Assembly: GCA_018067045.1 (NCBI GenBank)
Contig: JAGPVL010000015.1
Coordinates: 62,001-126,000 of the forward strand
Source of the DNA: Gammaproteobacteria bacterium
GTDB lineage: Bacteria > Pseudomonadota > Gammaproteobacteria > Pseudomonadales > Alcanivoracaceae
Direction: 5' to 3'
DNA: 64,000 nt
Made by a program: the position numbers and the translations under genes. This document shows, piece after piece, positions 1 to 64,000 of this stretch; positions within the stretch are counted from its first letter, which is position 1; every line of letters begins with the position of its first letter. Under the pieces are notes generated by a model, which saw only the letters and a program-made list of their open reading frames with translations, made no database searches and was not told the DNA's origin.

Positions 1-657
1 CTACCTGAAAAGTTTTGAAGGGAGAGGGGCGCTCTGCGCTCCCCATTCAAGGCTCGTGCTAGAGCGTTCGTCGGCGATTTTTTGTGGCTTTATCGATGGT
101 GCTGCGTGTTGATCAGTTTCATTGGTAGCACTTATGTTTAAATATGTTTTTGGAAGCAGCTTTCTAATTTGTATGAAGGCTTTGGCATGAGAAAAACAAA
201 AAGGAGATAAGACGGGCTGCCACATGCAGAGAGAGAGGCTTCCCGTTATTAAATCGACAAGCTACATTCTAGCGTTAGATTCAAGAATTCGAACGTATTT
301 ATCTTCTCCCAGTAATGAACCCTCGCAGTACCCCTTTCCGTTTTATGCGGGCAGCTTTTGACTTTATTGTGGTAAAAAGATCTCAAGTTGATGGCTTTTT
401 ACGTGCTGCCAATGTGATATTGCTCGTTGTTCTTTTGTAAGTGCACAGTTTGGTGAACGCTTATCCCCATTCAAGAATTCCATATTTTGCTAAATTTCCC
501 CGCTAATTCGATGTTTTTTTGATACTTGTGAACGACTTTTCGTTGATAGTTCTAATTGTAAATTATCCTATTTACCTTGCTAAGTAAGTCTTTCTTCGTT
601 GTATAGTAATTAAGTGCTACGTAAGTGCACATTTCAAATCTGGCATGGAGAGCCTAT
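1..657. other. Gene-poor leading stretch
   Basis: No gene is supported here. A 74-codon leftward reading frame (1-225) has no recognisable domain and ordinary composition, so I treat it as chance. The stretch is A/T-rich near its right end, as expected for the promoter region of the OmpA-family gene at 658. An 11-bp word, GTAAGTGCACA, occurs twice (437-447 and 621-631) and ATTCAAGAATTC occurs twice (about 281 and 470). Neither is long enough to claim as an operator. Confidence 0.6.
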
Positions 658-1749
658 ATGCGTTTTGACGCGGTAAGTGGAAAAACTTTAACTCTGTTGA
701 CCGGCGGACTGTTAATTCTCTCATCGACAGCTCTGGCCGAAGACGACTCCTTGCCTGCAGTGGGCGTGACCCCGCAGTTCATCGCCTTTCTTCCCTTTCA
801 TATTAATGCTGATCGAGATCGCGGCGCTTCAGAAGGTCGTGGCTTTCGCGCTATCTATGGCCGTTCTTTGGCAGAGCACTGGTACTGGGAAAGTGATGTT
901 TTCGGTGCGGTTCTTGAAACGGGTAAAGATACGATTACCGACTTTTACCAGCTCGGCGCAGAGACAGGATTGTCTTGGTCGTTGTATGAGCGCAGCCGCA
1001 CGCAGTGGACGCCTTATGCGATCGGTACGTTGGGTGCGGTGTTTAATGATGTGCAGCCGGACTCTGATGATGATAGTTCCTTTACGTTGGGTGCAGGTTT
1101 AGGGGCGGTCAGTAAAAGCCTATTTGATAACGGCTTGAAGGTGCGTGGCGAAGTGCGTTATCTGTTTGATACGTTCAAAGAAGATTTTGGTGATGTGCAT
1201 TGGTCTCTTGGTTTGGAAATTCCGTTAGGCGAAATTCGAACCGTTGAGCGAGTTGTGTACGTTGACCGCACGGTTGAAGTCGCAGTTGAAAAAGTTATTC
1301 GGGTTTCTGATACGGATAGCGATGGTGATTCGGTTCCGGATAGTCGAGACCAGTGCGAGAACACATTGAGTGGCGCGCGCGTTGATGCAACAGGTTGCAT
1401 TATTGATGCGCAAACCGTGACGTTTAATACCATTAGCTTCCAGCCGAGCTCTTCTGAGCTTACCTATGGCTCGAAGAAAACGTTACTGCCAGTCGCTGAG
1501 TCATTCAATAGTCAAAAAGATTTGAAGATTGAAATTGCCGGCCATACGGATTCAATCGGAAGCGCTGAATACAACCAGGGTTTGTCGCAACAGCGAGCGA
1601 ACTCTGTCCGGGAGTTTTTTATTGATCAAGGTATCGAAAGCAGTCGCTTGACCGCTGTTGGTTACGGTGAAATGCAGCCGGTAACTGAAAACGATACTGA
1701 ATCTGGCAGGGCAATGAACAGGCGGGTGGAATTCCGTTTACTGAAGTAA
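658..1749 (+). CDS. OmpA-family outer membrane protein
   Basis: Predicted 363-aa outer membrane protein. I chose ATG 658 over the upstream in-frame GTG at 625 because GGAG lies 7 bases before it and it gives a clean signal peptide ending ALA-ED near residue 27. Residues about 30-190 look like an OmpA-type beta-barrel of alternating aromatic and polar strands. A short acidic stretch around residues 222-245 (DTDSDGDSVPDSRDQC) is one thrombospondin type-3-like calcium motif. The last ~110 residues are an OmpA/MotB peptidoglycan-binding domain with the HTDSIGSAEYNQGLSQQRA motif and a final NRRVEF. By family knowledge it would tether the outer membrane to peptidoglycan. The next gene also carries type-3 repeats, 77 bases downstream, so the two are probably co-transcribed and may act together at the surface (inference). 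Confidence 0.88.
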   Translation: MRFDAVSGKTLTLLTGGLLILSSTALAEDDSLPAVGVTPQFIAFLPFHINADRDRGASEGRGFRAIYGRSLAEHWYWESDVFGAVLETGKDTITDFYQLGAETGLSWSLYERSRTQWTPYAIGTLGAVFNDVQPDSDDDSSFTLGAGLGAVSKSLFDNGLKVRGEVRYLFDTFKEDFGDVHWSLGLEIPLGEIRTVERVVYVDRTVEVAVEKVIRVSDTDSDGDSVPDSRDQCENTLSGARVDATGCIIDAQTVTFNTISFQPSSSELTYGSKKTLLPVAESFNSQKDLKIEIAGHTDSIGSAEYNQGLSQQRANSVREFFIDQGIESSRLTAVGYGEMQPVTENDTESGRAMNRRVEFRLLK

Positions 1750-1826
1750 CCCTTGGGACAACTGGATCTGTCCCGCACATTTTAGTTTTTGGATAAATGC
1801 GGGGGGACCATGGCAGGAGCGCCAAT

Positions 1827-4136
1827 ATGGATATCCGCAAAGTACTTAAAAAAGAGAAATGGTTTTTAGGTTGTCTGTTTGTTTTGTTCGCATTTTTATT
1901 GGCGAGCTGCGATGCAGATATGAATTCAGACGCGTTGTCGTCGACGCCTGCCGTTGCGCTGTCGGACACCGACGGCGACGGAATTGCCGATGACTCGGAT
2001 AACTGCCCGGTTATTGCGAATTCGGATCAGGCTGATCTGGATGGCGATGGCATCGGTAATGTCTGCGATAGTGACCGCGATGGCGACACGATTGTAGATG
2101 GCTCGGACAACTGTCCATTGGTGCCCAATCTCGATCAAGCTGATGCCGATATGGACGGTGTTGGTGATGTCTGCGATACCAATACTGATTCAGATGGTGA
2201 TGGTGTTGACGACGGTGTCGACAATTGCCCAACGGATGCTAATGCTGATCAGGCCGATCTTGACGCAGACGGTACCGGTGACGTCTGTGATAGCGATGAT
2301 GATAACGATGGTATTACCGACGTCTTAGATCTCTGTCCGCTGGTTGCGGATGTGGATCAACTCGACACGGACGGTGACACAATCGGCGACGCTTGTGATC
2401 CTGACGATGACAATGATCTTGTCCTTGATCCTCTCGATAATTGCCCTCTAAACGCCAATTTATTGCAAACAGACTCAGATAATGATGGCTTGGGTGATGC
2501 GTGCGATGACGATTCGGATGGTGACAGCATTGCTGATGACGTGGATAACTGCCCAGCCACTGCAAACGTCGCACAAACCGACACCGACAACGATAGTTTC
2601 GGGGATGCTTGTGATCTCGATGATGACGGCGATGTGATTCCTGATCTGATCGATAACTGCCCGCTAATCAGCAATCCTCTGCAATTGAATACCGATCTCG
2701 ACGCTAACGGCAATGCGTGTGACAGCGATACGGATACCGACGCTGATGGCATTGATGATGAGCGTGACAACTGTCCGTTGGTGTCCAATGTGTTGCAGCA
2801 GGATGTGGATGGTGATGGGATTGGTGATGCTTGCGACAGCGATGTTGATGGCGACAGTGTTGATGATGGCAGCGATAACTGTCCGCTGACGGCTAACGTT
2901 GAGCAGGTCGATACTGATACAGATGGCATTGGTAACGCTTGTGAAAACGATATCGATAATGACGGTGTCGATGACGGTGTCGATAACTGTCCGCTCATAA
3001 GCAATGTAGGCCAGGAAGACTCCGACGGCGATACCGTCGGTAATGCCTGTGATCTTGATGACGACAATGATTTGATTCTCGACTTACTCGATAACTGTCC
3101 GTTGGATGGCAATTTTGGGCAAGCTGATGCGGACGGTGATGGCATGGGCGACGTATGTGATGCCGATGCGGATAATGACGGTATCGCTAACCTGTCCGAT
3201 AACTGTCCTCTGGTTGCTAATAACGATCAGCTCAACAGTGACGCGGATGCGGAAGGTAATGTCTGTGATGCCGATGATGATGATGACACCGTGTTAGATG
3301 TCGATGATAACTGTCCGTTAACGGCGAACACGGATCAGGCGGATGCAGACATGGACGGCATTGGTGATGTCTGCGACACCAATAGCGATGTGGACGGTGA
3401 CGGTATCGAAGATGGTATCGATAACTGTTCTGCGATTGCTAATGCTGACCAGCTGGATACCGACAACGACGGTCAAGGCAATGTTTGTGATGGCGATGAT
3501 GACGGCGACTCAGTAGCGGACGTGAGTGATAACTGTCCATTGGTGAGTAATTCGGATCAGCTTGATACAGATGGCGATGGTGTTGGTGATGCGTGTGATA
3601 GTTTATTCAGTTGCAATGCTGCTACCACCTATCAGCCCTTGTTGGCCACATCTGGCGTCAGCGCCGAGGGCGATACAGGGTTCCTCTGTATTCTGTGTTC
3701 GGTTTCCAATGTTGCGCAGGTGTTGGACGATGACGGCGCCGGAGGCAGTAATGCAACGACGGCAGCGCAGTTATCTACGCCAGTCGGGTTGCTTGGAAGC
3801 GGTGCTTGGATCGATGTGACTAGTCCAACAGATATTAGTGGTAACAATCGCATTGGTTTTGTTATCAGCGGTAACAGTGCGTTGCTGTCGCTGGATTTGT
3901 TGGAGAATGCATCCATTACCTTGTTCGATGGTAATACAGAGGTGGCAAGTTCCAGCGCGGGTGGATTGCTGTCCTTGGATTTGCTTGGCTTGTTTGCAGG
4001 CACCAATCAGACCTTCGTTTATGCTGATACTGCGGTCACCTTCGATCGAGCACGGATTGAATTCAGCTCAGTAGCAAGTGTGTTGTCGACGCTGAATGTG
4101 CACAGTAGCTGTGTAGGGGCGTCACCACCGCCTTGA
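1827..4136 (+). CDS. Thrombospondin type-3 repeat lipoprotein
   Basis: Predicted 769-aa calcium-binding lipoprotein. ATG 1827 is preceded by AGGAG (1815-1819) with 7-base spacing; the longer frame from 1797 lacks this. The signal peptide ends in the lipobox LLASC with Cys28, followed by Asp at +2, which in E. coli retains lipoproteins in the inner membrane, so its final location is uncertain. Residues about 45-590 are 15 copies of a type-3 repeat (DNCPL-x-x-N-x-x-Q then DxDxDGxGDxCD). The last ~175 residues form a separate cysteine-containing domain, beginning near FSCNAATTY, which I do not recognise. It may be a beta-sandwich (inference). A terminator follows directly. Function is unknown; calcium-stiffened rods of this type often act as adhesins or spacers. 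Confidence 0.85.
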   Translation: MDIRKVLKKEKWFLGCLFVLFAFLLASCDADMNSDALSSTPAVALSDTDGDGIADDSDNCPVIANSDQADLDGDGIGNVCDSDRDGDTIVDGSDNCPLVPNLDQADADMDGVGDVCDTNTDSDGDGVDDGVDNCPTDANADQADLDADGTGDVCDSDDDNDGITDVLDLCPLVADVDQLDTDGDTIGDACDPDDDNDLVLDPLDNCPLNANLLQTDSDNDGLGDACDDDSDGDSIADDVDNCPATANVAQTDTDNDSFGDACDLDDDGDVIPDLIDNCPLISNPLQLNTDLDANGNACDSDTDTDADGIDDERDNCPLVSNVLQQDVDGDGIGDACDSDVDGDSVDDGSDNCPLTANVEQVDTDTDGIGNACENDIDNDGVDDGVDNCPLISNVGQEDSDGDTVGNACDLDDDNDLILDLLDNCPLDGNFGQADADGDGMGDVCDADADNDGIANLSDNCPLVANNDQLNSDADAEGNVCDADDDDDTVLDVDDNCPLTANTDQADADMDGIGDVCDTNSDVDGDGIEDGIDNCSAIANADQLDTDNDGQGNVCDGDDDGDSVADVSDNCPLVSNSDQLDTDGDGVGDACDSLFSCNAATTYQPLLATSGVSAEGDTGFLCILCSVSNVAQVLDDDGAGGSNATTAAQLSTPVGLLGSGAWIDVTSPTDISGNNRIGFVISGNSALLSLDLLENASITLFDGNTEVASSSAGGLLSLDLLGLFAGTNQTFVYADTAVTFDRARIEFSSVASVLSTLNVHSSCVGASPPP
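1962..3605 (+). repeat. 15 thrombospondin type-3 coding repeats
   Basis: Fifteen in-frame repeats of about 35-39 codons, each with a DNCPL-like core (variants LDLCPL, DNCPV, DNCPT, DNCPA and DNCSA) followed by alternating Asp positions that bind calcium in the family. The DNA is degenerate between copies, so the array looks old rather than recently amplified. Confidence 0.9.
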
Positions 4137-4151
4137 TAATCTGATTTAAAC

Positions 4152-4192
4152 GACACAAAAGAGCCCGCATTATTGCGGGCTTTTTTGTGTCG
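4152..4192. terminator. Rho-independent terminator, bidirectional
   Basis: Inverted repeat GCCCGCA / TGCGGGC (4163-4169 / 4174-4180) with a short loop, flanked by an A run on the left and six T on the right, and extended by the complementary arms GACACAAAA / TTTTGTGTC. It ends the lipoprotein gene and could also stop leftward transcription from the kinase gene. Confidence 0.9.
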
Positions 4193-4282
4193 TGTGAGTG
4201 ATCAACTTGCGCGTTAAAGACGGCTTCGTATTGGTTTTTGGCTGTTCACGCTAGTTTGTAGGTTAAATCGGATGGGAAAGTT

Positions 4283-5962
4283 TTATATCCCTCGCACTAT
4301 ATGCGACCCGATGAGTGCAATAATCAGTGTGGCGCTGATCCACTTCCAGATATTAGTTTCTTTCTTTCGCTCAACTTCTTCCCAGTCCTGGTTATCTTTG
4401 CCCGTTAGTGCGGCGCGAAACTCTGCTGCGTCGGAGAATCGATCTCTTGGGTTGTATGACAGCGCGCGATCAAGAATGGCTTGGAGCCAGCGTGGTGCGT
4501 AGCGGTTGCTATTATAGATAGGGGGCAGTGGGGTTGTTTTCATGATGGAGTGCTGGCCATTCCACGGTGCGTTGCCGGTGATGACTTCGTACAGCATTGC
4601 GGCCACGGAAAATAAATCAGTTTGCTCGCTTGGGCGAAAGCCATTTAGCAGTTCGGGCGCGGAATATTGGCGAACGCCAAGCGGGGTGCTGTTGATCTGG
4701 TTGTCATAATCGATAATGCCACGTGGATGGGCGCTGCCGAAGTCGATAATTTTGACGCTGCCGTCGCGTAAAATCATGATGTTGCCGGGTTTAATGTCGG
4801 CGTGAATGACGTCGAGACGATGCAGCGCGCGAAGGCCATTGAGTATTTGATCTGCCAGCGACAGCACTTCTTGAATCGGTGCTTGTGGGTGCAATGTTTG
4901 CCACTTCTGCAAGGTAATGCCGTCAATGTACTCCATAAGGTAGTACAGGCACGAGCGCGGTCTGTCCGGGTATTTTACCTTGACTAAATTAATGTGGTGG
5001 ACGCGAGCGCAAATCCAGCTTTCCAAAGACAAACGTTCGATTGCGCTGTGATCGTCTAGTAAATTGACGGACGGCGCTTTAAGTGTCATGTGCTCGCCGG
5101 TGTCGTTGTCTTTGACAAGATACAAGTGCGAGCGATTACTGGCATGTAGTTCGCGCACCACGGTCAGTCCGTCAATTTGCATGCCGGCTGACAGCGCGGG
5201 TGGGAAGGCAAGTTGGCTTAACGCAGTGAGTGTATCCGCAGCGCCAGGCTCGGGGACTTCGACCACGTCAATGATTTGGCATGACAGGTTATCATCTGCT
5301 CCGCTATCAAGCGCGGTGTCGATCAGCACTTGGCATATCATTTCAATTTCACCGCCGCCGCGCAGTATGCCTTGAATACGAGCAGGGGAGAGTACTTCGT
5401 GAATACCGTCAGTGGTCAGCAGATAACGATCGCCCACTTCAATCGTGTCACGTAGATAATCGACGTCGAGGCGCGCATCCATACCCATGGCGCGAGTGAG
5501 GTATTTCTTCGAGCCAACTTGGCGGCTGTGATCTTTGCTTAGGCACTCTAAGCGGCTTTTGCGCAGCCGCCAAACACGCGAGTCACCCACTTGAAAAATA
5601 TGCGCAGTACGTGAACGCAGAATTAATAACGACAGCGTGCACAGGTGACCGCCATGGACTTGGGCATTACCGCTGAGCCATTGGTTTAGTGATTCGAGTA
5701 CGCGCTGCGCCGAGCGTGGTACAGACCAAAGCGGTGGTGTTGAGTAGTAATCATTGATAAAGCCAATCACCGCCGACTCGGCTGCGACCCGCGCTGCACT
5801 GGCGCCGCTGACGCCGTCGGCAATGGCGGCGACGGCACCCTTGGTGCGCAGTGAACTGTCGGTGGGAAGATGCATGGCAACCGCATCTTCATTCTCCGGC
5901 TTAGTGCCGGCGCGAGATTCTTGTGCGCCGAACAGCAGTAGCGAGGGCGTTGGCTTCTTCAT
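4283..5962 (-). CDS. Fused PP2C phosphatase / Ser-Thr protein kinase
   Basis: A 559-aa protein with opposing activities in one chain. Residues about 1-245 are a PP2C-type metal-dependent phosphatase: ED near the start, AIADGVSGA, GDSRVW, LLTTDGI and SGADDNLS hold the metal-binding aspartates. Residues about 265-525 are a Hanks-type kinase: HADIKPGN is the catalytic loop (HAD in place of HRD) and IIDFGSAH carries the DFG motif. The chain ends in one membrane helix (residues ~537-556). The gene lies 52 bases downstream of the nitrate transporter gene and is probably in its operon. The same fusion sits beside nasA and nirB in Pseudomonas. A role in regulating nitrate uptake or assimilation by phosphorylation is inferred; the target is unknown. 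Confidence 0.9.
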   Translation of the reverse strand: MKKPTPSLLLFGAQESRAGTKPENEDAVAMHLPTDSSLRTKGAVAAIADGVSGASAARVAAESAVIGFINDYYSTPPLWSVPRSAQRVLESLNQWLSGNAQVHGGHLCTLSLLILRSRTAHIFQVGDSRVWRLRKSRLECLSKDHSRQVGSKKYLTRAMGMDARLDVDYLRDTIEVGDRYLLTTDGIHEVLSPARIQGILRGGGEIEMICQVLIDTALDSGADDNLSCQIIDVVEVPEPGAADTLTALSQLAFPPALSAGMQIDGLTVVRELHASNRSHLYLVKDNDTGEHMTLKAPSVNLLDDHSAIERLSLESWICARVHHINLVKVKYPDRPRSCLYYLMEYIDGITLQKWQTLHPQAPIQEVLSLADQILNGLRALHRLDVIHADIKPGNIMILRDGSVKIIDFGSAHPRGIIDYDNQINSTPLGVRQYSAPELLNGFRPSEQTDLFSVAAMLYEVITGNAPWNGQHSIMKTTPLPPIYNSNRYAPRWLQAILDRALSYNPRDRFSDAAEFRAALTGKDNQDWEEVERKKETNIWKWISATLIIALIGSHIVRGI

Positions 5963-6014
5963 ATTTTATTTAACCCATTTCCATTTTTATCTAAATTTCC
6001 TTGTCCAGTTTTCT

Positions 6015-7496
6015 TTATCCCACCTCGATAAGTTGTACACGGCCATCGGCATCAACTTCTGCAATATGCCCTTTCGGTTCATTGAGCCAGTACAGGCTGA
6101 TGACGGCAAGCAATGCAGCGGCGGCAATAACGTAGAAGAACATGCTGGCATTGACGAAGGTGAGTACGGTTAAGAACAGTACCGCGCCGACGTTGCCATA
6201 AGCGCCAACCATGCCTGCAATTTGGCCAGTAAGACGTCGTTTGATTAACGGTACTGTCGCAAAGGTTGCACCTTCACCGGCTTGAACAAAGAAAGAGCAG
6301 ACCATGGTGGCGAGTACGGCAAGTGGTAATGGCCATTCGCTGGTGATCGCACCGAGTGTGGAGTATCCGATCATTAGGCCGATCATTAGGAATAGCAGGC
6401 TTTTCTTTCTGCCAAGTTTATCAGAAAGAAATCCGCCGGCTGGACGTGCAGCTAAGTTCATTACCGCGAAACCCGCAGCAAGCAGGCCAGCTTTGACAGG
6501 CTCAAGGCCAAAGGTGTCCATAAAGAATAATGGCAGCATGGATACCACGGCGAGTTCTGATCCGAAGGTCACCATGTAAGAAATGTTCAATACGGCGACT
6601 TGTCGGAACTCATAACGATCATATTCGGGCACGCCTGATTTAAGATGTTCGCGATTGACGCGGGTGATCTGTACAAGCTGAAAGGCGCCAAGCACAACGA
6701 TCATTGCGTTCATAACCCATTGTACCGATGCACTATACAGCTCTAAGTTGCCCGGTCCTAAGCGCCAGACAATAACCAATAACGCTGCATACAATGGAAT
6801 GCTAAAAAGTACATAGAGGAACAGGTCGAAGTAGGAGCTGACTTCGAGCGCGCCAGATTTTTTGGGCTTGAAGTATTCCGAGCCTTTGGGTGTGTTGCGT
6901 GCCTTCCACAGAAATACTAAGCCGTAGAGAAAAGACACCGCGCCGGTGGTAGCAATGGCGAAGCGCCAGCCATTGTCGCCGCCATACAGTAGCGCTAGAG
7001 AGGGTAGTGATATCGCGGCGAAAGCGGAGCCAAAGTTTCCCCAGCCGCCATAAACGCCTTCGGCAAGTCCTACTTCCCGTGCCGGAAACCATTCACCGAT
7101 TAAACGGATGCCGACGACAAAGCCGGCGCCGACGCAGCCCAGCAAGAGTCGTGTAATAGCCAGCTGTTCATAGGTTGTAGCCATGGCGAACCAAAAGCAG
7201 GGGATTGCCGCAACCATTAGCAGACCGCTGTAAACGTAGCGTGGGCCATAACGGTCTACCAGGGAGCCGATCACAACGCGTGCGGGAATGGTCAGCGCAA
7301 CGTTAATTATAAGCAGCGCCTTAATTTGATCCGGAGTGAGATCAAATGCATCACGAATGTGTGTGAGTAGAGGCGCGTGAGAAAACCACACTACAAAGGT
7401 CATAAAAAATGCAAACCAGTTTAGATGTAGTAGTCGAACGCGTGGTTCTTTGAAGTCGAGAATGTTCAGAGATTGTGACGTGCTGTTAGTAGACAT
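6015..7496 (-). CDS. nasA: Nitrate/nitrite transporter (MFS, NarK/NasA family)
   Basis: A 493-aa major facilitator superfamily protein with about 12 membrane helices. It shows the two glycine-rich nitrate signature segments of the nitrate-nitrite porter family: [12 protein letters not shown] in the first half and [14 protein letters not shown] in the second. The conserved arginines of the substrate path are present in GIRLIGEW and nearby helices. A soluble tail follows the last helix. It would import nitrate for the reductases encoded divergently. Transcription probably starts at the leftward sigma-54 promoter at 7545-7560, giving a leader of about 38 bases. The ribosome binding site before ATG 7496 is weak. 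The kinase/phosphatase gene follows downstream. Confidence 0.92.
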
Positions 7497-7544
7497 AGGG
7501 TTAACGGCCTGTGCTATCCACGTTGAATTGTCAGGATGAGTAAT

Positions 7545-7560
7545 CGCAATTCCCGTGCCA
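7545..7560 (-). promoter_or_regulatory. Sigma-54 promoter for nasA
   Basis: Read leftward the bases are TGGCACG-GGAA-TTGCG, matching the -24/-12 consensus TGGCACG-N4-TTGCW at all but the last position. The -12 C is at 7546, placing the start of transcription near 7534, 38 bases before ATG 7496. Confidence 0.85.
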
Positions 7561-7654
7561 TGCTTTGAAAGCGTGAATAAACGTGGGTCAGCGCTGCAGG
7601 TCGAGGCGTTATCGGTACGAAGGCGTTAATTTCATGCACTCGGAATGCGCGGCG

Positions 7655-7671
7655 TGCACTTAAAGCGTGCA
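7655..7671. promoter_or_regulatory. NtrC-like binding site
   Basis: TGCAC-N7-GTGCA, a perfect 5-bp inverted repeat with the 17-bp geometry of NtrC sites. It lies about 120 bases upstream of each sigma-54 promoter, the usual enhancer distance. Weaker relatives are at 7635-7651 (TGCAC-N7-GCGCG) and 7724-7740 (TGCTC-N7-GTGCG), which would suit co-operative binding. Confidence 0.7.
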
Positions 7672-7790
7672 GCGCGGATCGCCCGTCTATGGTGCGTGCG
7701 CCGTGCTTCTCGCATTGATTGGGTGCTCTGGATCTGTGCGTTTGGCTTATTAATCGGCTAACTCCTTGAATTTCTTAGTGCTACCAAAAG

Positions 7791-7806
7791 TGGCACGGCA
7801 CTTGCT
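7791..7806 (+). promoter_or_regulatory. Sigma-54 promoter for nirB operon
   Basis: TGGCACG-GCAC-TTGCT matches the -24/-12 consensus at every conserved position. The -12 C is at 7805, giving a start near 7817 and a leader of about 30 bases. This rules out the upstream GTG at 7818 as a practical start and supports ATG 7848. Confidence 0.9.
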
Positions 7807-7847
7807 CTACTCCTCTCGTGTTACCGCAATTACCCCGGAGCGGAAAA

Positions 7848-10400
7848 ATGAGCGAGCGGAAAAAACTTTTAGTGGTTGGTCATGGAATGGTTGGCCAGCG
7901 TTACCTGGAATGTCTTGTTGAGCGTGGCGCGAACAAAACCTATGACATAACCGTGCTGTGTGGCGAGTCGCGTCCAGCCTATGACCGTGTTGGTTTGAGC
8001 AGTTATTTTGCGGGCGTTACGGCGGATGAGTTGTCGTTGGTTTCAGAGAACTTTTTTGCAGACACAGGCATTGAAATTCGACTGTCTACCTTTGTAGACA
8101 GTATTGACCGTGATGCGAAGTCGGTGATGCTGTCGACGGGTGAGAGCCTGTCTTATGACATGCTTATGCTTGCGACCGGTTCATTTCCGTTCGTTCCGCC
8201 GATGCCGGGACATGATCGCGGCAACTGTTTTGTCTATCGCACCATTGATGACCTCGATGCAATGACTGCCGCATCTCAGCAATGCAAAACTGGCGTGGTG
8301 ATTGGTGGCGGACTGCTCGGCTTAGAAGCGGCAAACGCGCTTCGTCAGCTTGGTTTAGAAACCCATGTGGTGGAGTTTGCACCACGATTGATGGCCGTTC
8401 AGATTGATGATGCCGGCGGCAAGTTGCTGAAAAGCAAAATCGAAGAACTCGGCGTGAAGGTGCACACCGGTAAAGCGACCACGGAAATTGTCGACGGTGA
8501 CGATGCTGTGCACCGCATGAACTTCGCTGATGGTGAGCATCTCGAAACAGATCTTATTTTGTTTTCCGCCGGTATTCGTCCGCAAGACGCTTTGGCGCGC
8601 GCTTGTGGGTTGGAACTCGGTGAGCGCGGCGGGGTGGTTGTCGATAATCATTGTGTGACGTCTGACCCAAGTATTTATGCCATTGGTGAGGTGGCGTTAT
8701 GGAATGGCCGCATTTATGGATTAGTTGCGCCGGGCTATCAGATGGCTGTCGTGGCGGCAGATCATCTTGCTGGTGACGCGGTTGAGCAATTTACTGGCGC
8801 CGATATGAGCACCAAGCTAAAGCTGCTAGGTGTAGACGTTGCCAGCATTGGCGATGCCCATGCGAATTTCCCGGGTAGCAAAAGCTACGTTTACCTCGAC
8901 GAACAGGACGGCGTGTATAAGAAGATTGTTGTCTCTGCAGACGGTAAGAAGCTTCTTGGCGCGGTACTGGTAGGCGAAGCAAACGATTACGGTAACTTGT
9001 TGCAGTTATGTCTTAACGGTATTGATCTTCCGGCTGAGCCGGCGGGGTTGATTGTTCCGGGTACGAGCGGTGCGCCTATGTTGGGTGTCGATGCGTTACC
9101 TGACAGCGCGCAAATTTGTTCGTGTAATAATGTCAGCAAAGGGCAGTTATGCTGTGCGATTGATGCGGGTGCAACAACCGTTGGCGATCTAAAGAGTGAA
9201 ACTAAGGCCGCGTCGACTTGTGGTGGTTGTTCTGCATTAGTTAAACAGGTGTTGGATGCGGAGTTGAGCAAGCGTGGCGTTGAAGTGCTGAACCACCTTT
9301 GTGAGCACTTCCCGTATTCTCGCCAAGAGCTTTATCACTTGGTTCGTGTCGGTGAGATTAAGACGTTTGATGAGCTGCTTTCACAGCACGGTACTGGCCA
9401 TGGCTGCGAAGTGTGTAAGCCGACAGCGTCGTCAATTTTAGCCTCGTGCTGGAACGACTATATCTTGGAAAAAGATCACGCTGGCTTGCAAGACACTAAT
9501 GATTACTTTCTCGCGAACATGCAGCGTGATGGTACTTATTCTATCGTGCCCCGTGTTCCTGGCGGCGAAATAACACCAGACAAGTTAATCGTGATTGGTG
9601 AAGTCGCTAAAAAATATGATCTGTATACCAAGATTACCGGCGGCCAGCGTATTGATTTGTTCGGCGCCCGCGCGGATCAGTTGCCTGAGATATGGCGCGA
9701 GTTAATCGATGCAGGCATGGAGTCGGGGCACGCCTACGGCAAATCATTGCGTACGGTGAAATCTTGTGTCGGTTCGACTTGGTGTCGTTACGGTGTGCAG
9801 GATTCTGTGGGCACCGCGATTGTTGTCGAGAACCGTTATAAGGGCTTGCGTTCACCACATAAACTGAAGATGGCATTTTCGGGTTGTACGCGAGAATGTG
9901 CTGAAGCGCAGAGCAAAGATGTAGGCGTTATTGCCACGGAAAAGGGCTGGAATCTTTACTTGTGCGGTAACGGCGGTATGAAGCCACGCCATGCGGATTT
10001 GTTTGCGTCTGATCTCGACGATGTGACGCTGGTTAAATATATCGATCGTTTCTTGATGTTCTATGTGAAAACCGCCGATCGTCTTCAGCGCACCTCTGTT
10101 TGGATGGATAACCTCGAAGGCGGCATAGACTATCTTCGCGAAGTGGTAATCGATGACAAGCTTGGCATCGCCCAAGAGCTAGAAGATCAGATGGCTTTGA
10201 TCGTCGACACGTATCAATGCGAGTGGACAACAACGATTAATGATCCTGAAAAGATGAAGCGCTTTAAGCATTTTGTTAACAGTGATGACGTTGATGATGG
10301 CTTGGCGTATGTCCGCGAACGTGAGCAGCGTCGTCCGGCTTATGCCCACGAGCGTATCGCCGTTGAAACGGTTGAATCAGTAGTAGAGGAAGCATTATGA
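7848..10400 (+). CDS. nirB: Assimilatory nitrite reductase large subunit
   Basis: An 850-aa NAD(P)H-dependent nitrite reductase that makes ammonium from nitrite. The start is ATG 7848, with GGAG 7 bases before it, rather than GTG 7818, which coincides with the predicted transcription start. Order: FAD/NAD(P) oxidoreductase (residues ~1-285; GHGMVGQ, GGGLLGLEAA), a Bfd-like 2Fe-2S segment (~420-470; CSCN then CGGC), a ferredoxin-like half domain, and the sirohaem/4Fe-4S domain (~630-760) with its ligands in CVGSTWC and SGCTRECAEAQ. The stop overlaps the start of nirD by four bases. The sirohaem synthase gene often found nearby is not in this window. Confidence 0.96.
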   Translation: MSERKKLLVVGHGMVGQRYLECLVERGANKTYDITVLCGESRPAYDRVGLSSYFAGVTADELSLVSENFFADTGIEIRLSTFVDSIDRDAKSVMLSTGESLSYDMLMLATGSFPFVPPMPGHDRGNCFVYRTIDDLDAMTAASQQCKTGVVIGGGLLGLEAANALRQLGLETHVVEFAPRLMAVQIDDAGGKLLKSKIEELGVKVHTGKATTEIVDGDDAVHRMNFADGEHLETDLILFSAGIRPQDALARACGLELGERGGVVVDNHCVTSDPSIYAIGEVALWNGRIYGLVAPGYQMAVVAADHLAGDAVEQFTGADMSTKLKLLGVDVASIGDAHANFPGSKSYVYLDEQDGVYKKIVVSADGKKLLGAVLVGEANDYGNLLQLCLNGIDLPAEPAGLIVPGTSGAPMLGVDALPDSAQICSCNNVSKGQLCCAIDAGATTVGDLKSETKAASTCGGCSALVKQVLDAELSKRGVEVLNHLCEHFPYSRQELYHLVRVGEIKTFDELLSQHGTGHGCEVCKPTASSILASCWNDYILEKDHAGLQDTNDYFLANMQRDGTYSIVPRVPGGEITPDKLIVIGEVAKKYDLYTKITGGQRIDLFGARADQLPEIWRELIDAGMESGHAYGKSLRTVKSCVGSTWCRYGVQDSVGTAIVVENRYKGLRSPHKLKMAFSGCTRECAEAQSKDVGVIATEKGWNLYLCGNGGMKPRHADLFASDLDDVTLVKYIDRFLMFYVKTADRLQRTSVWMDNLEGGIDYLREVVIDDKLGIAQELEDQMALIVDTYQCEWTTTINDPEKMKRFKHFVNSDDVDDGLAYVREREQRRPAYAHERIAVETVESVVEEAL

Positions 10401-10741
10401 GTGAGTCGATTGCTTTGACATGGAAGGCCATTTGTTCTGCCGAGGATATCCTTCCGGATACGGGAGTTGGCGCGTTAATTGGGCAGCACCAGGTGGCTGT
10501 ATTTCGTACTTCTGATGACGTTTTTTATGCGCTGGATAACCATGATCCGTTTAGCGGCGCCAATGTGTTGGCGCGGGGAATACTCGGATCTGTCGGTGAA
10601 AGGCGCGTGGTGTCTTCACCGATTTACAAGCAACACTTTTGTTTAGAAGATGGCACATGTATTGAAGATGACAGTGTTTCGCTTCAGGTGTGGCCTGTTC
10701 GGCAACGTGATGGAGTTGTTGAAGTGGGCTGCGTTGCCTAA
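10397..10741 (+). CDS. nirD: Nitrite reductase small subunit
   Basis: A 114-aa Rieske-fold subunit that pairs with NirB. It starts inside the nirB stop codon (ATGA overlap), implying translational coupling. The fold markers are present (VAVFRT, FYALDNHDPFSGANV, YKQHFCLEDGTCIED). The classical CxH/CxxH cluster ligands are absent, as is normal for NirD. Confidence 0.94.
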   Translation: MSESIALTWKAICSAEDILPDTGVGALIGQHQVAVFRTSDDVFYALDNHDPFSGANVLARGILGSVGERRVVSSPIYKQHFCLEDGTCIEDDSVSLQVWPVRQRDGVVEVGCVA

Positions 10742-10788
10742 CTATCTTTTATCTACCTATTTTTCAAACGGAATGACTCGGAGTCTGT

Positions 10789-12066
10789 GTGGTTTATTCG
10801 GCGACAGATAAGCGTAAAAAACTTCTGGTAATCGGCAACGGCATGGCCGCATGCCGACTGCTAGAAGAAGTCTTATCGCTGACGCCAGACCTCTATCAGA
10901 TTACCGTTTTAAGTGCTGAGCGCCATGCTGGTTACAATCGCGTGCTACTTTCTCCTGTGCTAAGTGGTGAGAGCGATGTGGAGGCGATTACGACGCATCC
11001 GTTCGCGTGGTACAAGGCGCGTAATATTGATTTACGTGTGGGCGCGGCTGTTGAAAAAGTTGATCGGTTTCATCGAACAGTCACGACGCTCAGTGGTGAT
11101 TGCTTTTCCTACGATCGATTGGTCTTTGCAACCGGTGCAACGCCACGAAGGTTAACGGTGCCCGGTGCCGAGGCAAATAATATTTTGACGTTCCGCGATT
11201 TGCAGGATACGCGGCAGTTGATTGACACCACTGGCCGTTACCGTAAAGCGATTGTCATTGGTGGTGGATTTCTTGGCATTGAAGCCGCGGAGGGTTTGCG
11301 CGCGCGAGGCATGAATGTGACCTTGATTCACAGTGCTGGCTCGCTGTTGAATCGTCAGCTCGACGAAGAAGCGGGGCATTACCTTCAGCGTGATCTTGAA
11401 TCCCGTGGACTGTGCTTCTTGATGAAGGGTCGTACGGCTAGCTTTGATGTGCATGAGAACGGCGATGTGCGCGCTGTGGTGTTGGAAGATGGTCGAAGGA
11501 TTGGTGCTGACATTGTCGTGCTGGCCATCGGCATAGAACCGAACGTGGCTTTGGCGCGTTCTTGCGGAATTGAAGTAGGCCAAGCCATTCGTGTAGACGA
11601 TACCTTGCAAACATTTGACCCGGCGATTTATGCCATCGGTGAATGCGTTGAGCACAGGCAAAGAACCTTTGGTTTGATTGCTCCTTTATATGAACAGGCA
11701 AAAGTATGTGCGGCGCACCTCGCAGAAGCAGGGCATCGCATGTATCGCTTTACAGATACGCCGACACGACTGAAAGTTTCTGGCATCAGCGTGTATTCGG
11801 CAGGCGAGTTCGAGGATACCTTCGGGGGAAGTGTCCTCGTGCTGCGAGACCCAGCCGGCGGTGCATACCGCCGGTTGGTGTTACGTAGCTCAAAATTGGT
11901 CGGCATCGTGTTGTACGGTAATACCGATGATGCCGCGTTTTATGAACAATTATTGTTGGCCGAAACAGACGTGAGCGCAGTGCGTGATCAGTTGTTGTTT
12001 GGTCAAGGTTGTGCAACTCCCACATCTTCTGTGACGTCCGCCGATGCGTTCGGCAGTGCCGCCTAG
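10789..12066 (+). CDS. FAD-dependent oxidoreductase, nitrate reductase partner
   Basis: A 425-aa pyridine nucleotide-disulphide type oxidoreductase. The start is GTG 10789, preceded by CGGAG. It has an N-terminal FAD dinucleotide fold (LLVIGNGMAACRLLEE), a second nucleotide fold (AIVIGGGFLGIEAAEGL), and the FAD-closing motif (IYAIGECVEH). It is visibly a relative of the first ~400 residues of NirB two genes upstream, without the iron-sulphur and sirohaem parts. Position between nirD and the nitrate reductase gene suggests it passes electrons from NAD(P)H to the nitrate reductase, like the NasB/NasC-type electron-transfer subunits of Bacillus and Klebsiella. Gene names conflict between those systems, so I give none. 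Confidence 0.88.
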   Translation: MVYSATDKRKKLLVIGNGMAACRLLEEVLSLTPDLYQITVLSAERHAGYNRVLLSPVLSGESDVEAITTHPFAWYKARNIDLRVGAAVEKVDRFHRTVTTLSGDCFSYDRLVFATGATPRRLTVPGAEANNILTFRDLQDTRQLIDTTGRYRKAIVIGGGFLGIEAAEGLRARGMNVTLIHSAGSLLNRQLDEEAGHYLQRDLESRGLCFLMKGRTASFDVHENGDVRAVVLEDGRRIGADIVVLAIGIEPNVALARSCGIEVGQAIRVDDTLQTFDPAIYAIGECVEHRQRTFGLIAPLYEQAKVCAAHLAEAGHRMYRFTDTPTRLKVSGISVYSAGEFEDTFGGSVLVLRDPAGGAYRRLVLRSSKLVGIVLYGNTDDAAFYEQLLLAETDVSAVRDQLLFGQGCATPTSSVTSADAFGSAA

Positions 12067-12076
12067 TGAAGCAGAT

Positions 12077-14800
12077 ATGAGTTCGTCCTGCGTAAAAACA
12101 ACCTGTCCCTACTGCGGTGTCGGCTGCGGCGTAAAAGCCTCTGCATCTGAGCCGGTCTCGGGTGATACGCAGCACCCGGCGAATCGCGGCCGTCTCTGTG
12201 TTAAGGGATCGTCGTTACATGAGACGCTTGGCAATCGTGATCGTTTGCTGATGCCACGTGTTGACGGGCGCGATGTGCCTTGGTCTGCGGCGCTTGCCAC
12301 AGTAGCCGATCGTTTTAATCAAATAATTGCCCAGCACGGCCCAGATTCTGTGGCTTTCTATGTGTCCGGACAACTGTTAACGGAAGACTATTACGTCGCC
12401 AATAAACTGATGAAAGGGTTTATTGGCAGTGGCAATATCGACACCAATTCTCGCTTGTGTATGTCGTCTGCTGTTGCTGCGCATAAGCGAGCCTTCGGCG
12501 AAGACGTGGTACCGGGTTGTTACGAAGATTTAGAGTTGGCCGATCTTGTTGTGCTTACCGGCTCGAATACGGCGTGGGCGCATCCAATCGTTTATCAGCG
12601 TATTGCGGCGGCGAAAGAACGGCGGCCAGACATGCGCGTGGTGGTTATTGATCCTCGTAAAACGGCGACCTGTGATATTGCTGATTTACACCTTGCTATT
12701 GCGCCGGGTTCTGACGCATTTTTGTTTTCAGGCTTATTGGTTTGGTTGGCGGATGAAGAATATCTTGATAGCGATTATATCGATCAGCACACCAATGGTT
12801 TTGATCAAGCATTAAGACAAGCCAGAGAGGCCTGTGCCGACGTGGCGCAAGTAGCATTGCACTGTGGCCTGAATGAAGCGGATGTGAAAAAGTTTTACCG
12901 CTGGTTTGCGCGCACGGCCAAAACCGTCACGCTCTTCTCACAGGGGATTAATCAATCCGAAACGGGTACCGATAAGGGCAATAGTATTATCAATGTGCAC
13001 CTTGCGACGGGGCGTGTCGGATTGCCCGGGAGTGGGCCTTTTTCGATTACAGGCCAGCCGAATGCCATGGGGGGGCGGGAAGTGGGTGGCTTGTCCAATC
13101 AGTTGGCGGCGCACTTGGATATTGAGAACCCGTTACATCGCGGGGTAGTACAAGATTTTTGGCAGAGCCCAGAAATCTGTCGTGAGCCAGGTTTAAAAGC
13201 CGTCGACATGTTCGATGCCGTGGCTAGCGGCAAGATCAAAGCTATTTGGATTATGGCGACAAATCCGGTGGTGTCCTTGCCAAACTCCGAACAAGTACGG
13301 CAGGCGCTGATGAACTGTGAGTTTGTTGTTGTCTCGGATTGCATCGCGAATACCGACACAAGTTTGTGCGCAAATGTTTTGCTGCCGGCGTCGGGCTGGG
13401 GCGAGAAGGACGGCACTGTGACTAACTCGGAGCGCTGTATTTCTCGCCAGCGTGCGTTTTTGCCGCTACTCGGAGAGTCGAAACCTGATTGGTGGATTGT
13501 CAGTCAAGTGGCGGCTTACATGGGGCACGCTCAAGCGTTTGATTACGATAGCGCCGCGGCGATTTTTCGTGAGCATGCAGCGCTATCTAAAAGTGCGACA
13601 CAACAAAATCGGGTATTTGATCTCTCTAGTTTGGCAACCATGTCGGATGAACGTTATGCGCGGCTTGAACCGTTGCAATGGCCTGTGAATGACGCTGCAC
13701 CGAACGGGCAGAAGCGACTGTATGGGGATGGGAAGTTTAGTACCGCCGATGGTCGTGCAGTTTTTGTTGCGATTACGCCATCTGTCCCCAGTTTTATCGG
13801 CAAGACTGAAAATGTTTTATGTTTAAACAGCGGTCGTGTTCGCGATCAGTGGCATACCATGACGCGTACTGGTCGAACGTCAAAACTGTTTCGCCATATC
13901 GCTGAGCCGTTTATTGAGATGCACCCGATGGATGCGCGAGCGTTAACGCTACCGATCGAAGCCGACGTTGTGAAAGAGCATTTAGGGAGCGCGCGTGCCG
14001 AGGCTGAGAACGTTGGCATCGAATACGTTGAGGTCAACAGCGCGCACGGTTCAGCACTGGTGAAGTTGGTGGTGACGCCGTCGCAACAACGCGGCTCGGT
14101 ATTTATGCCGATTCATTGGAATGATCAGTTTGCCTCGCGGGCGCGCGTCGATGCGTTAGTGGCGCCGATCACCGACCCACACTCTGGGCAACCTGCGTTC
14201 AAACAAACGGCGGTCACGGTGAAATCTTGGCAGCCTCAATGGCAGGGCTGGTTGCTACGGTCGTCTTTGCCGACGTCATTGCAGCAGGATATTCAGCTGC
14301 CTTGTGAGTATTGGGCGCGGATGCCATTGACGGGGTGTGTCGACGGTTGGGCCTTGGCAGGCCAATCGCCGATGAGCATAGCGCTGGTGAAGCAGTGGGT
14401 AACAGATCCTTTGGTTGAATGGATTGAGCTTTGCGACGAAGAGCAGGGACACTATCGCGTTGTGGCGCTGGACGCACAGTGTCGGCCGATTTTATGGATG
14501 GCCTGGTCCGAGCAGAGCAATCCTAAACCCGACCTTGAATGGCTTGCAGAGCAATTTGAGCAGACTGTTCGCGGCGCTGATCGTATCGGTTTTGTGTCCG
14601 GGGTGTCCGCGCAACGCGGCCCCGATTTAGGCGCGGTTGTGTGCAGTTGTTTTCAGGTACGTGAGCGTACCATTGAGGCAGCTGTCGCAGCGGGCGCGGA
14701 TACAGTGGAAAAAGTGGGACGATCGTGTCGCGCTGGTACAAACTGCGGCTCCTGCATTCCGGAGGTTCGCGCATTGATAGAGTGCGTCACCAGCCTCTAG
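12077..14800 (+). CDS. nasC: Assimilatory nitrate reductase, catalytic subunit
   Basis: A 907-aa molybdopterin enzyme reducing nitrate to nitrite. I prefer ATG 12077 (MSSSCVKTTCPYCG) over ATG 12044, which would overlap the previous gene by 23 bases. The N-terminus holds the 4Fe-4S ligands CPYCGVGC with a fourth Cys about 27 residues on. The central part is the Mo-bis-MGD domain, followed by the molydopterin dinucleotide-binding domain (RVRDQWHTMTRTG). The last ~55 residues are a Bfd-like 2Fe-2S domain (CSCFQV then CGSC). This C-terminal domain is typical of assimilatory enzymes that take electrons from a flavoprotein such as the preceding gene product. It is the last gene of the nir-nas unit. 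Confidence 0.95.
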   Translation: MSSSCVKTTCPYCGVGCGVKASASEPVSGDTQHPANRGRLCVKGSSLHETLGNRDRLLMPRVDGRDVPWSAALATVADRFNQIIAQHGPDSVAFYVSGQLLTEDYYVANKLMKGFIGSGNIDTNSRLCMSSAVAAHKRAFGEDVVPGCYEDLELADLVVLTGSNTAWAHPIVYQRIAAAKERRPDMRVVVIDPRKTATCDIADLHLAIAPGSDAFLFSGLLVWLADEEYLDSDYIDQHTNGFDQALRQAREACADVAQVALHCGLNEADVKKFYRWFARTAKTVTLFSQGINQSETGTDKGNSIINVHLATGRVGLPGSGPFSITGQPNAMGGREVGGLSNQLAAHLDIENPLHRGVVQDFWQSPEICREPGLKAVDMFDAVASGKIKAIWIMATNPVVSLPNSEQVRQALMNCEFVVVSDCIANTDTSLCANVLLPASGWGEKDGTVTNSERCISRQRAFLPLLGESKPDWWIVSQVAAYMGHAQAFDYDSAAAIFREHAALSKSATQQNRVFDLSSLATMSDERYARLEPLQWPVNDAAPNGQKRLYGDGKFSTADGRAVFVAITPSVPSFIGKTENVLCLNSGRVRDQWHTMTRTGRTSKLFRHIAEPFIEMHPMDARALTLPIEADVVKEHLGSARAEAENVGIEYVEVNSAHGSALVKLVVTPSQQRGSVFMPIHWNDQFASRARVDALVAPITDPHSGQPAFKQTAVTVKSWQPQWQGWLLRSSLPTSLQQDIQLPCEYWARMPLTGCVDGWALAGQSPMSIALVKQWVTDPLVEWIELCDEEQGHYRVVALDAQCRPILWMAWSEQSNPKPDLEWLAEQFEQTVRGADRIGFVSGVSAQRGPDLGAVVCSCFQVRERTIEAAVAAGADTVEKVGRSCRAGTNCGSCIPEVRALIECVTSL

Positions 14801-14945
14801 AGTCGGGATAGTTTTTATCCGTTTGTCGTAACTTGCGTTGCTCGGTCCGTTGGCCTGTCCCTTCACGTACTTGTTTGATTATACTCACTAGACTCCTGCC
14901 CAACAAAACAGATAACCAGGAAGTTGCCGTGAGGCAGTAAACATT

Positions 14946-17900
14946 ATGGAAAATTTTCTTCGCTTTTGCTTGCTGGCCGCATTGGGTGCTTGCCTAGCGC
15001 CTGCTCACGCTCAGGTAACCTACTATGGCACCGGCGGTATCAACAGTAACATCCTCTACAATGGCAACTACGGTGGTGATGCCTGCACCTTTTGCCACAG
15101 TGTTGGTGGTGATACGACATTGGGCGACGCTACCTATCAGCCGTTCGAAACTGAAGCTCAGGTATATGCCTATACGATCGACACCATGGAAAACTATGTC
15201 GACACGGAGTATATGCCGTTAAGTGGTCCGTTAAATCAGGCCGGCCAGAATCTCTTTGCTGCGTGGAAGGCGGACGGCTACCCGACCAATGCTGCGCCGG
15301 AGGTGACGACGCGAACAGAGTCAGGGGTGAGTAAATATGCTGTGACCCTGCGTGGTTATGTGCAGGAAAACGGCTCAAACAGCACAGTTCGCTTTCGTTA
15401 TCGGATTGGTGCTGGCAGTTACACTTATGTTAGCGCGACCTCGCCGTCAGGAAGCGGTGGGGACGGTGTTAACCAGTCCGTGACAGCGGCCGTTTCTGGC
15501 CTCACGTGTGGCACTACTTATAATTATCAATTCCAAGCGGATAACAGCGTTTCTGGATCTTACGTCTCCGGGGCGACAGAGTATTTCACCACAAGTGCCT
15601 GCCCGACGATTACGCAAGGCGCTTCTGTTACCGAGAATATTAGTGAAGATGAGTCGCCGACGCCGTTTTCATTGACTTTGAATGCTACGGATGGTGATGG
15701 AAGCACGTTGACGTGGAGTATTTTTACGCAGGCAGGTAATGGCACGGCAACCGCGTCCGGTACCGGCACCAGTAAAGCGATTGGTTATAACCCTGATGCA
15801 AACTACAGCGGCGCTGACTCCTTTGTTGTGCGCGTCACTGACGGTACAACGCCAGACTACATTACCGTCAACGTTAATATGGCCGCGGTTAATGATGCGC
15901 CGGTTATTACACAAGGTGCGTCGGTCACGGTGAACATGTCTGAAGACAGTTCACCGACGGCGTTCAGTCGTACGCTCAATGCGACTGATGTTGAAGGTAG
16001 TACCATAACCTGGAGCATTTCGTCGGTTGCCAGCAACGGCACGGCGACGGCGTCAGGCACAGGCGCCAGCAAGGCGATCAGTTACACGCCGAACGCGAAT
16101 TACAACGGCACCGACAGTTTTGTCGTGCAGGTAAGCGACGGGTCGCTTACCGATACCATCACGGTGAACGTCAATATCGCGGCTCAGAATGATGCGCCGG
16201 TCATTACTCAGGGCGCCTCGGTACTTGTGAATATGTCTGAAGACAGTTCACCGACGCCGTTTAGCCGCACGTTGAATGCCACCGATGTGGAAGGCAGCAC
16301 GCTGACGTGGAGTATTTCTTCCGTGGCCAGTAATGGCACCGCGAGCGTTAGCGGCACAGGCACAAGCAAAGCGATTTCCTATACCCCTACGGCAAACTAT
16401 AACGGCAGTGACAGTTTCAATGTGCAGGTGAGTGATGGCTCGTTGACCGATACGATTACGGTCAATGTTTCTATCGCTTCGATTAATGACGCGCCGGTAA
16501 TCACGTCTTCGCCATCAACCTCGGCAACGGAAGATGTGCAATACAGTTATACCGTCGCGGTTACCGACCCTGACGACGCGGGCTTCGGCTCGGGACTGAC
16601 ACTGGCACTCAATTCTGCCACCGACGGTAATGCGGCACCGCTTGCGGGCGTCAGTTTTAATACCAGTACTGGGCTGCTGACGTTTACGCCGACGAACGCT
16701 ACCGTGTCGCCACTGAATTTTCAGGTGCAGGTGGAAGATGGTGACGAGGATTCGTCAGGGCCGACAGTACAGAGTTGGGCGGTGTCGGTGGATTCCGTCA
16801 ATGATCTGCCCGCTATTAGCACCACGGCACCGACCGCGGCAGCGGAAGATACTTTGTACACCTATACGGTGGGCGTGTCTGATCCAGATGACGATAATAA
16901 CGGCACCGATTTGATCTGGTCGCTCAGTGGTGAGCCCATGGGTATGACGATATCCAGTGTGGGCGTGATTAATTGGACGCCGACCGAGGGCGTGCTGACT
17001 TCAGGTACGGTTACCGTGTCAGTGGAAGATGGCGATGCTGTTCCCGATACCGAAAACTTTACCGTTACGGTAACCCCCGTCAATGATCCTCCCGTGATCA
17101 CCGCGCTACCGAGTGCCAATGCGAGAGAAGAAACCCTGTACCAGTTTGATGTGCTGGTTTCAGATCCCGATGACAACTCGTGGGCATTTTCGTTAAGCGG
17201 GGCGCCGACAGGCATGACCATCAATAACAGCGGTCGTATCAGCTGGTCGCCAGCAGAAGGCGTGTTAGCGTCGGGTACCGTCACGGTGATTGCGGCGGAC
17301 AGCGAACCGCTGCAGGACAGCGCTACATTCGCGATCACTGTCGATGCAGTGAATGATCAACCGTCGATAGTATCGTCGCCGGTGCTGACTGCGACCGAAG
17401 ACACGCTGTATCAATATCAGCTATCGGTGAACGATGCGGATATTCCGGCGGATAGTTTCAGCTACGATCTTACCGTTTCACCTACGGGCATGTTGGTGTC
17501 CAGCGGTGGCTTGATTCAGTGGACCGCCGGTGAGGCTGGTCCGTCGCAAGTTACGCCCTATAACGTCAGTGTGACGGCGCGCGTGCGCGACGGTCTCGAA
17601 GACGGTGTGACGCCAGCACTGCAGCCTTACATCATAAGCGTTACGCCCGTGAACGATTCACCGGTGATTACCGATGAGAGTCTGCAGCAGGTGGAGGAGT
17701 TATCGGCGTTTAGTTTGGCGTTGTCGGTGACGGATCCGGATGACGTTAATAACGGTACTGATTTGAGCTGGAGCACGGTCACAGTGCCAGGCACGATGTC
17801 GCTAAACAGTACCGGCACGCTTGGCTGGACGCCGCCGGAGGGCAGCTCCGGTGTTACGGGCGTGGCTTTCACCGACTATTCTGTGACCGTGCAAGTGGCG

Positions 17901-19904
17901 GATGGCGGAGATGACGGCTCGGTACCGGATCAAATGACGTTTACCTTGCGCGTCACCAAGCTCGATGCCGATGCCGATTTGGTTGCCGACTACAACGACA
18001 ATTGCCCCAACGGCGCACTCGATCCAGCCGATGCCGACGATAATCCCGATCAGACCGACACTAACAGTGATGGCGAAGGTGATCTGTGTGACATCGATGA
18101 TGATGGAGACGGAATCGAAGACGTGGCCGAGGTGGCAAACGGGCTGAATCCTAAGGATTCATCTGACGCTGGGTTGGATCTAGACGGCGATGGTCTGACG
18201 AACCTAGAAGAATTTAACGCTTGTGTTGGCTCCGGAGACTATCCGGACTGCTCCAATATCGGTACGGATTCGGTTGCACCAATGATATCGCTGGTGTCGC
18301 CGTTGGTGCTCCCCTCGACGGGATACCTAACAGTGATCACACCCGTGGTCAGCGCCACCGATGGCAATGAAGGTGATACGACGGTCACGCTGGTTGATCA
18401 GGACGGAACCGCGGTGAGTGTGGGGGCGGGTAGTCGTTTTTCCTTGCGCCCTGGCCGCCATAGCTTCGTCTGGGAATCTAGCGACAGTGAGATGAATACA
18501 GCACAGCGCACACAGGTTATTGATGTGTTGCCAAGACTGTCGCTGACTAACTCACAAACCCGAGGTGAAGGGCAGTCAGCCTCTGTGCAGTTCAGCCTCA
18601 ATGGCGATGCGCCGAGCTATCCCGTCAATATCTATTACAGCTTTTCCGGTAGCGCAACGGACGCAGACATAGCGCCAGTGAATCGTACGGTCAGTATTGC
18701 TAGCGGCCAGCAAGGCAGCGCGACGCTGACGATCATTGATGACGGTCCCGGTGAAGGTGACGAAGAGCTGGTACTTACGGCGACAGGGCACAGCAATAAT
18801 ATGGTTCTTAGCCCAGCCAGCACGCATCGGCTATTGATTGTCGAGCGCCAGGTGGCGCCGGAAGTTGCACTCTCTGTGAGTCAAAATGGACGCAGCGGTA
18901 ATCATCTTTATGTCGGTGATGGCAGCGTACAAATTTCGGCTATTGCTAGCGATGCGAATGACGATGCTCTCAGTTATAGCTGGAGTGCTGTGCCCGCAAT
19001 CACGTTTACGGGCACTGATACGCTGCAGACATTTGACCCGTCTGCGTTGTCTGGCTTGTACACCCTGACGCTGGACGTTAGCGATGGCGTCGATACCACG
19101 GCGCAGCAGGTGTCGGTGCTAGTCGATGCAGGCGTGCCGCCAGTGTTGAGTGCGGGTAGCGATCAAGATGGCGACGGCATTGCTGATGCCAGCGAAGGCG
19201 ATAGTGACGCCGACGCCGACGGCATTCCGGATTATCTCGATGCGCTTGACGAACCTTTTTCGCTACAGCTGGCTGCCAGCGTTGATGGCATTGATCAGAA
19301 CTCTTTGTTGCACACGAATGAGGGGCTGCGATTGAGCGTTGGGAGCGGGGCGTTGTTTAACGGCAGCGAGGGCGCTCTACTGTTTAGCGGTACGATGCTG
19401 CCTGACACGAGCCATTCAATTGTCGGTGCGATGTACGACTTTGAAATTCGCGGACTTAATGAAGCGCAGCGAAGTGCCCATGTGGTGGTGCCACTGATTC
19501 AGCCGATTCCACCGCGGGCGGTGTACCGCAAACTCAATACTGCAGCGGGCGTCTGGTCGAACTTTATTGAGGATGGCAACAATGCGATTGCGTCGGCTGC
19601 TCGGGTAAGCAGCGGTGAGTGTCCGGCAATCAATTCAGCCGACTGGCAATCGGGCTTGAAAGCCAGTGTCACCTGTGTGCGCTTGTTGATGAATGATGGC
19701 GGCGCCAACGATGCAGACGGTGCCGTTAACGGCGTGATCCGCGATCCAGGCGGCGTCGCGGTTGCAAGAGAGGTAACAAAGGACACTGCAGTGCCATCGT
19801 CCGGTCCGAATGATGGCGCCGGTGGTTTGGGCTGGTGGTGGCTTGCGCCACTGCTGGCAACGGGCGCGCGGCGTCGTCGGGGGAAAAACGGATTTAACGC
19901 ATGA
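14946..19904 (+). CDS. Giant surface protein: cytochrome c head, GlyGly-CTERM-like tail
   Basis: A 1652-aa secreted protein of unknown function. Order: signal peptide (to AHA-Q, ~residue 23); a small class I cytochrome c-like domain with CTFCH at 47-51 and a candidate axial Met in EYMPLSG; a fibronectin III-like domain (~105-215); three near-identical 98-residue cadherin/VCBS-like repeats (~219-513); more Ig/cadherin-like domains to ~1005; a type-3/EF-hand-like calcium stretch (~1007-1090); a Calx-beta-like domain (~1198-1300); a PKD-like domain (~1305-1395); a choice-of-anchor U-like domain (VYRKLN, NDADGAVNGVIRDPGGVAV). The tail is GAGGLGWWWLAPLL then ARRRRGK, matching a GlyGly-CTERM sorting signal cut by rhombosortase. 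Its stop overlaps the start of the beta-barrel gene by four bases. Electron transfer or surface attachment is inference. Confidence 0.85.
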   Translation: MENFLRFCLLAALGACLAPAHAQVTYYGTGGINSNILYNGNYGGDACTFCHSVGGDTTLGDATYQPFETEAQVYAYTIDTMENYVDTEYMPLSGPLNQAGQNLFAAWKADGYPTNAAPEVTTRTESGVSKYAVTLRGYVQENGSNSTVRFRYRIGAGSYTYVSATSPSGSGGDGVNQSVTAAVSGLTCGTTYNYQFQADNSVSGSYVSGATEYFTTSACPTITQGASVTENISEDESPTPFSLTLNATDGDGSTLTWSIFTQAGNGTATASGTGTSKAIGYNPDANYSGADSFVVRVTDGTTPDYITVNVNMAAVNDAPVITQGASVTVNMSEDSSPTAFSRTLNATDVEGSTITWSISSVASNGTATASGTGASKAISYTPNANYNGTDSFVVQVSDGSLTDTITVNVNIAAQNDAPVITQGASVLVNMSEDSSPTPFSRTLNATDVEGSTLTWSISSVASNGTASVSGTGTSKAISYTPTANYNGSDSFNVQVSDGSLTDTITVNVSIASINDAPVITSSPSTSATEDVQYSYTVAVTDPDDAGFGSGLTLALNSATDGNAAPLAGVSFNTSTGLLTFTPTNATVSPLNFQVQVEDGDEDSSGPTVQSWAVSVDSVNDLPAISTTAPTAAAEDTLYTYTVGVSDPDDDNNGTDLIWSLSGEPMGMTISSVGVINWTPTEGVLTSGTVTVSVEDGDAVPDTENFTVTVTPVNDPPVITALPSANAREETLYQFDVLVSDPDDNSWAFSLSGAPTGMTINNSGRISWSPAEGVLASGTVTVIAADSEPLQDSATFAITVDAVNDQPSIVSSPVLTATEDTLYQYQLSVNDADIPADSFSYDLTVSPTGMLVSSGGLIQWTAGEAGPSQVTPYNVSVTARVRDGLEDGVTPALQPYIISVTPVNDSPVITDESLQQVEELSAFSLALSVTDPDDVNNGTDLSWSTVTVPGTMSLNSTGTLGWTPPEGSSGVTGVAFTDYSVTVQVADGGDDGSVPDQMTFTLRVTKLDADADLVADYNDNCPNGALDPADADDNPDQTDTNSDGEGDLCDIDDDGDGIEDVAEVANGLNPKDSSDAGLDLDGDGLTNLEEFNACVGSGDYPDCSNIGTDSVAPMISLVSPLVLPSTGYLTVITPVVSATDGNEGDTTVTLVDQDGTAVSVGAGSRFSLRPGRHSFVWESSDSEMNTAQRTQVIDVLPRLSLTNSQTRGEGQSASVQFSLNGDAPSYPVNIYYSFSGSATDADIAPVNRTVSIASGQQGSATLTIIDDGPGEGDEELVLTATGHSNNMVLSPASTHRLLIVERQVAPEVALSVSQNGRSGNHLYVGDGSVQISAIASDANDDALSYSWSAVPAITFTGTDTLQTFDPSALSGLYTLTLDVSDGVDTTAQQVSVLVDAGVPPVLSAGSDQDGDGIADASEGDSDADADGIPDYLDALDEPFSLQLAASVDGIDQNSLLHTNEGLRLSVGSGALFNGSEGALLFSGTMLPDTSHSIVGAMYDFEIRGLNEAQRSAHVVVPLIQPIPPRAVYRKLNTAAGVWSNFIEDGNNAIASAARVSSGECPAINSADWQSGLKASVTCVRLLMNDGGANDADGAVNGVIRDPGGVAVAREVTKDTAVPSSGPNDGAGGLGWWWLAPLLATGARRRRGKNGFNA
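15603..16485 (+). repeat. Three 294-bp tandem domain repeats
   Basis: Three consecutive 98-codon units, each starting near TITQGAS or VITQGAS and ending near the conserved ND. Units two and three are the most alike, with long identical runs (NMSEDSSPT, SISSVASNGTA, VQVSDGSLTDTITVNV). This points to recent internal duplication or gene conversion, while the flanking Ig-like domains are diverged. Confidence 0.85.
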
Positions 19905-20803
19905 ATGGATTATTGCGGGTGACATTTGTCGCCCTGTTATCGGGGGCAAGCGTCACTGCTGTGGCGCTAGACATGGAAAACTTCACGGTTGATGGCGATG
20001 CGACTTTTGTCTGGGATGACAACGAAAGCCAGGCGCAGTGGGAGCGTGATCAGGTGGAAGACCGCTCATTGATTGTTGGCGCACAGCTTGGCTATGGTCA
20101 TTTGCTATCGCAGACATCAATGCTGACCGGGTCGGTGTTCGCTGAGCAGAAAATTATGGATAAAGTCGGTCAGCTTGATCGCACTTCGCTGGGCCTAAAA
20201 GGCGCCTATCGCTGGCAGCCCAGCTCTGCTTTTACAGCGCCTACTATCGAGTTCAACATTGCGTGGCAGGATGATAACTATGGCGACGAGGCGCGCGATA
20301 GCGGTGTGTTGACGAGCCAGTTATTTGTTACTCGCAGACTGACTGATCGCATTACGGGTACCGCTGGGCTGCAGTACCGCAGTCGTGATTCCAGCGGCAG
20401 CGTCTGGGATTTGGACGATGCGCGCATTTTTCTCAATGTTGACTACGGCATCAGCGATGCACTGGCTACATATTTTACTTATAGCTATATCCAAGGCGAC
20501 AGCTCTTCTTCCGCGCAGCGCAGTTATTGTAATGGCGCAGCCGCCACCGATATCTTGCCGCTTATTAACGTAGCAACTGAAATTGAGGCGGATGAGGCCT
20601 TTAACGAATACCATTGTGGTGACTGGCTTGCATATCGACTCGATGCGCATTCCCACACCGCAGTATTGGGTGCTAACTACGGATTTTCTCACAGCTTTTC
20701 CGCAGATCTTTCATTTCTGTATGCCGACGTTATCTCCGATGACGATGCAGATATTTCTTACCAGCGCCATATGATTCGCGCCAGCCTGCTGAAGAGGTTC
20801 TGA
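19901..20803 (+). CDS. Outer membrane beta-barrel protein
   Basis: A 300-aa protein with a signal peptide (to about VTAVA-LD, residue 22-23) and alternating aromatic/polar strands throughout (LGYGHLL, TGTAGLQYRSR, YFTYSYIQGD). It ends in ASLLKRF; a terminal Phe is the outer-membrane insertion signal of beta-barrels. It starts inside the stop codon of the giant protein gene, and the next gene begins one base after its stop, so all three are translationally coupled. I do not recognise a specific family. At this length about 12-16 strands are possible. A role as the membrane sleeve or anchor for the haem proteins on either side is inference. Confidence 0.75.
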   Translation: MNGLLRVTFVALLSGASVTAVALDMENFTVDGDATFVWDDNESQAQWERDQVEDRSLIVGAQLGYGHLLSQTSMLTGSVFAEQKIMDKVGQLDRTSLGLKGAYRWQPSSAFTAPTIEFNIAWQDDNYGDEARDSGVLTSQLFVTRRLTDRITGTAGLQYRSRDSSGSVWDLDDARIFLNVDYGISDALATYFTYSYIQGDSSSSAQRSYCNGAAATDILPLINVATEIEADEAFNEYHCGDWLAYRLDAHSHTAVLGANYGFSHSFSADLSFLYADVISDDDADISYQRHMIRASLLKRF

Positions 20804-20804
20804 G

Positions 20805-22886
20805 ATGAAACCACTAATCAGATCACTCACCTTGCTTGTCGTTTTCGGTTTATTGGCGGCGTGTAATGAACGTGGCGATACCGAGGAATCGTCGAACCCC
20901 GTTACTGTTGAAACACCAAACAGTTTTCTGCGGTTTTTGAATAATCAGCGCGATATTGTGCTCAGCGATGACTGGACCGATGCCTACTATTACGTTGTTG
21001 ATCCCTACTTGGAGCGGCAGACACTGGCAGGTTGGAAGGCGGTCAACGGATACGATAATTGCGACGATGAGCTGCATATTATCTTCCGTGATGCGAAAGA
21101 TCTTGGCTACGGTCGCGATATGTATATGTGCAAGCACGAGCCATCAAGTCAATTCCCGGCCGGTCGCTTCGCCGTGTTCGTGCGCAACTTTATTGTGAAG
21201 GTGGAAAGTGGCGACCCCAGTAATTACGGGCCAATAAATGTTGAGGCCGCTGTTGAAGCGAATTTGACTTATCACGTTGGCACCAACGCGATTGAGTTTT
21301 CCCCGCTGGATCCTACCGATGCCTCGCCTAGCGCAGAGAAGGTGGCGAAGTTTTATACCTTTACGCCGGCGGGGAATTTGAATCGCTCGCTAGATCTTGA
21401 TGGACGTGGAAAGAAACCTGTGCCGCAGCCGTGTTTGCTTTGCCATGGCTCGACGTTGTTGCCTTGGGACACAGAGGCCGTGATGGCTTCTGCCACGCCT
21501 TGGGAGTTTCCGGACGTGCAGCAGACGCTGCGCTCTGCTAAGTACAATCAGCTGGAGTTGGAATCATTTGATTATTCCACTCAGCATCCGAGCTGGAGTC
21601 GCGGCAATCAGGAAGAACGATTACGTCGTTTTAATAACAATATTGTTGATACCTATATGGAAATGGCGGCCCGGGATAAGACTAACCCTGAGCATTGGTG
21701 TGCGGATTTCGCGATCGAATTATCGATGGGGCGTTACGACGCTGACGGCGAAGTCGATGCGCCAGCAAACAGCTGTGACAGCTATGCTTCTGTGCTCTAC
21801 AGCGGGCTTTACCAAGAAGACTATGTGCCGCGAGGCTGGCGCCAGACCGCAGAGCGGCCAGAAGGTGTCGAGACATTATTTAAGAGAGTCGTTGAGCCGC
21901 ACTGTATTTCATGTCATTCGCTGCGTGGCACCGCGGCGGGCAAACGCGTTACCGATACGACCCCGCAGCGGCGTGGCAATGCGGTTAATTTCGCTAGTTA
22001 TGAAGACTTTATTGGTTATGCAGACATTATTGAGGAGTATGTTTTTCGCCGTGGTGTAATGCCGTTGTCGTTGCGTAACTACCTCGATTTCTGGGATGAC
22101 CCAGCCGATAAGCCGGCTCTGCTGGCGAGTTTCTTGCCGGGTTTTGATACCTATACAGCCTCTGGTGCAGTGATTGAGCCAGGGCGCCCAAGGGCAAAAA
22201 TTGGTGAGGATCGTATCGCCGTGTCACCCTTGACGCTGGATGCAACGCCGAGCAAGTTCGCGTCAAGTTATCAGTGGCAACTTATTGAAGGGCCACTTGG
22301 CGCCAATGCCGTGTTTTCCTCTTCGCGCGATGCTCGCACACTGTTCAGTACTGATATGGATGGTGATTACACCGTGCGTATGACAATTGTTAATATGCTC
22401 GGCGTTGACCGCCAAGACATCGTTGTTACGATTGATTCGAGTATGTCGCCAACGCAGAACGAGTTGAACTTCTATGATGATATTAGGCCGATTTTGCAGC
22501 AGCCGGATCCATCGCAGACGAATAAGCGTGAAGCTTGCACTAATTGTCATAACAGCGTCATCGCGCCGACCAGTGCGCTCTACAGAGGCATTCCAGTTTA
22601 TTATGACGATGCCGTTGATGACCCATTCGATCCGACCGATCGCAGCCTGTACCGAGACGTTCTCACCCGTGTTGATCTGGTGGAGCCGGAGAACAGTATT
22701 TTGTTGCGTAAACCGACTCGCGATCAACACGGTGGAGGCGTGGTGCTAGATCTCGACGTGCCCGGTCATGCGGCAACACGTGCAACCATTCTTAACTGGA
22801 TTCGTGGCGGCGCTCTATGTTTTGTCGGCGATCGCACGCTTCGGCCTGATGAAGGTGAGATCAACGAAATTTGTCCGATACCGTGA
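20805..22886 (+). CDS. Tri-haem lipoprotein with PKD-like domain
   Basis: A 693-aa lipoprotein: signal peptide ending LLAAC with Cys20 and Asn at +2, compatible with outer membrane sorting. Three CXXCH c-haem sites are visible: CLLCH at 210, CISCH at 367 and CTNCH at 578. Between the second and third lies a PKD/Ig-like segment (~470-555; YQWQLIEGP, DGDYTVRMTI). The C-terminal part with its single haem site resembles the planctomycete-type cytochrome domains in which a CxNCH motif follows an ILQ segment. It ends with a strong terminator. Together with the two preceding genes it makes a haem-barrel-haem set. The electron donor and acceptor are unknown. Confidence 0.82.
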   Translation: MKPLIRSLTLLVVFGLLAACNERGDTEESSNPVTVETPNSFLRFLNNQRDIVLSDDWTDAYYYVVDPYLERQTLAGWKAVNGYDNCDDELHIIFRDAKDLGYGRDMYMCKHEPSSQFPAGRFAVFVRNFIVKVESGDPSNYGPINVEAAVEANLTYHVGTNAIEFSPLDPTDASPSAEKVAKFYTFTPAGNLNRSLDLDGRGKKPVPQPCLLCHGSTLLPWDTEAVMASATPWEFPDVQQTLRSAKYNQLELESFDYSTQHPSWSRGNQEERLRRFNNNIVDTYMEMAARDKTNPEHWCADFAIELSMGRYDADGEVDAPANSCDSYASVLYSGLYQEDYVPRGWRQTAERPEGVETLFKRVVEPHCISCHSLRGTAAGKRVTDTTPQRRGNAVNFASYEDFIGYADIIEEYVFRRGVMPLSLRNYLDFWDDPADKPALLASFLPGFDTYTASGAVIEPGRPRAKIGEDRIAVSPLTLDATPSKFASSYQWQLIEGPLGANAVFSSSRDARTLFSTDMDGDYTVRMTIVNMLGVDRQDIVVTIDSSMSPTQNELNFYDDIRPILQQPDPSQTNKREACTNCHNSVIAPTSALYRGIPVYYDDAVDDPFDPTDRSLYRDVLTRVDLVEPENSILLRKPTRDQHGGGVVLDLDVPGHAATRATILNWIRGGALCFVGDRTLRPDEGEINEICPIP

Positions 22887-22890
22887 GCAC

Positions 22891-22920
22891 AAAAAAGGCG
22901 CCTAAGGGCGCCTTTTTTTT
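22891..22920. terminator. Bidirectional terminator
   Basis: AAAGGCGCC / GGCGCCTTT stem with a TAAG loop, six A before and eight T after. It separates the cytochrome gene from the convergent DUF58 operon and can stop both. Confidence 0.92.
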
Positions 22921-22938
22921 CGCTGTAAAATAGTGAGT

Positions 22939-24366
22939 CTAGATGCGTCCAGAGCGCTTTAGTGTCAGATAAATCTGATTCAAGCGAGCGGGAAGATGCT
23001 CGGGTGTACTGTCCGCAACCATGGCGCCAGCATGACGCAAGCGTGCGTAGAGGCCTCTGCGTGCTTCTTGAAATCCTGCATCACTACTAATTAATAATGC
23101 GTCGTCGATACTGCGTACGGCGCGTTGTTGTATTGCCTGTTGTTCAGGTAATTGAATATCGGCAATTAATACGAGGTGCCGCTTAGACAGTAGTTTTACT
23201 GCGCTCATCAGTTCGGCTTCGTCATCCGGTTGTAGTCGGGTGAGCATGACAATGAGTGAGCGCTTGTGCCAGCGGCTCAGTAATAAGCGCGCGGCTTTAC
23301 TGTAATCACTTGCGTGTTTGCCCGGCTGCATCGTGTAAAGCGCATTGAGAATACGGTTGACACCGTTTTGGCCACGCACCGGCGGAATCCAACAGGGCTG
23401 CTCATTGGAAAACAGCAAAACGCCGGGCTTGTCATGCTGTTTTACTGCGCTCCAAGCGAGTAGCAGGGTGGCGTTCAGGGCATGATCAAAACCGCGCAAG
23501 CCGTTGACAGCCATAGCTAAGCGTTCGCCGCCATCAAGCATAATGATGATCTGTTGATTTTGCTCTTCTTGGTATTCGCGACTGATGAGCTTGCGGCGTC
23601 GGGCGCTGGCTTTCCAGTCGACCTGTCGGAGGCTATCACTGCTGTTATATTCGCGTAGCTGATGAAACTCAAAACCTTCGCCGCGCCGCTGCTGTTGGCG
23701 AACGCCGGGATCGAGCTTGCTTTCATGTTGTGCTTTGAGCGCATCTCGTTCGAGTACAGAAAAATCGGGATACACCGGAACATCGACGGCGGAGGGTTGC
23801 TTGATGCGACGCCAAATGAGCCCAAGCGGGCCGGGAATCCACAGCTCAATATCGCCAAAGTGCGCTTTGCCACGCGCGCTAGGTTGATAGCTATAACTGA
23901 ATGCAGTGACGCTTTTTTCACTTTTATGAATGACTTTTGGCAAGCCGGTATCGGCGTCATCGTTGGGATGATGATCGGCTATTTCAAAATAGCGAGGCAA
24001 CTCGTCGCTGGGCCAGCGTAACGTAATTTTGTGCGGTTGATGCAGTGAAAACGCCGCAGGCAGTAACCTTGTTGCGTGCGGAGCGGGGGCCCGAATCGCG
24101 ACAACGATATCGACGAGCAGCGCGAGGCCTAGTGCTACTGCACACAGAAACCATAGCGTTAAGGCTTGTGAGGAAAGCGCAGGCGCGGCGTTTAACGCCG
24201 CGATCGGTAGCAATGAGCTAGCCGCCCAAAGGCCGGTGAAGCGCAGCAGTCGAGAAGAGGCCCTGAATGTCGCGGCCGCGGTTAATCTTGCGATAACCGT
24301 TTTTTGCGCGGCAGCGCTTGTTGTCGCAGCACTCTCAGTCACGTTATCTGACACAAGGCTGCTCAT
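22939..24366 (-). CDS. DUF58 domain protein
   Basis: A 475-aa protein with two N-terminal membrane helices and a DUF58 (von Willebrand A-like) domain. The family hallmark GEGFEFHQLREYNSSDSLRQ continuing into VDWKASARRR is clear. DUF58 proteins occur next to MoxR ATPases and are thought to be their partners or substrates. It overlaps the moxR stop by four bases (ATGA) and is the last gene of the leftward cluster. Confidence 0.9.
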   Translation of the reverse strand: MSSLVSDNVTESAATTSAAAQKTVIARLTAAATFRASSRLLRFTGLWAASSLLPIAALNAAPALSSQALTLWFLCAVALGLALLVDIVVAIRAPAPHATRLLPAAFSLHQPHKITLRWPSDELPRYFEIADHHPNDDADTGLPKVIHKSEKSVTAFSYSYQPSARGKAHFGDIELWIPGPLGLIWRRIKQPSAVDVPVYPDFSVLERDALKAQHESKLDPGVRQQQRRGEGFEFHQLREYNSSDSLRQVDWKASARRRKLISREYQEEQNQQIIIMLDGGERLAMAVNGLRGFDHALNATLLLAWSAVKQHDKPGVLLFSNEQPCWIPPVRGQNGVNRILNALYTMQPGKHASDYSKAARLLLSRWHKRSLIVMLTRLQPDDEAELMSAVKLLSKRHLVLIADIQLPEQQAIQQRAVRSIDDALLISSDAGFQEARRGLYARLRHAGAMVADSTPEHLPARLNQIYLTLKRSGRI

Positions 24367-25343
24367 TGCCGCGGCGCCGCCACCTGATCGAGTAAACGAT
24401 TCAGTATTGATTCAGCATTTTGCCCTTCAATTTCGGCGTCCGCACTGAGCTGAATACGATGGCGTAACACCGGTTTTGCCACGGCTTTGATGTCGTCTGG
24501 AATAACGAAGTCTCTGCCTTCGATTAACGCGTTTGCGCGACTGGCGGTGGCCAGTGCAATGCTGGCACGTGGTCCTGCGCCGCGGGCAACGCCTTGCATG
24601 TCTCGGGTTGCGCGGACAAGACGCAGAGCGTAGTCGAGTACGGCGTCGTCGACGCTGACAGTGGTGACAGCGTGCTGCATTGCAATGATGCCGGCACCAT
24701 CGGTAATGCTTTCAAGGCCGTCGACGTTGAGGTCGTCACTGATTGTACCGTCGAGAATCATACGAACGATGTTTGCCTCGTCGGGTGCTTCCGGATAACC
24801 AATGAGAATATTAAACAGAAAGCGATCGAGCTGCGCTTCAGGTAAGGGGTAAGTGCCTTCTTGGTCGAGTGGGTTTTGCGTTGCCAGCACCATAAAGGGC
24901 TGCTCGAGTGCGAAGCAACGGCCCTCGATAGTGATCTGCCGTTCTTGCATGACTTCGAGTAATGCGGATTGAGTTTTTGCTGAGGCGCGATTGATTTCAT
25001 CGGCTAGCAATAAATTGGTAAAGGCGGGGCCTTTGCGAATACGGAACTGCTCGGTTTTGGGGTCATACATGGCGTGCCCCGTGACGTCGGTGGGCATTAA
25101 GTCCGGAGTGAACTGAATACGACCAAAGGCGGTGCTAAGACATTTTCCCAGCGTCCGCACGAGCAGGGTTTTACCAAGACCTGGTACGCCTTCTATCAAC
25201 ACATGACCATTGCTCAATAATGCAATGAGTACATCGCGAACGACGGTTTGCTGGCCAACTAAAATGCGCGACGTTGCTGCTTCAATGGCACGTGCTTTTT
25301 CAGACGCTTGTGCGATAGAAAGCGTGGTATGGGCTTCGGTCAT
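24363..25343 (-). CDS. MoxR family AAA+ ATPase
   Basis: A 326-aa AAA+ ATPase. Walker A is GVPGLGKT, Walker B is LLADEINRAS, and the sensor segment is VLATQNPLDQEGTYPLPEAQLDRF. MoxR proteins act as chaperone-like ATPases in complex assembly or envelope stress. Four-base overlaps on both sides link it to the DUF4350 and DUF58 genes. Confidence 0.95.
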   Translation of the reverse strand: MTEAHTTLSIAQASEKARAIEAATSRILVGQQTVVRDVLIALLSNGHVLIEGVPGLGKTLLVRTLGKCLSTAFGRIQFTPDLMPTDVTGHAMYDPKTEQFRIRKGPAFTNLLLADEINRASAKTQSALLEVMQERQITIEGRCFALEQPFMVLATQNPLDQEGTYPLPEAQLDRFLFNILIGYPEAPDEANIVRMILDGTISDDLNVDGLESITDGAGIIAMQHAVTTVSVDDAVLDYALRLVRATRDMQGVARGAGPRASIALATASRANALIEGRDFVIPDDIKAVAKPVLRHRIQLSADAEIEGQNAESILNRLLDQVAAPRQ

Positions 25344-26773
25344 AGCCGGTTCCTCAGTATTTGCAGAGTATCAATAAAGGCGGTGAGTTGTTGTTCGTTG
25401 TCTGGGATGTCTTTTAATGCGGCTTTGACGTCCTTGCTCGGAATACCGGACAGGGCCGCGGCAACGTCAAAGCATTTCGGTTCGTTGTTGCCTGCGGGAT
25501 GTGTTGATAGCTTGCGCATGACTTGTGCACGTAGCGGGCCGAGTAAAGTCTGCGACTGTCCCGTGCGCTGTAGAAATACGCCGCCGGCGTGCAGGTGATC
25601 GAGGAAATCACGGGCGCGTTGCGTTTCGGCGAGCAGGATTGGACCACGTCGTGGCATATACAACCAAAGAAATACAAGTAGCACAATGGTGAGAGAGATG
25701 AGCATCGGCCATGCGCGTTGCCATAGCCAATATAGTAATGGCGGCATGTCGATATTGTGTATCCACCATGCTTGTGTGGCGTCGTCGGCCAGCGTATGAA
25801 GTAGCCACGCGTGGTCGAGGTAACTGAGTTGATCGTCACGCCAGATATCGAAGTTTGTCATGGCAACAACGTCACCATCGCCATAACTTACGCGCATCAC
25901 TTGACTGCCGTATTGGTTGAATATTTCCGCTTCTATGGTTGTTTCCGTGTATGGAATAGAAGGGTAATACTCGTCATCTTCAACGTCATCGTATTGATCA
26001 ATATGCATCAGCTTGTCATCCGCTGGCAGTGCAAGGCGGCGCAATGTACCGGACAAGGTGGCGGTGCTATAGGGAATATTCAGCGTATCATCGCCGCATA
26101 GATCGACTAGACAATCTCCTTGATCATCATGATCTAAGAGTAGGCAAACCTGAACGTCTTCACTGTCCGCGCTTTGCTGAAACGAATTGGAGCTACGGAA
26201 CGCCTCAAGTGGATAGTCGACGCCCGCTAACGGGACTTCCCAAGCGCTGATGCCAAAGGAGTAAACCAGAGGATCATTGTCAGCCAAGGTTTCTTCGTCG
26301 TAGTCCGTGTTGGCGTAATTGATACGGCCATCATTGGGAGAGGGATTTTCTAGCTCGTCTTCATCAATATCTTCCAGCGTATTGCTTTCAGCTTCCTCTG
26401 CCTCGCAAGCTTCGTTCGTTTCGTTTTCCTGACTGTCGTCCTGATTCTCCTCATGATAATAGAGTGTCCTCGCAGCAATAATGAGTCTGCCGCCTTGCCT
26501 AACCCAGTCATGGAGCTGGTCGATTTGCGATTCGCTTAGCTGCGAGCGATGTTTATCCATGATGAGTAGCGTGTCGGTGCTTGGTAGTGGAAATAAGGAC
26601 GCGGAGCCATATATTTGCCGACTACTGATATTGTCTTGCGCAAGCAACAACGTTGCCGCTTGCCATGGCCTGTTCGGTGAGCTTTTGTGTTCAACATATT
26701 GGTAGTGCTCTGTCAGAAAGAACAGACCAATCAATATGGATGCCGCCAGTGCAATGAGTAAGTAGCGCTTCAT
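25340..26773 (-). CDS. DUF4350 domain membrane protein
   Basis: A 477-aa protein. I chose ATG 26773 (MKRYLLIALAAS), four bases after the upstream gene's stop; the longer frame to 26848 would overlap that gene. It has an N-terminal membrane helix, then a DUF4350 domain of the ThuA/GATase-like fold (LLIMDKHR, WVRQGGRLIIAA). A highly acidic insert lies near residues 110-160, and a membrane helix sits near residue 370 (PMLISLTIVLLVFLWLYMP). DUF4350 proteins are regular members of MoxR-DUF58-DUF4129 clusters. The molecular role is unknown. Confidence 0.82.
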   Translation of the reverse strand: MKRYLLIALAASILIGLFFLTEHYQYVEHKSSPNRPWQAATLLLAQDNISSRQIYGSASLFPLPSTDTLLIMDKHRSQLSESQIDQLHDWVRQGGRLIIAARTLYYHEENQDDSQENETNEACEAEEAESNTLEDIDEDELENPSPNDGRINYANTDYDEETLADNDPLVYSFGISAWEVPLAGVDYPLEAFRSSNSFQQSADSEDVQVCLLLDHDDQGDCLVDLCGDDTLNIPYSTATLSGTLRRLALPADDKLMHIDQYDDVEDDEYYPSIPYTETTIEAEIFNQYGSQVMRVSYGDGDVVAMTNFDIWRDDQLSYLDHAWLLHTLADDATQAWWIHNIDMPPLLYWLWQRAWPMLISLTIVLLVFLWLYMPRRGPILLAETQRARDFLDHLHAGGVFLQRTGQSQTLLGPLRAQVMRKLSTHPAGNNEPKCFDVAAALSGIPSKDVKAALKDIPDNEQQLTAFIDTLQILRNRL

Positions 26774-26777
26774 CAAT

Positions 26778-28469
26778 TCAATGCGCTCCGTGTTTATGCA
26801 ACGATGCTTGTTGCCCAAACAGCTGCCGCCATTGCAGTGCAAGCGCACGGATTTCTTCGCGCGCAGGCGGGCGATGGGCCCATGCAGTGCTTATCCATAA
26901 TGGCGTGAGTGTTTGTAAAAATAAAAAGCCAGGGTGGTTATTGGTAGAGCGACGCGGTGGTTGTTCAGTGAGCGTCGTATTGCTTGCTTGTAACGCGATC
27001 TGTAGAGCCCGCAAACATTCGCTTTCTGTTGCACCTGGGGCTAGGTCGGTATCAATGCTGCCCAGCAGCTTAGATAGCGTTGCGCGATAGAGCAGGCTCA
27101 GGGCGTCGCGGAGGTTGTCTTGTTCAAGGGCCGCCAATGCATGGGCGGCGACATCGTCTGGGAGAGACTCTGGCCGTATATCGAGGCCGGCAACATGCGT
27201 TGCTCTTGGGCGATAACGTTTTTTACGCTCAATGAGCGTTAGCCAGCGGCGGACATTGATGGCGACCCAGATAGTTAAGGATGCGACGACTACCCAAATG
27301 AGAAAACGAAATATCTCGGCGAGGGTTGGTAGTTCAAAATCACCGCTGTCCTTTCTCTCGTGGTCTTTCTCATTACTGTCAAAGAGGGAACTTATCCAGT
27401 TAAAAATACGCTCCCAGAATGCAAGGGCGTTTTCGTCATCACTGTGATCATCTGTGTCGTCACCGCTGCCGAATAGATCTTTAAAACGCCAACTTTCTTT
27501 GAGCTCCATTGGCATAAACTGCGGACTGGCGAGAATTTCGATGGTGCGGTCTTGTACGTTGATCTCTTCTATTGCTGGCGTATTACTGACGGCAGGGTGC
27601 TCATCTGCACTGGCGTTATTGGGTAGTTGGCTAAACCCGAAGGCACATAAAAAGAGTAATGTGGCGCCGAGCTGTGATCGTTGAGCGCGCCGCTTTGCGC
27701 CGATCTGGCGCATACCAAGCTCTAGGTCCCATCCTTCTAGCCAAGTACGTTTATTAAGGTACAAGGCAAACGAGCAGCAAATATACAGCGGTTCGCATAA
27801 GGTGGTAGCGAGGTACCAAGCGCCAATAAAAAGCCAAAGTGTTTGGCCGCTATCGTCGAGTACCCAGTCCATTTCCCGTAGGTAATATTGATCTGGCGCG
27901 AGCATGGCAATCAACATGATGATGCCAACGGCAATAAGTTGTTCAATCAACAACATGATCATGGTGAGGCTGGCGCCGTGATCGTTGATGCCGAGCGACA
28001 AATTTCGGATACGTAACTGGTAAGACGCGCCGCGTTGTTTTTCCAGTTGTGTGACCGCTAAATGCATACCGCGGGCAGGATCGAGTCGTCGTAAAAATAG
28101 CCAAGGTATTATGCCTGAGAGTGTATGGCGCGGTAGTTCGCGCAAGAGCTGCTTAACCGTGGGTGCGTCGGAAAAGAGTGCGCGCGCACAATATTCTAGT
28201 AATGGCCGTTCCCATAGCGGCTTTAACCACCACCAGGCAAGACAGCCCCACAGCGCATTGTCGATGCCGGTCAAGCTAAGCAGTAATACCAGTGGCGCCA
28301 AGGTGACCGCTAACCAAATAACCGTGAGTGGCTTCCACCATGTTTGGTAAATGCGTACGCCGAGGTCCATTGCTTGCCATGCATTACGGGGCGCGATACG
28401 AGCGCTAATTTTTTCAAGAAAGCCTTTGTCGGGCGCCGCGTTTTGATTGCTTGGCTGATGGTTATGCAT
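26778..28469 (-). CDS. DUF4129-type membrane protein
   Basis: A 563-aa protein with several N-terminal membrane helices (TVIWLAVTLAPLVLLLSL and others), a periplasmic stretch, one more membrane helix near residue 390, and a C-terminal DUF4129-like cytosolic segment (DALSLLYRATLSKLLG). In transglutaminase-like proteins this last segment follows the enzyme domain, but no transglutaminase domain is seen here. It overlaps the SpoIIM-like gene upstream by 8 bases. Confidence 0.75.
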   Translation of the reverse strand: MHNHQPSNQNAAPDKGFLEKISARIAPRNAWQAMDLGVRIYQTWWKPLTVIWLAVTLAPLVLLLSLTGIDNALWGCLAWWWLKPLWERPLLEYCARALFSDAPTVKQLLRELPRHTLSGIIPWLFLRRLDPARGMHLAVTQLEKQRGASYQLRIRNLSLGINDHGASLTMIMLLIEQLIAVGIIMLIAMLAPDQYYLREMDWVLDDSGQTLWLFIGAWYLATTLCEPLYICCSFALYLNKRTWLEGWDLELGMRQIGAKRRAQRSQLGATLLFLCAFGFSQLPNNASADEHPAVSNTPAIEEINVQDRTIEILASPQFMPMELKESWRFKDLFGSGDDTDDHSDDENALAFWERIFNWISSLFDSNEKDHERKDSGDFELPTLAEIFRFLIWVVVASLTIWVAINVRRWLTLIERKKRYRPRATHVAGLDIRPESLPDDVAAHALAALEQDNLRDALSLLYRATLSKLLGSIDTDLAPGATESECLRALQIALQASNTTLTEQPPRRSTNNHPGFLFLQTLTPLWISTAWAHRPPAREEIRALALQWRQLFGQQASLHKHGAH

Positions 28470-29430
28470 TGCGCCGTCCTGCTACTAACAAATACAGGTA
28501 TAGCAAAATCCAGCTCGCCGCGCCGACGCTATATTTAATGGTTGGCTCTAACTGTCGCGGCGACCAGAACGCTTCAACGAACGCAGCGATCAGCAATAAT
28601 CCAAATGCACCGTACATCACCGGCATGGCCAATTGTGCGGCGCGCTGCAAGGCATAGCGTCGAGGCCATGGGCCGGGAGCAAGTAGTGCCCAGCCAAGGC
28701 GCATGCCGCTGCCGCCGGAAAGTGCGATAGCGGTAAGCTCTGGTGCGCCGTGCGCCACGACAAACGTAAAGAACGGTTCGTGCGAACCGATATTAATAAG
28801 GTGCGCGGCAATGGCTCCAAAGTAGGCGCCGTTAAATAGTTCGACAACGATGGCGCCGACGCCGAAGAACAAGCCACTGGCAAAGGTGCGAAACGCGATG
28901 CCGATATTGTTATAGATGTAGTAGCCGAACATAGTGACGTCGTCGCTGCTGTCTCGGTCTTCACGGAAGCCCGCGCCGGGTTCGTACATGTTTTCGATGC
29001 CAGATACGCTGTTTCCATCAATCAAGCTGTAGATCATTTCTGGTTGTTGATCGACCAGTACCCACATAAAGACAACGGCGAAGACAAAGACGAATCCACT
29101 CGCGAGGTTCCATGCTTTTTGTTCGCGTACGGCAACCGGGAAGTCATGCAGTATAAATCGGATTAGTGGCCCGACGATGGGCAAGCGATGGCGATATAAT
29201 TGCCGATGCCCTTGAAAAATTAATTCGTTGAGTTGCTGAATGAGCGGCAAGCTGTAGCCGCGCTCATGGGCCAATGCGTGTTGGTGGCATAGACGGCGAT
29301 AGCGTTCTGGGAACGACGCGAACTGAGCATCCTGGCGTTGTTCTTTTTTATTGTCGGCAAGTATCTGCAGCAGTCTTTCAAACTCAAGCCATTCAGCTCG
29401 ATACTGGGCCTCAAATTGATTCTGCTTCAT
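28462..29430 (-). CDS. Stage II sporulation protein M-like membrane protein
   Basis: A 322-aa protein with a soluble N-terminus and several membrane helices. SpoIIM family markers are present: NNIGIAFRTFASGLFFGVG and FVVAHGAPELTAIALSGGSGMRLG. In non-sporulating Proteobacteria these genes sit beside RDD and MoxR genes as here. Function is unknown. Overlaps on both sides show tight co-expression. Confidence 0.88.
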   Translation of the reverse strand: MKQNQFEAQYRAEWLEFERLLQILADNKKEQRQDAQFASFPERYRRLCHQHALAHERGYSLPLIQQLNELIFQGHRQLYRHRLPIVGPLIRFILHDFPVAVREQKAWNLASGFVFVFAVVFMWVLVDQQPEMIYSLIDGNSVSGIENMYEPGAGFREDRDSSDDVTMFGYYIYNNIGIAFRTFASGLFFGVGAIVVELFNGAYFGAIAAHLINIGSHEPFFTFVVAHGAPELTAIALSGGSGMRLGWALLAPGPWPRRYALQRAAQLAMPVMYGAFGLLLIAAFVEAFWSPRQLEPTIKYSVGAASWILLYLYLLVAGRRNA

Positions 29431-30149
29431 GCGTTGCCGTCCTGGCTGCGCTGTGCGGTGTGGGCGACTTTAGTTGTTTCGCCACCCAACAAATAGCGCG
29501 CATGGGCGAGGGCCAAACGCTCGGCGCGTTCGGGTGTGATATTGGGGTAGGCGAGTGCAGCTAGCTCCTGCCGACGCGCTTGGGAAAGTTTTACGCCACG
29601 CTCTAAAAAAGATACCAGCGTTCGCTGGTCGGCCAGCGCTACCGTCCAATCTGGCATTTCTGCCATGACATTCACTTCTACGGGCGTTAGCTCAGGTTTG
29701 TTGACATAAACCACCACGGTGTCAGCAGCAAGATCACCTAAGCGTTGAAAACGTCGATTGCATAGCATGGTGATAAAGCCGACGAGATAGCAGGCAGGAA
29801 ACATATCGGCATTGCGTAATAGATTACGAATTAGGCTACCGTTAACGGTAATCGGCGTGCCATCTGAGTGGGTGACGGCGATGCCCATCGATTTTTTGCC
29901 AGGTGTCTGGCCGTCGCGAAAGACTTCAAACAGAACAGGATAAAACCATTCCAGTAGAAACATTAGAATCAGCACGAGGCCCGTACCGATGCTATCGAGG
30001 AGCGAAAAAATAATGGCGGCGAGAATATAAATAGCAAGACGAATCAGTAGGTCAAGCGTAAACGCAGCGGTGCGCACCACGGGGCCGGCGAGCACCAAAC
30101 TGAGTTCCGCACCTTCTGGAGTGTAAAGCCCTTGACGATCATCAATCAT
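29427..30149 (-). CDS. RDD family membrane protein
   Basis: A 240-aa protein with an RDD domain: RTAAFTLDLLIRL (R-x-D), the DGQTPGKKSMGI loop and FQRLGDLAADT, with about four membrane helices. Function is unproven; some RDD proteins are ion or solute exchangers. It is the first gene of the MoxR-type cluster by gene order, and its start overlaps the DUF2069 gene upstream by 8 bases, so transcription may come from further up. Confidence 0.9.
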   Translation of the reverse strand: MIDDRQGLYTPEGAELSLVLAGPVVRTAAFTLDLLIRLAIYILAAIIFSLLDSIGTGLVLILMFLLEWFYPVLFEVFRDGQTPGKKSMGIAVTHSDGTPITVNGSLIRNLLRNADMFPACYLVGFITMLCNRRFQRLGDLAADTVVVYVNKPELTPVEVNVMAEMPDWTVALADQRTLVSFLERGVKLSQARRQELAALAYPNITPERAERLALAHARYLLGGETTKVAHTAQRSQDGNA

Positions 30150-30494
30150 GGGGCTGTTTAGGGCCTCGTATCGCTAGCATTGCAAAGACAAATAATACCG
30201 AGGTAAGCGCAACTTTTGCGGCGGCTAAAGTACGAATAGGCGGTGGATCGAGTAATTGTGTGACGTAGCCGCAGAAATAAAACATCAGAATAAAACATAG
30301 CCATGTGAGTAGGCGTTTGTCGGACTTCATGGTGGCGGGAATAAAAAGCGCCAGCGGGAAGTAGATGATAAAACTCATGATGAGTCGTGCCATCAACAGA
30401 GATTGCTCAGTGGTGCCGATGCTTGGCAGCAGCCAGATGCCAGCGACGCCGACGACAATGAGTGTGAGCAGGGTGAGGGTTGCGAGTAAGCGCA

Positions 30495-30495
<1 letters not shown>
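30142..30495 (-). CDS. DUF2069 small membrane protein
   Basis: A 117-aa protein of four predicted membrane helices with very short loops. It fits DUF2069 in size, topology and position: in Pseudomonas the DUF2069 gene lies directly downstream of wrbA, as here. Its start codon overlaps the wrbA stop by one base. Function is unknown. Confidence 0.8.
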
Positions 30496-31094
<599 letters not shown>

Positions 31095-31195
31095 TCATTC
31101 CTTTGTTTGATCGGCGCCGGCAGTGCTTATTTAAGCAGTGAGCGGCGCTTATGTGTCTTTTTATCTCGGCGAGCTATTTGCTTGCCGAATAGGCA

Positions 31196-31558
31196 CTATT
31201 TCGCTTCGTCGATCAGGGTTAACGCATTTTCTGGTGGTCGGCCGATTACCGCACGAGAGCCACTGACGACGATTGGGCGCTCAATTAACTTGGGGTATTT
31301 GACCATGGCAGCAATGACGTCGTCATCTTTACTGTCCGCTTTTAGTCCTGCAAGGGCGTATTCCGCCTCTTTATTGCGTAACAGGTCGTGGGCACGAGGA
31401 AGCCCGAGACGTTTTATTAGCGCTTTCAGTGTTTTTGCATCAGGAGGTGTCTCTAGATACAGCACGACCTTGGGGGTGACGCCGTGGGACTCGAGTAGCG
31501 CGAGTGTTTGCCGAGATTTGGAGCAGCGAGGGTTGTGGTAAAGGGTAAATCCGGCCAT
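31196..31558 (-). CDS. arsC: ArsC-family arsenate reductase (glutaredoxin type)
   Basis: A 120-aa thioredoxin-fold protein with the ArsC catalytic motif HNPRCSKSR (Cys12) and the conserved RPIVV and IGRPPE segments. It would reduce arsenate with glutathione and glutaredoxin. No arsenic resistance genes (arsB, arsR, acr3) are nearby, and house-keeping ArsC/YffB-like members of this family are common, so the physiological substrate is uncertain. Confidence 0.9.
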   Translation of the reverse strand: MAGFTLYHNPRCSKSRQTLALLESHGVTPKVVLYLETPPDAKTLKALIKRLGLPRAHDLLRNKEAEYALAGLKADSKDDDVIAAMVKYPKLIERPIVVSGSRAVIGRPPENALTLIDEAK

Positions 31559-31713
31559 GTCGGGCGTCCTATAGTCATTCTCATGCGGATAGCGCTTTAA
31601 ACAGCGCGATTGGCTCTCTATTCTAGGGAGACAGCGGTAACGCGCAACCGTAGATCGATTCTCGAGATCGCTAGGCTGCGCGGTTCGGCAACTTTTTCAG
31701 TAAGGGATTGTAT

Positions 31714-32973
31714 ATGGATGAGCTTGATGTAAAGCGCTTCTGGGATAAACCACGCTTGATGCGTGATTTTCTGCTGTTGTTCTGGCAGCAGTTTCGCGAC
31801 AACAGTTGCCGCGAGAGCGCTGCGGCGCTCACCTATACCACGCTATTTGCGATTGTACCGATGATGACCGTGGCATTTTCCATCTTGTCATCAATGCCGG
31901 CACTGAAGAGCAAGGGAGACGATATTCAGCGCTGGGCCTTTGAATATTTTGCGCCCTCCATAGGCGATCAAATTGTCGGGCATTTACATGAGTTTACGCG
32001 GCAGGCGGGTAATTTAACCGGCGTAGGTATCGTTTTCTTAGTGATCACCTCTGTTTTAATGTTGCGTACCACTGAGCAAACGCTCAATCGTATTTGGAAG
32101 GTGCAAGCGCCAAGAAAAGGTACGACGAGTTTACTGATGTACTGGGCCGTACTGACCCTCGGGCCTTTGTGCTTGGGTGCCGCACTGGGCTTAAGCTCCT
32201 ATATCACGTCGGTAAAAGTCTTCAGCGATGCCGCCTCGTTTTTTGGCGGCACCGCGTTCTGGTTATCAATGCTGCCGTTTTTTGCGATGACGTTGATGAT
32301 GTCAGTGGTTTATATCATCGTGCCGAACTGTCATGTGCCGTGGAAATTTGGTGTCGCCGGCGCAGCCGTCTCAGCGTTGCTGATGGAGTTCGCAAAAGCA
32401 GGGTTTGCCTTGTTTGTGCGTTCGTCACCTTCTTATGAAGTGGTTTACGGCGCGTTTGCCGCGGTGCCGATGTTTCTACTATGGGTTTACGTGTCGTGGA
32501 TGATTTTTCTCGGCGGCTCTGTGCTAGTGCACACCATGGTGGTGTTTGAAGAGTACCGAAACTCGACGCCGCGATTGCAGTCGTTGCTGCGTCTGCTCAG
32601 CACGCTTTGGGCGAAGCAGCAATCGGGTGAAGCACTCAAGCCTGCGCAGGTGCGCGCCGCGTTATTGGCCGCAGGCGCGACCCGCTGGGATGATTTTCGC
32701 AATGTGCTGATGGAAATTGGTCTGATGCGCCGGACCGATGATGGCAGTTTTGTGTTAATTCGAGACCTTTCCTATTTAACCCTCGATGAGCTAGTGCAAA
32801 TGTTGCCGTGGCCAATCAGCCGTGCACTAAATGTTGGTGCTGGCCGTACCTTGCCATGGGAAGACGAATTAGCCCGTCGTTGTGACGACGCGCGTGCTGG
32901 GCAAAAAGCGCCGCTGGATATTTCGTTGGCGGAGTTGTTTCGGTATCAACAAGAGGCTGAAAAAGGTGGCTGA
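31714..32973 (+). CDS. YihY/BrkB family inner membrane protein
   Basis: A 419-aa integral membrane protein. ATG 31714 has AAGGGA just upstream, so I prefer it to the TTG two codons earlier. The N-terminal ~270 residues hold about six membrane helices with the family pattern SAAALTYTTLFAIVPMM and a conserved FVRSSPSYEVVYGAFAAVP. The C-terminal ~150 residues are soluble and resemble a winged helix. Once called ribonuclease BN, the family is now regarded as a membrane protein of unsettled function. It lies divergent from arsC. Confidence 0.92.
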   Translation: MDELDVKRFWDKPRLMRDFLLLFWQQFRDNSCRESAAALTYTTLFAIVPMMTVAFSILSSMPALKSKGDDIQRWAFEYFAPSIGDQIVGHLHEFTRQAGNLTGVGIVFLVITSVLMLRTTEQTLNRIWKVQAPRKGTTSLLMYWAVLTLGPLCLGAALGLSSYITSVKVFSDAASFFGGTAFWLSMLPFFAMTLMMSVVYIIVPNCHVPWKFGVAGAAVSALLMEFAKAGFALFVRSSPSYEVVYGAFAAVPMFLLWVYVSWMIFLGGSVLVHTMVVFEEYRNSTPRLQSLLRLLSTLWAKQQSGEALKPAQVRAALLAAGATRWDDFRNVLMEIGLMRRTDDGSFVLIRDLSYLTLDELVQMLPWPISRALNVGAGRTLPWEDELARRCDDARAGQKAPLDISLAELFRYQQEAEKGG

Positions 32974-33265
32974 TGTAAAGGCGAGTGTGACCGTGCATTT
33001 GATGGTTACTGGCCGTGTGCAAGGAGTGGGCTATCGTTACGCTATGGCGGAGCAAGCGCATCAGCGTGAGCTTGCGGGATGGGTTCGTAACTTAGTGGAT
33101 GGGCGAGTGGAAGCGCTACTGCACGGTGATGAAGATGTTGTGCGCGGCTTAATACATTGGATGCATAAAGGGCCAGACATGGCGCGCGTCGATGATATTT
33201 GTATTACGCCAGGTACTGGGACGGAGGTCGCGCCAATACCTTTTGAAGTGCGACGACATCCGTAA
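32966..33265 (+). CDS. Acylphosphatase
   Basis: A 99-aa enzyme hydrolysing acyl phosphates. Catalytic Arg is in GRVQGVGYR and catalytic Asn in GWVRNLVDGRVE. I chose GTG 32966 (VADVKAS) because AGAGG sits 9 bases before it and the product has the normal family length; the open frame to 32882 adds a basic extension read from inside yihY. It overlaps yihY by 8 bases. Confidence 0.92.
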   Translation: MADVKASVTVHLMVTGRVQGVGYRYAMAEQAHQRELAGWVRNLVDGRVEALLHGDEDVVRGLIHWMHKGPDMARVDDICITPGTGTEVAPIPFEVRRHP

Positions 33266-33283
33266 TAGTTATCGGCGTTGTCT

Positions 33284-33343
33284 CCAGTCATACATTTACC
33301 AGTCATACATTTACCAGTCATATATTTAAGAGTCATGTAATGA
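33284..33343 (+). repeat. 15-bp tandem repeat before a start codon
   Basis: CCAGTCATACATTTA occurs at 33284-33298 and 33299-33313, a copy with one change at 33314-33328, and a decayed fourth copy at 33329-33343 that contains the ATG of the next gene. The array replaces a normal ribosome binding site region. Confidence 0.9.
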
Positions 33344-34242
33344 AATCAGTAACACTTCAACACGGCGATCTTTCATTCCCCGCGCTCATTGCCGGTGACG
33401 GCGAGCCGGTAATTTTGTTGCATGGCTTCCCTGATTGTTACCTGAATTGGGAGCGCCAGATCACCGCGCTGGCGGCAGCCGGTTACTGCGCGGTGGCGCC
33501 GGCAATGCGCGGTTATGCGTCTTCTTGTCAGCCCGTCGACGGCGATTATTCTCTGGCGGCTGCGGTGGCAGATGTGTGTGAATTTGCACGCCAGCTTGGC
33601 GGTAAAGTGCATTTAGTCGGCCATGATTGGGGCGCAGCAGTGGTGTACCTTGCTGTTGCGGCTGAGCCTTCGTTATTTCGCTCCGCCACGGCGCTCGCCA
33701 TTCCACCTCTAAAGGGATTGCCCGGCGCTTTATTGCGTGTACCAGAGCAGTTGCTACTGAGTAGCTATATGGAGTTCTTTCAATTGCCGTTGGTGCCGGA
33801 ATGGCTGCTGCGGCGTGACGATTGCGCCGGCGTTGAGTGGCTTTGGCGGCGCTGGTCGCCTGATTGGGAAGGCGGCCAATTTTTAGACAATGCGCGCTCT
33901 GTGCTGGGCGAGGCTAATGTTTTGCGTGGCGCATTGAGTTGGTATCGTCATTTACCGAAGTTTTGGACGATTGCGCATCGGCAGGCGCGTCACTGGATGA
34001 ATCAGCCGATAAAGGTGCCGATGCTAGTGATGGTGGGAAAGAAAGACGGCTGCATGAGCCCTAGGCTACTCCAGTATGCGGTCAACGAAGCGGACTTTTC
34101 TGCCGGGCTGTGCGTGGAGGAAGTCGCCGGTGCTGGGCATTTTCTGCACCTAGAGCGCCCCGAGTTCGTCAGTGACTTACTGTTAGCGCACTTGTTTCGT
34201 CATCGCATCAGTGAGAACGACGAGGATCGGAGTCCGGAATAA
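33340..34242 (+). CDS. Alpha/beta hydrolase, epoxide hydrolase-like
   Basis: A 300-aa alpha/beta hydrolase. The oxyanion segment is HGFPDCYLNWERQI and the nucleophile elbow is VGHDWGAAV with Asp as nucleophile, as in epoxide hydrolases and haloalkane dehalogenases rather than Ser esterases. The catalytic His is in GAGHFLHLERPE. The HGFPD motif favours epoxide hydrolase. The start codon lies in a 15-bp tandem repeat with little Shine-Dalgarno character. Confidence 0.85.
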   Translation: MKSVTLQHGDLSFPALIAGDGEPVILLHGFPDCYLNWERQITALAAAGYCAVAPAMRGYASSCQPVDGDYSLAAAVADVCEFARQLGGKVHLVGHDWGAAVVYLAVAAEPSLFRSATALAIPPLKGLPGALLRVPEQLLLSSYMEFFQLPLVPEWLLRRDDCAGVEWLWRRWSPDWEGGQFLDNARSVLGEANVLRGALSWYRHLPKFWTIAHRQARHWMNQPIKVPMLVMVGKKDGCMSPRLLQYAVNEADFSAGLCVEEVAGAGHFLHLERPEFVSDLLLAHLFRHRISENDEDRSPE

Positions 34243-34267
34243 GGCGTGCTAACAAGGTCATCTGGCA

Positions 34268-34296
34268 CTGACCCGCGCTGTGCAATCGGCTATAAT
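34268..34296 (+). promoter_or_regulatory. Sigma-70 promoter for fumarase gene
   Basis: CTGACC (34268-34273), 17-base spacer, TATAAT (34291-34296): four of six and six of six matches. The start of transcription would be near 34303, about 43 bases before ATG 34346, which excludes the upstream in-frame start at 34280. Confidence 0.8.
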
Positions 34297-34345
34297 CTTC
34301 AGCCCAAAAAACATTTATCCCAGCCTTCACCCGCAGGAGCCCACC

Positions 34346-35866
34346 ATGACGGTGATTCGCCAGGACGACCTCATACAGAGCGTCGCCGATGCCTTGCAGT
34401 ACATCTCTTACTATCACCCGCAGGACTTTATTGACGGGCTCCATGAAGCCTACCTTAAAGAGGAAAACCCTGCGGCAAAAGATGCCATGGCGCAGATTTT
34501 AGTGAACTCGCGGATGTCGGCGATGGGGCATCGCCCCCTTTGCCAAGATACCGGTATCGTTACTGTGTTTTGCAAAGTCGGTATGAGCGTCACCTTTGAA
34601 GGCGACATGTCGCTGACCGACATGATTAACGAAGGCGTGCGTCGCGCATATAACCATCCTGAAAATATTTTGCGTGCATCGGTGCTGTCTGATCCGGACG
34701 GCAAGCGTCAAAACACCAAAGACAATACGCCTGCTGTGATTCATTACGACATTGTTCAGGGCAATACGGTCGATATTCAGGTGGCCGCGAAGGGCGGTGG
34801 TTCTGAAGCGAAATCGAAGTTTGTCATGCTCAATCCATCTGATTCGGTTGTTGATTGGGTACTAGAGCAGGTTCCGAAAATGGGCGCGGGTTGGTGCCCG
34901 CCGGGCATGCTTGGTATTGGTATTGGCGGTACGGCTGAGAAGGCAATGATTCTGGCCAAAGAATCATTGATGGAGCCGATTAACATTCATGAGCTTGAAG
35001 CGCGTGGCGCACAAAATCGCAGTGAAGAGCTGCGGTTGGAACTGTACGAGAAGGTCAATGCACTCGGTATCGGTGCGCAAGGCCTGGGTGGCTTAACCAC
35101 TGTGCTTGACATCAAAGTAATGGATGCGCCGACGCATGCGGCAAACAAGCCGGTGGCAATTATTCCAAACTGCGCGGCGACACGTCACGTACATTTTGTG
35201 CTCGACGGTTCCGGTGTTGCGGAATTGCCGACGCCTAAACTTGAAGATTGGCCGGAGGTGTCGTGGGGCGGAGAAGCGCAGAGCAAGCGCGTTAATCTCG
35301 ATACGATTACTCCAGAAGAAATTCAGACGTGGAAGTCTGGCGAGACGCTCTTGCTAAACGGGAAATTGCTCACCGGTCGTGATGCGGCGCACAAGCGTAT
35401 GGTCGATATGATTAATAAAGGCGAGAAATTGCCGGTCGACTTTACTAATCGCTTTATTTATTACGTTGGCCCGGTCGATCCTGTTGGCGATGAAGTGGTG
35501 GGCCCCGCAGGGCCGACCACGGCAACGAGAATGGATAAATTTACCCGCACTATGCTTGAGCAAAGCGGGTTGATTGGTATGGTCGGTAAAGCTGAGCGTG
35601 GTGATACGGCCATCGCTGCGATTAAGGATAACAAGGCTGTTTATCTCATGGCGGTTGGCGGTGCGGCTTACCTTGTATCGAAAGCGATTCGCAAGTCTAG
35701 CGTAGTCGCCTTTGAAGACCTTGGCATGGAAGCGATTTACGAATTTGAAGTTGAAGATATGCCGGTGACGGTTGCGGTTGATTCGAACGGTGTGTCTGTG
35801 CACAAAACCGGGCCGAAGATTTGGCAAGCTAAAATTGGCAAAATTCCGGTGACGGAAGAATCATGA
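34346..35866 (+). CDS. Fumarate hydratase class I
   Basis: A 506-aa oxygen-sensitive 4Fe-4S fumarase, interconverting fumarate and malate in the TCA cycle. ATG 34346 is preceded by AGGAG (34335-34339). N-terminal catalytic part: RPLCQDTGIV (first cluster Cys), KGGGSEAKSKF, PPGMLGIGIGG, IIPNCAATRHVHF (further Cys). The C-terminal part has GPAGPTTATRMD and KAERGD. It is a two-domain fusion of the FumA/FumB type. A bidirectional terminator follows. Confidence 0.95.
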   Translation: MTVIRQDDLIQSVADALQYISYYHPQDFIDGLHEAYLKEENPAAKDAMAQILVNSRMSAMGHRPLCQDTGIVTVFCKVGMSVTFEGDMSLTDMINEGVRRAYNHPENILRASVLSDPDGKRQNTKDNTPAVIHYDIVQGNTVDIQVAAKGGGSEAKSKFVMLNPSDSVVDWVLEQVPKMGAGWCPPGMLGIGIGGTAEKAMILAKESLMEPINIHELEARGAQNRSEELRLELYEKVNALGIGAQGLGGLTTVLDIKVMDAPTHAANKPVAIIPNCAATRHVHFVLDGSGVAELPTPKLEDWPEVSWGGEAQSKRVNLDTITPEEIQTWKSGETLLLNGKLLTGRDAAHKRMVDMINKGEKLPVDFTNRFIYYVGPVDPVGDEVVGPAGPTTATRMDKFTRTMLEQSGLIGMVGKAERGDTAIAAIKDNKAVYLMAVGGAAYLVSKAIRKSSVVAFEDLGMEAIYEFEVEDMPVTVAVDSNGVSVHKTGPKIWQAKIGKIPVTEES

Positions 35867-35889
35867 TTTAGCAATAGAAGTCGCGCCAT

Positions 35890-35922
35890 AAAAAAACGGA
35901 GCCTAAAGGCTCCGTTTTTTTA
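35890..35922. terminator. Bidirectional terminator
   Basis: ACGGAGCC / GGCTCCGT stem with a TAAA loop (35897-35916), seven A before and seven T after. It lies between the convergent fumarase gene and the small periplasmic protein gene. Confidence 0.92.
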
Positions 35923-35933
35923 TTTCTTTCCTT

Positions 35934-36353
35934 TTATTGGGGGATAATTTTTATTATCCGTACATTCTCCCCGGCTTCGGAGGCGGGAATGTAACCTATT
36001 AGGTTATTCGATGATTTAATCATCGAGATCATGTCGTGACTGTTGTTAACTTCGCGAGGCGGACGTCCTTTGCCGGTAAAGATTAGACGCGCCCAATGTG
36101 AACGCATTTGATCTGGACTACGGCCCATAAGCTTTTGATAGAACGTATTACGGGTTGTATCGCCACCCGGTAAGTCTAAAGCTTGAAGGTCCTTGCCATC
36201 GATGCTGCGGAGTTTTCCGGAAAAAATCTGCTCAATTTCATAATCACTGATGTTGGTGATGGGGAAATCTTTGCCCACTACAACGGCAAGTTCTTCCGCG
36301 CATACTAGTATGGGAAAGCTAAGTAGCACGGTGAAGAGTATTTTCTTAATCAT
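35934..36353 (-). CDS. Small periplasmic binding-protein-like protein
   Basis: A 139-aa exported protein (signal peptide to VCA-EE, residue ~19). It resembles a short PstS-like phosphate-binding fold: VVVGKDFPITNIS, the EIEQIFSGK segment and MKLGYIPAS-like NLIGYIPASEA. It is about half the length of a full binding protein. No ABC permease or ATPase gene is nearby. It follows a porin gene by 11 bases and is probably in its operon. A phosphate or other anion role is inference. Confidence 0.75.
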   Translation of the reverse strand: MIKKILFTVLLSFPILVCAEELAVVVGKDFPITNISDYEIEQIFSGKLRSIDGKDLQALDLPGGDTTRNTFYQKLMGRSPDQMRSHWARLIFTGKGRPPREVNNSHDMISMIKSSNNLIGYIPASEAGENVRIIKIIPQ

Positions 36354-36364
36354 CTCAGTGCTCC

Positions 36365-37636
36365 TTAAAAGACAGTTTCGACGGCGAGACGGTAGATCAT
36401 TGGATCGTCGTCACGGGTGTCGGGGCCGGCTAGATTCGCCGGGTTGGTTGGGTCGCTGAAGAAACCATTACTCTTATAGTCATCACCGCTAAAGTCGTAT
36501 GCATAGGTGACTTCGGCCTTAAGTGAGATGCCAGGAGTGAGGTCGTAGCGCGAACCAAAGGTCCAGCTTTTTTGGTGGTCGCCAAAGGTTTGAAATAATC
36601 CGAGGGCGACGGGAGCCAGAGGGTTGGCTGTGTTGACGTCAGCAATATCGCTATGTTCGATGCCAGCCCATGTGACGTGAGGCGTGAACTTCCCGATGCG
36701 ATAGCCGGCGGTGACGTAACCGGAGTCGAGTGTTGGGAACCAGTGAGCTGGTGTGGACAGGTCTAAACGACCACGCTCTGCCATGACAAACAAGCTGCCG
36801 TTGTCGTATTGCAAACCTAAGCCGGTGAAATAGGCATAGTGGTGATCCATGTTTAGGTTGTTTTGTAGAGCAAGCGGGAACGGTGGGACCGGCACGTTAG
36901 GGGAAACATCAACTGACACTTGGCTGTTGGTATAGCTATACCACGCGGTCCAGTTGCCGAGATTGGAGCGAAGGTTGATACCGTGTTGGTCTCTTACTTC
37001 GAACAGTGCACCCTGCGAGTCAACATCCATACCGCCCCAGAATACGTTAATACTGTGGGCGATCTTGCCGGTGCTAACGTTCCAAGTGAGGTCGACGCCT
37101 TCCATCGTATCGAGCGGAATGACCGCATACATTTCGGTTGGTAGCTCGATCCAAGGATAGGCGTAACCGACTTGGGTGTATTGAGAGTGTAGGTAGAACG
37201 GCAGCATTAAGCGGCCGGCTCGGGCTGTCAGTGAGTTGTTGATGTCGTAGCCGACATAGGCCCACTTAATTTGAGCATCAAAGTTGTCATCCGCACGGCC
37301 CAGAATTTGTACGACGGCTTCGGCTTTGTCTGAAATTTTGCCATTAAGCTGAATGCCCGCACGGGTTAGGCGGTTGAGGTTCCAGTCATCGTTACCCACT
37401 TCATTCTGGAAGTAGAGGTTATTCCCGGAGGCGTCTTGAACACTGCTGGTCTTCTCCATGGCAAAGGTCATAAAGCCATTGATCTGTACGCGGTCTTCGA
37501 CGGTGTTTTCTTTTTCGAGTGAGGCGAGTCGGTTCTCTGCTGCGGCTAGCCTTTCTTCAAGCGTTGATTCTGCTTGAGCTAGGCCGGACAGAGTGCCGAT
37601 CGCTATGGCAGCGGCAAGTTGCTGGTATCGGAACAT
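36365..37636 (-). CDS. Outer membrane porin-like protein with coiled-coil N-terminus
   Basis: A 423-aa outer membrane protein. I chose ATG 37636 (MFRYQQLAAA), preceded by AAGGA on the coding strand; the longer frame to 37702 adds a non-signal extension. The signal peptide ends AQA-ES (~residue 22), then a short heptad coiled coil (LEERLAAAENRLASLEKE), then a beta-barrel (INGFMTFAME, AGRLMLPFYL, SLKAEVTYAYDF) ending in ETVF with terminal Phe. N-terminal coiled coil plus barrel is the layout of DcaP- and OprP-like trimeric porins. Substrate is unknown. Confidence 0.82.
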   Translation of the reverse strand: MFRYQQLAAAIAIGTLSGLAQAESTLEERLAAAENRLASLEKENTVEDRVQINGFMTFAMEKTSSVQDASGNNLYFQNEVGNDDWNLNRLTRAGIQLNGKISDKAEAVVQILGRADDNFDAQIKWAYVGYDINNSLTARAGRLMLPFYLHSQYTQVGYAYPWIELPTEMYAVIPLDTMEGVDLTWNVSTGKIAHSINVFWGGMDVDSQGALFEVRDQHGINLRSNLGNWTAWYSYTNSQVSVDVSPNVPVPPFPLALQNNLNMDHHYAYFTGLGLQYDNGSLFVMAERGRLDLSTPAHWFPTLDSGYVTAGYRIGKFTPHVTWAGIEHSDIADVNTANPLAPVALGLFQTFGDHQKSWTFGSRYDLTPGISLKAEVTYAYDFSGDDYKSNGFFSDPTNPANLAGPDTRDDDPMIYRLAVETVF

Positions 37637-38279
37637 GGGACATCCTTTTGTCGGTCTATTTTTGTCTTTATTGGCGAAACGAATGGCTGGTTTCGCTGAC
37701 ATTGCCTACGCCATGCTCGGTGCCTAGCATTAGAACTCTAGTACCACTAAAGGCTTAGCTTGTCGATTAAAGCTATCATTTTGCCACTAAAGTGCAATAG
37801 CTATTTGCCACAAAATATCGATAAGTGTTTACAAGGGGCGCGGTAGCGAAGCGTTGAGGTATTTGGGCCGTCAGTGTGGGGTGTTGGCATTGTCATATTT
37901 GCGCTGCCATAACAGATGAGCCTAGAAGGCGAACCAAGTCATCATTTGTGTGCTGGACCTGCCTCAAGCGGCCGCGAGCAGACGGGTTTAGGTACAGGCT
38001 AGAAGTGGATGATTTTCGTTTAACGCGTGGGCCTATGATTGGGAGTCAGTCGTGAAATGATCGGTTGGCGTATATCGAGCGTAGTGGCGCGTTGGCGCGA
38101 CCAATTGGTGGCGAGAGAATCTGATGAGAGTTCTCGCGCGCGCCTTTTTTACGTTAGCTTACGTTTTTAAAGTACGGTTGATTGAGTATAGCGATTGGCG
38201 CTGTGAGTCTTTGCCTAGATTGTTATATTCGCGTAGAAGTAAGTTATCGCGGCATGAGACGCTAAAGCGGAGAGATAGG
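37637..38279. other. Long intergenic region upstream of porin
   Basis: No gene is supported in this 640-base gap. The frame from 38124 reading into the DUF4282 gene is open but lacks a start signal and looks like leader. Near the porin promoter CCACTAAAG occurs at 37744-37752 and 37784-37792, forty bases apart, with a related CCACAAAA at 37808-37815. The second lies in a near-palindrome (TTGCCACTAAAGTGCAA, 37782-37798). These could be regulator sites (low confidence). Confidence 0.5.
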
Positions 38280-38807
38280 ATGCAGGAAGACGTAAAGCGT
38301 GCTGTGCGCCAACAGTTGGCTGAAGAGTTTGCGGCCAAAGAGCACACGAGTGCGGTGCCACAGCGGGGTGTGATTAGCAGTTTTGCGGACTGGCGCTTTG
38401 ACCAGTATTTAACGATGAGGCTGTTGCCGCTGTTTTATTTGCTATTGGTGCTGGGCGCCTTGGCCGTGATTTCGGTGATCGTTGCGGCGGTGTTTTACCT
38501 GTCGATGTTTGCTGGATTTATTGCGCTAGGCATTGCGCCATTGGTTTTTCTAGTGGCAGTGGCGGTGATTCGGGCGGCATTAGAATATTTGGTGATGGCG
38601 CATCGGATTATGCGCATCATTGAAAGAATGGATGCTTTGCCGGAACAGGTGCACGGTTTGTCAGTACGGGTGGAAGGGATCACCGACCATATAGATCATC
38701 TTTCTGGCCAAGTAGATGGGATGAATGAGACCTTAGTTCACTTACGCCCGTTGCTGAGTATTAGCGATATGCCACGGCGTGTGTTGTCGTCTTTGTTGGG
38801 AAAATAA
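38280..38807 (+). CDS. DUF4282-like membrane protein
   Basis: A 175-aa protein. ATG 38280 has GGAG 7 bases upstream. Residues ~1-35 are charged, then FADWRFDQYLTMRLLPLFYLL leads into two membrane helices (to ~residue 100), as in DUF4282. The remainder is a coiled coil-like segment of heptads (MDALPEQVHGLSVRVEGITD). Function is unknown. No partner is obvious on either side. Confidence 0.72.
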   Translation: MQEDVKRAVRQQLAEEFAAKEHTSAVPQRGVISSFADWRFDQYLTMRLLPLFYLLLVLGALAVISVIVAAVFYLSMFAGFIALGIAPLVFLVAVAVIRAALEYLVMAHRIMRIIERMDALPEQVHGLSVRVEGITDHIDHLSGQVDGMNETLVHLRPLLSISDMPRRVLSSLLGK

Positions 38808-38973
38808 TCGCCGGCATTAAGAGCCTGATGGAATGCAGAGGTGGGTCGATGGCCGCTGCACTTTCGTTTCTATACTGTTTTTTTATGCATTTTGTTTCGA
38901 GACATTTTGTTGTTTCGATACTATGGGGTGGTTATCTCAATTTGCTCGTCCCAAGCGCGTCCTAGGGATGCGC

Positions 38974-39010
38974 CGTTAAAGCATTACGTTAAAGAGTTAC
39001 GTTAAAGTGA
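38974..39010. repeat. 13-bp tandem repeat at the recQ end
   Basis: CGTTAAAGCATTA (38974-38986), CGTTAAAGAGTTA (38987-38999) and a partial CGTTAAAG (39000-39007). The recQ stop codon (TTA on this strand, 39002-39004) lies in the last copy. Confidence 0.75.
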
Positions 39011-40822
39011 AGTCCCTTCGAGTTGGCGATATTCATGCTCGAGAATCACATCTATAAAGTCTTTTCCAAATCGCTCTAGTTTGCTGTCACCGACACCGGT
39101 GATAGTGAGCATGGCTTGCTTGGTAGTCGGACGTTTCTGTACCATCTCAATCAGCGTGGCGTCATGGAAAACAACATAAGGCGGCACCTGATGTTCGTCT
39201 GCGAGTCGCTTACGGCATGCGCGTAGGTCATGCCACAGCGGCATGTCTTGTTCGTCGATATTGCTTTGTACGCGCTTAGCGGGTGACGCACTGGCGGTGA
39301 TTTGTTTGTCGCGCCGTAGCTGTAAGGTTTGCTCGCCGCGTAACAGTGCTCGGCAGCTATCATTTAGCTGAAGTGCACCGAAGGCATCGGCGTTAACGTC
39401 AATCAGGCCCTGGGCAACCAGTTGGCGTACGACGCTACGCCATTCGTTATTGCTGAGCTCTTTACCGATACCGTAAGTGCTGATCGCGCTATGTCCGGCC
39501 TGCATCACTTTCTCGTTGCTGCTGCCGCGTAGTACTTCGATCACGTGGTTGGCGCCGTAGCGCTGCCCGGTGCGATAGATACAGGACAGTAGTTTGCGCG
39601 AAGCATCGGTGCCGTCCCAGGTTTCCGCAGGGCTAATACAGTTGTCGCAATTTCCGCATGGCGATGACTGCTCTCCAAAATAGCGCAGCAGGACTTGGCG
39701 ACGGCAGCTAGTAATTTCACAGAGGCCAAGCATGGCGTCGAGGCGTTGTCGCTCGTGGCGTTTGAACACATCGTTGCCGTCGGAGTTACCGAGCATTTGC
39801 CCAAGCTTAACGACATCTTCAAGACCGTAGAGTAGTAATGCCGTTGCGGCGTCGCCGTCTCGGCCGGCACGGCCGGTTTCCTGATAATAGGCCTCGACGC
39901 TTTTCGGTAAATCGAGATGCACCACAAAGCGCACGTCTGGTTTGTCGATGCCCATGCCAAAGGCGATGGTGGCAACAATGATGACGCTTTCTTCCCGTAG
40001 GAAGCGACGTTGATGCGTTTGCTTCAGGGTGGCAGGCAGACCGGCGTGATAGGGCAGTGCGGTGAAGCCTTCTTTGCTTAGCCACTCGGCGGTTTGTTCA
40101 ACCTTTTTACGTGATAAACAGTAAACAATGCCGGCGTGCTGCGGATGCTCAGTGCGTAAAAACTGTAGCAGTTGTTGGCGAGGTTTATCTTTATGCTGAA
40201 TGCGATACTGGATATTGGGACGATCGAAGCCGCCGAGAAAATGCTCGGCCTCGGTAAGCTGTAGGCGTTCGGCGATTTCCTTTTGCGTGCGCGCATCTGC
40301 GGTTGCGGTTAGGGCAATACGGGGCACGGTTGGAAAGAGTTCGTGTAGTAGGCTTAGCTGCAGGTAATCTGAGCGGAAGTCGTGCCCCCATTGGGAGACG
40401 CAGTGTGCTTCGTCGATGGCGAATAATGATAGTTTGGCCTGCTGCAGGAGGCTTTGGCAGCGCGACTGCACGAGTCGTTCTGGGGCAATGTAGAGTAGGT
40501 CGAGCTCACCACTTAATAGAGCTTGCTCAGTGGCACTGGCTTCTGCGCTACTCAGTGAGGAATTGAGAAAGCCGGCCCGTACGCCGAGCTCTTTGAGCGC
40601 ATCGACTTGGTCTTGCATCAGAGCGATCAGTGGCGAGATGACCACGCCGCAGCCTTCGCGGGCCAGCGAGGGTATCTGGTAGCACAGCGATTTACCGCCG
40701 CCGGTGGGCATAATCACCAAGGCATCGTCGCCACGCACTAGCGCTTCGATAATCGCTTGTTGTGGGCCGCGGAAGCTATCGTAGCCGAATACGTGTTCGA
40801 GAATATGTTGCGGATCGCTCAT
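39002..40822 (-). CDS. recQ: ATP-dependent DNA helicase RecQ
   Basis: A 606-aa 3'-5' helicase for recombination and replication-fork repair. Order: helicase core with Walker A ([12 protein letters not shown]), DEAHC box and motif VI ([10 protein letters not shown]); a RecQ C-terminal zinc site ([19 protein letters not shown]); a winged helix; and an HRDC domain in the last ~85 residues ([26 protein letters not shown]). Length is normal for the family. Confidence 0.97.
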
Positions 40823-40996
40823 AGGGCGGGAGTATACCTTGTGAGCGAGCGTAATGCCGGTATGGGTTTTCCGTATAGGCTGTGCGAGATACTCTAATGT
40901 TGCTTCGGGGCCGTTGTTTAGTGCGTGCTCAGAGTTAAGGGTGGAGCAAGTATAAAGGGGCTAAGGAAGAAGGCCGTAATAAAAGAGGCGTGCTAG

Positions 40997-42181
40997 ATGT
41001 TGTTGTTATCGTTATTTATTGGTTTGGTGTTTGCCTACGGTCTTATCTCAGAACGAATTGCACAGACGCCGATTACGGGGCCGATGATCTTCACTGTTGC
41101 AGGGCTGGCGGTTGCCGTGTTGATACCCGAGCAGGAATTGGTGGGGGGAGGCTTAGATACGTTTTTGTCGATTGCCGAGTTGGGCTTGGCATTATTGTTG
41201 TTTAGTGATGCTAGTCGAACGGACTTACGTGAACTCGGCCGCGATAAAGTGCTGGCGCTGAGGTTGTTGACCGTCGGCATGCTGTTAACGATCGCATTAG
41301 GCGCCTCGTTGGCTTGGTTGCTGTTTCCCGCACTGTCGCTGTGGCAGGCAGGGGTTGTTGGCGCGATTCTAGCGCCAACAGATGCGGGGCTTGGCCAAGC
41401 GATTGTGCAAAGTGAAAAAGTACCGTTAAAACTTCGTGAAGTTCTCGGTGTAGAAGCGGGGCTGAACGACGGTTTGTGTGTGCCGTTTTTATTGTTCTTT
41501 TTGGTGATGGCCGAGGGTACAAGTGGTGGGTCGGTGGTGTCTCTGGGCAGTTTTATTTGGCAGCAGTTGGGGCTGGGCTGTCTTATTGGCGCAGGCATAG
41601 GTTTGGTAGGTGGTTATTTGCTTGAGCGTGCGGCGAGTCGCGGCTGGATGGCGCATTCAACCCGGCAGCTGGCAGTGATGGCGCTGCCGGTTTTGTGTGT
41701 GTTAGCAGCAGAAGCATTACACGCCAGTATGTTTATTGCCGCCTTTGTGGCCGGTCTTGCGAGCCAATATCGTTATCGTGATAGCGAACATGCTAGCTTT
41801 GACTTTAGTAGCCTTTCTGGTGAGTTGCTTAATTTATTTGTGTTCTTCCTATTTGGTGCGCTGGCCTTGGATGCGTTGGCAGGGTTGCAGTGGTTGCATC
41901 TCGTGTATGCGTTTGCCAGTTTGACGGTGGTGCGAATGCTGCCTGTCGCTATTGCGCTGATTGGCAGTGGTTTAAATCAGCACAGCATTCTCTTTGCCGG
42001 GTGGTTTGGCCCACGAGGGCTGGCGTCTATTGTATTGGGCTTGGTGTTTTTGCAGCAGCAAGGGGATACCGCGTTAACGCAAATGCTGCAGCCACTCGTG
42101 ATTGTCACGGTATTGTTGAGCGTACTACTGCATGGCGCATCGGTGCCAGCAGGTATTCGCTGGTTGGCGCGACGAAGCTAA
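40997..42181 (+). CDS. Cation/proton antiporter (CPA1-like)
   Basis: A 394-aa membrane protein with about 12 helices. ATG 40997 has AGAGG 8 bases before it. The Na+/H+ exchanger motifs are visible: GAILAPTDAGLGQAIV and the ion-site segment GVEAGLNDGLCVPF. Substrate cation cannot be read from sequence. It lacks the C-terminal regulatory domain of long NhaP proteins. Confidence 0.87.
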   Translation: MLLLSLFIGLVFAYGLISERIAQTPITGPMIFTVAGLAVAVLIPEQELVGGGLDTFLSIAELGLALLLFSDASRTDLRELGRDKVLALRLLTVGMLLTIALGASLAWLLFPALSLWQAGVVGAILAPTDAGLGQAIVQSEKVPLKLREVLGVEAGLNDGLCVPFLLFFLVMAEGTSGGSVVSLGSFIWQQLGLGCLIGAGIGLVGGYLLERAASRGWMAHSTRQLAVMALPVLCVLAAEALHASMFIAAFVAGLASQYRYRDSEHASFDFSSLSGELLNLFVFFLFGALALDALAGLQWLHLVYAFASLTVVRMLPVAIALIGSGLNQHSILFAGWFGPRGLASIVLGLVFLQQQGDTALTQMLQPLVIVTVLLSVLLHGASVPAGIRWLARRS

Positions 42182-42298
42182 TTGCATCGGAGCCGGATGC
42201 GCAAGAATCGGGTGGGTGTATTCGTCGACGGTCGATATGTTTCAGAGGCTCCGACTTACTTTCGGTGGTAATCACGGTATGTCTCGACAACTCACGAG

Positions 42299-42328
42299 TC
42301 TAGAAACTATACATCTAGAAACCATGAA
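42299..42328 (+). repeat. 15-bp tandem duplication before a start codon
   Basis: TCTAGAAACTATACA (42299-42313) followed by TCTAGAAACCATGAA (42314-42328), 11 of 15 identical, ending three bases before the ATG at 42332. It is similar in unit length and placement to the array at 33284. Confidence 0.7.
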
Positions 42329-42331
42329 TTT

Positions 42332-43177
42332 ATGAATTCTTCTCCATACGAACAGATTGCGGTGGCGATCGATAAAATCTGCGCAGATCCGACGTTATCG
42401 CTCGGTCAGCTGGCAGCATTGAGTGGGCAAAGTGAAAGTCATTTTCAACGCCAATTTTCTCGCTGGGTGGGAGTGTCGCCCAAACGTTTTGCGCAGCTTG
42501 TACAGCGCCAGCGTTTGCAATCAGTGTTGCGAGAAAGCCATGACATGTTGACGCTGTCCTTGGAGGCGGGATTGTCGGGGCCGGGGCGGCTGCACGATCT
42601 TGTCGTTACGTGTGATGCGGTAACCCCTGCGCAGCTACGTAATGCAGGAGAAGGGGTTGAGTTGGTTTACGGTTTTGGTCATACCCCCTTCGGGCAAGCG
42701 TTGATTGGTATGACATCTCGCGGTATTTGTTACTTAGTGTTTTCGCAAGGAATGGCTGAGGCGGAAGTTCGAACACTCAAGCAGGCGTGGCCGTTAGCGC
42801 ATTGTGTTGAAGACAGCTTGGCGGCTCAGAAGATGCTTGATCGTGCCTTTGCGCTGGGTGTGAGCGCGACACAATCGCCAGTACCATTGCACCTGTATTT
42901 GCGCGGCAGTAATTTCCAGTTAAAGGTTTGGCAGGCGCTATTAAATATACCGGCCGGTCAGTTAGCGACGTATGCGGATATTGCCGTGCTTGTTGATTCC
43001 CCACGTGCCGCGCGTGCGGTTGGTACCGCGGTAGGCGCAAATCATATTGGCTTTTTAATTCCATGCCATCGTGTTATTCGGGCTACCGGTGTGATTGGCG
43101 ATTATCGTTGGGGTTCGACGCGCAAAACGGCGTTGATTGGCTGGGAGGCTGCGCTAGGCGGGCAGTCGGCGGGTTAG
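42332..43177 (+). CDS. AraC HTH / methylated-DNA-cysteine methyltransferase fusion
   Basis: A 281-aa Ada-like protein. Residues ~5-85 are an AraC-type helix-turn-helix (LSLGQLAALSGQSESHFQRQF). Residues ~110-275 are an O6-alkylguanine-DNA alkyltransferase with the acceptor cysteine in IPCHRVIRATG and the recognition helix in SPRAARAVGTAVG. The N-terminal zinc domain of E. coli Ada, which senses methyl phosphotriesters, is missing, so how transcription would be triggered is unclear. It repairs O6-methylguanine by suicide methyl transfer. An AidB-like gene lies 2.7 kb downstream. Confidence 0.92.
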   Translation: MNSSPYEQIAVAIDKICADPTLSLGQLAALSGQSESHFQRQFSRWVGVSPKRFAQLVQRQRLQSVLRESHDMLTLSLEAGLSGPGRLHDLVVTCDAVTPAQLRNAGEGVELVYGFGHTPFGQALIGMTSRGICYLVFSQGMAEAEVRTLKQAWPLAHCVEDSLAAQKMLDRAFALGVSATQSPVPLHLYLRGSNFQLKVWQALLNIPAGQLATYADIAVLVDSPRAARAVGTAVGANHIGFLIPCHRVIRATGVIGDYRWGSTRKTALIGWEAALGGQSAG

Positions 43178-43542
43178 GCAGGTCGCCTTGTTAAATTGGT
43201 CGGCCGTCTTTCTCCTGATGGCGCATTACTTTTTTATTCGCTTCGCTCACCCTTCGAACCGCACAGAGTGCGTTCGCCTTCGCTACGCTCTGGCGTGTTT
43301 GCCCAAAGAAAGGTAAGCAGAAGAAAGGTTCATTACGGATTTCCGGGAAAAGCTCGAAGGATCTTTTTTACGAGGCTGCTGCGCGGCGTTTGCTCGGGAA
43401 AGATCACCTGCAAGCAGCCTCCCACAAGCCCCTCTACCGCGCTACACCGTTTAAAATTTCTGCTCACCTTGTGGGAGGCTGCTTGCAGGCGAGGCCTTGG
43501 CGGCTTGCGGTTGTGCGTTTGCAGGGCGCGCACCTACAAGAG
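43178..43542. repeat. Repeat-rich intergenic region with REP-like hairpin
   Basis: A 365-base gap. Open frames across it give low-complexity, basic products and are not genes. The left part holds short palindromes (CGCAC-AGA-GTGCG, 43260-43272) and a purine-rich GCCCAAAGAAAGGTAAGCAG stretch like those found in dispersed non-coding repeats. The right part holds a 22-bp perfect inverted repeat: arms 43407-43428 and 43468-43489, with a 39-base loop. The right arm starts CTTGTGGGAGGCTGCTTGCA, close to the GTGGGAGCGGGCTTGC style of Pseudomonas REP sequences. Confidence 0.75.
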
Positions 43543-44466
43543 TTATACCTTATTGTTCAGGGTATTTTTTCTTAAGAATGTCAGCATCACTTCTGCAAGT
43601 TTTTCGCCTTGGTCTTCCTGCAAAAAATGCCCGCCGTTTTCGATTAAGGTGTGATCCTGCCCGGCGCAGCCTGGAATTAACTTCTGCATTACCTTATCGC
43701 CACCGCGGGTGACCGGATCTTTATCGGAGAAACAGGTAAGAAACGGTTTTTCGAACTGCTGTAGCGCTTGCCATGCTTGGCGATTCGCAGGCGCCTCTGG
43801 GTCGTCTGGTGTTATTGGTACGAGTAGCGGGAATTGTCTTGCTCCGGCCTTATAGTCTTCGCTCGGAAAAGGCGCGTCATAGGCGGCAATCACGTCGGCA
43901 GAGATCGGCGTGGCAAGGCCTGTTTGAATGACTTTGCCAACGGGAAAAATTGGCGTTTCTTGTGAAAACGTTTGCCATGCGAGGAAGGCATCGCCGGGAT
44001 GATGATCGCCTGTGGGCAGCATAGTGTTACCTGCTAATACCGCGGCAAAGCGATCGGAATTGGCGGCGACTAAACGCAAACCAATCAGTCCGCCCCAGTC
44101 CTGACAAAAGAGCACGGTATTTTGTAGGTCGAGCTGATCAACAAATGACTGCATCCACATCACATGGCGTGCGTAGGTGTAATCTTCTCTTGCGACAGGC
44201 TTATCCGATTTACCAAAACCGATAAGGTCTGGTGCGATAACACGAAATCCTGCTGCCACTAACGGCCCGATCATTTTCCGATAGAGATAAGACCATGATG
44301 GTTCGCCGTGCATCAGTAATAACGTGCGCGCGTTGCGTGGGCCTTCGTCAATAAAATGCAGGCGCAGCTGAGCACCTTCACTGTCGTCGACATTGAGGTA
44401 GTGAGGCGCGTAAGGGTAATCAGTGAGGTGGGCGAAACATTCGTCTGGGGTGCGTAATGCTTTCAT
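43543..44466 (-). CDS. dhmA: Haloalkane dehalogenase
   Basis: A 307-aa alpha/beta hydrolase of haloalkane dehalogenase subfamily I. Oxyanion segment HGEPSWSYLYRKM; nucleophile Asp and halide-binding Trp in FCQDWGGLIGLRL; catalytic His in GGHFLQED. Pro-rich cap segment (PGDAFLAWQTF) follows. It would cleave carbon-halogen bonds of haloalkanes, releasing an alcohol and halide. Its start overlaps the TetR gene stop by four bases (ATGA), so that regulator probably controls it. The symbol is by family resemblance only. Confidence 0.88.
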   Translation of the reverse strand: MKALRTPDECFAHLTDYPYAPHYLNVDDSEGAQLRLHFIDEGPRNARTLLLMHGEPSWSYLYRKMIGPLVAAGFRVIAPDLIGFGKSDKPVAREDYTYARHVMWMQSFVDQLDLQNTVLFCQDWGGLIGLRLVAANSDRFAAVLAGNTMLPTGDHHPGDAFLAWQTFSQETPIFPVGKVIQTGLATPISADVIAAYDAPFPSEDYKAGARQFPLLVPITPDDPEAPANRQAWQALQQFEKPFLTCFSDKDPVTRGGDKVMQKLIPGCAGQDHTLIENGGHFLQEDQGEKLAEVMLTFLRKNTLNNKV

Positions 44467-45059
44467 TGTTTGTCTCCTTCAAACGGCGCCATTAAGGCGT
44501 CACAAGCCAGTTTTAATTCATGTTGATCGGTGTTTATTTTGCTGCTGAGTAATAAACCCTGCAGACCGAGTGCGAGCTGCTTAGCAAGTAGGGCGGGTGA
44601 TTTCTTCACGATGTAGGGAGAGTCGCTGCGGCAGATGGCGTCATAAAAACCTTTTTCGACCAATGCCAAGCTTTGATTGACGCGTGAAGCGATGGCGTCG
44701 TCGCCCGGTTTGCTTTCCAGTGCGCTATTGGTCATTAAACAGGCCATGGGTGGGCGCCCAGCATCGATGTCGATATAGGCATAACAGCTTTGCAAGAACG
44801 CTCGGATTCCTACGATCGGGTCGGGGCTGTCATAGAGGTAGCGTTTCACACGCCAGCACACGACTTTATTGAGGTAGTGATCGAGCGTTTCGTGGAAGAG
44901 CGCTTCTTTGCTGCCGAAACGGTTGTACAGGCTGCTGACTTTAAGGCCAGTGGCTTCCTCTAGGTGACGGATATTGGCGCCGCGGTAGCCATGTTGCCAA
45001 AACACGAGCATGGCACGGGTGAGGATGTCGGTGTCGTGGTAGGCCCGTGGTCGTGCCAT
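44463..45059 (-). CDS. TetR family regulator of dehalogenase operon
   Basis: A 198-aa regulator with an N-terminal TetR helix-turn-helix (ILTRAMLVFWQHGYRG, SLYNRFGSKEALFHE) and an all-helical ligand domain. It is co-transcribed with the dehalogenase gene. A 20-bp palindrome at 45102-45121, 43 bases upstream of its start, is a likely operator. Confidence 0.9.
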   Translation of the reverse strand: MARPRAYHDTDILTRAMLVFWQHGYRGANIRHLEEATGLKVSSLYNRFGSKEALFHETLDHYLNKVVCWRVKRYLYDSPDPIVGIRAFLQSCYAYIDIDAGRPPMACLMTNSALESKPGDDAIASRVNQSLALVEKGFYDAICRSDSPYIVKKSPALLAKQLALGLQGLLLSSKINTDQHELKLACDALMAPFEGDKQ

Positions 45060-45101
45060 AGCGTTGTCGTCCCGGTTGGTTCGCTGTAATACGCGGCTTC
45101 A

Positions 45102-45121
45102 TTTGTAGCAATTGATACAAA
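45102..45121. promoter_or_regulatory. Palindromic operator between divergent tetR genes
   Basis: TTTGTAGCAATTGATACAAA is a 20-bp palindrome broken at a single base pair (positions 7 and 14). Size and symmetry suit a TetR-family dimer. It is nearer the leftward gene. A second, smaller palindrome CGTCA-ATG-TGACG lies at 45143-45155. Confidence 0.7.
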
Positions 45122-45251
45122 ACTACCTTCTGCGGATCTAGGCGTCAATGTGACGGTGAAGGATAGCTGTAGCGCATGGCTTGCCTTAAAGAATGAACCG
45201 TGATTCACTTTAACAATAACGGAATCAGGGTTCCGACTATGGATTGCAGTG

Positions 45252-45896
45252 ATGGCATACCGTGAAACGACCAGAATTAAAGAGCGCAAGGCGGCGCAGC
45301 AACTAGCGTTACTGCGGGCTGCGGAGGCTTTGGTGCGCGAGCATGGCTTTGCGGGTCTGACGATTCAGGCGTTAGCAACACGCGCAGGTGTGGGGGTGGG
45401 CACGGTCTACCGTTATTACCGCGCCAAGGACGTGTTGGCGGCAGAAGTGTTTCGGCTCGCCACTGAGCGCGAGGTTGCGGCAGTATCCGCGGCGATTGAG
45501 TGTGAAGGCACAGTAGCAGCCCGACTTTGTGTCGCAGTGGAGGTGTTTGCGCGGCGCGCTATGCAAGCGCCACAGTTGGCTTGGGCGTTAATTGCAGAGC
45601 CTGCGGATCCGGCGGTGGATGCAGTGCGGCTGACATATCGACAGGCCTATGCAGATGTTTTTGAAGTGTTTATCGAAGACGCGGTACTGAGTCAGGCGCT
45701 GCCTGAGCAAAACGCCAAAGTAGTGGCGGCCGCCTTAGTGGGTGCCATGGCGGAGGCGCTAGTAGGTCCGCTTGCGGGAACGTTGGTGGCGAACCGGCCG
45801 GATGAGCATGTGATTGAGCAGTTACAGCAATTCTGTGTACGCGCGATTGGCGCCGTTGTTGAAGTGGGTCCGATTCGAGGAGCAAATGATGAGTAA
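45252..45896 (+). CDS. TetR family regulator upstream of aidB-like gene
   Basis: A 214-aa regulator. I chose ATG 45252 over GTG 45249, one codon earlier. TetR helix-turn-helix: GLTIQALATRAGVGVGTVYRYY. C-terminal ligand domain is diverged. Its last codons overlap the start of the acyl-CoA dehydrogenase gene by 8 bases, so the two are translationally coupled and it probably controls that gene. Confidence 0.9.
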   Translation: MAYRETTRIKERKAAQQLALLRAAEALVREHGFAGLTIQALATRAGVGVGTVYRYYRAKDVLAAEVFRLATEREVAAVSAAIECEGTVAARLCVAVEVFARRAMQAPQLAWALIAEPADPAVDAVRLTYRQAYADVFEVFIEDAVLSQALPEQNAKVVAAALVGAMAEALVGPLAGTLVANRPDEHVIEQLQQFCVRAIGAVVEVGPIRGANDE

Positions 45897-47577
45897 GGAT
45901 CAGGTAAGAAACGAAGAGGGAATCTCTGCTTGTTCGTCATTAACCCATGAAGTAATGAATCAAGCTCCTGCGCTGGAAAACTATAATGCGTTTGCTGGCG
46001 ATAATGCGTTACGCGATGCGTTGACCCGCGAAGGCGGCGATTGGGATCTCGACGCCATTTCCCGTTATGGCGAGCAGACAGGTTCTGCTCAAGTGATCGA
46101 GTATGGCTTTTTAGCAAACGAGTATAAGCCGCAGTTTCATTCTCATGATCGCTACGGCAACCGTGTCGATCTGGTCAAGTTTCACCCGTCGTATCACGCG
46201 TTAATGACGATGGCGACGGAGCAGGGTCTACATTCTTCGCCGTGGACGAACCCATGCGCTGGGGCGCATGTAGCGCGAGCGGCAAAAAGTTATTTGCAGG
46301 CGCAAGTGGAGGCCGGTCACGGCTGTCCATTAACGATGACGTTTGCGTCGGTACCAACATTGAAGCTAACCGATTCCGTGGCGCAAGACTGGTTGCCGAA
46401 GGTGTTAGCCAATGGCTATGACCCGCGCAATGTGCCGGATGCGCAAAAGCAGGCGGTGACTATTGGCATGGGCATGACGGAAAAACAGGGTGGCTCTGAT
46501 GTGCGCGCCAACACTAGCGTCGCAAGACCGATAGACTCAGGCGGCGCAGGGCAGCTGTATGCGTTAACCGGTCATAAGTGGTTTATGTCGGCGCCGATGT
46601 GCGATGGCTTTTTGATGCTGGCGCAAGCGCCGGGCGGGCTAAGCTGCTTTTTGGTGCCGCGCTGGCGTCCCGATGGCAGTAAGAATCCGCTCCAGGTGCA
46701 GCGCTTAAAAAATAAGATGGGCAATGTTTCGAATGCGTCTTCTGAAGTGGAAATGCGCGGCGCGCTGGGCTGGATGGTTGGCGAAGAGGGACGCGGCGTG
46801 CCGGCTATTATCGAAATGGTGTCGTTAACTCGCTTCGATTGTATGGTCGGCTCGATGGCGGGTCAGCGGCAAGCGGTAGTGCAAGCGGTGCATCATGCGT
46901 CTCACCGGAGTGCGTTCGGTAAAACGCTGATCGACCAGCCGTTGATGCAAAATGTCTTGGCGGATTTGCACCTTGAAGTCGAAGGCGCCATGGCGCTGAC
47001 CATGCGCATGGCGCGCTCGCTTGATTCGCTCGACAGTGAGCCGGAAAAGTTATTCATGCGGCTGGGTACCGCCGTGGGCAAATACTGGATCTGCAAACGC
47101 AGCCCGAATCACGCTTATGAAGCGATGGAGTGCCTGGGCGGCAATGGCGTGACCGAGGACTTTATTATGGCGCGGCTGTACCGTGAGGCGCCCATTAATG
47201 CCATATGGGAAGGTTCGGGCAATGTACAAGCGTTGGATGTGCTGCGTGCCTTGGCGAAGACGCCAGCGGTGTTAGACGTGTGGTTTGCGGAATTGAGCAA
47301 AGGCATGGGGCACATTAAGTTGCTGGACGCGGCGATCGCACGATTAAAGGATGCGTTTACGGATTTGTCGGATATTGAATACCGAGCGCGTTACTTGGTT
47401 GAGCAGTTGGCGTTAACCATGCAAGGCTCGCTATTGGTTCAGGCCGGTAATGCGCCGGTAGCGGAAGCGTTTGTCGCATCGCGCTTGGGTGATCACGGTG
47501 AACGCAACTACGGCACCTTGCCGCGCGGTTTGGATGTCAGTCTGTTGCTGCAGCGCGCTAACCCGTTAGCGAGTTAA
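45889..47577 (+). CDS. AidB-like acyl-CoA dehydrogenase family protein
   Basis: A 562-aa flavoprotein of the acyl-CoA dehydrogenase superfamily. Start ATG 45889 has GAGGAG six to seven bases upstream; ATG 45886 is the alternative. It follows E. coli AidB closely in order and motifs: ALRDALTREGGDWD, ANEYKPQFHSHDRYG, CPLTMTF, GMGMTEKQGGSDVRAN, SNASSEVE, AMECLGGNGVTEDF, REAPINAIWEGSGN. AidB is induced in the adaptive response to alkylation and binds DNA through a C-terminal domain. The DNA-binding tail here is plausible but cannot be proved by eye. The preceding TetR gene suggests control different from E. coli Ada. Confidence 0.88.
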   Translation: MSKDQVRNEEGISACSSLTHEVMNQAPALENYNAFAGDNALRDALTREGGDWDLDAISRYGEQTGSAQVIEYGFLANEYKPQFHSHDRYGNRVDLVKFHPSYHALMTMATEQGLHSSPWTNPCAGAHVARAAKSYLQAQVEAGHGCPLTMTFASVPTLKLTDSVAQDWLPKVLANGYDPRNVPDAQKQAVTIGMGMTEKQGGSDVRANTSVARPIDSGGAGQLYALTGHKWFMSAPMCDGFLMLAQAPGGLSCFLVPRWRPDGSKNPLQVQRLKNKMGNVSNASSEVEMRGALGWMVGEEGRGVPAIIEMVSLTRFDCMVGSMAGQRQAVVQAVHHASHRSAFGKTLIDQPLMQNVLADLHLEVEGAMALTMRMARSLDSLDSEPEKLFMRLGTAVGKYWICKRSPNHAYEAMECLGGNGVTEDFIMARLYREAPINAIWEGSGNVQALDVLRALAKTPAVLDVWFAELSKGMGHIKLLDAAIARLKDAFTDLSDIEYRARYLVEQLALTMQGSLLVQAGNAPVAEAFVASRLGDHGERNYGTLPRGLDVSLLLQRANPLAS

Positions 47578-47588
47578 GGGCGAGAGCT

Positions 47589-48332
47589 CTACAGCTTGAG
47601 CTTGTCCGCCATTTCAAACCAAAGGTGACGGAATGCTCGGGCGGCGGGGGTTCCCTTGGCGTATTCGCCAATCGGCGCGCGGTGCTCGCCCATCTGCTCT
47701 ACATGAGTGGAGTAGGGGATAATTGTCTTCAAGCCACCACGCATGCACGGTGGGGGAGTGCCAATCATCTGTAGATGCAGCAGGCGGCGGCGGTCGACCA
47801 TATTAAAAAACGGCAGCACTTTTAGATCGCCGTATTTCTTTTGCTTGAGCCAGTCTCGTACTTGCTCAAATGCCCTGATAGACAGATGGGTCGGGATAAC
47901 GGGCACCAGTAGTACGTCGGCGGCGGCGAAGATACTTTCCGCCACTGGGCTGAGCGTTGGCGGGCAGTCGAGAATGCACAGGCTATAGCTTTCGCTAAGC
48001 GGGTCGAGAAGGCGACGTAGCTGGGTTTTGCCGCCGCCCTCACTGAGTTTGATATCGAGGTTGCGGAGGCTGACGTCAGACGGGATCACTTGAAGGTCGG
48101 GCCAGCGTGTATCCACTTTGAGGCGGCTGATAGGCTGTCTGCCGCTGAGCAGAGGGCCCGGTTTGTAGTTTTTGGCGCCATCAACGCCGAGATAGAAGCT
48201 GGCGGCGCCTTGCGGATCGAGATCCCAGAGCAGGGTGCGGTGTTTCCAGCGGGCCGCATGCCAAGCTAGGTTGACGGCCGTTGCCGTTTTGCCGACGCCC
48301 CCTTTCAGGTTGTACACAGCGATAGTCCGCAT
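47589..48332 (-). CDS. ParA family ATPase, orphan
   Basis: A 247-aa P-loop ATPase. ATG 48332 (MRTIAVYNLKGG) has AGGGG before it; the longer frame to 48413 is rejected. Deviant Walker A KGGVGKTATAVNL, Walker A' LLWDLDPQGAASFY, and Walker B LCILDCPPTLSP are all present. No parB gene or parS site is visible next to it, so this is not a standard chromosome partition locus; cargo-positioning or regulatory ParA relatives are the alternative. It ends 11 bases from the convergent AidB-like gene. Confidence 0.9.
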   Translation of the reverse strand: MRTIAVYNLKGGVGKTATAVNLAWHAARWKHRTLLWDLDPQGAASFYLGVDGAKNYKPGPLLSGRQPISRLKVDTRWPDLQVIPSDVSLRNLDIKLSEGGGKTQLRRLLDPLSESYSLCILDCPPTLSPVAESIFAAADVLLVPVIPTHLSIRAFEQVRDWLKQKKYGDLKVLPFFNMVDRRRLLHLQMIGTPPPCMRGGLKTIIPYSTHVEQMGEHRAPIGEYAKGTPAARAFRHLWFEMADKLKL

Positions 48333-48508
48333 GATGAAACCCCCTAAACTCCTTGTTTTTATTAAGAGTCTTGCCCCGCTAGGCTTTCCCCAGCAGCGGA
48401 AAAAGCCTAGCATGCTCAGCCGACACTGTCCCCTTGTCCGTGGGCGGTAAAGTAGATTTAATAACGGTTTGCAATAATGGCATCCGTTTCGAGGATCAGG
48501 AATCAGGC

Positions 48509-49531
48509 GTGAGTAGCGAAAAGAAGTATCAGGTGTTTGTCAGCTCCACCTTTCTGGACCTACAGGATGCCCGACAGGAAGTGATGATGTCACTGCTGTC
48601 TATGGGGATGATCCCAACGGGTATGGAGCTGTATCCGACCGAGCAAAATAACCAATGGCCGATGATTCAGAAGGTCATTAACGAGTGCGACTATTATGTT
48701 GTATTGCTCGGTGGCCGCTATGGCACTTTGTCGCCAATGGGCTTGAGCTATACGCATCGCGAATATATTTACGCCTCGACCAAGAAAAAACCCATTATTG
48801 CTTTTCTGCACGACCATCCCGATATGCTTGAAGGAAAAATGCGCGAAGACTCCCGCGAAGGAGATGTTCGTTTTCGGGATTTCCGCAAGTTGCTGCAAGA
48901 CAAAACAATGTTTCGTTATTGGCACTCGTCGCAAGATCTGGGCGAAACGGTCAAGAAAAGCTTGCCTCGGTTCGTGGCTGAGCATCCCGCCCCAGGTTGG
49001 GTGAAAGCAGGACTAGTAACCGATTTAAACCAAGCTCGTGAGACACAGGAATTACGTACGCGTATTGATGAGCTGGAACGCGAGCGAGAAGAATGGGTGC
49101 TTGAGCGCCGTCCTCCAGTGGAAAAGCTCGCGAAAGGTGCTGATGCGGTCGTGTTGCAGTACAGCTGTAATGTTTACATTAAGGGCGATTGTAAGGTGAC
49201 GACGACGGAAGCGCGCGTGACGTGGGACCAAGTCTTTTCGGTGATCGCTCCGCAAGTTATGAGCGAAGCGCTCGAAGACGTGATGCGTCAATCCGTTGAA
49301 GAGCTTATTGCGCTACGCGCCCTTGATGATGTGCAGACGGTATTGCCTAAAGCACATGCGGTCAGAAATATCGTCTTGTCGACGCACTCTTTTAATCAGA
49401 TCAAGATTCATATTCGCGCACTGGGTCTTATCCGCAAGTCATCACGTAAAGATCTTCAGGGCCGCACCTGGTGGCAGTTGACCGCGCATGGTGATCAAAC
49501 TATGACGAGCTTGCTGGCGGTTCGACGTTAA
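48509..49531 (+). CDS. DUF4062 domain protein
   Basis: A 340-aa protein. I prefer GTG 48509 (VSSEKKYQVFVSS), with AGGA upstream, to the frame start at 48434. Residues ~5-110 are a DUF4062 domain: YQVFVSSTFLDLQDAR and INECDYYVVLLGGRYG, a TIR-like or nucleoside deoxyribosyltransferase-like fold. A coiled-coil segment follows (ELRTRIDELEREREEW), then a C-terminal region ending in a possible winged helix (IHIRALGLIRKSSRKD, WWQLTAHG). DUF4062 is often the N-terminal module of NTPase-linked defence or signalling proteins, but here no NTPase is attached. Function is unknown. Confidence 0.82.
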   Translation: MSSEKKYQVFVSSTFLDLQDARQEVMMSLLSMGMIPTGMELYPTEQNNQWPMIQKVINECDYYVVLLGGRYGTLSPMGLSYTHREYIYASTKKKPIIAFLHDHPDMLEGKMREDSREGDVRFRDFRKLLQDKTMFRYWHSSQDLGETVKKSLPRFVAEHPAPGWVKAGLVTDLNQARETQELRTRIDELEREREEWVLERRPPVEKLAKGADAVVLQYSCNVYIKGDCKVTTTEARVTWDQVFSVIAPQVMSEALEDVMRQSVEELIALRALDDVQTVLPKAHAVRNIVLSTHSFNQIKIHIRALGLIRKSSRKDLQGRTWWQLTAHGDQTMTSLLAVRR

Positions 49532-49560
49532 GCTGGACGTAGCTTAGCGGTATCAACGTT

Positions 49561-49589
49561 AAAGGCGGAGTGAGAGCTCCGCCTTTTTT
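49561..49589 (+). terminator. Terminator of DUF4062 gene
   Basis: GGCGGAG / CTCCGCC stem (49564-49570 / 49577-49583) followed by six T. Confidence 0.88.
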
Positions 49590-49626
49590 GTGCGCTCACT
49601 TTGCGAAATCGTTTCGTTATACATAA

Positions 49627-49664
49627 ATAAAAAGCCGCCGCCCTTTTGGGGCGACGGCTTTTTA
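49627..49664. terminator. Terminator of proS
   Basis: AAGCCGCCGCCC / GGGCGACGGCTT stem with one mismatch and a short T-rich loop, A run on the left and T run on the right. It lies 20 bases past the proS stop and would stop leftward transcription. Confidence 0.88.
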
Positions 49665-49683
49665 TTTTCAGGCCATTTTTTGA

Positions 49684-51405
49684 CTAAACTTCCTGAGATT
49701 TTTTCACCAGAAAAGTGCCAATCTTACCAATTGGGACGAGAGTAGCCTCGCTATCGGTACGGCCTTTGTATTCTACCGTGCCAGCGTCGATGCCTTTTTC
49801 CGTAATCAATAAGCGGTGCGGGATGCCGATGAGTTCTGCGTCAGCCATCTTAACGCCGAGGCGTTCCTTTTCTCGATCGTCGTACAGCACGTCGTAGCCG
49901 CTTTCAGTTAGGGCTTGTTCGATGCGTTCGCAAAGCTCTCGTTCGCGGGGGTTCTTTTTGACATTGAGTGGAATCACCGCTACGTCAAATGGTGCGATCG
50001 CTTGTGGCCAAATAATGCCATTTTCGTCGTTGTTCTGTTCGATGGCTGCAGCCACTACGCGGGTGACGCCAATGCCGTAACAACCCATTGGCATGACCAC
50101 GGCTTTGCCATTTTCATCAAGTACGGTCGCGTTGAGAGCTTCCGAGTATTTTTTCCCGAGCTGAAAAATATGGCCAACTTCAATGCCACGCTTAATGCTA
50201 AGAGTGCCTTGGCCGTCTGGACTTGGGTCGCCGTCGACGACATTGCGCAGATCGGCAACCTGACCAAGTGCTAGGTCGCGCTCCCAGTTAATGCCCGTAA
50301 GGTGTTTGCCGTCTTGGTTGGCGCCAGCACTAAAGTCACTCATTAGTGCAACGCTTCGATCGGTAATAAAGGGGATTGGCAGATTCACAGGGCCGATGCT
50401 GCCCGGTCCCGCATTCACGATGCCGCGAATTTCTTCTTCTGTCGCAAAGCGCAATGGGTTGGCAATGCCGGGAAGTTTTTCCGCCTTGATTTCATTGAGC
50501 ACATGGTCGCCGCGCACTAAGAGTGCAACGAGACCGCCACCAAAATCTTCGCAAGCTGCGACGATGAGTGTTTTAACGGTTTTTTCAATGGCGATACCGT
50601 GTTGAGAAACGAGTTCATCAATAGTTTTGGCAGTCGGAGTGTCGAGTTCCGCCAATTCTTGCTGTGGCGCAGCGCGCTCGCCAAGCGCAATCGCTTCGGC
50701 GAGTTCGGTGTTGGCTGCATAGCCGGATGTGTCAGAGAAGGCGATGTCATCTTCGCCGGACTCGGCCAATACGTGAAATTCATGGGAGGCGGAGCCGCCA
50801 ATTGAGCCGGTATCTGCTTCAACGGGGCGATAGTCTAGTCCAAGGCGATCAAAAATATTGCAGTAGGTTTGGTACATCTGTTCGTAGGTTTGCTGCAATG
50901 ACTCTTGGTTTAAGTGAAAAGAGTAGGCATCTTTCATGATGAATTCACGTGAGCGCATTACGCCAAAGCGTGGGCGCGTTTCATCACGGAACTTGGTTTG
51001 AATTTGGTAGAAGTTTAATGGCAGTTGTTTGTAACTGTGCACATCGTTACGCACCATGTCGGTAATAACTTCTTCATGGGTTGGGCCAAGGCAAAACGCA
51101 TTGTCGTGGCGATCGGTAATGCGTAGTAGCTCGGGGCCATAAGCGGGGCCACGACCAGACTCTTCCCACAACTCCATAGGTTGGACAGCAGGCATCAGCA
51201 CTTCTTGCGCGCCAGCTCGATTCATCTCTTCACGAATGATTTTTTCAACTTTTTGTAAGACACGCAGACCGCTCGGTAGCCAGGTATAAAGTCCCGAGGC
51301 GAGTTTGCGGACCATGCCTGCACGCAGCATTAGCTTGTGACTGATGACAACCGCATCAGCGGGCGTTTCTTTGGCGGTGGCAAGCAATGTTCGGGAAGCG
51401 CGCAT
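49684..51405 (-). CDS. proS: Prolyl-tRNA synthetase
   Basis: A 573-aa class II synthetase of the bacterial type. Motif 2 region [20 protein letters not shown] and motif 3 [20 protein letters not shown] are clear. An editing (YbaK-like) insertion is present between motifs 2 and 3 (residues ~230-380). The C-terminal anticodon-binding domain contains [21 protein letters not shown]. Length is normal. Confidence 0.97.
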
Positions 51406-51747
51406 TAGGTTCAGGCCTTGTCGAGTGAAGTGTCGAGTGAAACGTCGAATGGGTTAACGAAGCGCTGCATTTTAGCAGTACTGGCTAGCAAGCGAAAACG
51501 GCCATTACCGTTATCGAGCGGCTGAGCGTCAATCCTGTCGTGTCTTGATATATCGGTTGATTGTTTTGTGAGCAATTATCGCGAAATTACGGACATTAGC
51601 ACCCTAAATCTGCCTAAGAGCTGGCTTAATTTCCGGCTTAAATGGGTAAGCGGATGGCCTCGTGAGACGTTTGTTGTTGCTCGTTGCGTGTCTATGATGG
51701 GGGTTGCTTAATATGGGGGCTGCTATGAATGAAAGGTGGGTTTGCGT
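51406..51747. other. Intergenic region between proS and thioesterase genes
   Basis: No gene supported. Next to the proS start there is a 12-bp tandem repeat, TGTCGAGTGAAG (51419-51430) then TGTCGAGTGAAA (51431-51442) and a decayed third copy. Otherwise it should hold the two divergent promoters, which I cannot place with confidence. Confidence 0.6.
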
Positions 51748-52173
51748 ATGTCGTTAACGCCAGAAGAAGTTCAGGCTGTGATTTGGGCGGGCTTGCCGCA
51801 AGCTCGTGAGCAGGGGCTGATTATCGAGCAAGGGGATGGCGGTAGCATTCGCGCGCGGCAGCCTTTTGACGAAAAAACGATTCGTCCTGGCGGGACTATT
51901 TCGGGCCCGACAATGATGGGATTGGCTGATGCGGCGATGTATGCGGCAATTCTGTCGCGGTTGGGACGTGTTGAAATGGCCGTTACACAGAATCTCAATA
52001 TTAATTTTCTCAGCCGACCTGAGCCCGCTGATCTGATTGCCGACGTTGAAATTATTCGTCTTGGTCGTCGTTCTGCGGTGCTAGAGGTTCGTTTGTATAC
52101 AGTAGGAAACGAAAATATGGTCGCCCACGTGACCGGTATTTATGCATTGCCAGCAGGTGAGGAGAAACGATGA
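51748..52173 (+). CDS. PaaI-type hotdog thioesterase
   Basis: A 141-aa hotdog-fold protein. ATG 51748 follows an AAGGTGG ribosome site; GTG 51736 is the alternative. Family marks are GGTISGPTMMGLADAAMYAA and the conserved Asn region TQNLNINFLSRP. It would hydrolyse an acyl-CoA thioester. It overlaps the SDR gene start by four bases, suggesting a shared pathway for a CoA or lipid substrate (inference). Confidence 0.85.
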   Translation: MSLTPEEVQAVIWAGLPQAREQGLIIEQGDGGSIRARQPFDEKTIRPGGTISGPTMMGLADAAMYAAILSRLGRVEMAVTQNLNINFLSRPEPADLIADVEIIRLGRRSAVLEVRLYTVGNENMVAHVTGIYALPAGEEKR

Positions 52174-52934
52174 GCACGATTTTTATAACAGGGGCGGCTG
52201 CAGGTATTGGTCGGGCGACGGCGGAGCGGTTTCATGCTGCTGGTTGGGCGTTGGGGCTGACAGATGTGGATGATCAGGCGTTGGCTGAGCTGGCGACCTC
52301 GCTCGGCGGTGAGCGCGTTTGGACGAAGCGTCTAAATGTGGTTGATAGTGCTGAAGTAGCGCTCGCGCTTGGTGAGTTTGCGAAAGCACACGGCGATTGT
52401 ATTGATGTGTTGTTTAATTGCGCTGGGATTCTACGCACAGGCGCATTCGCAGAGATTCCTTTGGAAGCGCATCAACGCATTATTGACATTAATGTTACTG
52501 GCTTGATGAACGTAACGCATCACGCTTACCCATGGCTCAAGCGTAGCCAAGCTGGGAAAGTGATTAACATGAGCTCCGCATCGGCGGTCTATGGCGTGCC
52601 TGACTTCGTGAGTTATTCGGCCAGCAAGTTTGCGGTGCGCGGGCTTACTGAGGCGCTGAATATTGAATGGAGCCGTGAAGGTATTGATGTTGTCGATATT
52701 ATGCCGCCGTTTGTGAAAACGGCGATGGTTGCAGCCAATTCATCTTTGCTGATTGAGCGAATGGGCGTGAATCTCACCGCAACCGATATTGCCACTGCGG
52801 TGTGGCAGGTGGCAAACGATAAGCGCGCGCCGGTTCATAATCCAGTTGGTTGGCAGTTCCGTGCGGTGCTGTTAGTGAATAAGCTTTTTCCGTCACGGGT
52901 TACACGGCAAGCGCTCAGTTTTCTGAGTCGTTAA
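52170..52934 (+). CDS. Short-chain dehydrogenase/reductase
   Basis: A 254-aa SDR oxidoreductase. Cofactor motif TGAAAGIGRA, structural NCAG, catalytic Ser in NMSSASAVYG and YxxxK in YSASK are present. Substrate is unknown. It is coupled to the thioesterase gene upstream and its last 20 bases overlap the end of the convergent regA-like gene. Confidence 0.92.
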   Translation: MSTIFITGAAAGIGRATAERFHAAGWALGLTDVDDQALAELATSLGGERVWTKRLNVVDSAEVALALGEFAKAHGDCIDVLFNCAGILRTGAFAEIPLEAHQRIIDINVTGLMNVTHHAYPWLKRSQAGKVINMSSASAVYGVPDFVSYSASKFAVRGLTEALNIEWSREGIDVVDIMPPFVKTAMVAANSSLLIERMGVNLTATDIATAVWQVANDKRAPVHNPVGWQFRAVLLVNKLFPSRVTRQALSFLSR

Positions 52935-53493
52935 GAGGTGGACGGTCACGTTCGTATTCACTGGCGCTAGGGCGTTTTTTCAGGCGTCGCTGTAAAGTAC
53001 GCCGGTGAATACCAAGGGTCCGCGCCGCGGCAGACACATTGCCGTCGTGGCTGTTAAGTACGCGCTGAATATGCTCCCATTCGAGCCGCTCTAATGACGG
53101 CGGCGCACTGGGCAATGCTGGCGCTTGCTGGCTATCTTCGCGACCGAGAAGGGCAAGAGTGATGTGTTCGAGTGTCGCGGGCTTGGTCAAATAGTCTGCT
53201 GCACCGCGTTTGGTGGCTGCGACGGCGGCGGGAATACTGCCATAGCCAGTGTGCATAACGATTCTGCATCGGCCAAACTTTTCGGCAATGGGGGCGATCA
53301 GGTCTAAGCCATTGTCGGCGTCGATATTTTGGTCGAGCAAGGCTGCGTCCAATGCGGTGAGTGTTGCAATGATCGCGAGGGCTTGCTCAACGGTTGCGGC
53401 CGTGGATACGGTAAAGCCTTGTTGCGTGAGTCGCCGGCAGAGCTGTTCACGCAGCGCTTCATCATCCTCAACGATGAGTAAAGACTGGTTCAT
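52915..53493 (-). CDS. regA: RegA/PrrA-type response regulator
   Basis: A 192-aa response regulator. Receiver: acidic pair VEDDE, phosphoacceptor Asp in ALLDQN (~residue 55) and Lys in LTKPA. After a proline-rich linker, the Fis-type helix-turn-helix GNVSAAARTLGIHRRTLQRR is almost the RegA/ActR/RoxR signature. In that family it controls respiration, nitrogen and carbon functions by redox state. It starts within the sensor stop codon (four-base overlap). The gene order sensor then regulator supports the pairing. Confidence 0.88.
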   Translation of the reverse strand: MNQSLLIVEDDEALREQLCRRLTQQGFTVSTAATVEQALAIIATLTALDAALLDQNIDADNGLDLIAPIAEKFGRCRIVMHTGYGSIPAAVAATKRGAADYLTKPATLEHITLALLGREDSQQAPALPSAPPSLERLEWEHIQRVLNSHDGNVSAAARTLGIHRRTLQRRLKKRPSASEYERDRPPLNDSEN

Positions 53494-54722
53494 TTTTCTG
53501 CCTCGTTATTCGTTCGATAATTTGATTGCTCTCGCACTTCTGCATTCGGAACGGTGATTAGCGCTTGTGTCCAGCGTGTTTCAAAGCGGTATTCGATCGT
53601 GCCGTGTATCGACGCTAGCGTGGTTTCAATCAGTGCAACACCGACGCCAAGCCCTTGGCGAATGCTATTGTCTTTGCGTGGTCCGTCATCGCTGACTTGA
53701 ATAATAACGTTACCGCCATTCGACTGGCTTTCGATATGCAAAACGCTGGCGCCGGCATCGCTCGCGTTGTAGCCCAGGTTGAGCAGTATGCGATGCCATG
53801 CGCTTGCCGGTGAGAGTAGTGGGTCGTGAGTTTTTGCGAGCGTAATATTGAGTGTCGGTGCGAGCAGCCGTAATGACTGACGTAGTTCTGAATGCAGTGC
53901 GCTGAGTCGCTGCGGACCGTCTGCTGGGCTTGCGTTTAAATCGCTGCGCAGAATGTTTGCGAGGCGTTCGCCTAGATCTTGAGATTGCCGTACTAGCGGG
54001 AAAATAGCTGACTCATGGCGACTGAGTTCATTGATTTCGTCAAGCACCAATAGCAGTGTCGAGAGCGGTGTATTGAGCTCGTGTGCGCGATCTGCCAGAC
54101 CGCCCGCAAGCTGATACATGCGCTCTCGTTGTAAGGCGAGTGAGAGCTCTGTTGCTTGCTGGGCATGTTCTATCTGTCGTGTCCGCTGTAGTGATTGGCC
54201 GAGAACCGTTAGCACTACGGCGACGAGACTAAATGCAAGCCACATACCTTGGCCGTGCAGTGCGTTAAGTTCGTGTGTCATGGCGTGTAGGCCGGAGTGT
54301 TGGTCCGGCACCTGATGCCAGTAGAGCGCAGTGCCATATCCGGCGATATTGAGTGTAGTGATGGCGCCGCTGCTCGACAGTGGCAGTGACAGTGCGCTGA
54401 TTAGCACCGGTACGAGTAAATAAAACGTCAGGGGGTTTGCCGAGCCGCCGAGTGAATACATAAGCCCTAGAAAGAGCAGGCTGTCGGCGGCCAGTTCAAT
54501 TGCCAGTAAGCGCGGCAGGTGCTGTTTTGAAATAGAGCGTGTGGGCCAGTACCAAACGGATGGCAGCCATAGAGCGGCAAGCCAATAGGGTGCGTAGGAA
54601 TGACTGGGCAGGTTGCTGCCGTGCAAGCCTGCGATGGCAGCTAGGAGCGCCAGAATAACCACAAGGACGCCGCGTAAAATCATTTGTCGGCGGCGCCACT
54701 GGGCGATTGAAGATGAAATCAT
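53490..54722 (-). CDS. regB: RegB/PrrB-type sensor histidine kinase
   Basis: A 410-aa kinase with about six N-terminal membrane helices. The quinone motif GGxxNPF appears as GGSANPL between two helices. The phosphorylated His is in ADRAHELNTPLSTL, the N box is NLGYNASDA, and the G boxes are VSDDGP and GLGVGVAL. The whole protein contains no cysteine, so the redox-active cytosolic Cys that regulates Rhodobacter RegB is absent; signal input must be through quinone or something else. It is coupled to the response regulator gene. Confidence 0.87.
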   Translation of the reverse strand: MISSSIAQWRRRQMILRGVLVVILALLAAIAGLHGSNLPSHSYAPYWLAALWLPSVWYWPTRSISKQHLPRLLAIELAADSLLFLGLMYSLGGSANPLTFYLLVPVLISALSLPLSSSGAITTLNIAGYGTALYWHQVPDQHSGLHAMTHELNALHGQGMWLAFSLVAVVLTVLGQSLQRTRQIEHAQQATELSLALQRERMYQLAGGLADRAHELNTPLSTLLLVLDEINELSRHESAIFPLVRQSQDLGERLANILRSDLNASPADGPQRLSALHSELRQSLRLLAPTLNITLAKTHDPLLSPASAWHRILLNLGYNASDAGASVLHIESQSNGGNVIIQVSDDGPRKDNSIRQGLGVGVALIETTLASIHGTIEYRFETRWTQALITVPNAEVREQSNYRTNNEAEK

Positions 54723-54862
54723 TTGCTTCCTAGGCTTAACGGCGTTGGTTGTCCGCTGGCGTGATTGCGATGGGTGGTTGTGAGCAATTGTAGCGGGGAT
54801 GCGCCATAAGCGCCTGTGGTAACTTGCCGCATTAGTTATTTGCGGGCTTTAAATTTACCTCG

Positions 54863-54902
54863 AAAAAAGGGGCGCTTACTTAACGCTAGCGCCCCCCTTT
54901 TA
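54863..54902. terminator. Terminator of the 409-aa protein gene
   Basis: AAAAGGGGCGCT / AGCGCCCC stem with a T-rich tail when read leftward. It sits 21 bases past the stop of the gene at 54923. Confidence 0.85.
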
Positions 54903-54922
54903 AGTACTCAGTAGAACCGGCG

Positions 54923-56152
54923 TTAATCCTCGAGGATATACTTATCCGGGTTTTCCAGCATATCCATAGTCAGCGAAGGAGTGAGTACGCTGGTGAGGTT
55001 GCGGTCTGTTGCTTTGCTGAATTTACGTCGCGCTTTCTCAAATTTGCGGAAACTGCTGTAGTTCAATGCGTAGAGCTTAATTTCTTGAAGGCGCTTGTAC
55101 GCATACATGGTATCCAGCGCGTCCATAGAAAATTGCGGCCGCATCTTGGTGGCGCTTTCCAAGCTCTTCATCGCTTTGTTCAGGTTGCGTTTACGGTTCA
55201 TGTAAATCAACGCGTTACCGTATTCGTAAGAAACGATAGGGATGTCCGGCGCAAGCTCAAGTGCCTTGGCAAATGAATCTTCTACTGTCGTTGTACGTGC
55301 GCCGTAGGTCATGCGACCGGTGAATTTCCCGACGCGGCGCATAATGCCGGCATCAACGCCGGCACGAAACGCGTGGCCGAGCGGGTGGTTTGGCATAATT
55401 TCAGTAATAAATTCAGAGTTGCCTTTGATTTTGCCGATATAGCGACGAGCGACAACAATGGGAACTGGCGACTCTTCCGCAATGCGGGCGATAGCGTAGG
55501 CGTAACCCAATCTTGCGGCGGCGGCGACAGCTTGAGCTTCGGGGTCCTGTTCGGCCGGCTCCATTAGCTTAAAATAATTTTTTGCAGTGTTGGCAACATC
55601 CTGTAGCAGCATGTACTTAACTGTTTGGCGGTCCGTCAGATAAATAGCGTACATAAGCTGGGAGAACAGCGCAGGAATAACGCCGAGCGGACCAGCAGCT
55701 AAACCTTCTTTTCGAGCTTCTTGAAAGTCGCCGGCAAAGAACTTACGCCATATACCCAGATAGACTTTTTCGAGTCGCACGAAGTCGGCATCACTTAGCG
55801 GCGCGGTGAAACCTTCGATGTCGTCGGCAAGAAAAGGATATTTCTTGAACTGCTTTTTCATAAATGCAGCAGATGGGTAGGGAATTCTTAGACCACGCAT
55901 TAAGTAATCCCACTTTTCCTTAATCTGCTCGTCAGAGTAAGTGAAGTAGCGGGCGTCGTAGGGGACTTTGTTCCACTCTGTTAAGAAAATTCGTTCATCG
56001 ACAGGAATGTCTTCGATCTGCAGCTCTTCTGCAGTGACTTCATCCATTTCGTCGTCATCTTCATCGTCTCGTGCGGCGTAGCCGGAAACGGACAGAACAC
56101 ATAGGGCAGCAATGGCCAGCAAACGCCACTTCGGCAATTCAGAAATACGCAT
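54923..56152 (-). CDS. Exported protein of unknown function, TPR-like
   Basis: A 409-aa protein I do not recognise. A signal peptide ends near SGYAA-RDD (residue ~27), followed by a very acidic stretch (DDEDDDEMDE). The rest is alpha-helical; segments around residues 285-375 (SFAKALELAPDIPIVSYEYG, KAMKSLESATKMRPQ) look like tetratricopeptide repeats, with tyrosine- and alanine-rich helices before them. It stands alone with its own terminator. It may be a periplasmic scaffold (inference). Confidence 0.75.
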   Translation of the reverse strand: MRISELPKWRLLAIAALCVLSVSGYAARDDEDDDEMDEVTAEELQIEDIPVDERIFLTEWNKVPYDARYFTYSDEQIKEKWDYLMRGLRIPYPSAAFMKKQFKKYPFLADDIEGFTAPLSDADFVRLEKVYLGIWRKFFAGDFQEARKEGLAAGPLGVIPALFSQLMYAIYLTDRQTVKYMLLQDVANTAKNYFKLMEPAEQDPEAQAVAAAARLGYAYAIARIAEESPVPIVVARRYIGKIKGNSEFITEIMPNHPLGHAFRAGVDAGIMRRVGKFTGRMTYGARTTTVEDSFAKALELAPDIPIVSYEYGNALIYMNRKRNLNKAMKSLESATKMRPQFSMDALDTMYAYKRLQEIKLYALNYSSFRKFEKARRKFSKATDRNLTSVLTPSLTMDMLENPDKYILED

Positions 56153-56297
56153 GGTTTAAAGCTCATTCAGAATGTTGTTGTGATTATTTTTAATCGACGC
56201 TTGCTAGGTGAGAAAGTGTCGACCCCCTAACCTTGCCATGAGTCGGGGGGTTTGAACAGTCTGAATTGGGCTGTCTTAGCGGAGCGGGGGAATTGGC

Positions 56298-56594
56298 TTA
56301 CTTTGCGCCAGCTGCGCGTAGTGCGTCGGCATAACCGCCGCTTAATCTATGGTCTCCCACGGTCTCAAGCATGGTCCGACCGTCGGGTCCTGCTGCGTTG
56401 ATGTTACCGTTTGCCGCAACGAAGTAGGTGAGAAAGCGCTCGAAATCTTCTTCTCGTAGGCTTCGATAAGCTTTAAGCAAGTCGTGAAAGTGCGGATCTT
56501 CACCGGCTTCTGGGATGCCGCCGAGGAAGACTTTGATTTGCTCATCAGTCATTGGCTCGCCAACAACCTTCTTTTTATCCTTACGTTCTGACAT
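56298..56594 (-). CDS. PA4642-like small protein
   Basis: A 98-aa hypothetical protein: lysine-rich N-terminus, then VGEPMTDEQIKVFLGG, a helix LLKAYRSLREEDFERFLTYF, and an ankyrin-like piece (GNINAAGPDGRTMLETVGDHR). It resembles the conserved Pseudomonas PA4642 family as I remember it. No signal peptide. Function is unknown. Confidence 0.75.
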   Translation of the reverse strand: MSERKDKKKVVGEPMTDEQIKVFLGGIPEAGEDPHFHDLLKAYRSLREEDFERFLTYFVAANGNINAAGPDGRTMLETVGDHRLSGGYADALRAAGAK

Positions 56595-56729
56595 TGTGAT
56601 CTCCGAAAAGTGGCGGCCATTATAGGGGTATCCGGTGCAGGTTTCACGGCCAATGCGGGCTTCTATTATCGTTAGTTAGATATTGGTGCAAAATTCCCAT
56701 CTTCATGAAAGTGGCGCGGAGCGAGGACT

Positions 56730-57599
56730 ATGCGAGTCGAAACAGCGGACGGCGAGTTCATTGAATGTGTGGTTGCAGGGGAGGATAACGTAGGTGTTGT
56801 GGTGGCCATTGCGCCCGCCATGGGGGTTCGCGCCGGATTTTATACGGCCGTCGCTACGGCTCTGGCGGCGCAGGGCACAACAGCGGTCACCTTTGATCTG
56901 CGCGGTAATGGCGGGCATAGCGTGCGCCGCACGGACGGCCGTGACTGGGGCTACGAAGAGATGGTCGTTAATGACTTTGATGCTGTAGTGGTGAGGTTGC
57001 GGCAGCGCTTCGCAGGACGTCGAATTATTGTATTGGGCCACAGCCTGGGTGGTCAGTTGGCGTGTCTGTACGCAGCTCGCTTCCCTGGCCAGTTAGACGG
57101 CCTGATATTAGTGGCCAGTTGCATGGTGGACTGGCGTGGCTGGAGGGGGCTGCGCGGGTTTCAGCGGCTACTTCAGTATTTCAACATTGCTATGATAACG
57201 TCGTTACTGGGCTATTTTCCGGGCGAACGACTTGGCTTTGCCGGTAATGAGCCGCGCGGACAAATGCGCGATTGGGTTGCCAGTGCGTTCACCGGAAAGT
57301 ATCGGCCGCGTGGGGCGGCGGTAGATTATGAGGCGGCGCTGGCAACGGTCAGTATTCCTGTGTTTGCTTTGACGTTTGCTGCTGATCCGTACGCGCCCGC
57401 ATCCGCCTGTGAAAAGCTGTTGGCAAAAATGCCGAATGCGGAAGTCAGGCATGAGGATGTGGGTGAGCGGGGCGTAAGAACAAGTGTGGCGGCGCATTTT
57501 AATTGGGCTAAAACACAGGGTGTAGGCGATTTGATGACGGAGCCATTGGTAATGCCGCTAGTTCAGCGGTGGCTTGCGGAGAGCTTTACTCCGAGCTAG
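56730..57599 (+). CDS. Alpha/beta hydrolase
   Basis: A 289-aa serine hydrolase-type protein: nucleophile elbow GHSLGGQLAC, substrate-side motif FDLRGNGGHSV, acid near FAADPYAPAS. The usual late catalytic His may be in VAAHFNWAKT. The start has GGAGCGAGG upstream. Substrate is unknown. The next gene begins 12 bases after its stop, in the same direction. Confidence 0.85.
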   Translation: MRVETADGEFIECVVAGEDNVGVVVAIAPAMGVRAGFYTAVATALAAQGTTAVTFDLRGNGGHSVRRTDGRDWGYEEMVVNDFDAVVVRLRQRFAGRRIIVLGHSLGGQLACLYAARFPGQLDGLILVASCMVDWRGWRGLRGFQRLLQYFNIAMITSLLGYFPGERLGFAGNEPRGQMRDWVASAFTGKYRPRGAAVDYEAALATVSIPVFALTFAADPYAPASACEKLLAKMPNAEVRHEDVGERGVRTSVAAHFNWAKTQGVGDLMTEPLVMPLVQRWLAESFTPS

Positions 57600-57611
57600 G
57601 CGTGACAAAAC

Positions 57612-58676
57612 ATGGAAGATAATAAAGAGCAGTCGGTTAAGGGTTTCGATCAGTACGTCGACAAGCTCTGGCAGACCCTATTTGGTAAAAGTGAAAATGG
57701 CTTAGTGGCGCCGAATATATTGAGGCGTCGCAATATGGATCGACGCCGTGCGCGGTCGAGGGAGTTGCGTGAAGTTGCCCGAGTGCAGCGTGAGCTTCAA
57801 GACCTACATGACGGAAAGTTGCGTATCGACCATTCGGGAAAATTGGCGGAAGTTGGTGATGATGAGCTTGCCGGTTCGATAAAATTAAACTCCGTTATTG
57901 TCAGCGCGGGTCAGGATGACCCTGTAGAAGTGCTCGATACCTCGCGATTGTTACGTTATGCCGGTCGTGCGAAGACAATGCGTGCAGTGCGACGTGATAT
58001 GGCGATACGACATATCGCTATTTTGGCGGAAGAAGAGTGCCGTAACCTGCCGTTAGAGGTTGTGTCGACGGTGCAGGTTGACGCTGATTGGATCGTTCGC
58101 TGGCGTGATGGCGCACAAGACGCGGTGTCGGTTCAGTTGAAGCGCTACTGGGCTCGGCTGCTGGCGGGCGAGGTGCTTAAGCCATCGACCTATTCGGTGC
58201 GCACGATGGAGTTTATGCGCACGATTTCTCGCCGTGATTTAGAAATGATGAGTATTTGCTCACGCTTTTGCTTTGATGGCTTTATCTATCGTAGCCCAGG
58301 TAATTATTTTTCCGCTGACCTGCACATCCCTATGTTTGAGCAGCTAGAAGAGCTGGGCTTGCTGCGTGGTGTTTATGGCCGCCCAGAATCGTGGAGCCTC
58401 GAATCAACTACGGAAGACGGCTTTCGGGCGATTTTACCGTGTGGTCGCAAGGCGGTCTTTGTGGAAGGAGGGGATGCGACGGATGACTTCCGTTTGCCGG
58501 TGTACCGGCTGACTCGGTTTGGCCGCGAAGTATTTTCGTTGAGTCCAGCCGATGCGGACATGGCTTACTTAATGGCCGTTGCCAGTGAGTTGAAAAAGAG
58601 TGGTTTTGAGGTGCATTTAGGTGACTGGGTAAGTGATGGCGGGCAAGGGTTGTTTACCGAACGAATGCTCGTGTAG
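57612..58676 (+). CDS. DUF2806-like protein
   Basis: A 354-aa cytosolic protein with no signal peptide. N-terminal region is basic and coiled-coil-like (RRRNMDRRRARSRELREVAR). The central segment VSVQLKRYWARLLAGEVLKP, then SVRTMEFMRTISRRDLEMM, matches the DUF2806 pattern as I recall it. Function is unknown. It probably shares a transcript with the hydrolase gene before it. Confidence 0.72.
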   Translation: MEDNKEQSVKGFDQYVDKLWQTLFGKSENGLVAPNILRRRNMDRRRARSRELREVARVQRELQDLHDGKLRIDHSGKLAEVGDDELAGSIKLNSVIVSAGQDDPVEVLDTSRLLRYAGRAKTMRAVRRDMAIRHIAILAEEECRNLPLEVVSTVQVDADWIVRWRDGAQDAVSVQLKRYWARLLAGEVLKPSTYSVRTMEFMRTISRRDLEMMSICSRFCFDGFIYRSPGNYFSADLHIPMFEQLEELGLLRGVYGRPESWSLESTTEDGFRAILPCGRKAVFVEGGDATDDFRLPVYRLTRFGREVFSLSPADADMAYLMAVASELKKSGFEVHLGDWVSDGGQGLFTERMLV

Positions 58677-58722
58677 CGAGCTCTAGGGGCGGGCCCTGAG
58701 ATTAGGGCGCAAACGAAATAGA

Positions 58723-58757
58723 TAAAAGAAAGGCGGGTAATCCCCGCCTTTCTTTTT
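58723..58757. terminator. Bidirectional terminator
   Basis: AGAAAGGCGGG / CCCGCCTTTCT stem with a short loop, A-rich before and T-rich after, between the convergent DUF2806-like and HU genes. Confidence 0.9.
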
Positions 58758-58773
58758 AAGTCATGGATGCAAA

Positions 58774-59220
58774 TTATTGCGCCATGTCTTTTACTTTCTT
58801 CAGCGGACGAACTTTAACCTGTACGGAAGCCGGTTTTGCTTTCAGCATAGTCGGTTCTTTCGTGAACGGGTTAATGCCTTTGCGCGCTTTCTGGGCAGGC
58901 TTGTGCTTAGTAACGATTTTGAACAGGCCGGGCATGGTGAAGTGTCCAATGCCGCCGCGCTTCTTCAGGTGTCCTTCGATGAGGCCGGTAAGCTCTTCGA
59001 ACACAGCAGTAACCTGCTTTTTGCTTAGCTCGGTGGCTTCAGCAATATGACCCACTAGCGCTGTTTTGCTCATTGGATCTTTGATTGCTTTAACCGGAGC
59101 TGCAACAGCTTTCGCTTTTACAGCTGGCTTTTTCGCAGCCACTTTACGGGCGGCTGGTTTTTTAGCAGCAACTTTTTTCGCTGCAGGTTTTTTGGCAGCA
59201 ACTTTTTTCTTAGCAGCCAT
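58774..59220 (-). CDS. HU-family protein with histone H1-like tail
   Basis: A 148-aa DNA-binding protein. Residues 1-~45 are a lysine/alanine/proline tail of repeated KKPAAKK-type units, like bacterial histone H1-like proteins. Residues ~50-140 are an HU/IHF domain beginning MSKTALVGHIAEATELSKKQ, with the DNA-binding arm region FTMPGLFKIVTKHKPAQKA and the NPFTKEP turn. The tail would bind DNA non-specifically and may compact the nucleoid. It is placed alone, divergent from aspS. Confidence 0.9.
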   Translation of the reverse strand: MAAKKKVAAKKPAAKKVAAKKPAARKVAAKKPAVKAKAVAAPVKAIKDPMSKTALVGHIAEATELSKKQVTAVFEELTGLIEGHLKKRGGIGHFTMPGLFKIVTKHKPAQKARKGINPFTKEPTMLKAKPASVQVKVRPLKKVKDMAQ

Positions 59221-59549
59221 GGCTTTGAGTACCCCTGTATGTGTGTCCTAATGGATGTCGCTCATCCGTTGAGTCGCATTGACGAGGAGGAAGTTTGATG
59301 TAATCGCCCAGCCTTTTTCGTCCCGCGTCATGCTCGGAGGTAGTTATATGCGAACATTCCGCTATTGAGCAAGCGTTAAAGTAGTCAAATATTCGATTTT
59401 TCCCGCGTTTTTGGTCAAAAAATGAAATTTAGGGCGTTTGTCGGCTGAATTGTCTCCGGCATGGCTGCATGGCGAGCGAGCGGCTATACTATGCCGCCTT
59501 CTGCGGACGAGTCCGCGAACTGAAAACTTCCTGGTGGAAATTGACAATC
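59221..59549. other. Divergent promoter region of HU and aspS genes
   Basis: No gene supported. A TATACT -10-like box lies at 59485-59490 for aspS, without a good -35 at the normal distance. The open frame upstream of ATG 59550 is leader. Confidence 0.55.
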
Positions 59550-61319
59550 ATGCGAAGCCATTATTGCGGTGAACTGCGCGCCTCTCACGACGGCGAAACG
59601 ATAACTCTTTGTGGGTGGGTCCATCGCCGTCGGGACCACGGCGGCGTTATCTTTTTAGACCTCCGAGACCGTACCGGTCTGGTACAGGTCGTTATCGACC
59701 CTGATACGGAGCAGGCGTTTGCGCTGGCGGATAAAGTGCGTGGTGAGTTTGTCCTGCGTATTACCGGCCGTGTGCGTATGCGTGATGAGGCTGTACGTAA
59801 CTCGCGCATGCCGTCAGGCGATATCGAAGTGCTCGGAAAAGAGCTAGAGATTCTGAATACGGCAGAGACGCCACCGTTTGAGTTAGATGAATATGGCGGC
59901 GCGGGTGAAGAAATTCGCCTGAAGTATCGCTACCTCGATTTGCGTCGTACCGGCATGCTGAAGAACTTCCAGTTCCGCAGTCGTTTGACTCATGCGGTAC
60001 GCGGCTATTTAGAAGATCAGGGCTTTATGGATGTCGAGACCCCGATTTTGACTAAGGCGACACCGGAAGGCGCGCGTGATTACCTCGTGCCTAGCCGCAC
60101 CCATCAGGGCAGCTTCTTTGCGCTGCCGCAGTCGCCGCAGCTATTTAAGCAGCTATTAATGGTGGCGGGGTTTGATCGTTATTATCAAGTGGCCAAGTGC
60201 TTCCGTGACGAAGACTTGCGTGCTGACCGTCAGCCCGAGTTTACTCAGATTGATATTGAAGCTTCGTTTGTCGAAGAAAAAGACATTATGGGGATCACCG
60301 AAGGGATGATTCGTGAAGTCTTTAAGAAAATGTTGGACGTAGAGTTCGGCGAGTTTCCGCATATGCCGTATTCGGAGGCCATGCGTCGTTTCGGTTCTGA
60401 TAAGCCTGATTTGCGCATTCCCCTCGAGCTGGTGGATGTGGCGGATTTGATGAAAGACGTCGACTTTAAAGTGTTTTCTGGTCCCGCCAATGACCCGAAA
60501 GGTCGTGTGGTTGCGTTGCGGGTGCCGGGCGGTGCGTCGATCTCGCGCAAAGAAATTGATGGCTACACCAAGTTTGTCGGCATCTATGGCGCTCGTGGTC
60601 TGGCTTGGATCAAGGTGAATGATCTGTCTGCTGGCATCGAAGGTTTGCAGTCTCCCATTGTCAAAAACATGGAAGATGTTGTGATGGAGATGATGGAGCG
60701 ATTGGGCGCGCAAGATGGCGACCTGATCTTCTTCGGTGCAGACAAAGCGAAGGTAGTAAACGAAGCCATTGGCGCGCTTCGCGTCAAAGTTGGCCATGAC
60801 CGCGAGATGAAGACCACTGAGTGGGCTCCATTGTGGGTCGTCGACTTCCCAATGTTTGATGAGAACGATGACGGCAGCTTCACCGCCGCGCACCATCCGT
60901 TCACGATGCCTAGCTGTTCCGCAGAAGAGTTGGTCAGCAATCCCGGTGCGGCGCTATCCCGTGCCTACGATATGGTGCTTAACGGCACCGAACTCGGCGG
61001 CGGCTCCATTCGTATTCACAATACGGACATGCAGCGTAACGTCTTCAAGGCGCTCGGTATTTCCGACGATGAGGCGAATGAAAAGTTTGGTTTCTTGCTG
61101 GACGCGTTGAAGTTTGGCGCACCACCGCACGGCGGCTTGGCGTTTGGTCTCGACCGTATGGTGATGTTGATGACCGGCTGCGATTCGATTCGTGATGTGA
61201 TCGCCTTCCCGAAAACCCAAACGGCCGCGTGCGTGATGACGCAAGCGCCTTCGACGGTTGATGCAAAGCAATTACGTGAAGTGGGCGTTCAGGTGCGTAA
61301 GCCGGACGCGGACAAGTAA
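59550..61319 (+). CDS. aspS: Aspartyl-tRNA synthetase
   Basis: A 589-aa class IIb synthetase of the bacterial type. I chose ATG 59550 (MRSHYCGEL), which has GGTGGA upstream and lies downstream of the -10-like box. OB-fold anticodon domain at the start ([21 protein letters not shown]); motif 2 [19 protein letters not shown]; bacterial GAD insertion domain in the middle; motif 3 [13 protein letters not shown]. It leads into yebC 63 bases on. Confidence 0.97.
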
Positions 61320-61382
61320 GACTCGTTTGGACCGTGTGTATTGCGCGGTGCGAGCCTAGATCGAATAAAGACAGAGTGTTGT

Positions 61383-62108
61383 ATGGCTGGCCACAGTAAA
61401 TGGGCGAATATTAAGCACCGCAAAGCGGCCCAAGATGCTAAGAAAGGCAAGGTGTTCACGAAGCTGATTCGTGAGCTCACCACCGCCGCCCGGATGGGCG
61501 GTGGAGAGGTGAGTGACAACCCCCGCTTGCGTGCGGCGGTTGATAAAGCGCTCGGACAAAACATGACCCGTGACACCATCGACCGCGCCATTAAGCGCGG
61601 TGTCGGCGGCGATGATGGCGCCAGCATGGACGAAATTACCTATGAAGGTTATGCCGTTGCTGGCGTCGCGGTGTTGGTCGAAACGATGACCGACAACGTT
61701 AATCGTACGGTGTCTGATGTTCGTCATGCTTTTTCTAAGTGTGGGGGTAATTTAGGCACGAGTGGTTCAGTTGCCTATTTGTTTACCAAGCGTGGCGAAA
61801 TCCTGTTTGAGCCGGGCTCGGATGAAGACAAGATTATGGAAGTGGCGCTGGAAGCTGGCGCTGAAGATGTTGAAACTCACGACGACAGCTCGATCACGGT
61901 GGTGACGGCGGCAGATGCCAGCTTCAGCGAAGTCACTGATGCCTTAAAAGCGGCAGGGCTTGAGCCAGCTGATGCCGAGCTCACCATGCATGCGTCGGTC
62001 AATGTTGAACTCGATGACGAGACCGCAGAAACCGTCACGAAAATGATTGATATGCTTGAAGATCTTGATGATGTGCAGGAAGTGTATAGCAACGCTATTT
62101 TCCCATAG
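61383..62108 (+). CDS. yebC: YebC/PmpR-family protein (TACO1 family)
   Basis: A 241-aa protein starting [14 protein letters not shown], the family's invariant N-terminus. Further marks: [20 protein letters not shown] and [19 protein letters not shown]. YebC proteins are annotated as transcription regulators and have more recently been linked to relief of ribosome stalling at proline runs. It lies between aspS and ruvC, a common arrangement, but a terminator separates it from ruvC. Confidence 0.96.
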
Positions 62109-62136
62109 AAAATCGCTGAGTACTGGACATTTGGAC

Positions 62137-62170
62137 AGGAGGCGGGTAACAATTACCTGCCTCCTTTTTT
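62137..62170 (+). terminator. Terminator after yebC
   Basis: AGGAGGCGGGTAA / TTACCTGCCTCCT stem with one mismatch and a three-base loop, followed by a run of six T. It separates yebC from the ruv genes. Confidence 0.88.
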
Positions 62171-62273
62171 ATGGGTGCTTTTTGTGGCGAATTGATCGGC
62201 GAGTGCAAATCGCCAAGCCATTCGCTTCCCTATCTGCAAAAATAATCTGAATGTCATTGAATAAAGAGACTGC

Positions 62274-62792
62274 ATGACACGTATTTTAGGGATAGATCCC
62301 GGTTCTCGTTTTACCGGTTACGGACTGGTCGAGCATAAGGGGAACAAAGTGACGTTTGTGCACTGCGGCACCCTTAAGCTGGGGAGTGGCGAATTCCCGC
62401 AGCGCTTAGGCGCCATTTTTTCTGGGCTCACTGAGATTATTACGCAGTGGCAACCGGACGAAGTGAGTATTGAAAAGGTCTTCATGGCGCGCAACGCAGA
62501 TTCAGCCTTGAAGTTAGGGCAGGCTCGTGGCGCAGCAATTGCAGCGGCGGTACAAACTGGACTGCCGTTACACGAATATTCCGCCAGACAGGTCAAGCTT
62601 GCTGTGGTGGGGAAGGGCGCTGCCGAGAAAAATCAGGTTGGCAAAATGATTTGCTACTTACTGGGCTTAGACAAGGCGCCTCAGGAAGATGCGGCGGATG
62701 CGTTGGCTATTGCGGTGTGCCACGCTCATATGCGCGTGAGTATGGCGCGTATGGCCGGAGCAACACAGGTGCGCCGCGGGCGCGTACGTTAG
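62274..62792 (+). CDS. ruvC: Holliday junction resolvase RuvC
   Basis: A 172-aa endonuclease that cuts Holliday junctions moved by RuvAB. Acidic catalytic residues: Asp7 in [14 protein letters not shown], Glu in VSIEKVF, and the DAADALAIA pair near the end. Length is normal. It is followed 39 bases later by ruvA. Confidence 0.97.
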
Positions 62793-62831
62793 CGTCTACA
62801 GGCAAAGTGTTTTAGGACAAGGAACAGCAAC

Positions 62832-63434
62832 ATGATAGGACATATACGTGGCCAGCTAATGGATAAGCGCCCCCCTTGGATGATGATTGATGTCTCGGGC
62901 GTGGGCTATGAGCTGGAAGCGCCGATGACGGTATTTTATGAGCTGGGTGAACTTGGCTCGCAGGTCGCGTTCTATACGCACTTCGTGGTGCGGGAAGATG
63001 CTCAGCTTTTGTTCGCCTTTGTTGATCGTTATGAGCGCGAGCTGTTTCGCGCGCTGATCAAGGTGAATGGCGTTGGCCCGAAACTGGCGCTTTCTATTTT
63101 ATCTGGGATGGAGGCGCCGCGTTTGGTGCGCTGTATCGAACAGCAAGATGTGGCGAGCTTGGTCAAGGTTCCGGGTGTGGGCAAAAAGACGGCGGAGCGG
63201 TTAGTTATTGAGATGTCGGACCGGTTGGCGGCGTTGGAAGGCTCGACTATTTCACGTCCGGGCCAGCGGACCATCGACATGCCCGTCGATGCCGTTCAGG
63301 ATGCCGTGGCTGCGCTGGAGTCATTGGGCTATCGCCCGCGTGATGCGCAGGCGGCAGTAGCTAAAATTGAAGGAGCTGAGTCGTTGAGTAGCGAAGAGCT
63401 GATTCGTAACGCGCTGAAGCGTTTAGCGCGTTAA
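62832..63434 (+). CDS. ruvA: Holliday junction DNA helicase subunit RuvA
   Basis: A 200-aa junction-binding protein. Domain I OB fold MIGHIRGQLMDKRPPWMMID; helix-hairpin-helix motifs LIKVNGVGPKLALSIL and LVKVPGVGKKTAERLVIE; C-terminal domain III (DAVAALESLGYRPRDAQAAV) that contacts RuvB. It is in the usual ruvCAB order. Confidence 0.97.
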   Translation: MIGHIRGQLMDKRPPWMMIDVSGVGYELEAPMTVFYELGELGSQVAFYTHFVVREDAQLLFAFVDRYERELFRALIKVNGVGPKLALSILSGMEAPRLVRCIEQQDVASLVKVPGVGKKTAERLVIEMSDRLAALEGSTISRPGQRTIDMPVDAVQDAVAALESLGYRPRDAQAAVAKIEGAESLSSEELIRNALKRLAR

Positions 63435-63580
63435 GTTGTTTGTAAGAGTTCGTGCAGTTATACGCTTATGTGGTCAGGAAAGTGTGTCATTATTACGCGT
63501 CTAAATGAATAGCGTAGCGACCGTTTAGGCATCTCTACTAATTGGTCTATTTGTGTAATAAACAAGCCTTTGGAATATTG

Positions 63581-64000
63581 ATGTCCGAATCAGAACGTCT
63601 GATTTCACCACAGACCGGCGCAGGCCGCGATGAGCAAATCGATCGCGCTATCCGGCCTTCTAGCTTGGCCGATTACCATGGCCAGCCCAAAGTGCGTGAA
63701 CGCATGGAAATATTTATCGATGCGGCGCGGCAGCGTAAAGAAGCACTCGATCACACTCTTATTTTTGGTCCGCCTGGGCTGGGTAAAACTACGCTCGCTT
63801 ATATTATTGCTCGTGAAATGGGTGCGGAGCTGAAAAGCACATCCGGTCCTGTGTTGGAAAAAGCGGGTGATCTTGCCGCCATTTTAACCAACCTCGAAGA
63901 AGGCGATGTGCTGTTCGTCGACGAGATCCACCGACTTTCTCCTGTAGTTGAAGAAATACTTTATCCCGCTATGGAAGATTATCAGCTCGATATTATGATC
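63581..64000 (+). CDS. ruvB: Holliday junction ATPase RuvB, partial
   Basis: First 140 codons of RuvB, running off the window edge with no stop. ATG 63581 gives [15 protein letters not shown], then [17 protein letters not shown], Walker [12 protein letters not shown] and Walker [12 protein letters not shown]. It is the AAA+ motor for branch migration. The gap from ruvA is 146 bases, longer than usual. Confidence 0.95.

Follow-up and report, generated by a model that had tools for sequence, protein, structure and literature searches.

The window, a stretch of 64,000 nucleotides, contains three genes on the forward strand, here called A, B and C, with an overlap of 4 bases between A and B and a gap of a single base between B and C (Table 1). 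The earlier note described this packing and identified a giant exported protein with one CXXCH and a plausible Met ligand, a 300-residue outer-membrane barrel ending in Phe, and a lipoprotein with three CXXCH sites. This description is confirmed by the coordinates and the common strand, by the invariance of the haem motif and the Met in the six closest A proteins, by the predicted barrel structure of B, and by the lipobox Cys20 and the sites at residues 210, 367 and 578 of C. Together, the three proteins hold four CXXCH sites. A scan for promoters and terminators found sites no more numerous than in shuffled sequence.

Table 1. Genes A, B and C and their features, with positions in the window.
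Feature	Position	Strand	Evidence
Gene A, 1652-aa giant exported protein, one haem site	14946..19904	+	
A haem attachment site CTFCH, residues 47-51	15084..15098	+	invariant in six close A proteins
A Met90-Pro91, candidate distal haem ligand	15213..15218	+	invariant in six close A proteins
A TSP3-type calcium-binding repeats, residues about 1007-1089	17964..18212	+	Pfam PF02412, 3.6e-07
A choice-of-anchor U domain, residues 1496-1606	19431..19763	+	NCBIfam NF041766, 33.7 bits, cut-off 32
A GlyGly-CTERM-like sorting tail, residues 1624-1645	19815..19880	+	TIGR03501, 14.3 bits, cut-off 15.5
Gene B, 300-aa outer-membrane barrel, terminal Phe, 12 predicted transmembrane strands	19901..20803	+	AlphaFold2 model, adjacency to C
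Gene C, 693-aa trihaem lipoprotein with PKD domain	20805..22886	+	
C lipobox cysteine 20	20862..20864	+	Cys in 35/35 aligned, Asp at +2 in 1/35
C haem 1 site CLLCH, residues 210-214	21432..21446	+	CX2CH in 35/35
C haem 2 site CISCH, residues 367-371	21903..21917	+	CX2CH in 35/35
C Met419-Pro420, candidate distal ligand of haem 2	22059..22064	+	35/35
C PKD domain, residues about 460-546	22182..22442	+	best Z 11.6 (6nz0, rmsd 2.3, 87 aligned)
C haem 3 site CTNCH, residues 578-582	22536..22550	+	CX2CH in 31, CX3CH in 3, CX4CH in 1 of 35
C His642, candidate distal ligand of haem 3	22728..22730	+	35/35

Co-occurrence of homologues of the three genes, set beforehand as the test of such a unit, was borne out in other genomes. 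As the core set, we took the 35 named relatives that match C best; all score above 330 bits, a line that was set after viewing the list. B adjoins C in 34 of these 35 loci, and in 31/35 the gene ahead of B is of the A type; A is absent from L055, L056, L057 and L059, and L057 lacks B as well. The trio was intact in five of the first six homologous loci fetched, in three chromosomal settings: L024 has the flanks of the window, L025-L027 represent a second setting and L028 a third. The sixth locus, L029, holds a distant C relative (26% identity) adjoining a different barrel. The distances among B proteins follow those among C proteins with r=0.97 over 26 matched sets, and none of 2000 permutations gave as high a value. 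Below the 330-bit line, L064 (260 bits) and L065 (219 bits) are without B and A, the fragment L102 has both, and no B was called adjoining C in the remainder of the 80 on the list. Matches of C occur in 19 genomes, ten of which have weaker matches; the weak C loci of G142, G261, G294 and G341 and the weaker second match in G193 (L180-L184) have no B among their listed neighbours. The trio is a conserved unit that travels together through many bacteria, and because of this conservation a chance origin of the trio is excluded. Chance occurrence of the CXXCH motifs is likewise ruled out by their conservation in C (35/35) and in the intact A proteins (26/26).

The 35-sequence alignment of C retains an invariant Met as the candidate second ligand of haem 2 and an invariant His as that of haem 3. 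Haem 1 is left with no invariant Met or His in this role, Met106 being present in 34/35. With a conserved CXXCH or CX3-4CH motif and a candidate second ligand, the haem sites of the trio correspond to those of c-type cytochromes, save for haem 1 of C. Upstream of haem 1 lies the densest invariant block of the protein, and the invariant residues in this region are Y61, D66, F94-R95-D96, D99-L100-G101-Y102-G103-R104, E164, D199 and G202. Such a pattern could belong to an extracellular or outer-membrane haem oxidoreductase, in which haem 1 would be catalytic and paired with the FRD..DLGYGR block, and haem 2 (His-Met) and haem 3 (His-His) would relay electrons. In such a surface enzyme, A would be a tethered partner reaching the substrate, B would be the anchor, and the FecR and cyclase genes described below would serve regulation only. 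However, the packing of the block on haem 1 is an assumption, the gene context points to no substrate, and neither sequence nor fold searches gave C a significant match to a haem enzyme. Among solved structures the PKD domain alone was matched, in a comparison in which the non-PKD fold search says little by its blanks, and the sequence match to FoxE is weak (E 0.11). We consider it somewhat unlikely that C is primarily an enzyme of this kind.

Protein A comprises, in this order, a signal peptide, the N-terminal haem motif, an Ig/cadherin-like rod, TSP3 repeats, whose limits were judged by eye on an alignment of A proteins, the choice-of-anchor U domain and the GlyGly-CTERM-like tail. The Ig rod between the haem site and the C-terminal end, which is presumably the anchored end, is free of haem motifs. 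Surface proteins of the rhombosortase/GlyGly-CTERM type are reportedly known from work on Vibrio cholerae. A resembles them in its C-terminus, and the same genome encodes a rhombosortase (148 bits, cut-off 84) and the type II secretin GspD (544.5 bits, cut-off 351.35); it differs from them in having an N-terminal haem motif and in a tail that scores just below the cut-off (Table 1). CcmF is also present in this genome. The rhombotarget A model is matched by two of the six close A proteins.

In the core set, 26 A proteins are intact, and each of them carries an N-terminal CX2-4CH motif (22 CX2CH, two CX3CH and two CX4CH, hence 22/26 for the strict CX2CH); the wider pattern was adopted for A after the CX3CH and CX4CH variants turned up. 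The motif is retained while the surrounding domain varies, being class-I-like or choice-of-anchor V (L045, L054). As controls, we took 14 A-like giants (L166-L179) that are strong matches of the C-terminal profile of A outside trio loci. The N-terminal CX2-4CH was found in 0/14, a count that includes four giants truncated close to the N-terminus (L175 and L178 at contig ends, L167 and L177 at gaps on the N-terminal side); three of the 14 control genomes (G193, G210 and G261) carry a B or C match elsewhere. The C-terminal domain of A was rejected as a marker of the system, with matches in 98 of 369 genomes, many of them short and partial.

Since A is largely composed of Ig, cadherin and TSP3 repeats and its C-terminal domain is common to surface giants without haem motifs, it could be an adhesin rod that B and C hold or display, with haems that are structural or stress-related. 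A role of this kind in adhesion or the matrix would also agree with an excerpt of PMC5192318, in which biofilm regulation in Burkholderia contaminans is attributed to an operon containing FecR and CHASE2 genes, the gene interrupted there being the response regulator. Yet it leaves unexplained why the intact A proteins have the haem motif and the other giants, four of them cut, do not, as well as the invariant distal ligands in C, and we find it very unlikely.

The AlphaFold2 model of B is a barrel of 12 transmembrane strands with a pLDDT of 92.4. Its fold matches are tied among COG4313 (Z 17.9), BrkA (Z 17.7), KdgM (Z 17.5) and EspP (Z 17.3). The 12-strand fold is shared with the beta-domains of autotransporters (BrkA and EspP), and A and B form a single open frame in two of the 35 loci (L036 and L039, both from Oleispira MAGs). 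Unlike in a classical (type Va) autotransporter, A and B of the window are not one chain; each is a gene of its own and begins with a signal-peptide-like sequence. A Cys210-Cys239 disulphide loop was rejected as a universal feature of B, being found in only 15/26. SLAM functions in lipoprotein export, and a SLAM-like export of lipoproteins via B was dropped because the B model is without an N-terminal periplasmic domain.

An outer-membrane barrel gene adjoining genes for c-type cytochromes, one of them a multihaem lipoprotein in the same operon, resembles MtrABC. The trio could accordingly be read as a conduit or terminal surface reductase, in which electrons would cross via C and B and exit through A to insoluble acceptors. 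MtrA carries 10 haems and MtrABC 20 haems. In contrast to these 20, the trio has four haem sites in total, its operon contains neither an MtrA-type protein nor any further multihaem partner, and it includes a giant Ig rod, which separates the haem site of A from its C-terminal end without haem motifs in between. The 12 strands of the B model also contrast with the 26 strands of MtrB given in an excerpt of PMC7198977, and the barrel family is found mostly with FecR, including where A or C is absent. In favour of a conduit, deletion of MCA0421 lowered the current in Methylococcus, as reported in an excerpt of PMC6281684; the cytochrome c553o family of Methylococcus capsulatus treated there is similar to the trio in comprising surface c-type cytochromes, one with a current-production phenotype. 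The C profile had matches in 2/38 and 0/2 genomes of two pmoA-bearing families, in the PKD region only, in a comparison that ran via genomes chosen by pmoA and may not include M. capsulatus itself. We judge a conduit unlikely, and the barrel size, the haem count and the contexts of B without A and C rule it out as the leading explanation. The earlier note had suggested a possibly distinct outer-membrane redox or electron-transfer system, with the porin-cytochrome conduits as the known comparison. The part that stands, by co-occurrence and haem motifs, is a distinct conserved haem unit; the likeness to a porin-cytochrome conduit is not supported, given a predicted 12-strand barrel and four haem sites. 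A barrel together with CXXCH proteins is insufficient ground for calling an electron conduit.

The strongest genomic partner of B is a FecR-like protein, with a cyclase in some loci. This protein has a twin-arginine motif, an invariant Cys-Thr-Cys and two invariant His. Among 369 genomes, we counted 22 B matches of at least 50 bits, in 19 genomes. A FecR-like gene is located within 12 kb of B in 17 of the 22 matches, and within 300 bases in 11 of these; the other five have no nearby FecR-like gene. The FecR profile, for which loci around B and C supplied the seed sequences, matches 82 of the 369 genomes and reaches 270 bits or more in 20. Counting this strong class alone, a FecR-like gene is present in 17 of the 19 B-bearing genomes, compared with 20 of 369 overall (p=2e-24, with kinship ignored). 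Seven of the 17 linked B-FecR pairs are profile seeds and ten are not, one of the ten being in the genome of a seed. In five loci (L146, L150, L151, L156 and L157), B lies next to FecR and the stretch contains neither A nor C.

Of the 35 core loci, 20 have a FecR-like gene and 12 have a CHASE2 cyclase. The FecR-like gene is upstream of A in 13 loci, downstream of C in six and just upstream of an A-less B in one. This varying placement relative to the trio indicates that the link has been retained through rearrangement. The remaining 15 core loci have no FecR-like gene within the stretch examined; six of them have a contig end in or beside the gene set, five have another cyclase, and neither applies to L030, L034, L047 and L055. 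Five Granulosicoccaceae core loci have another class III cyclase there, which was Pfam-tested in one of them (L061). The window itself has no FecR-like gene, and a FecR-CHASE2 pair is found on contig C21 of the same genome. Since B is usually accompanied by a FecR-like protein, itself often linked to a signalling enzyme, a surface redox sensor or enzyme seems a better description of the trio than an electric wire.

Our tentative reading is that A, B and C make up a haem device at the cell surface, built on a module of barrel and FecR and most probably serving redox sensing that feeds cAMP signalling, in which the haem attachment, the surface location, the protein contacts, the signal and its direction are all putative. 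The core of the module would be B and the twin-arginine FecR-like protein, beside a CHASE2-domain adenylate cyclase in some genomes, and A and C would be haem-bearing additions to it. The trihaem lipoprotein C would be retained at the outer membrane close to B, and A, fixed by its C-terminus, would carry one haem at the N-terminal end of a long Ig rod. The surface haems may react with an external cue, such as oxygen, a mineral, a small redox molecule or the redox state outside the cell. FecR would then receive the event from B, in the form of an altered shape or redox state, and the CHASE2 cyclase would turn it into cAMP. It is more doubtful that A and C report external redox via the 12-strand B to a FecR-like metallo- or thiol protein and the CHASE2 cyclase, with A presenting a tethered haem on a rod that measures tens of nanometres, and that they thereby constitute a new trans-envelope sensor.

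FecA-FecR-FecI is a trans-envelope signalling system with a TonB-dependent receptor and a sigma factor. The signalling proposed for the trio is similar in involving an outer-membrane barrel, FecR and a cytoplasmic output, and differs in that a 12-strand barrel replaces the TonB-dependent receptor and an adenylate cyclase the sigma factor. An excerpt of PMC9239204 also names FecA-FecR-FecI, and proposes for Campylobacterota that a CHASE2 adenylate cyclase, a phosphodiesterase, a FecR-domain outer-membrane protein and a TPR protein form one pathway; the FecR-CHASE2 cluster of Burkholderia contaminans is of the kinase type in the excerpt of PMC5192318. These clusters likewise pair a FecR-domain exported protein with a CHASE2 sensor enzyme, whereas the FecR-like protein here has the twin-arginine motif and the invariant Cys-Thr-Cys and is linked to a small barrel, joined in a subset of cases by two haem proteins. 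In the excerpts of the two papers, no barrel partner and no cytochromes are mentioned for their clusters. If the proposed sensing is true, extracellular haem chemistry would be coupled to an internal second messenger across the outer membrane, with a small barrel and a relay of the FecR type in place of a TonB receptor and a sigma factor. In both Alcanivorax sp. 1008 and Colwellia sp. 75C3, FecR and the cyclase adjoin the trio, and with these gene sets a sensor, an enzyme and a wire can be distinguished.

The three genes of the trio A, B and C are joined as the earlier note had described, with a 4-base overlap between A and B and a one-base gap between B and C, and 145 bases separate A from the open frame before it. 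The window lies on contig C27, in a genome of 3.3 Mb, and the closest named relatives of C are from Alcanivoracaceae. An intact trio was present in five of the first six homologous loci fetched, with the flanks of the window in L024, a second set of flanks in L025-L027 and a third in L028; the sixth, L029, has a distant C relative adjoining a different barrel. A profile search with C gave 80 named loci, of which we took the best 35 (L030-L063 and L066; C above 330 bits, a limit chosen after inspection of the list) as the core. In six-frame profile searches, B adjoined C in 34 of the 35 core loci (exception L057) and an A-type gene lay upstream in 31 (exceptions L055, L056, L057 and L059), which answers in the affirmative the earlier note's question of whether the three genes co-occur. 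Below the core limit, L064 and L065 lack both A and B, and the fragment L102 has both. The B and C distances in 26 matched sets including the window were correlated with r = 0.97, a value reached by none of 2000 permutations. Among 369 sampled genomes of the same class, Gammaproteobacteria, 19 had C matches, and all nine with a strong C match also had a B match. The trio is a real and conserved set of genes, and we found no name for it in the listed titles and abstract openings of the open-licence literature. L052, labelled Pedobacter, sits within a Moraxellaceae group of the C tree; a wrong label or wrong binning is the probable cause, or else a gene transfer.

Locations of the trio and of related or neighbouring features (L-numbers, loci in other genomes, except L192, a stretch of the window's own genome)
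Feature	Location	Strand	Description
Gene A	window 14946-19904	+	exported, 1652 residues
Gene B	window 19901-20803	+	barrel
Gene C	window 20805-22886	+	lipoprotein
OmpA-domain protein, then TSP3-repeat protein	window 625-4136		second protein lipoprotein-like, 779 aa, matches the A C-terminal profile at 304.7 bits, without CX2-4CH
Phosphatase-kinase	window 4283-5962	-	PP2C phosphatase and protein kinase domains in a single protein
FecR-like gene	G000:C21:238212-238940 (L192:8210-8938)		twin-arginine start, invariant Cys-x-Cys-Tyr-Gly, two invariant His; adjoins CHASE2 cyclase
Giant with tail and barrel-like stretch	L036:4894-9534		
Giant with tail and barrel-like stretch	L039:4789-9480		
Giant with tail and barrel-like stretch	L167:7049-11083		
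Giant with tail and barrel-like stretch	L169:6653-11305		
Giant with tail and barrel-like stretch	L173:7126-15378		
Distant trihaem C relative	L078:4813-11498		larger (1153 aa), preceded by an autotransporter-type barrel (PF03797) and a caspase-Sel1 protein
A-like giant	L085:14314-19302		Cellvibrionaceae bacterium 1162T.S.0a.05; one CXXCH, near a distant large C relative
CRP-type regulator and FHA-domain cyclase	L061:12094-13660		uncultured Granulosicoccus; after the trio, a further cyclic-nucleotide link

C is a lipoprotein with a PKD domain and three CXXCH sites. Its lipobox Cys is present in all 35 aligned sequences and Asp occupies +2 in just one of them; by the +2 rule for lipoproteins, this lipobox favours a location of C at the outer membrane. 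CX2CH occupies haem sites 1 and 2 without exception in the 35 sequences, and site 3 is CX2CH in 31, CX3CH in three and CX4CH in one. None of the sequences departs from Met419-Pro420 or His642, which fits Met419 and His642 being the distal ligands of haem 2 and haem 3, respectively, and Met106, found in 34 of 35, is a candidate ligand for haem 1. The nearest experimental case that we found is that of the Methylococcus surface cytochromes (PMC6281684, PMC4831470, PMC517821); profile searches of two pmoA-bearing families did not establish kinship with C. Arrangements like that of the distant C relative in L078 were seen by eye in several of L067-L086.

A carries a single CXXCH near the N terminus, followed through the protein by Ig/cadherin-type repeats, TSP3 repeats, a choice-of-anchor U domain and a GlyGly-CTERM-like tail, which scored 14.3 bits, slightly below the model cut-off of 15.5. 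The genome encodes a rhombosortase (148 bits, cut-off 84), a type II secretin and CcmF. Wherever the N terminus of A is intact, in 26 proteins, it has a CX2-4CH (22 CX2CH, two CX3CH and two CX4CH, the longer forms being in L047, L058, L060 and L063), although the surrounding domain varies: it is class-I-like and includes Met-Pro in the group of the window, and is choice-of-anchor V in L045 and L054. The A protein of L035 is V-like by eye and belongs to a supported group of eight in which the other readable A proteins are class-I-like, so the domain around the motif has been exchanged with the haem motif retained. Among 14 A-like giants taken from outside the trio loci, none has CX2-4CH anywhere in frame; four of them (L167, L175, L177, L178) are cut on the N-terminal side, so that the N-terminal control is 0 of 10. 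Judged from these sequence patterns, the haem sites of A and C are under selection. That the trio, with its Ig/cadherin-type rod, is an adhesion unit appears improbable.

The predicted model of B has 12 transmembrane strands (pLDDT 92.4), and its fold matches were tied among the COG4313 channel (Z 17.9, rmsd 3.1, 227 aligned), BrkA (Z 17.7), KdgM (Z 17.5) and EspP (Z 17.3). In contrast, MtrB forms a 26-strand sheath around a 10-haem cytochrome (PMC7198977). This difference, together with the Ig rod of A without haem motifs, makes an ordinary porin-cytochrome conduit unlikely, and we consider a conduit or reductase doubtful. A is likely anchored at its C terminus, which would place its haem at the far tip; since an Ig rod without haem motifs should not conduct, A would be at most a tethered reactor or shuttle. 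A surface enzyme is possible, with a somewhat better chance than a conduit. Two Oleispira MAGs carry A and B as a single open frame, the hydrophobic tail of A leading straight on to the apparent signal peptide of B. In five giant surface proteins the frame continues, by eye, beyond a GlyGly-CTERM-like tail into a barrel-like stretch that has a signal-peptide-like start of its own; they are possibly polyproteins cleaved into rod and barrel.

Some loci have a B homologue but neither A nor C, and a FecR-like gene neighbours it in L146, L150, L151, L156 and L157. Sixteen aligned sequences of this FecR-like protein share a twin-arginine start, an invariant Cys-Thr-Cys (Thr163 nearly invariant) and the invariant His187 and His211. 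Of 22 B matches of at least 50 bits in the 369 genomes, 17 lay within 12 kb of a FecR-like gene and 11 within 300 bases; the FecR profile was partly seeded from such loci, seven of the 17 pairs being seed sequences and ten not, one of these in a seed's genome. Nineteen genomes had such a B and 17 of these also had the FecR-like gene, which reached at least 270 bits in 20 of the 369 genomes overall (hypergeometric 2e-24, relatedness of genomes ignored). The link of B and FecR in a module, often with a cyclase, is strong and testable; the available portions of the FecR/CHASE2 literature name no barrel partner for this FecR-like family. Because B and FecR are seen without A and C, and strong C matches are confined to genomes with B, B-FecR would be the core and A and C the additions, forming a surface haem device mounted on the module.

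At the core loci, within the sequenced stretches examined, a FecR-like gene was present in 20 of 35 (13 times upstream of A, six times downstream of C and once, at a locus that lacks A, immediately upstream of B) and a CHASE2 cyclase in 12. Of the 15 others, six have a stretch that stops within or next to the set and five are Granulosicoccaceae loci, which have a different class III cyclase; neither circumstance accounts for the remaining four (L030, L034, L047, L055). Pfam was used to check the domains at L025 and L061. The genome of the window has its FecR-CHASE2 pair on contig C21, away from the trio. In Campylobacterota, a CHASE2 adenylate cyclase, a phosphodiesterase, a FecR-domain outer-membrane protein and a TPR protein are encoded in one cluster and proposed to act in a single pathway (PMC9239204), and in Burkholderia contaminans an operon with FecR and CHASE2 genes is reported to regulate biofilm (PMC5192318). 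A sensor is thus the most economical reading of the trio, which we adopt tentatively.
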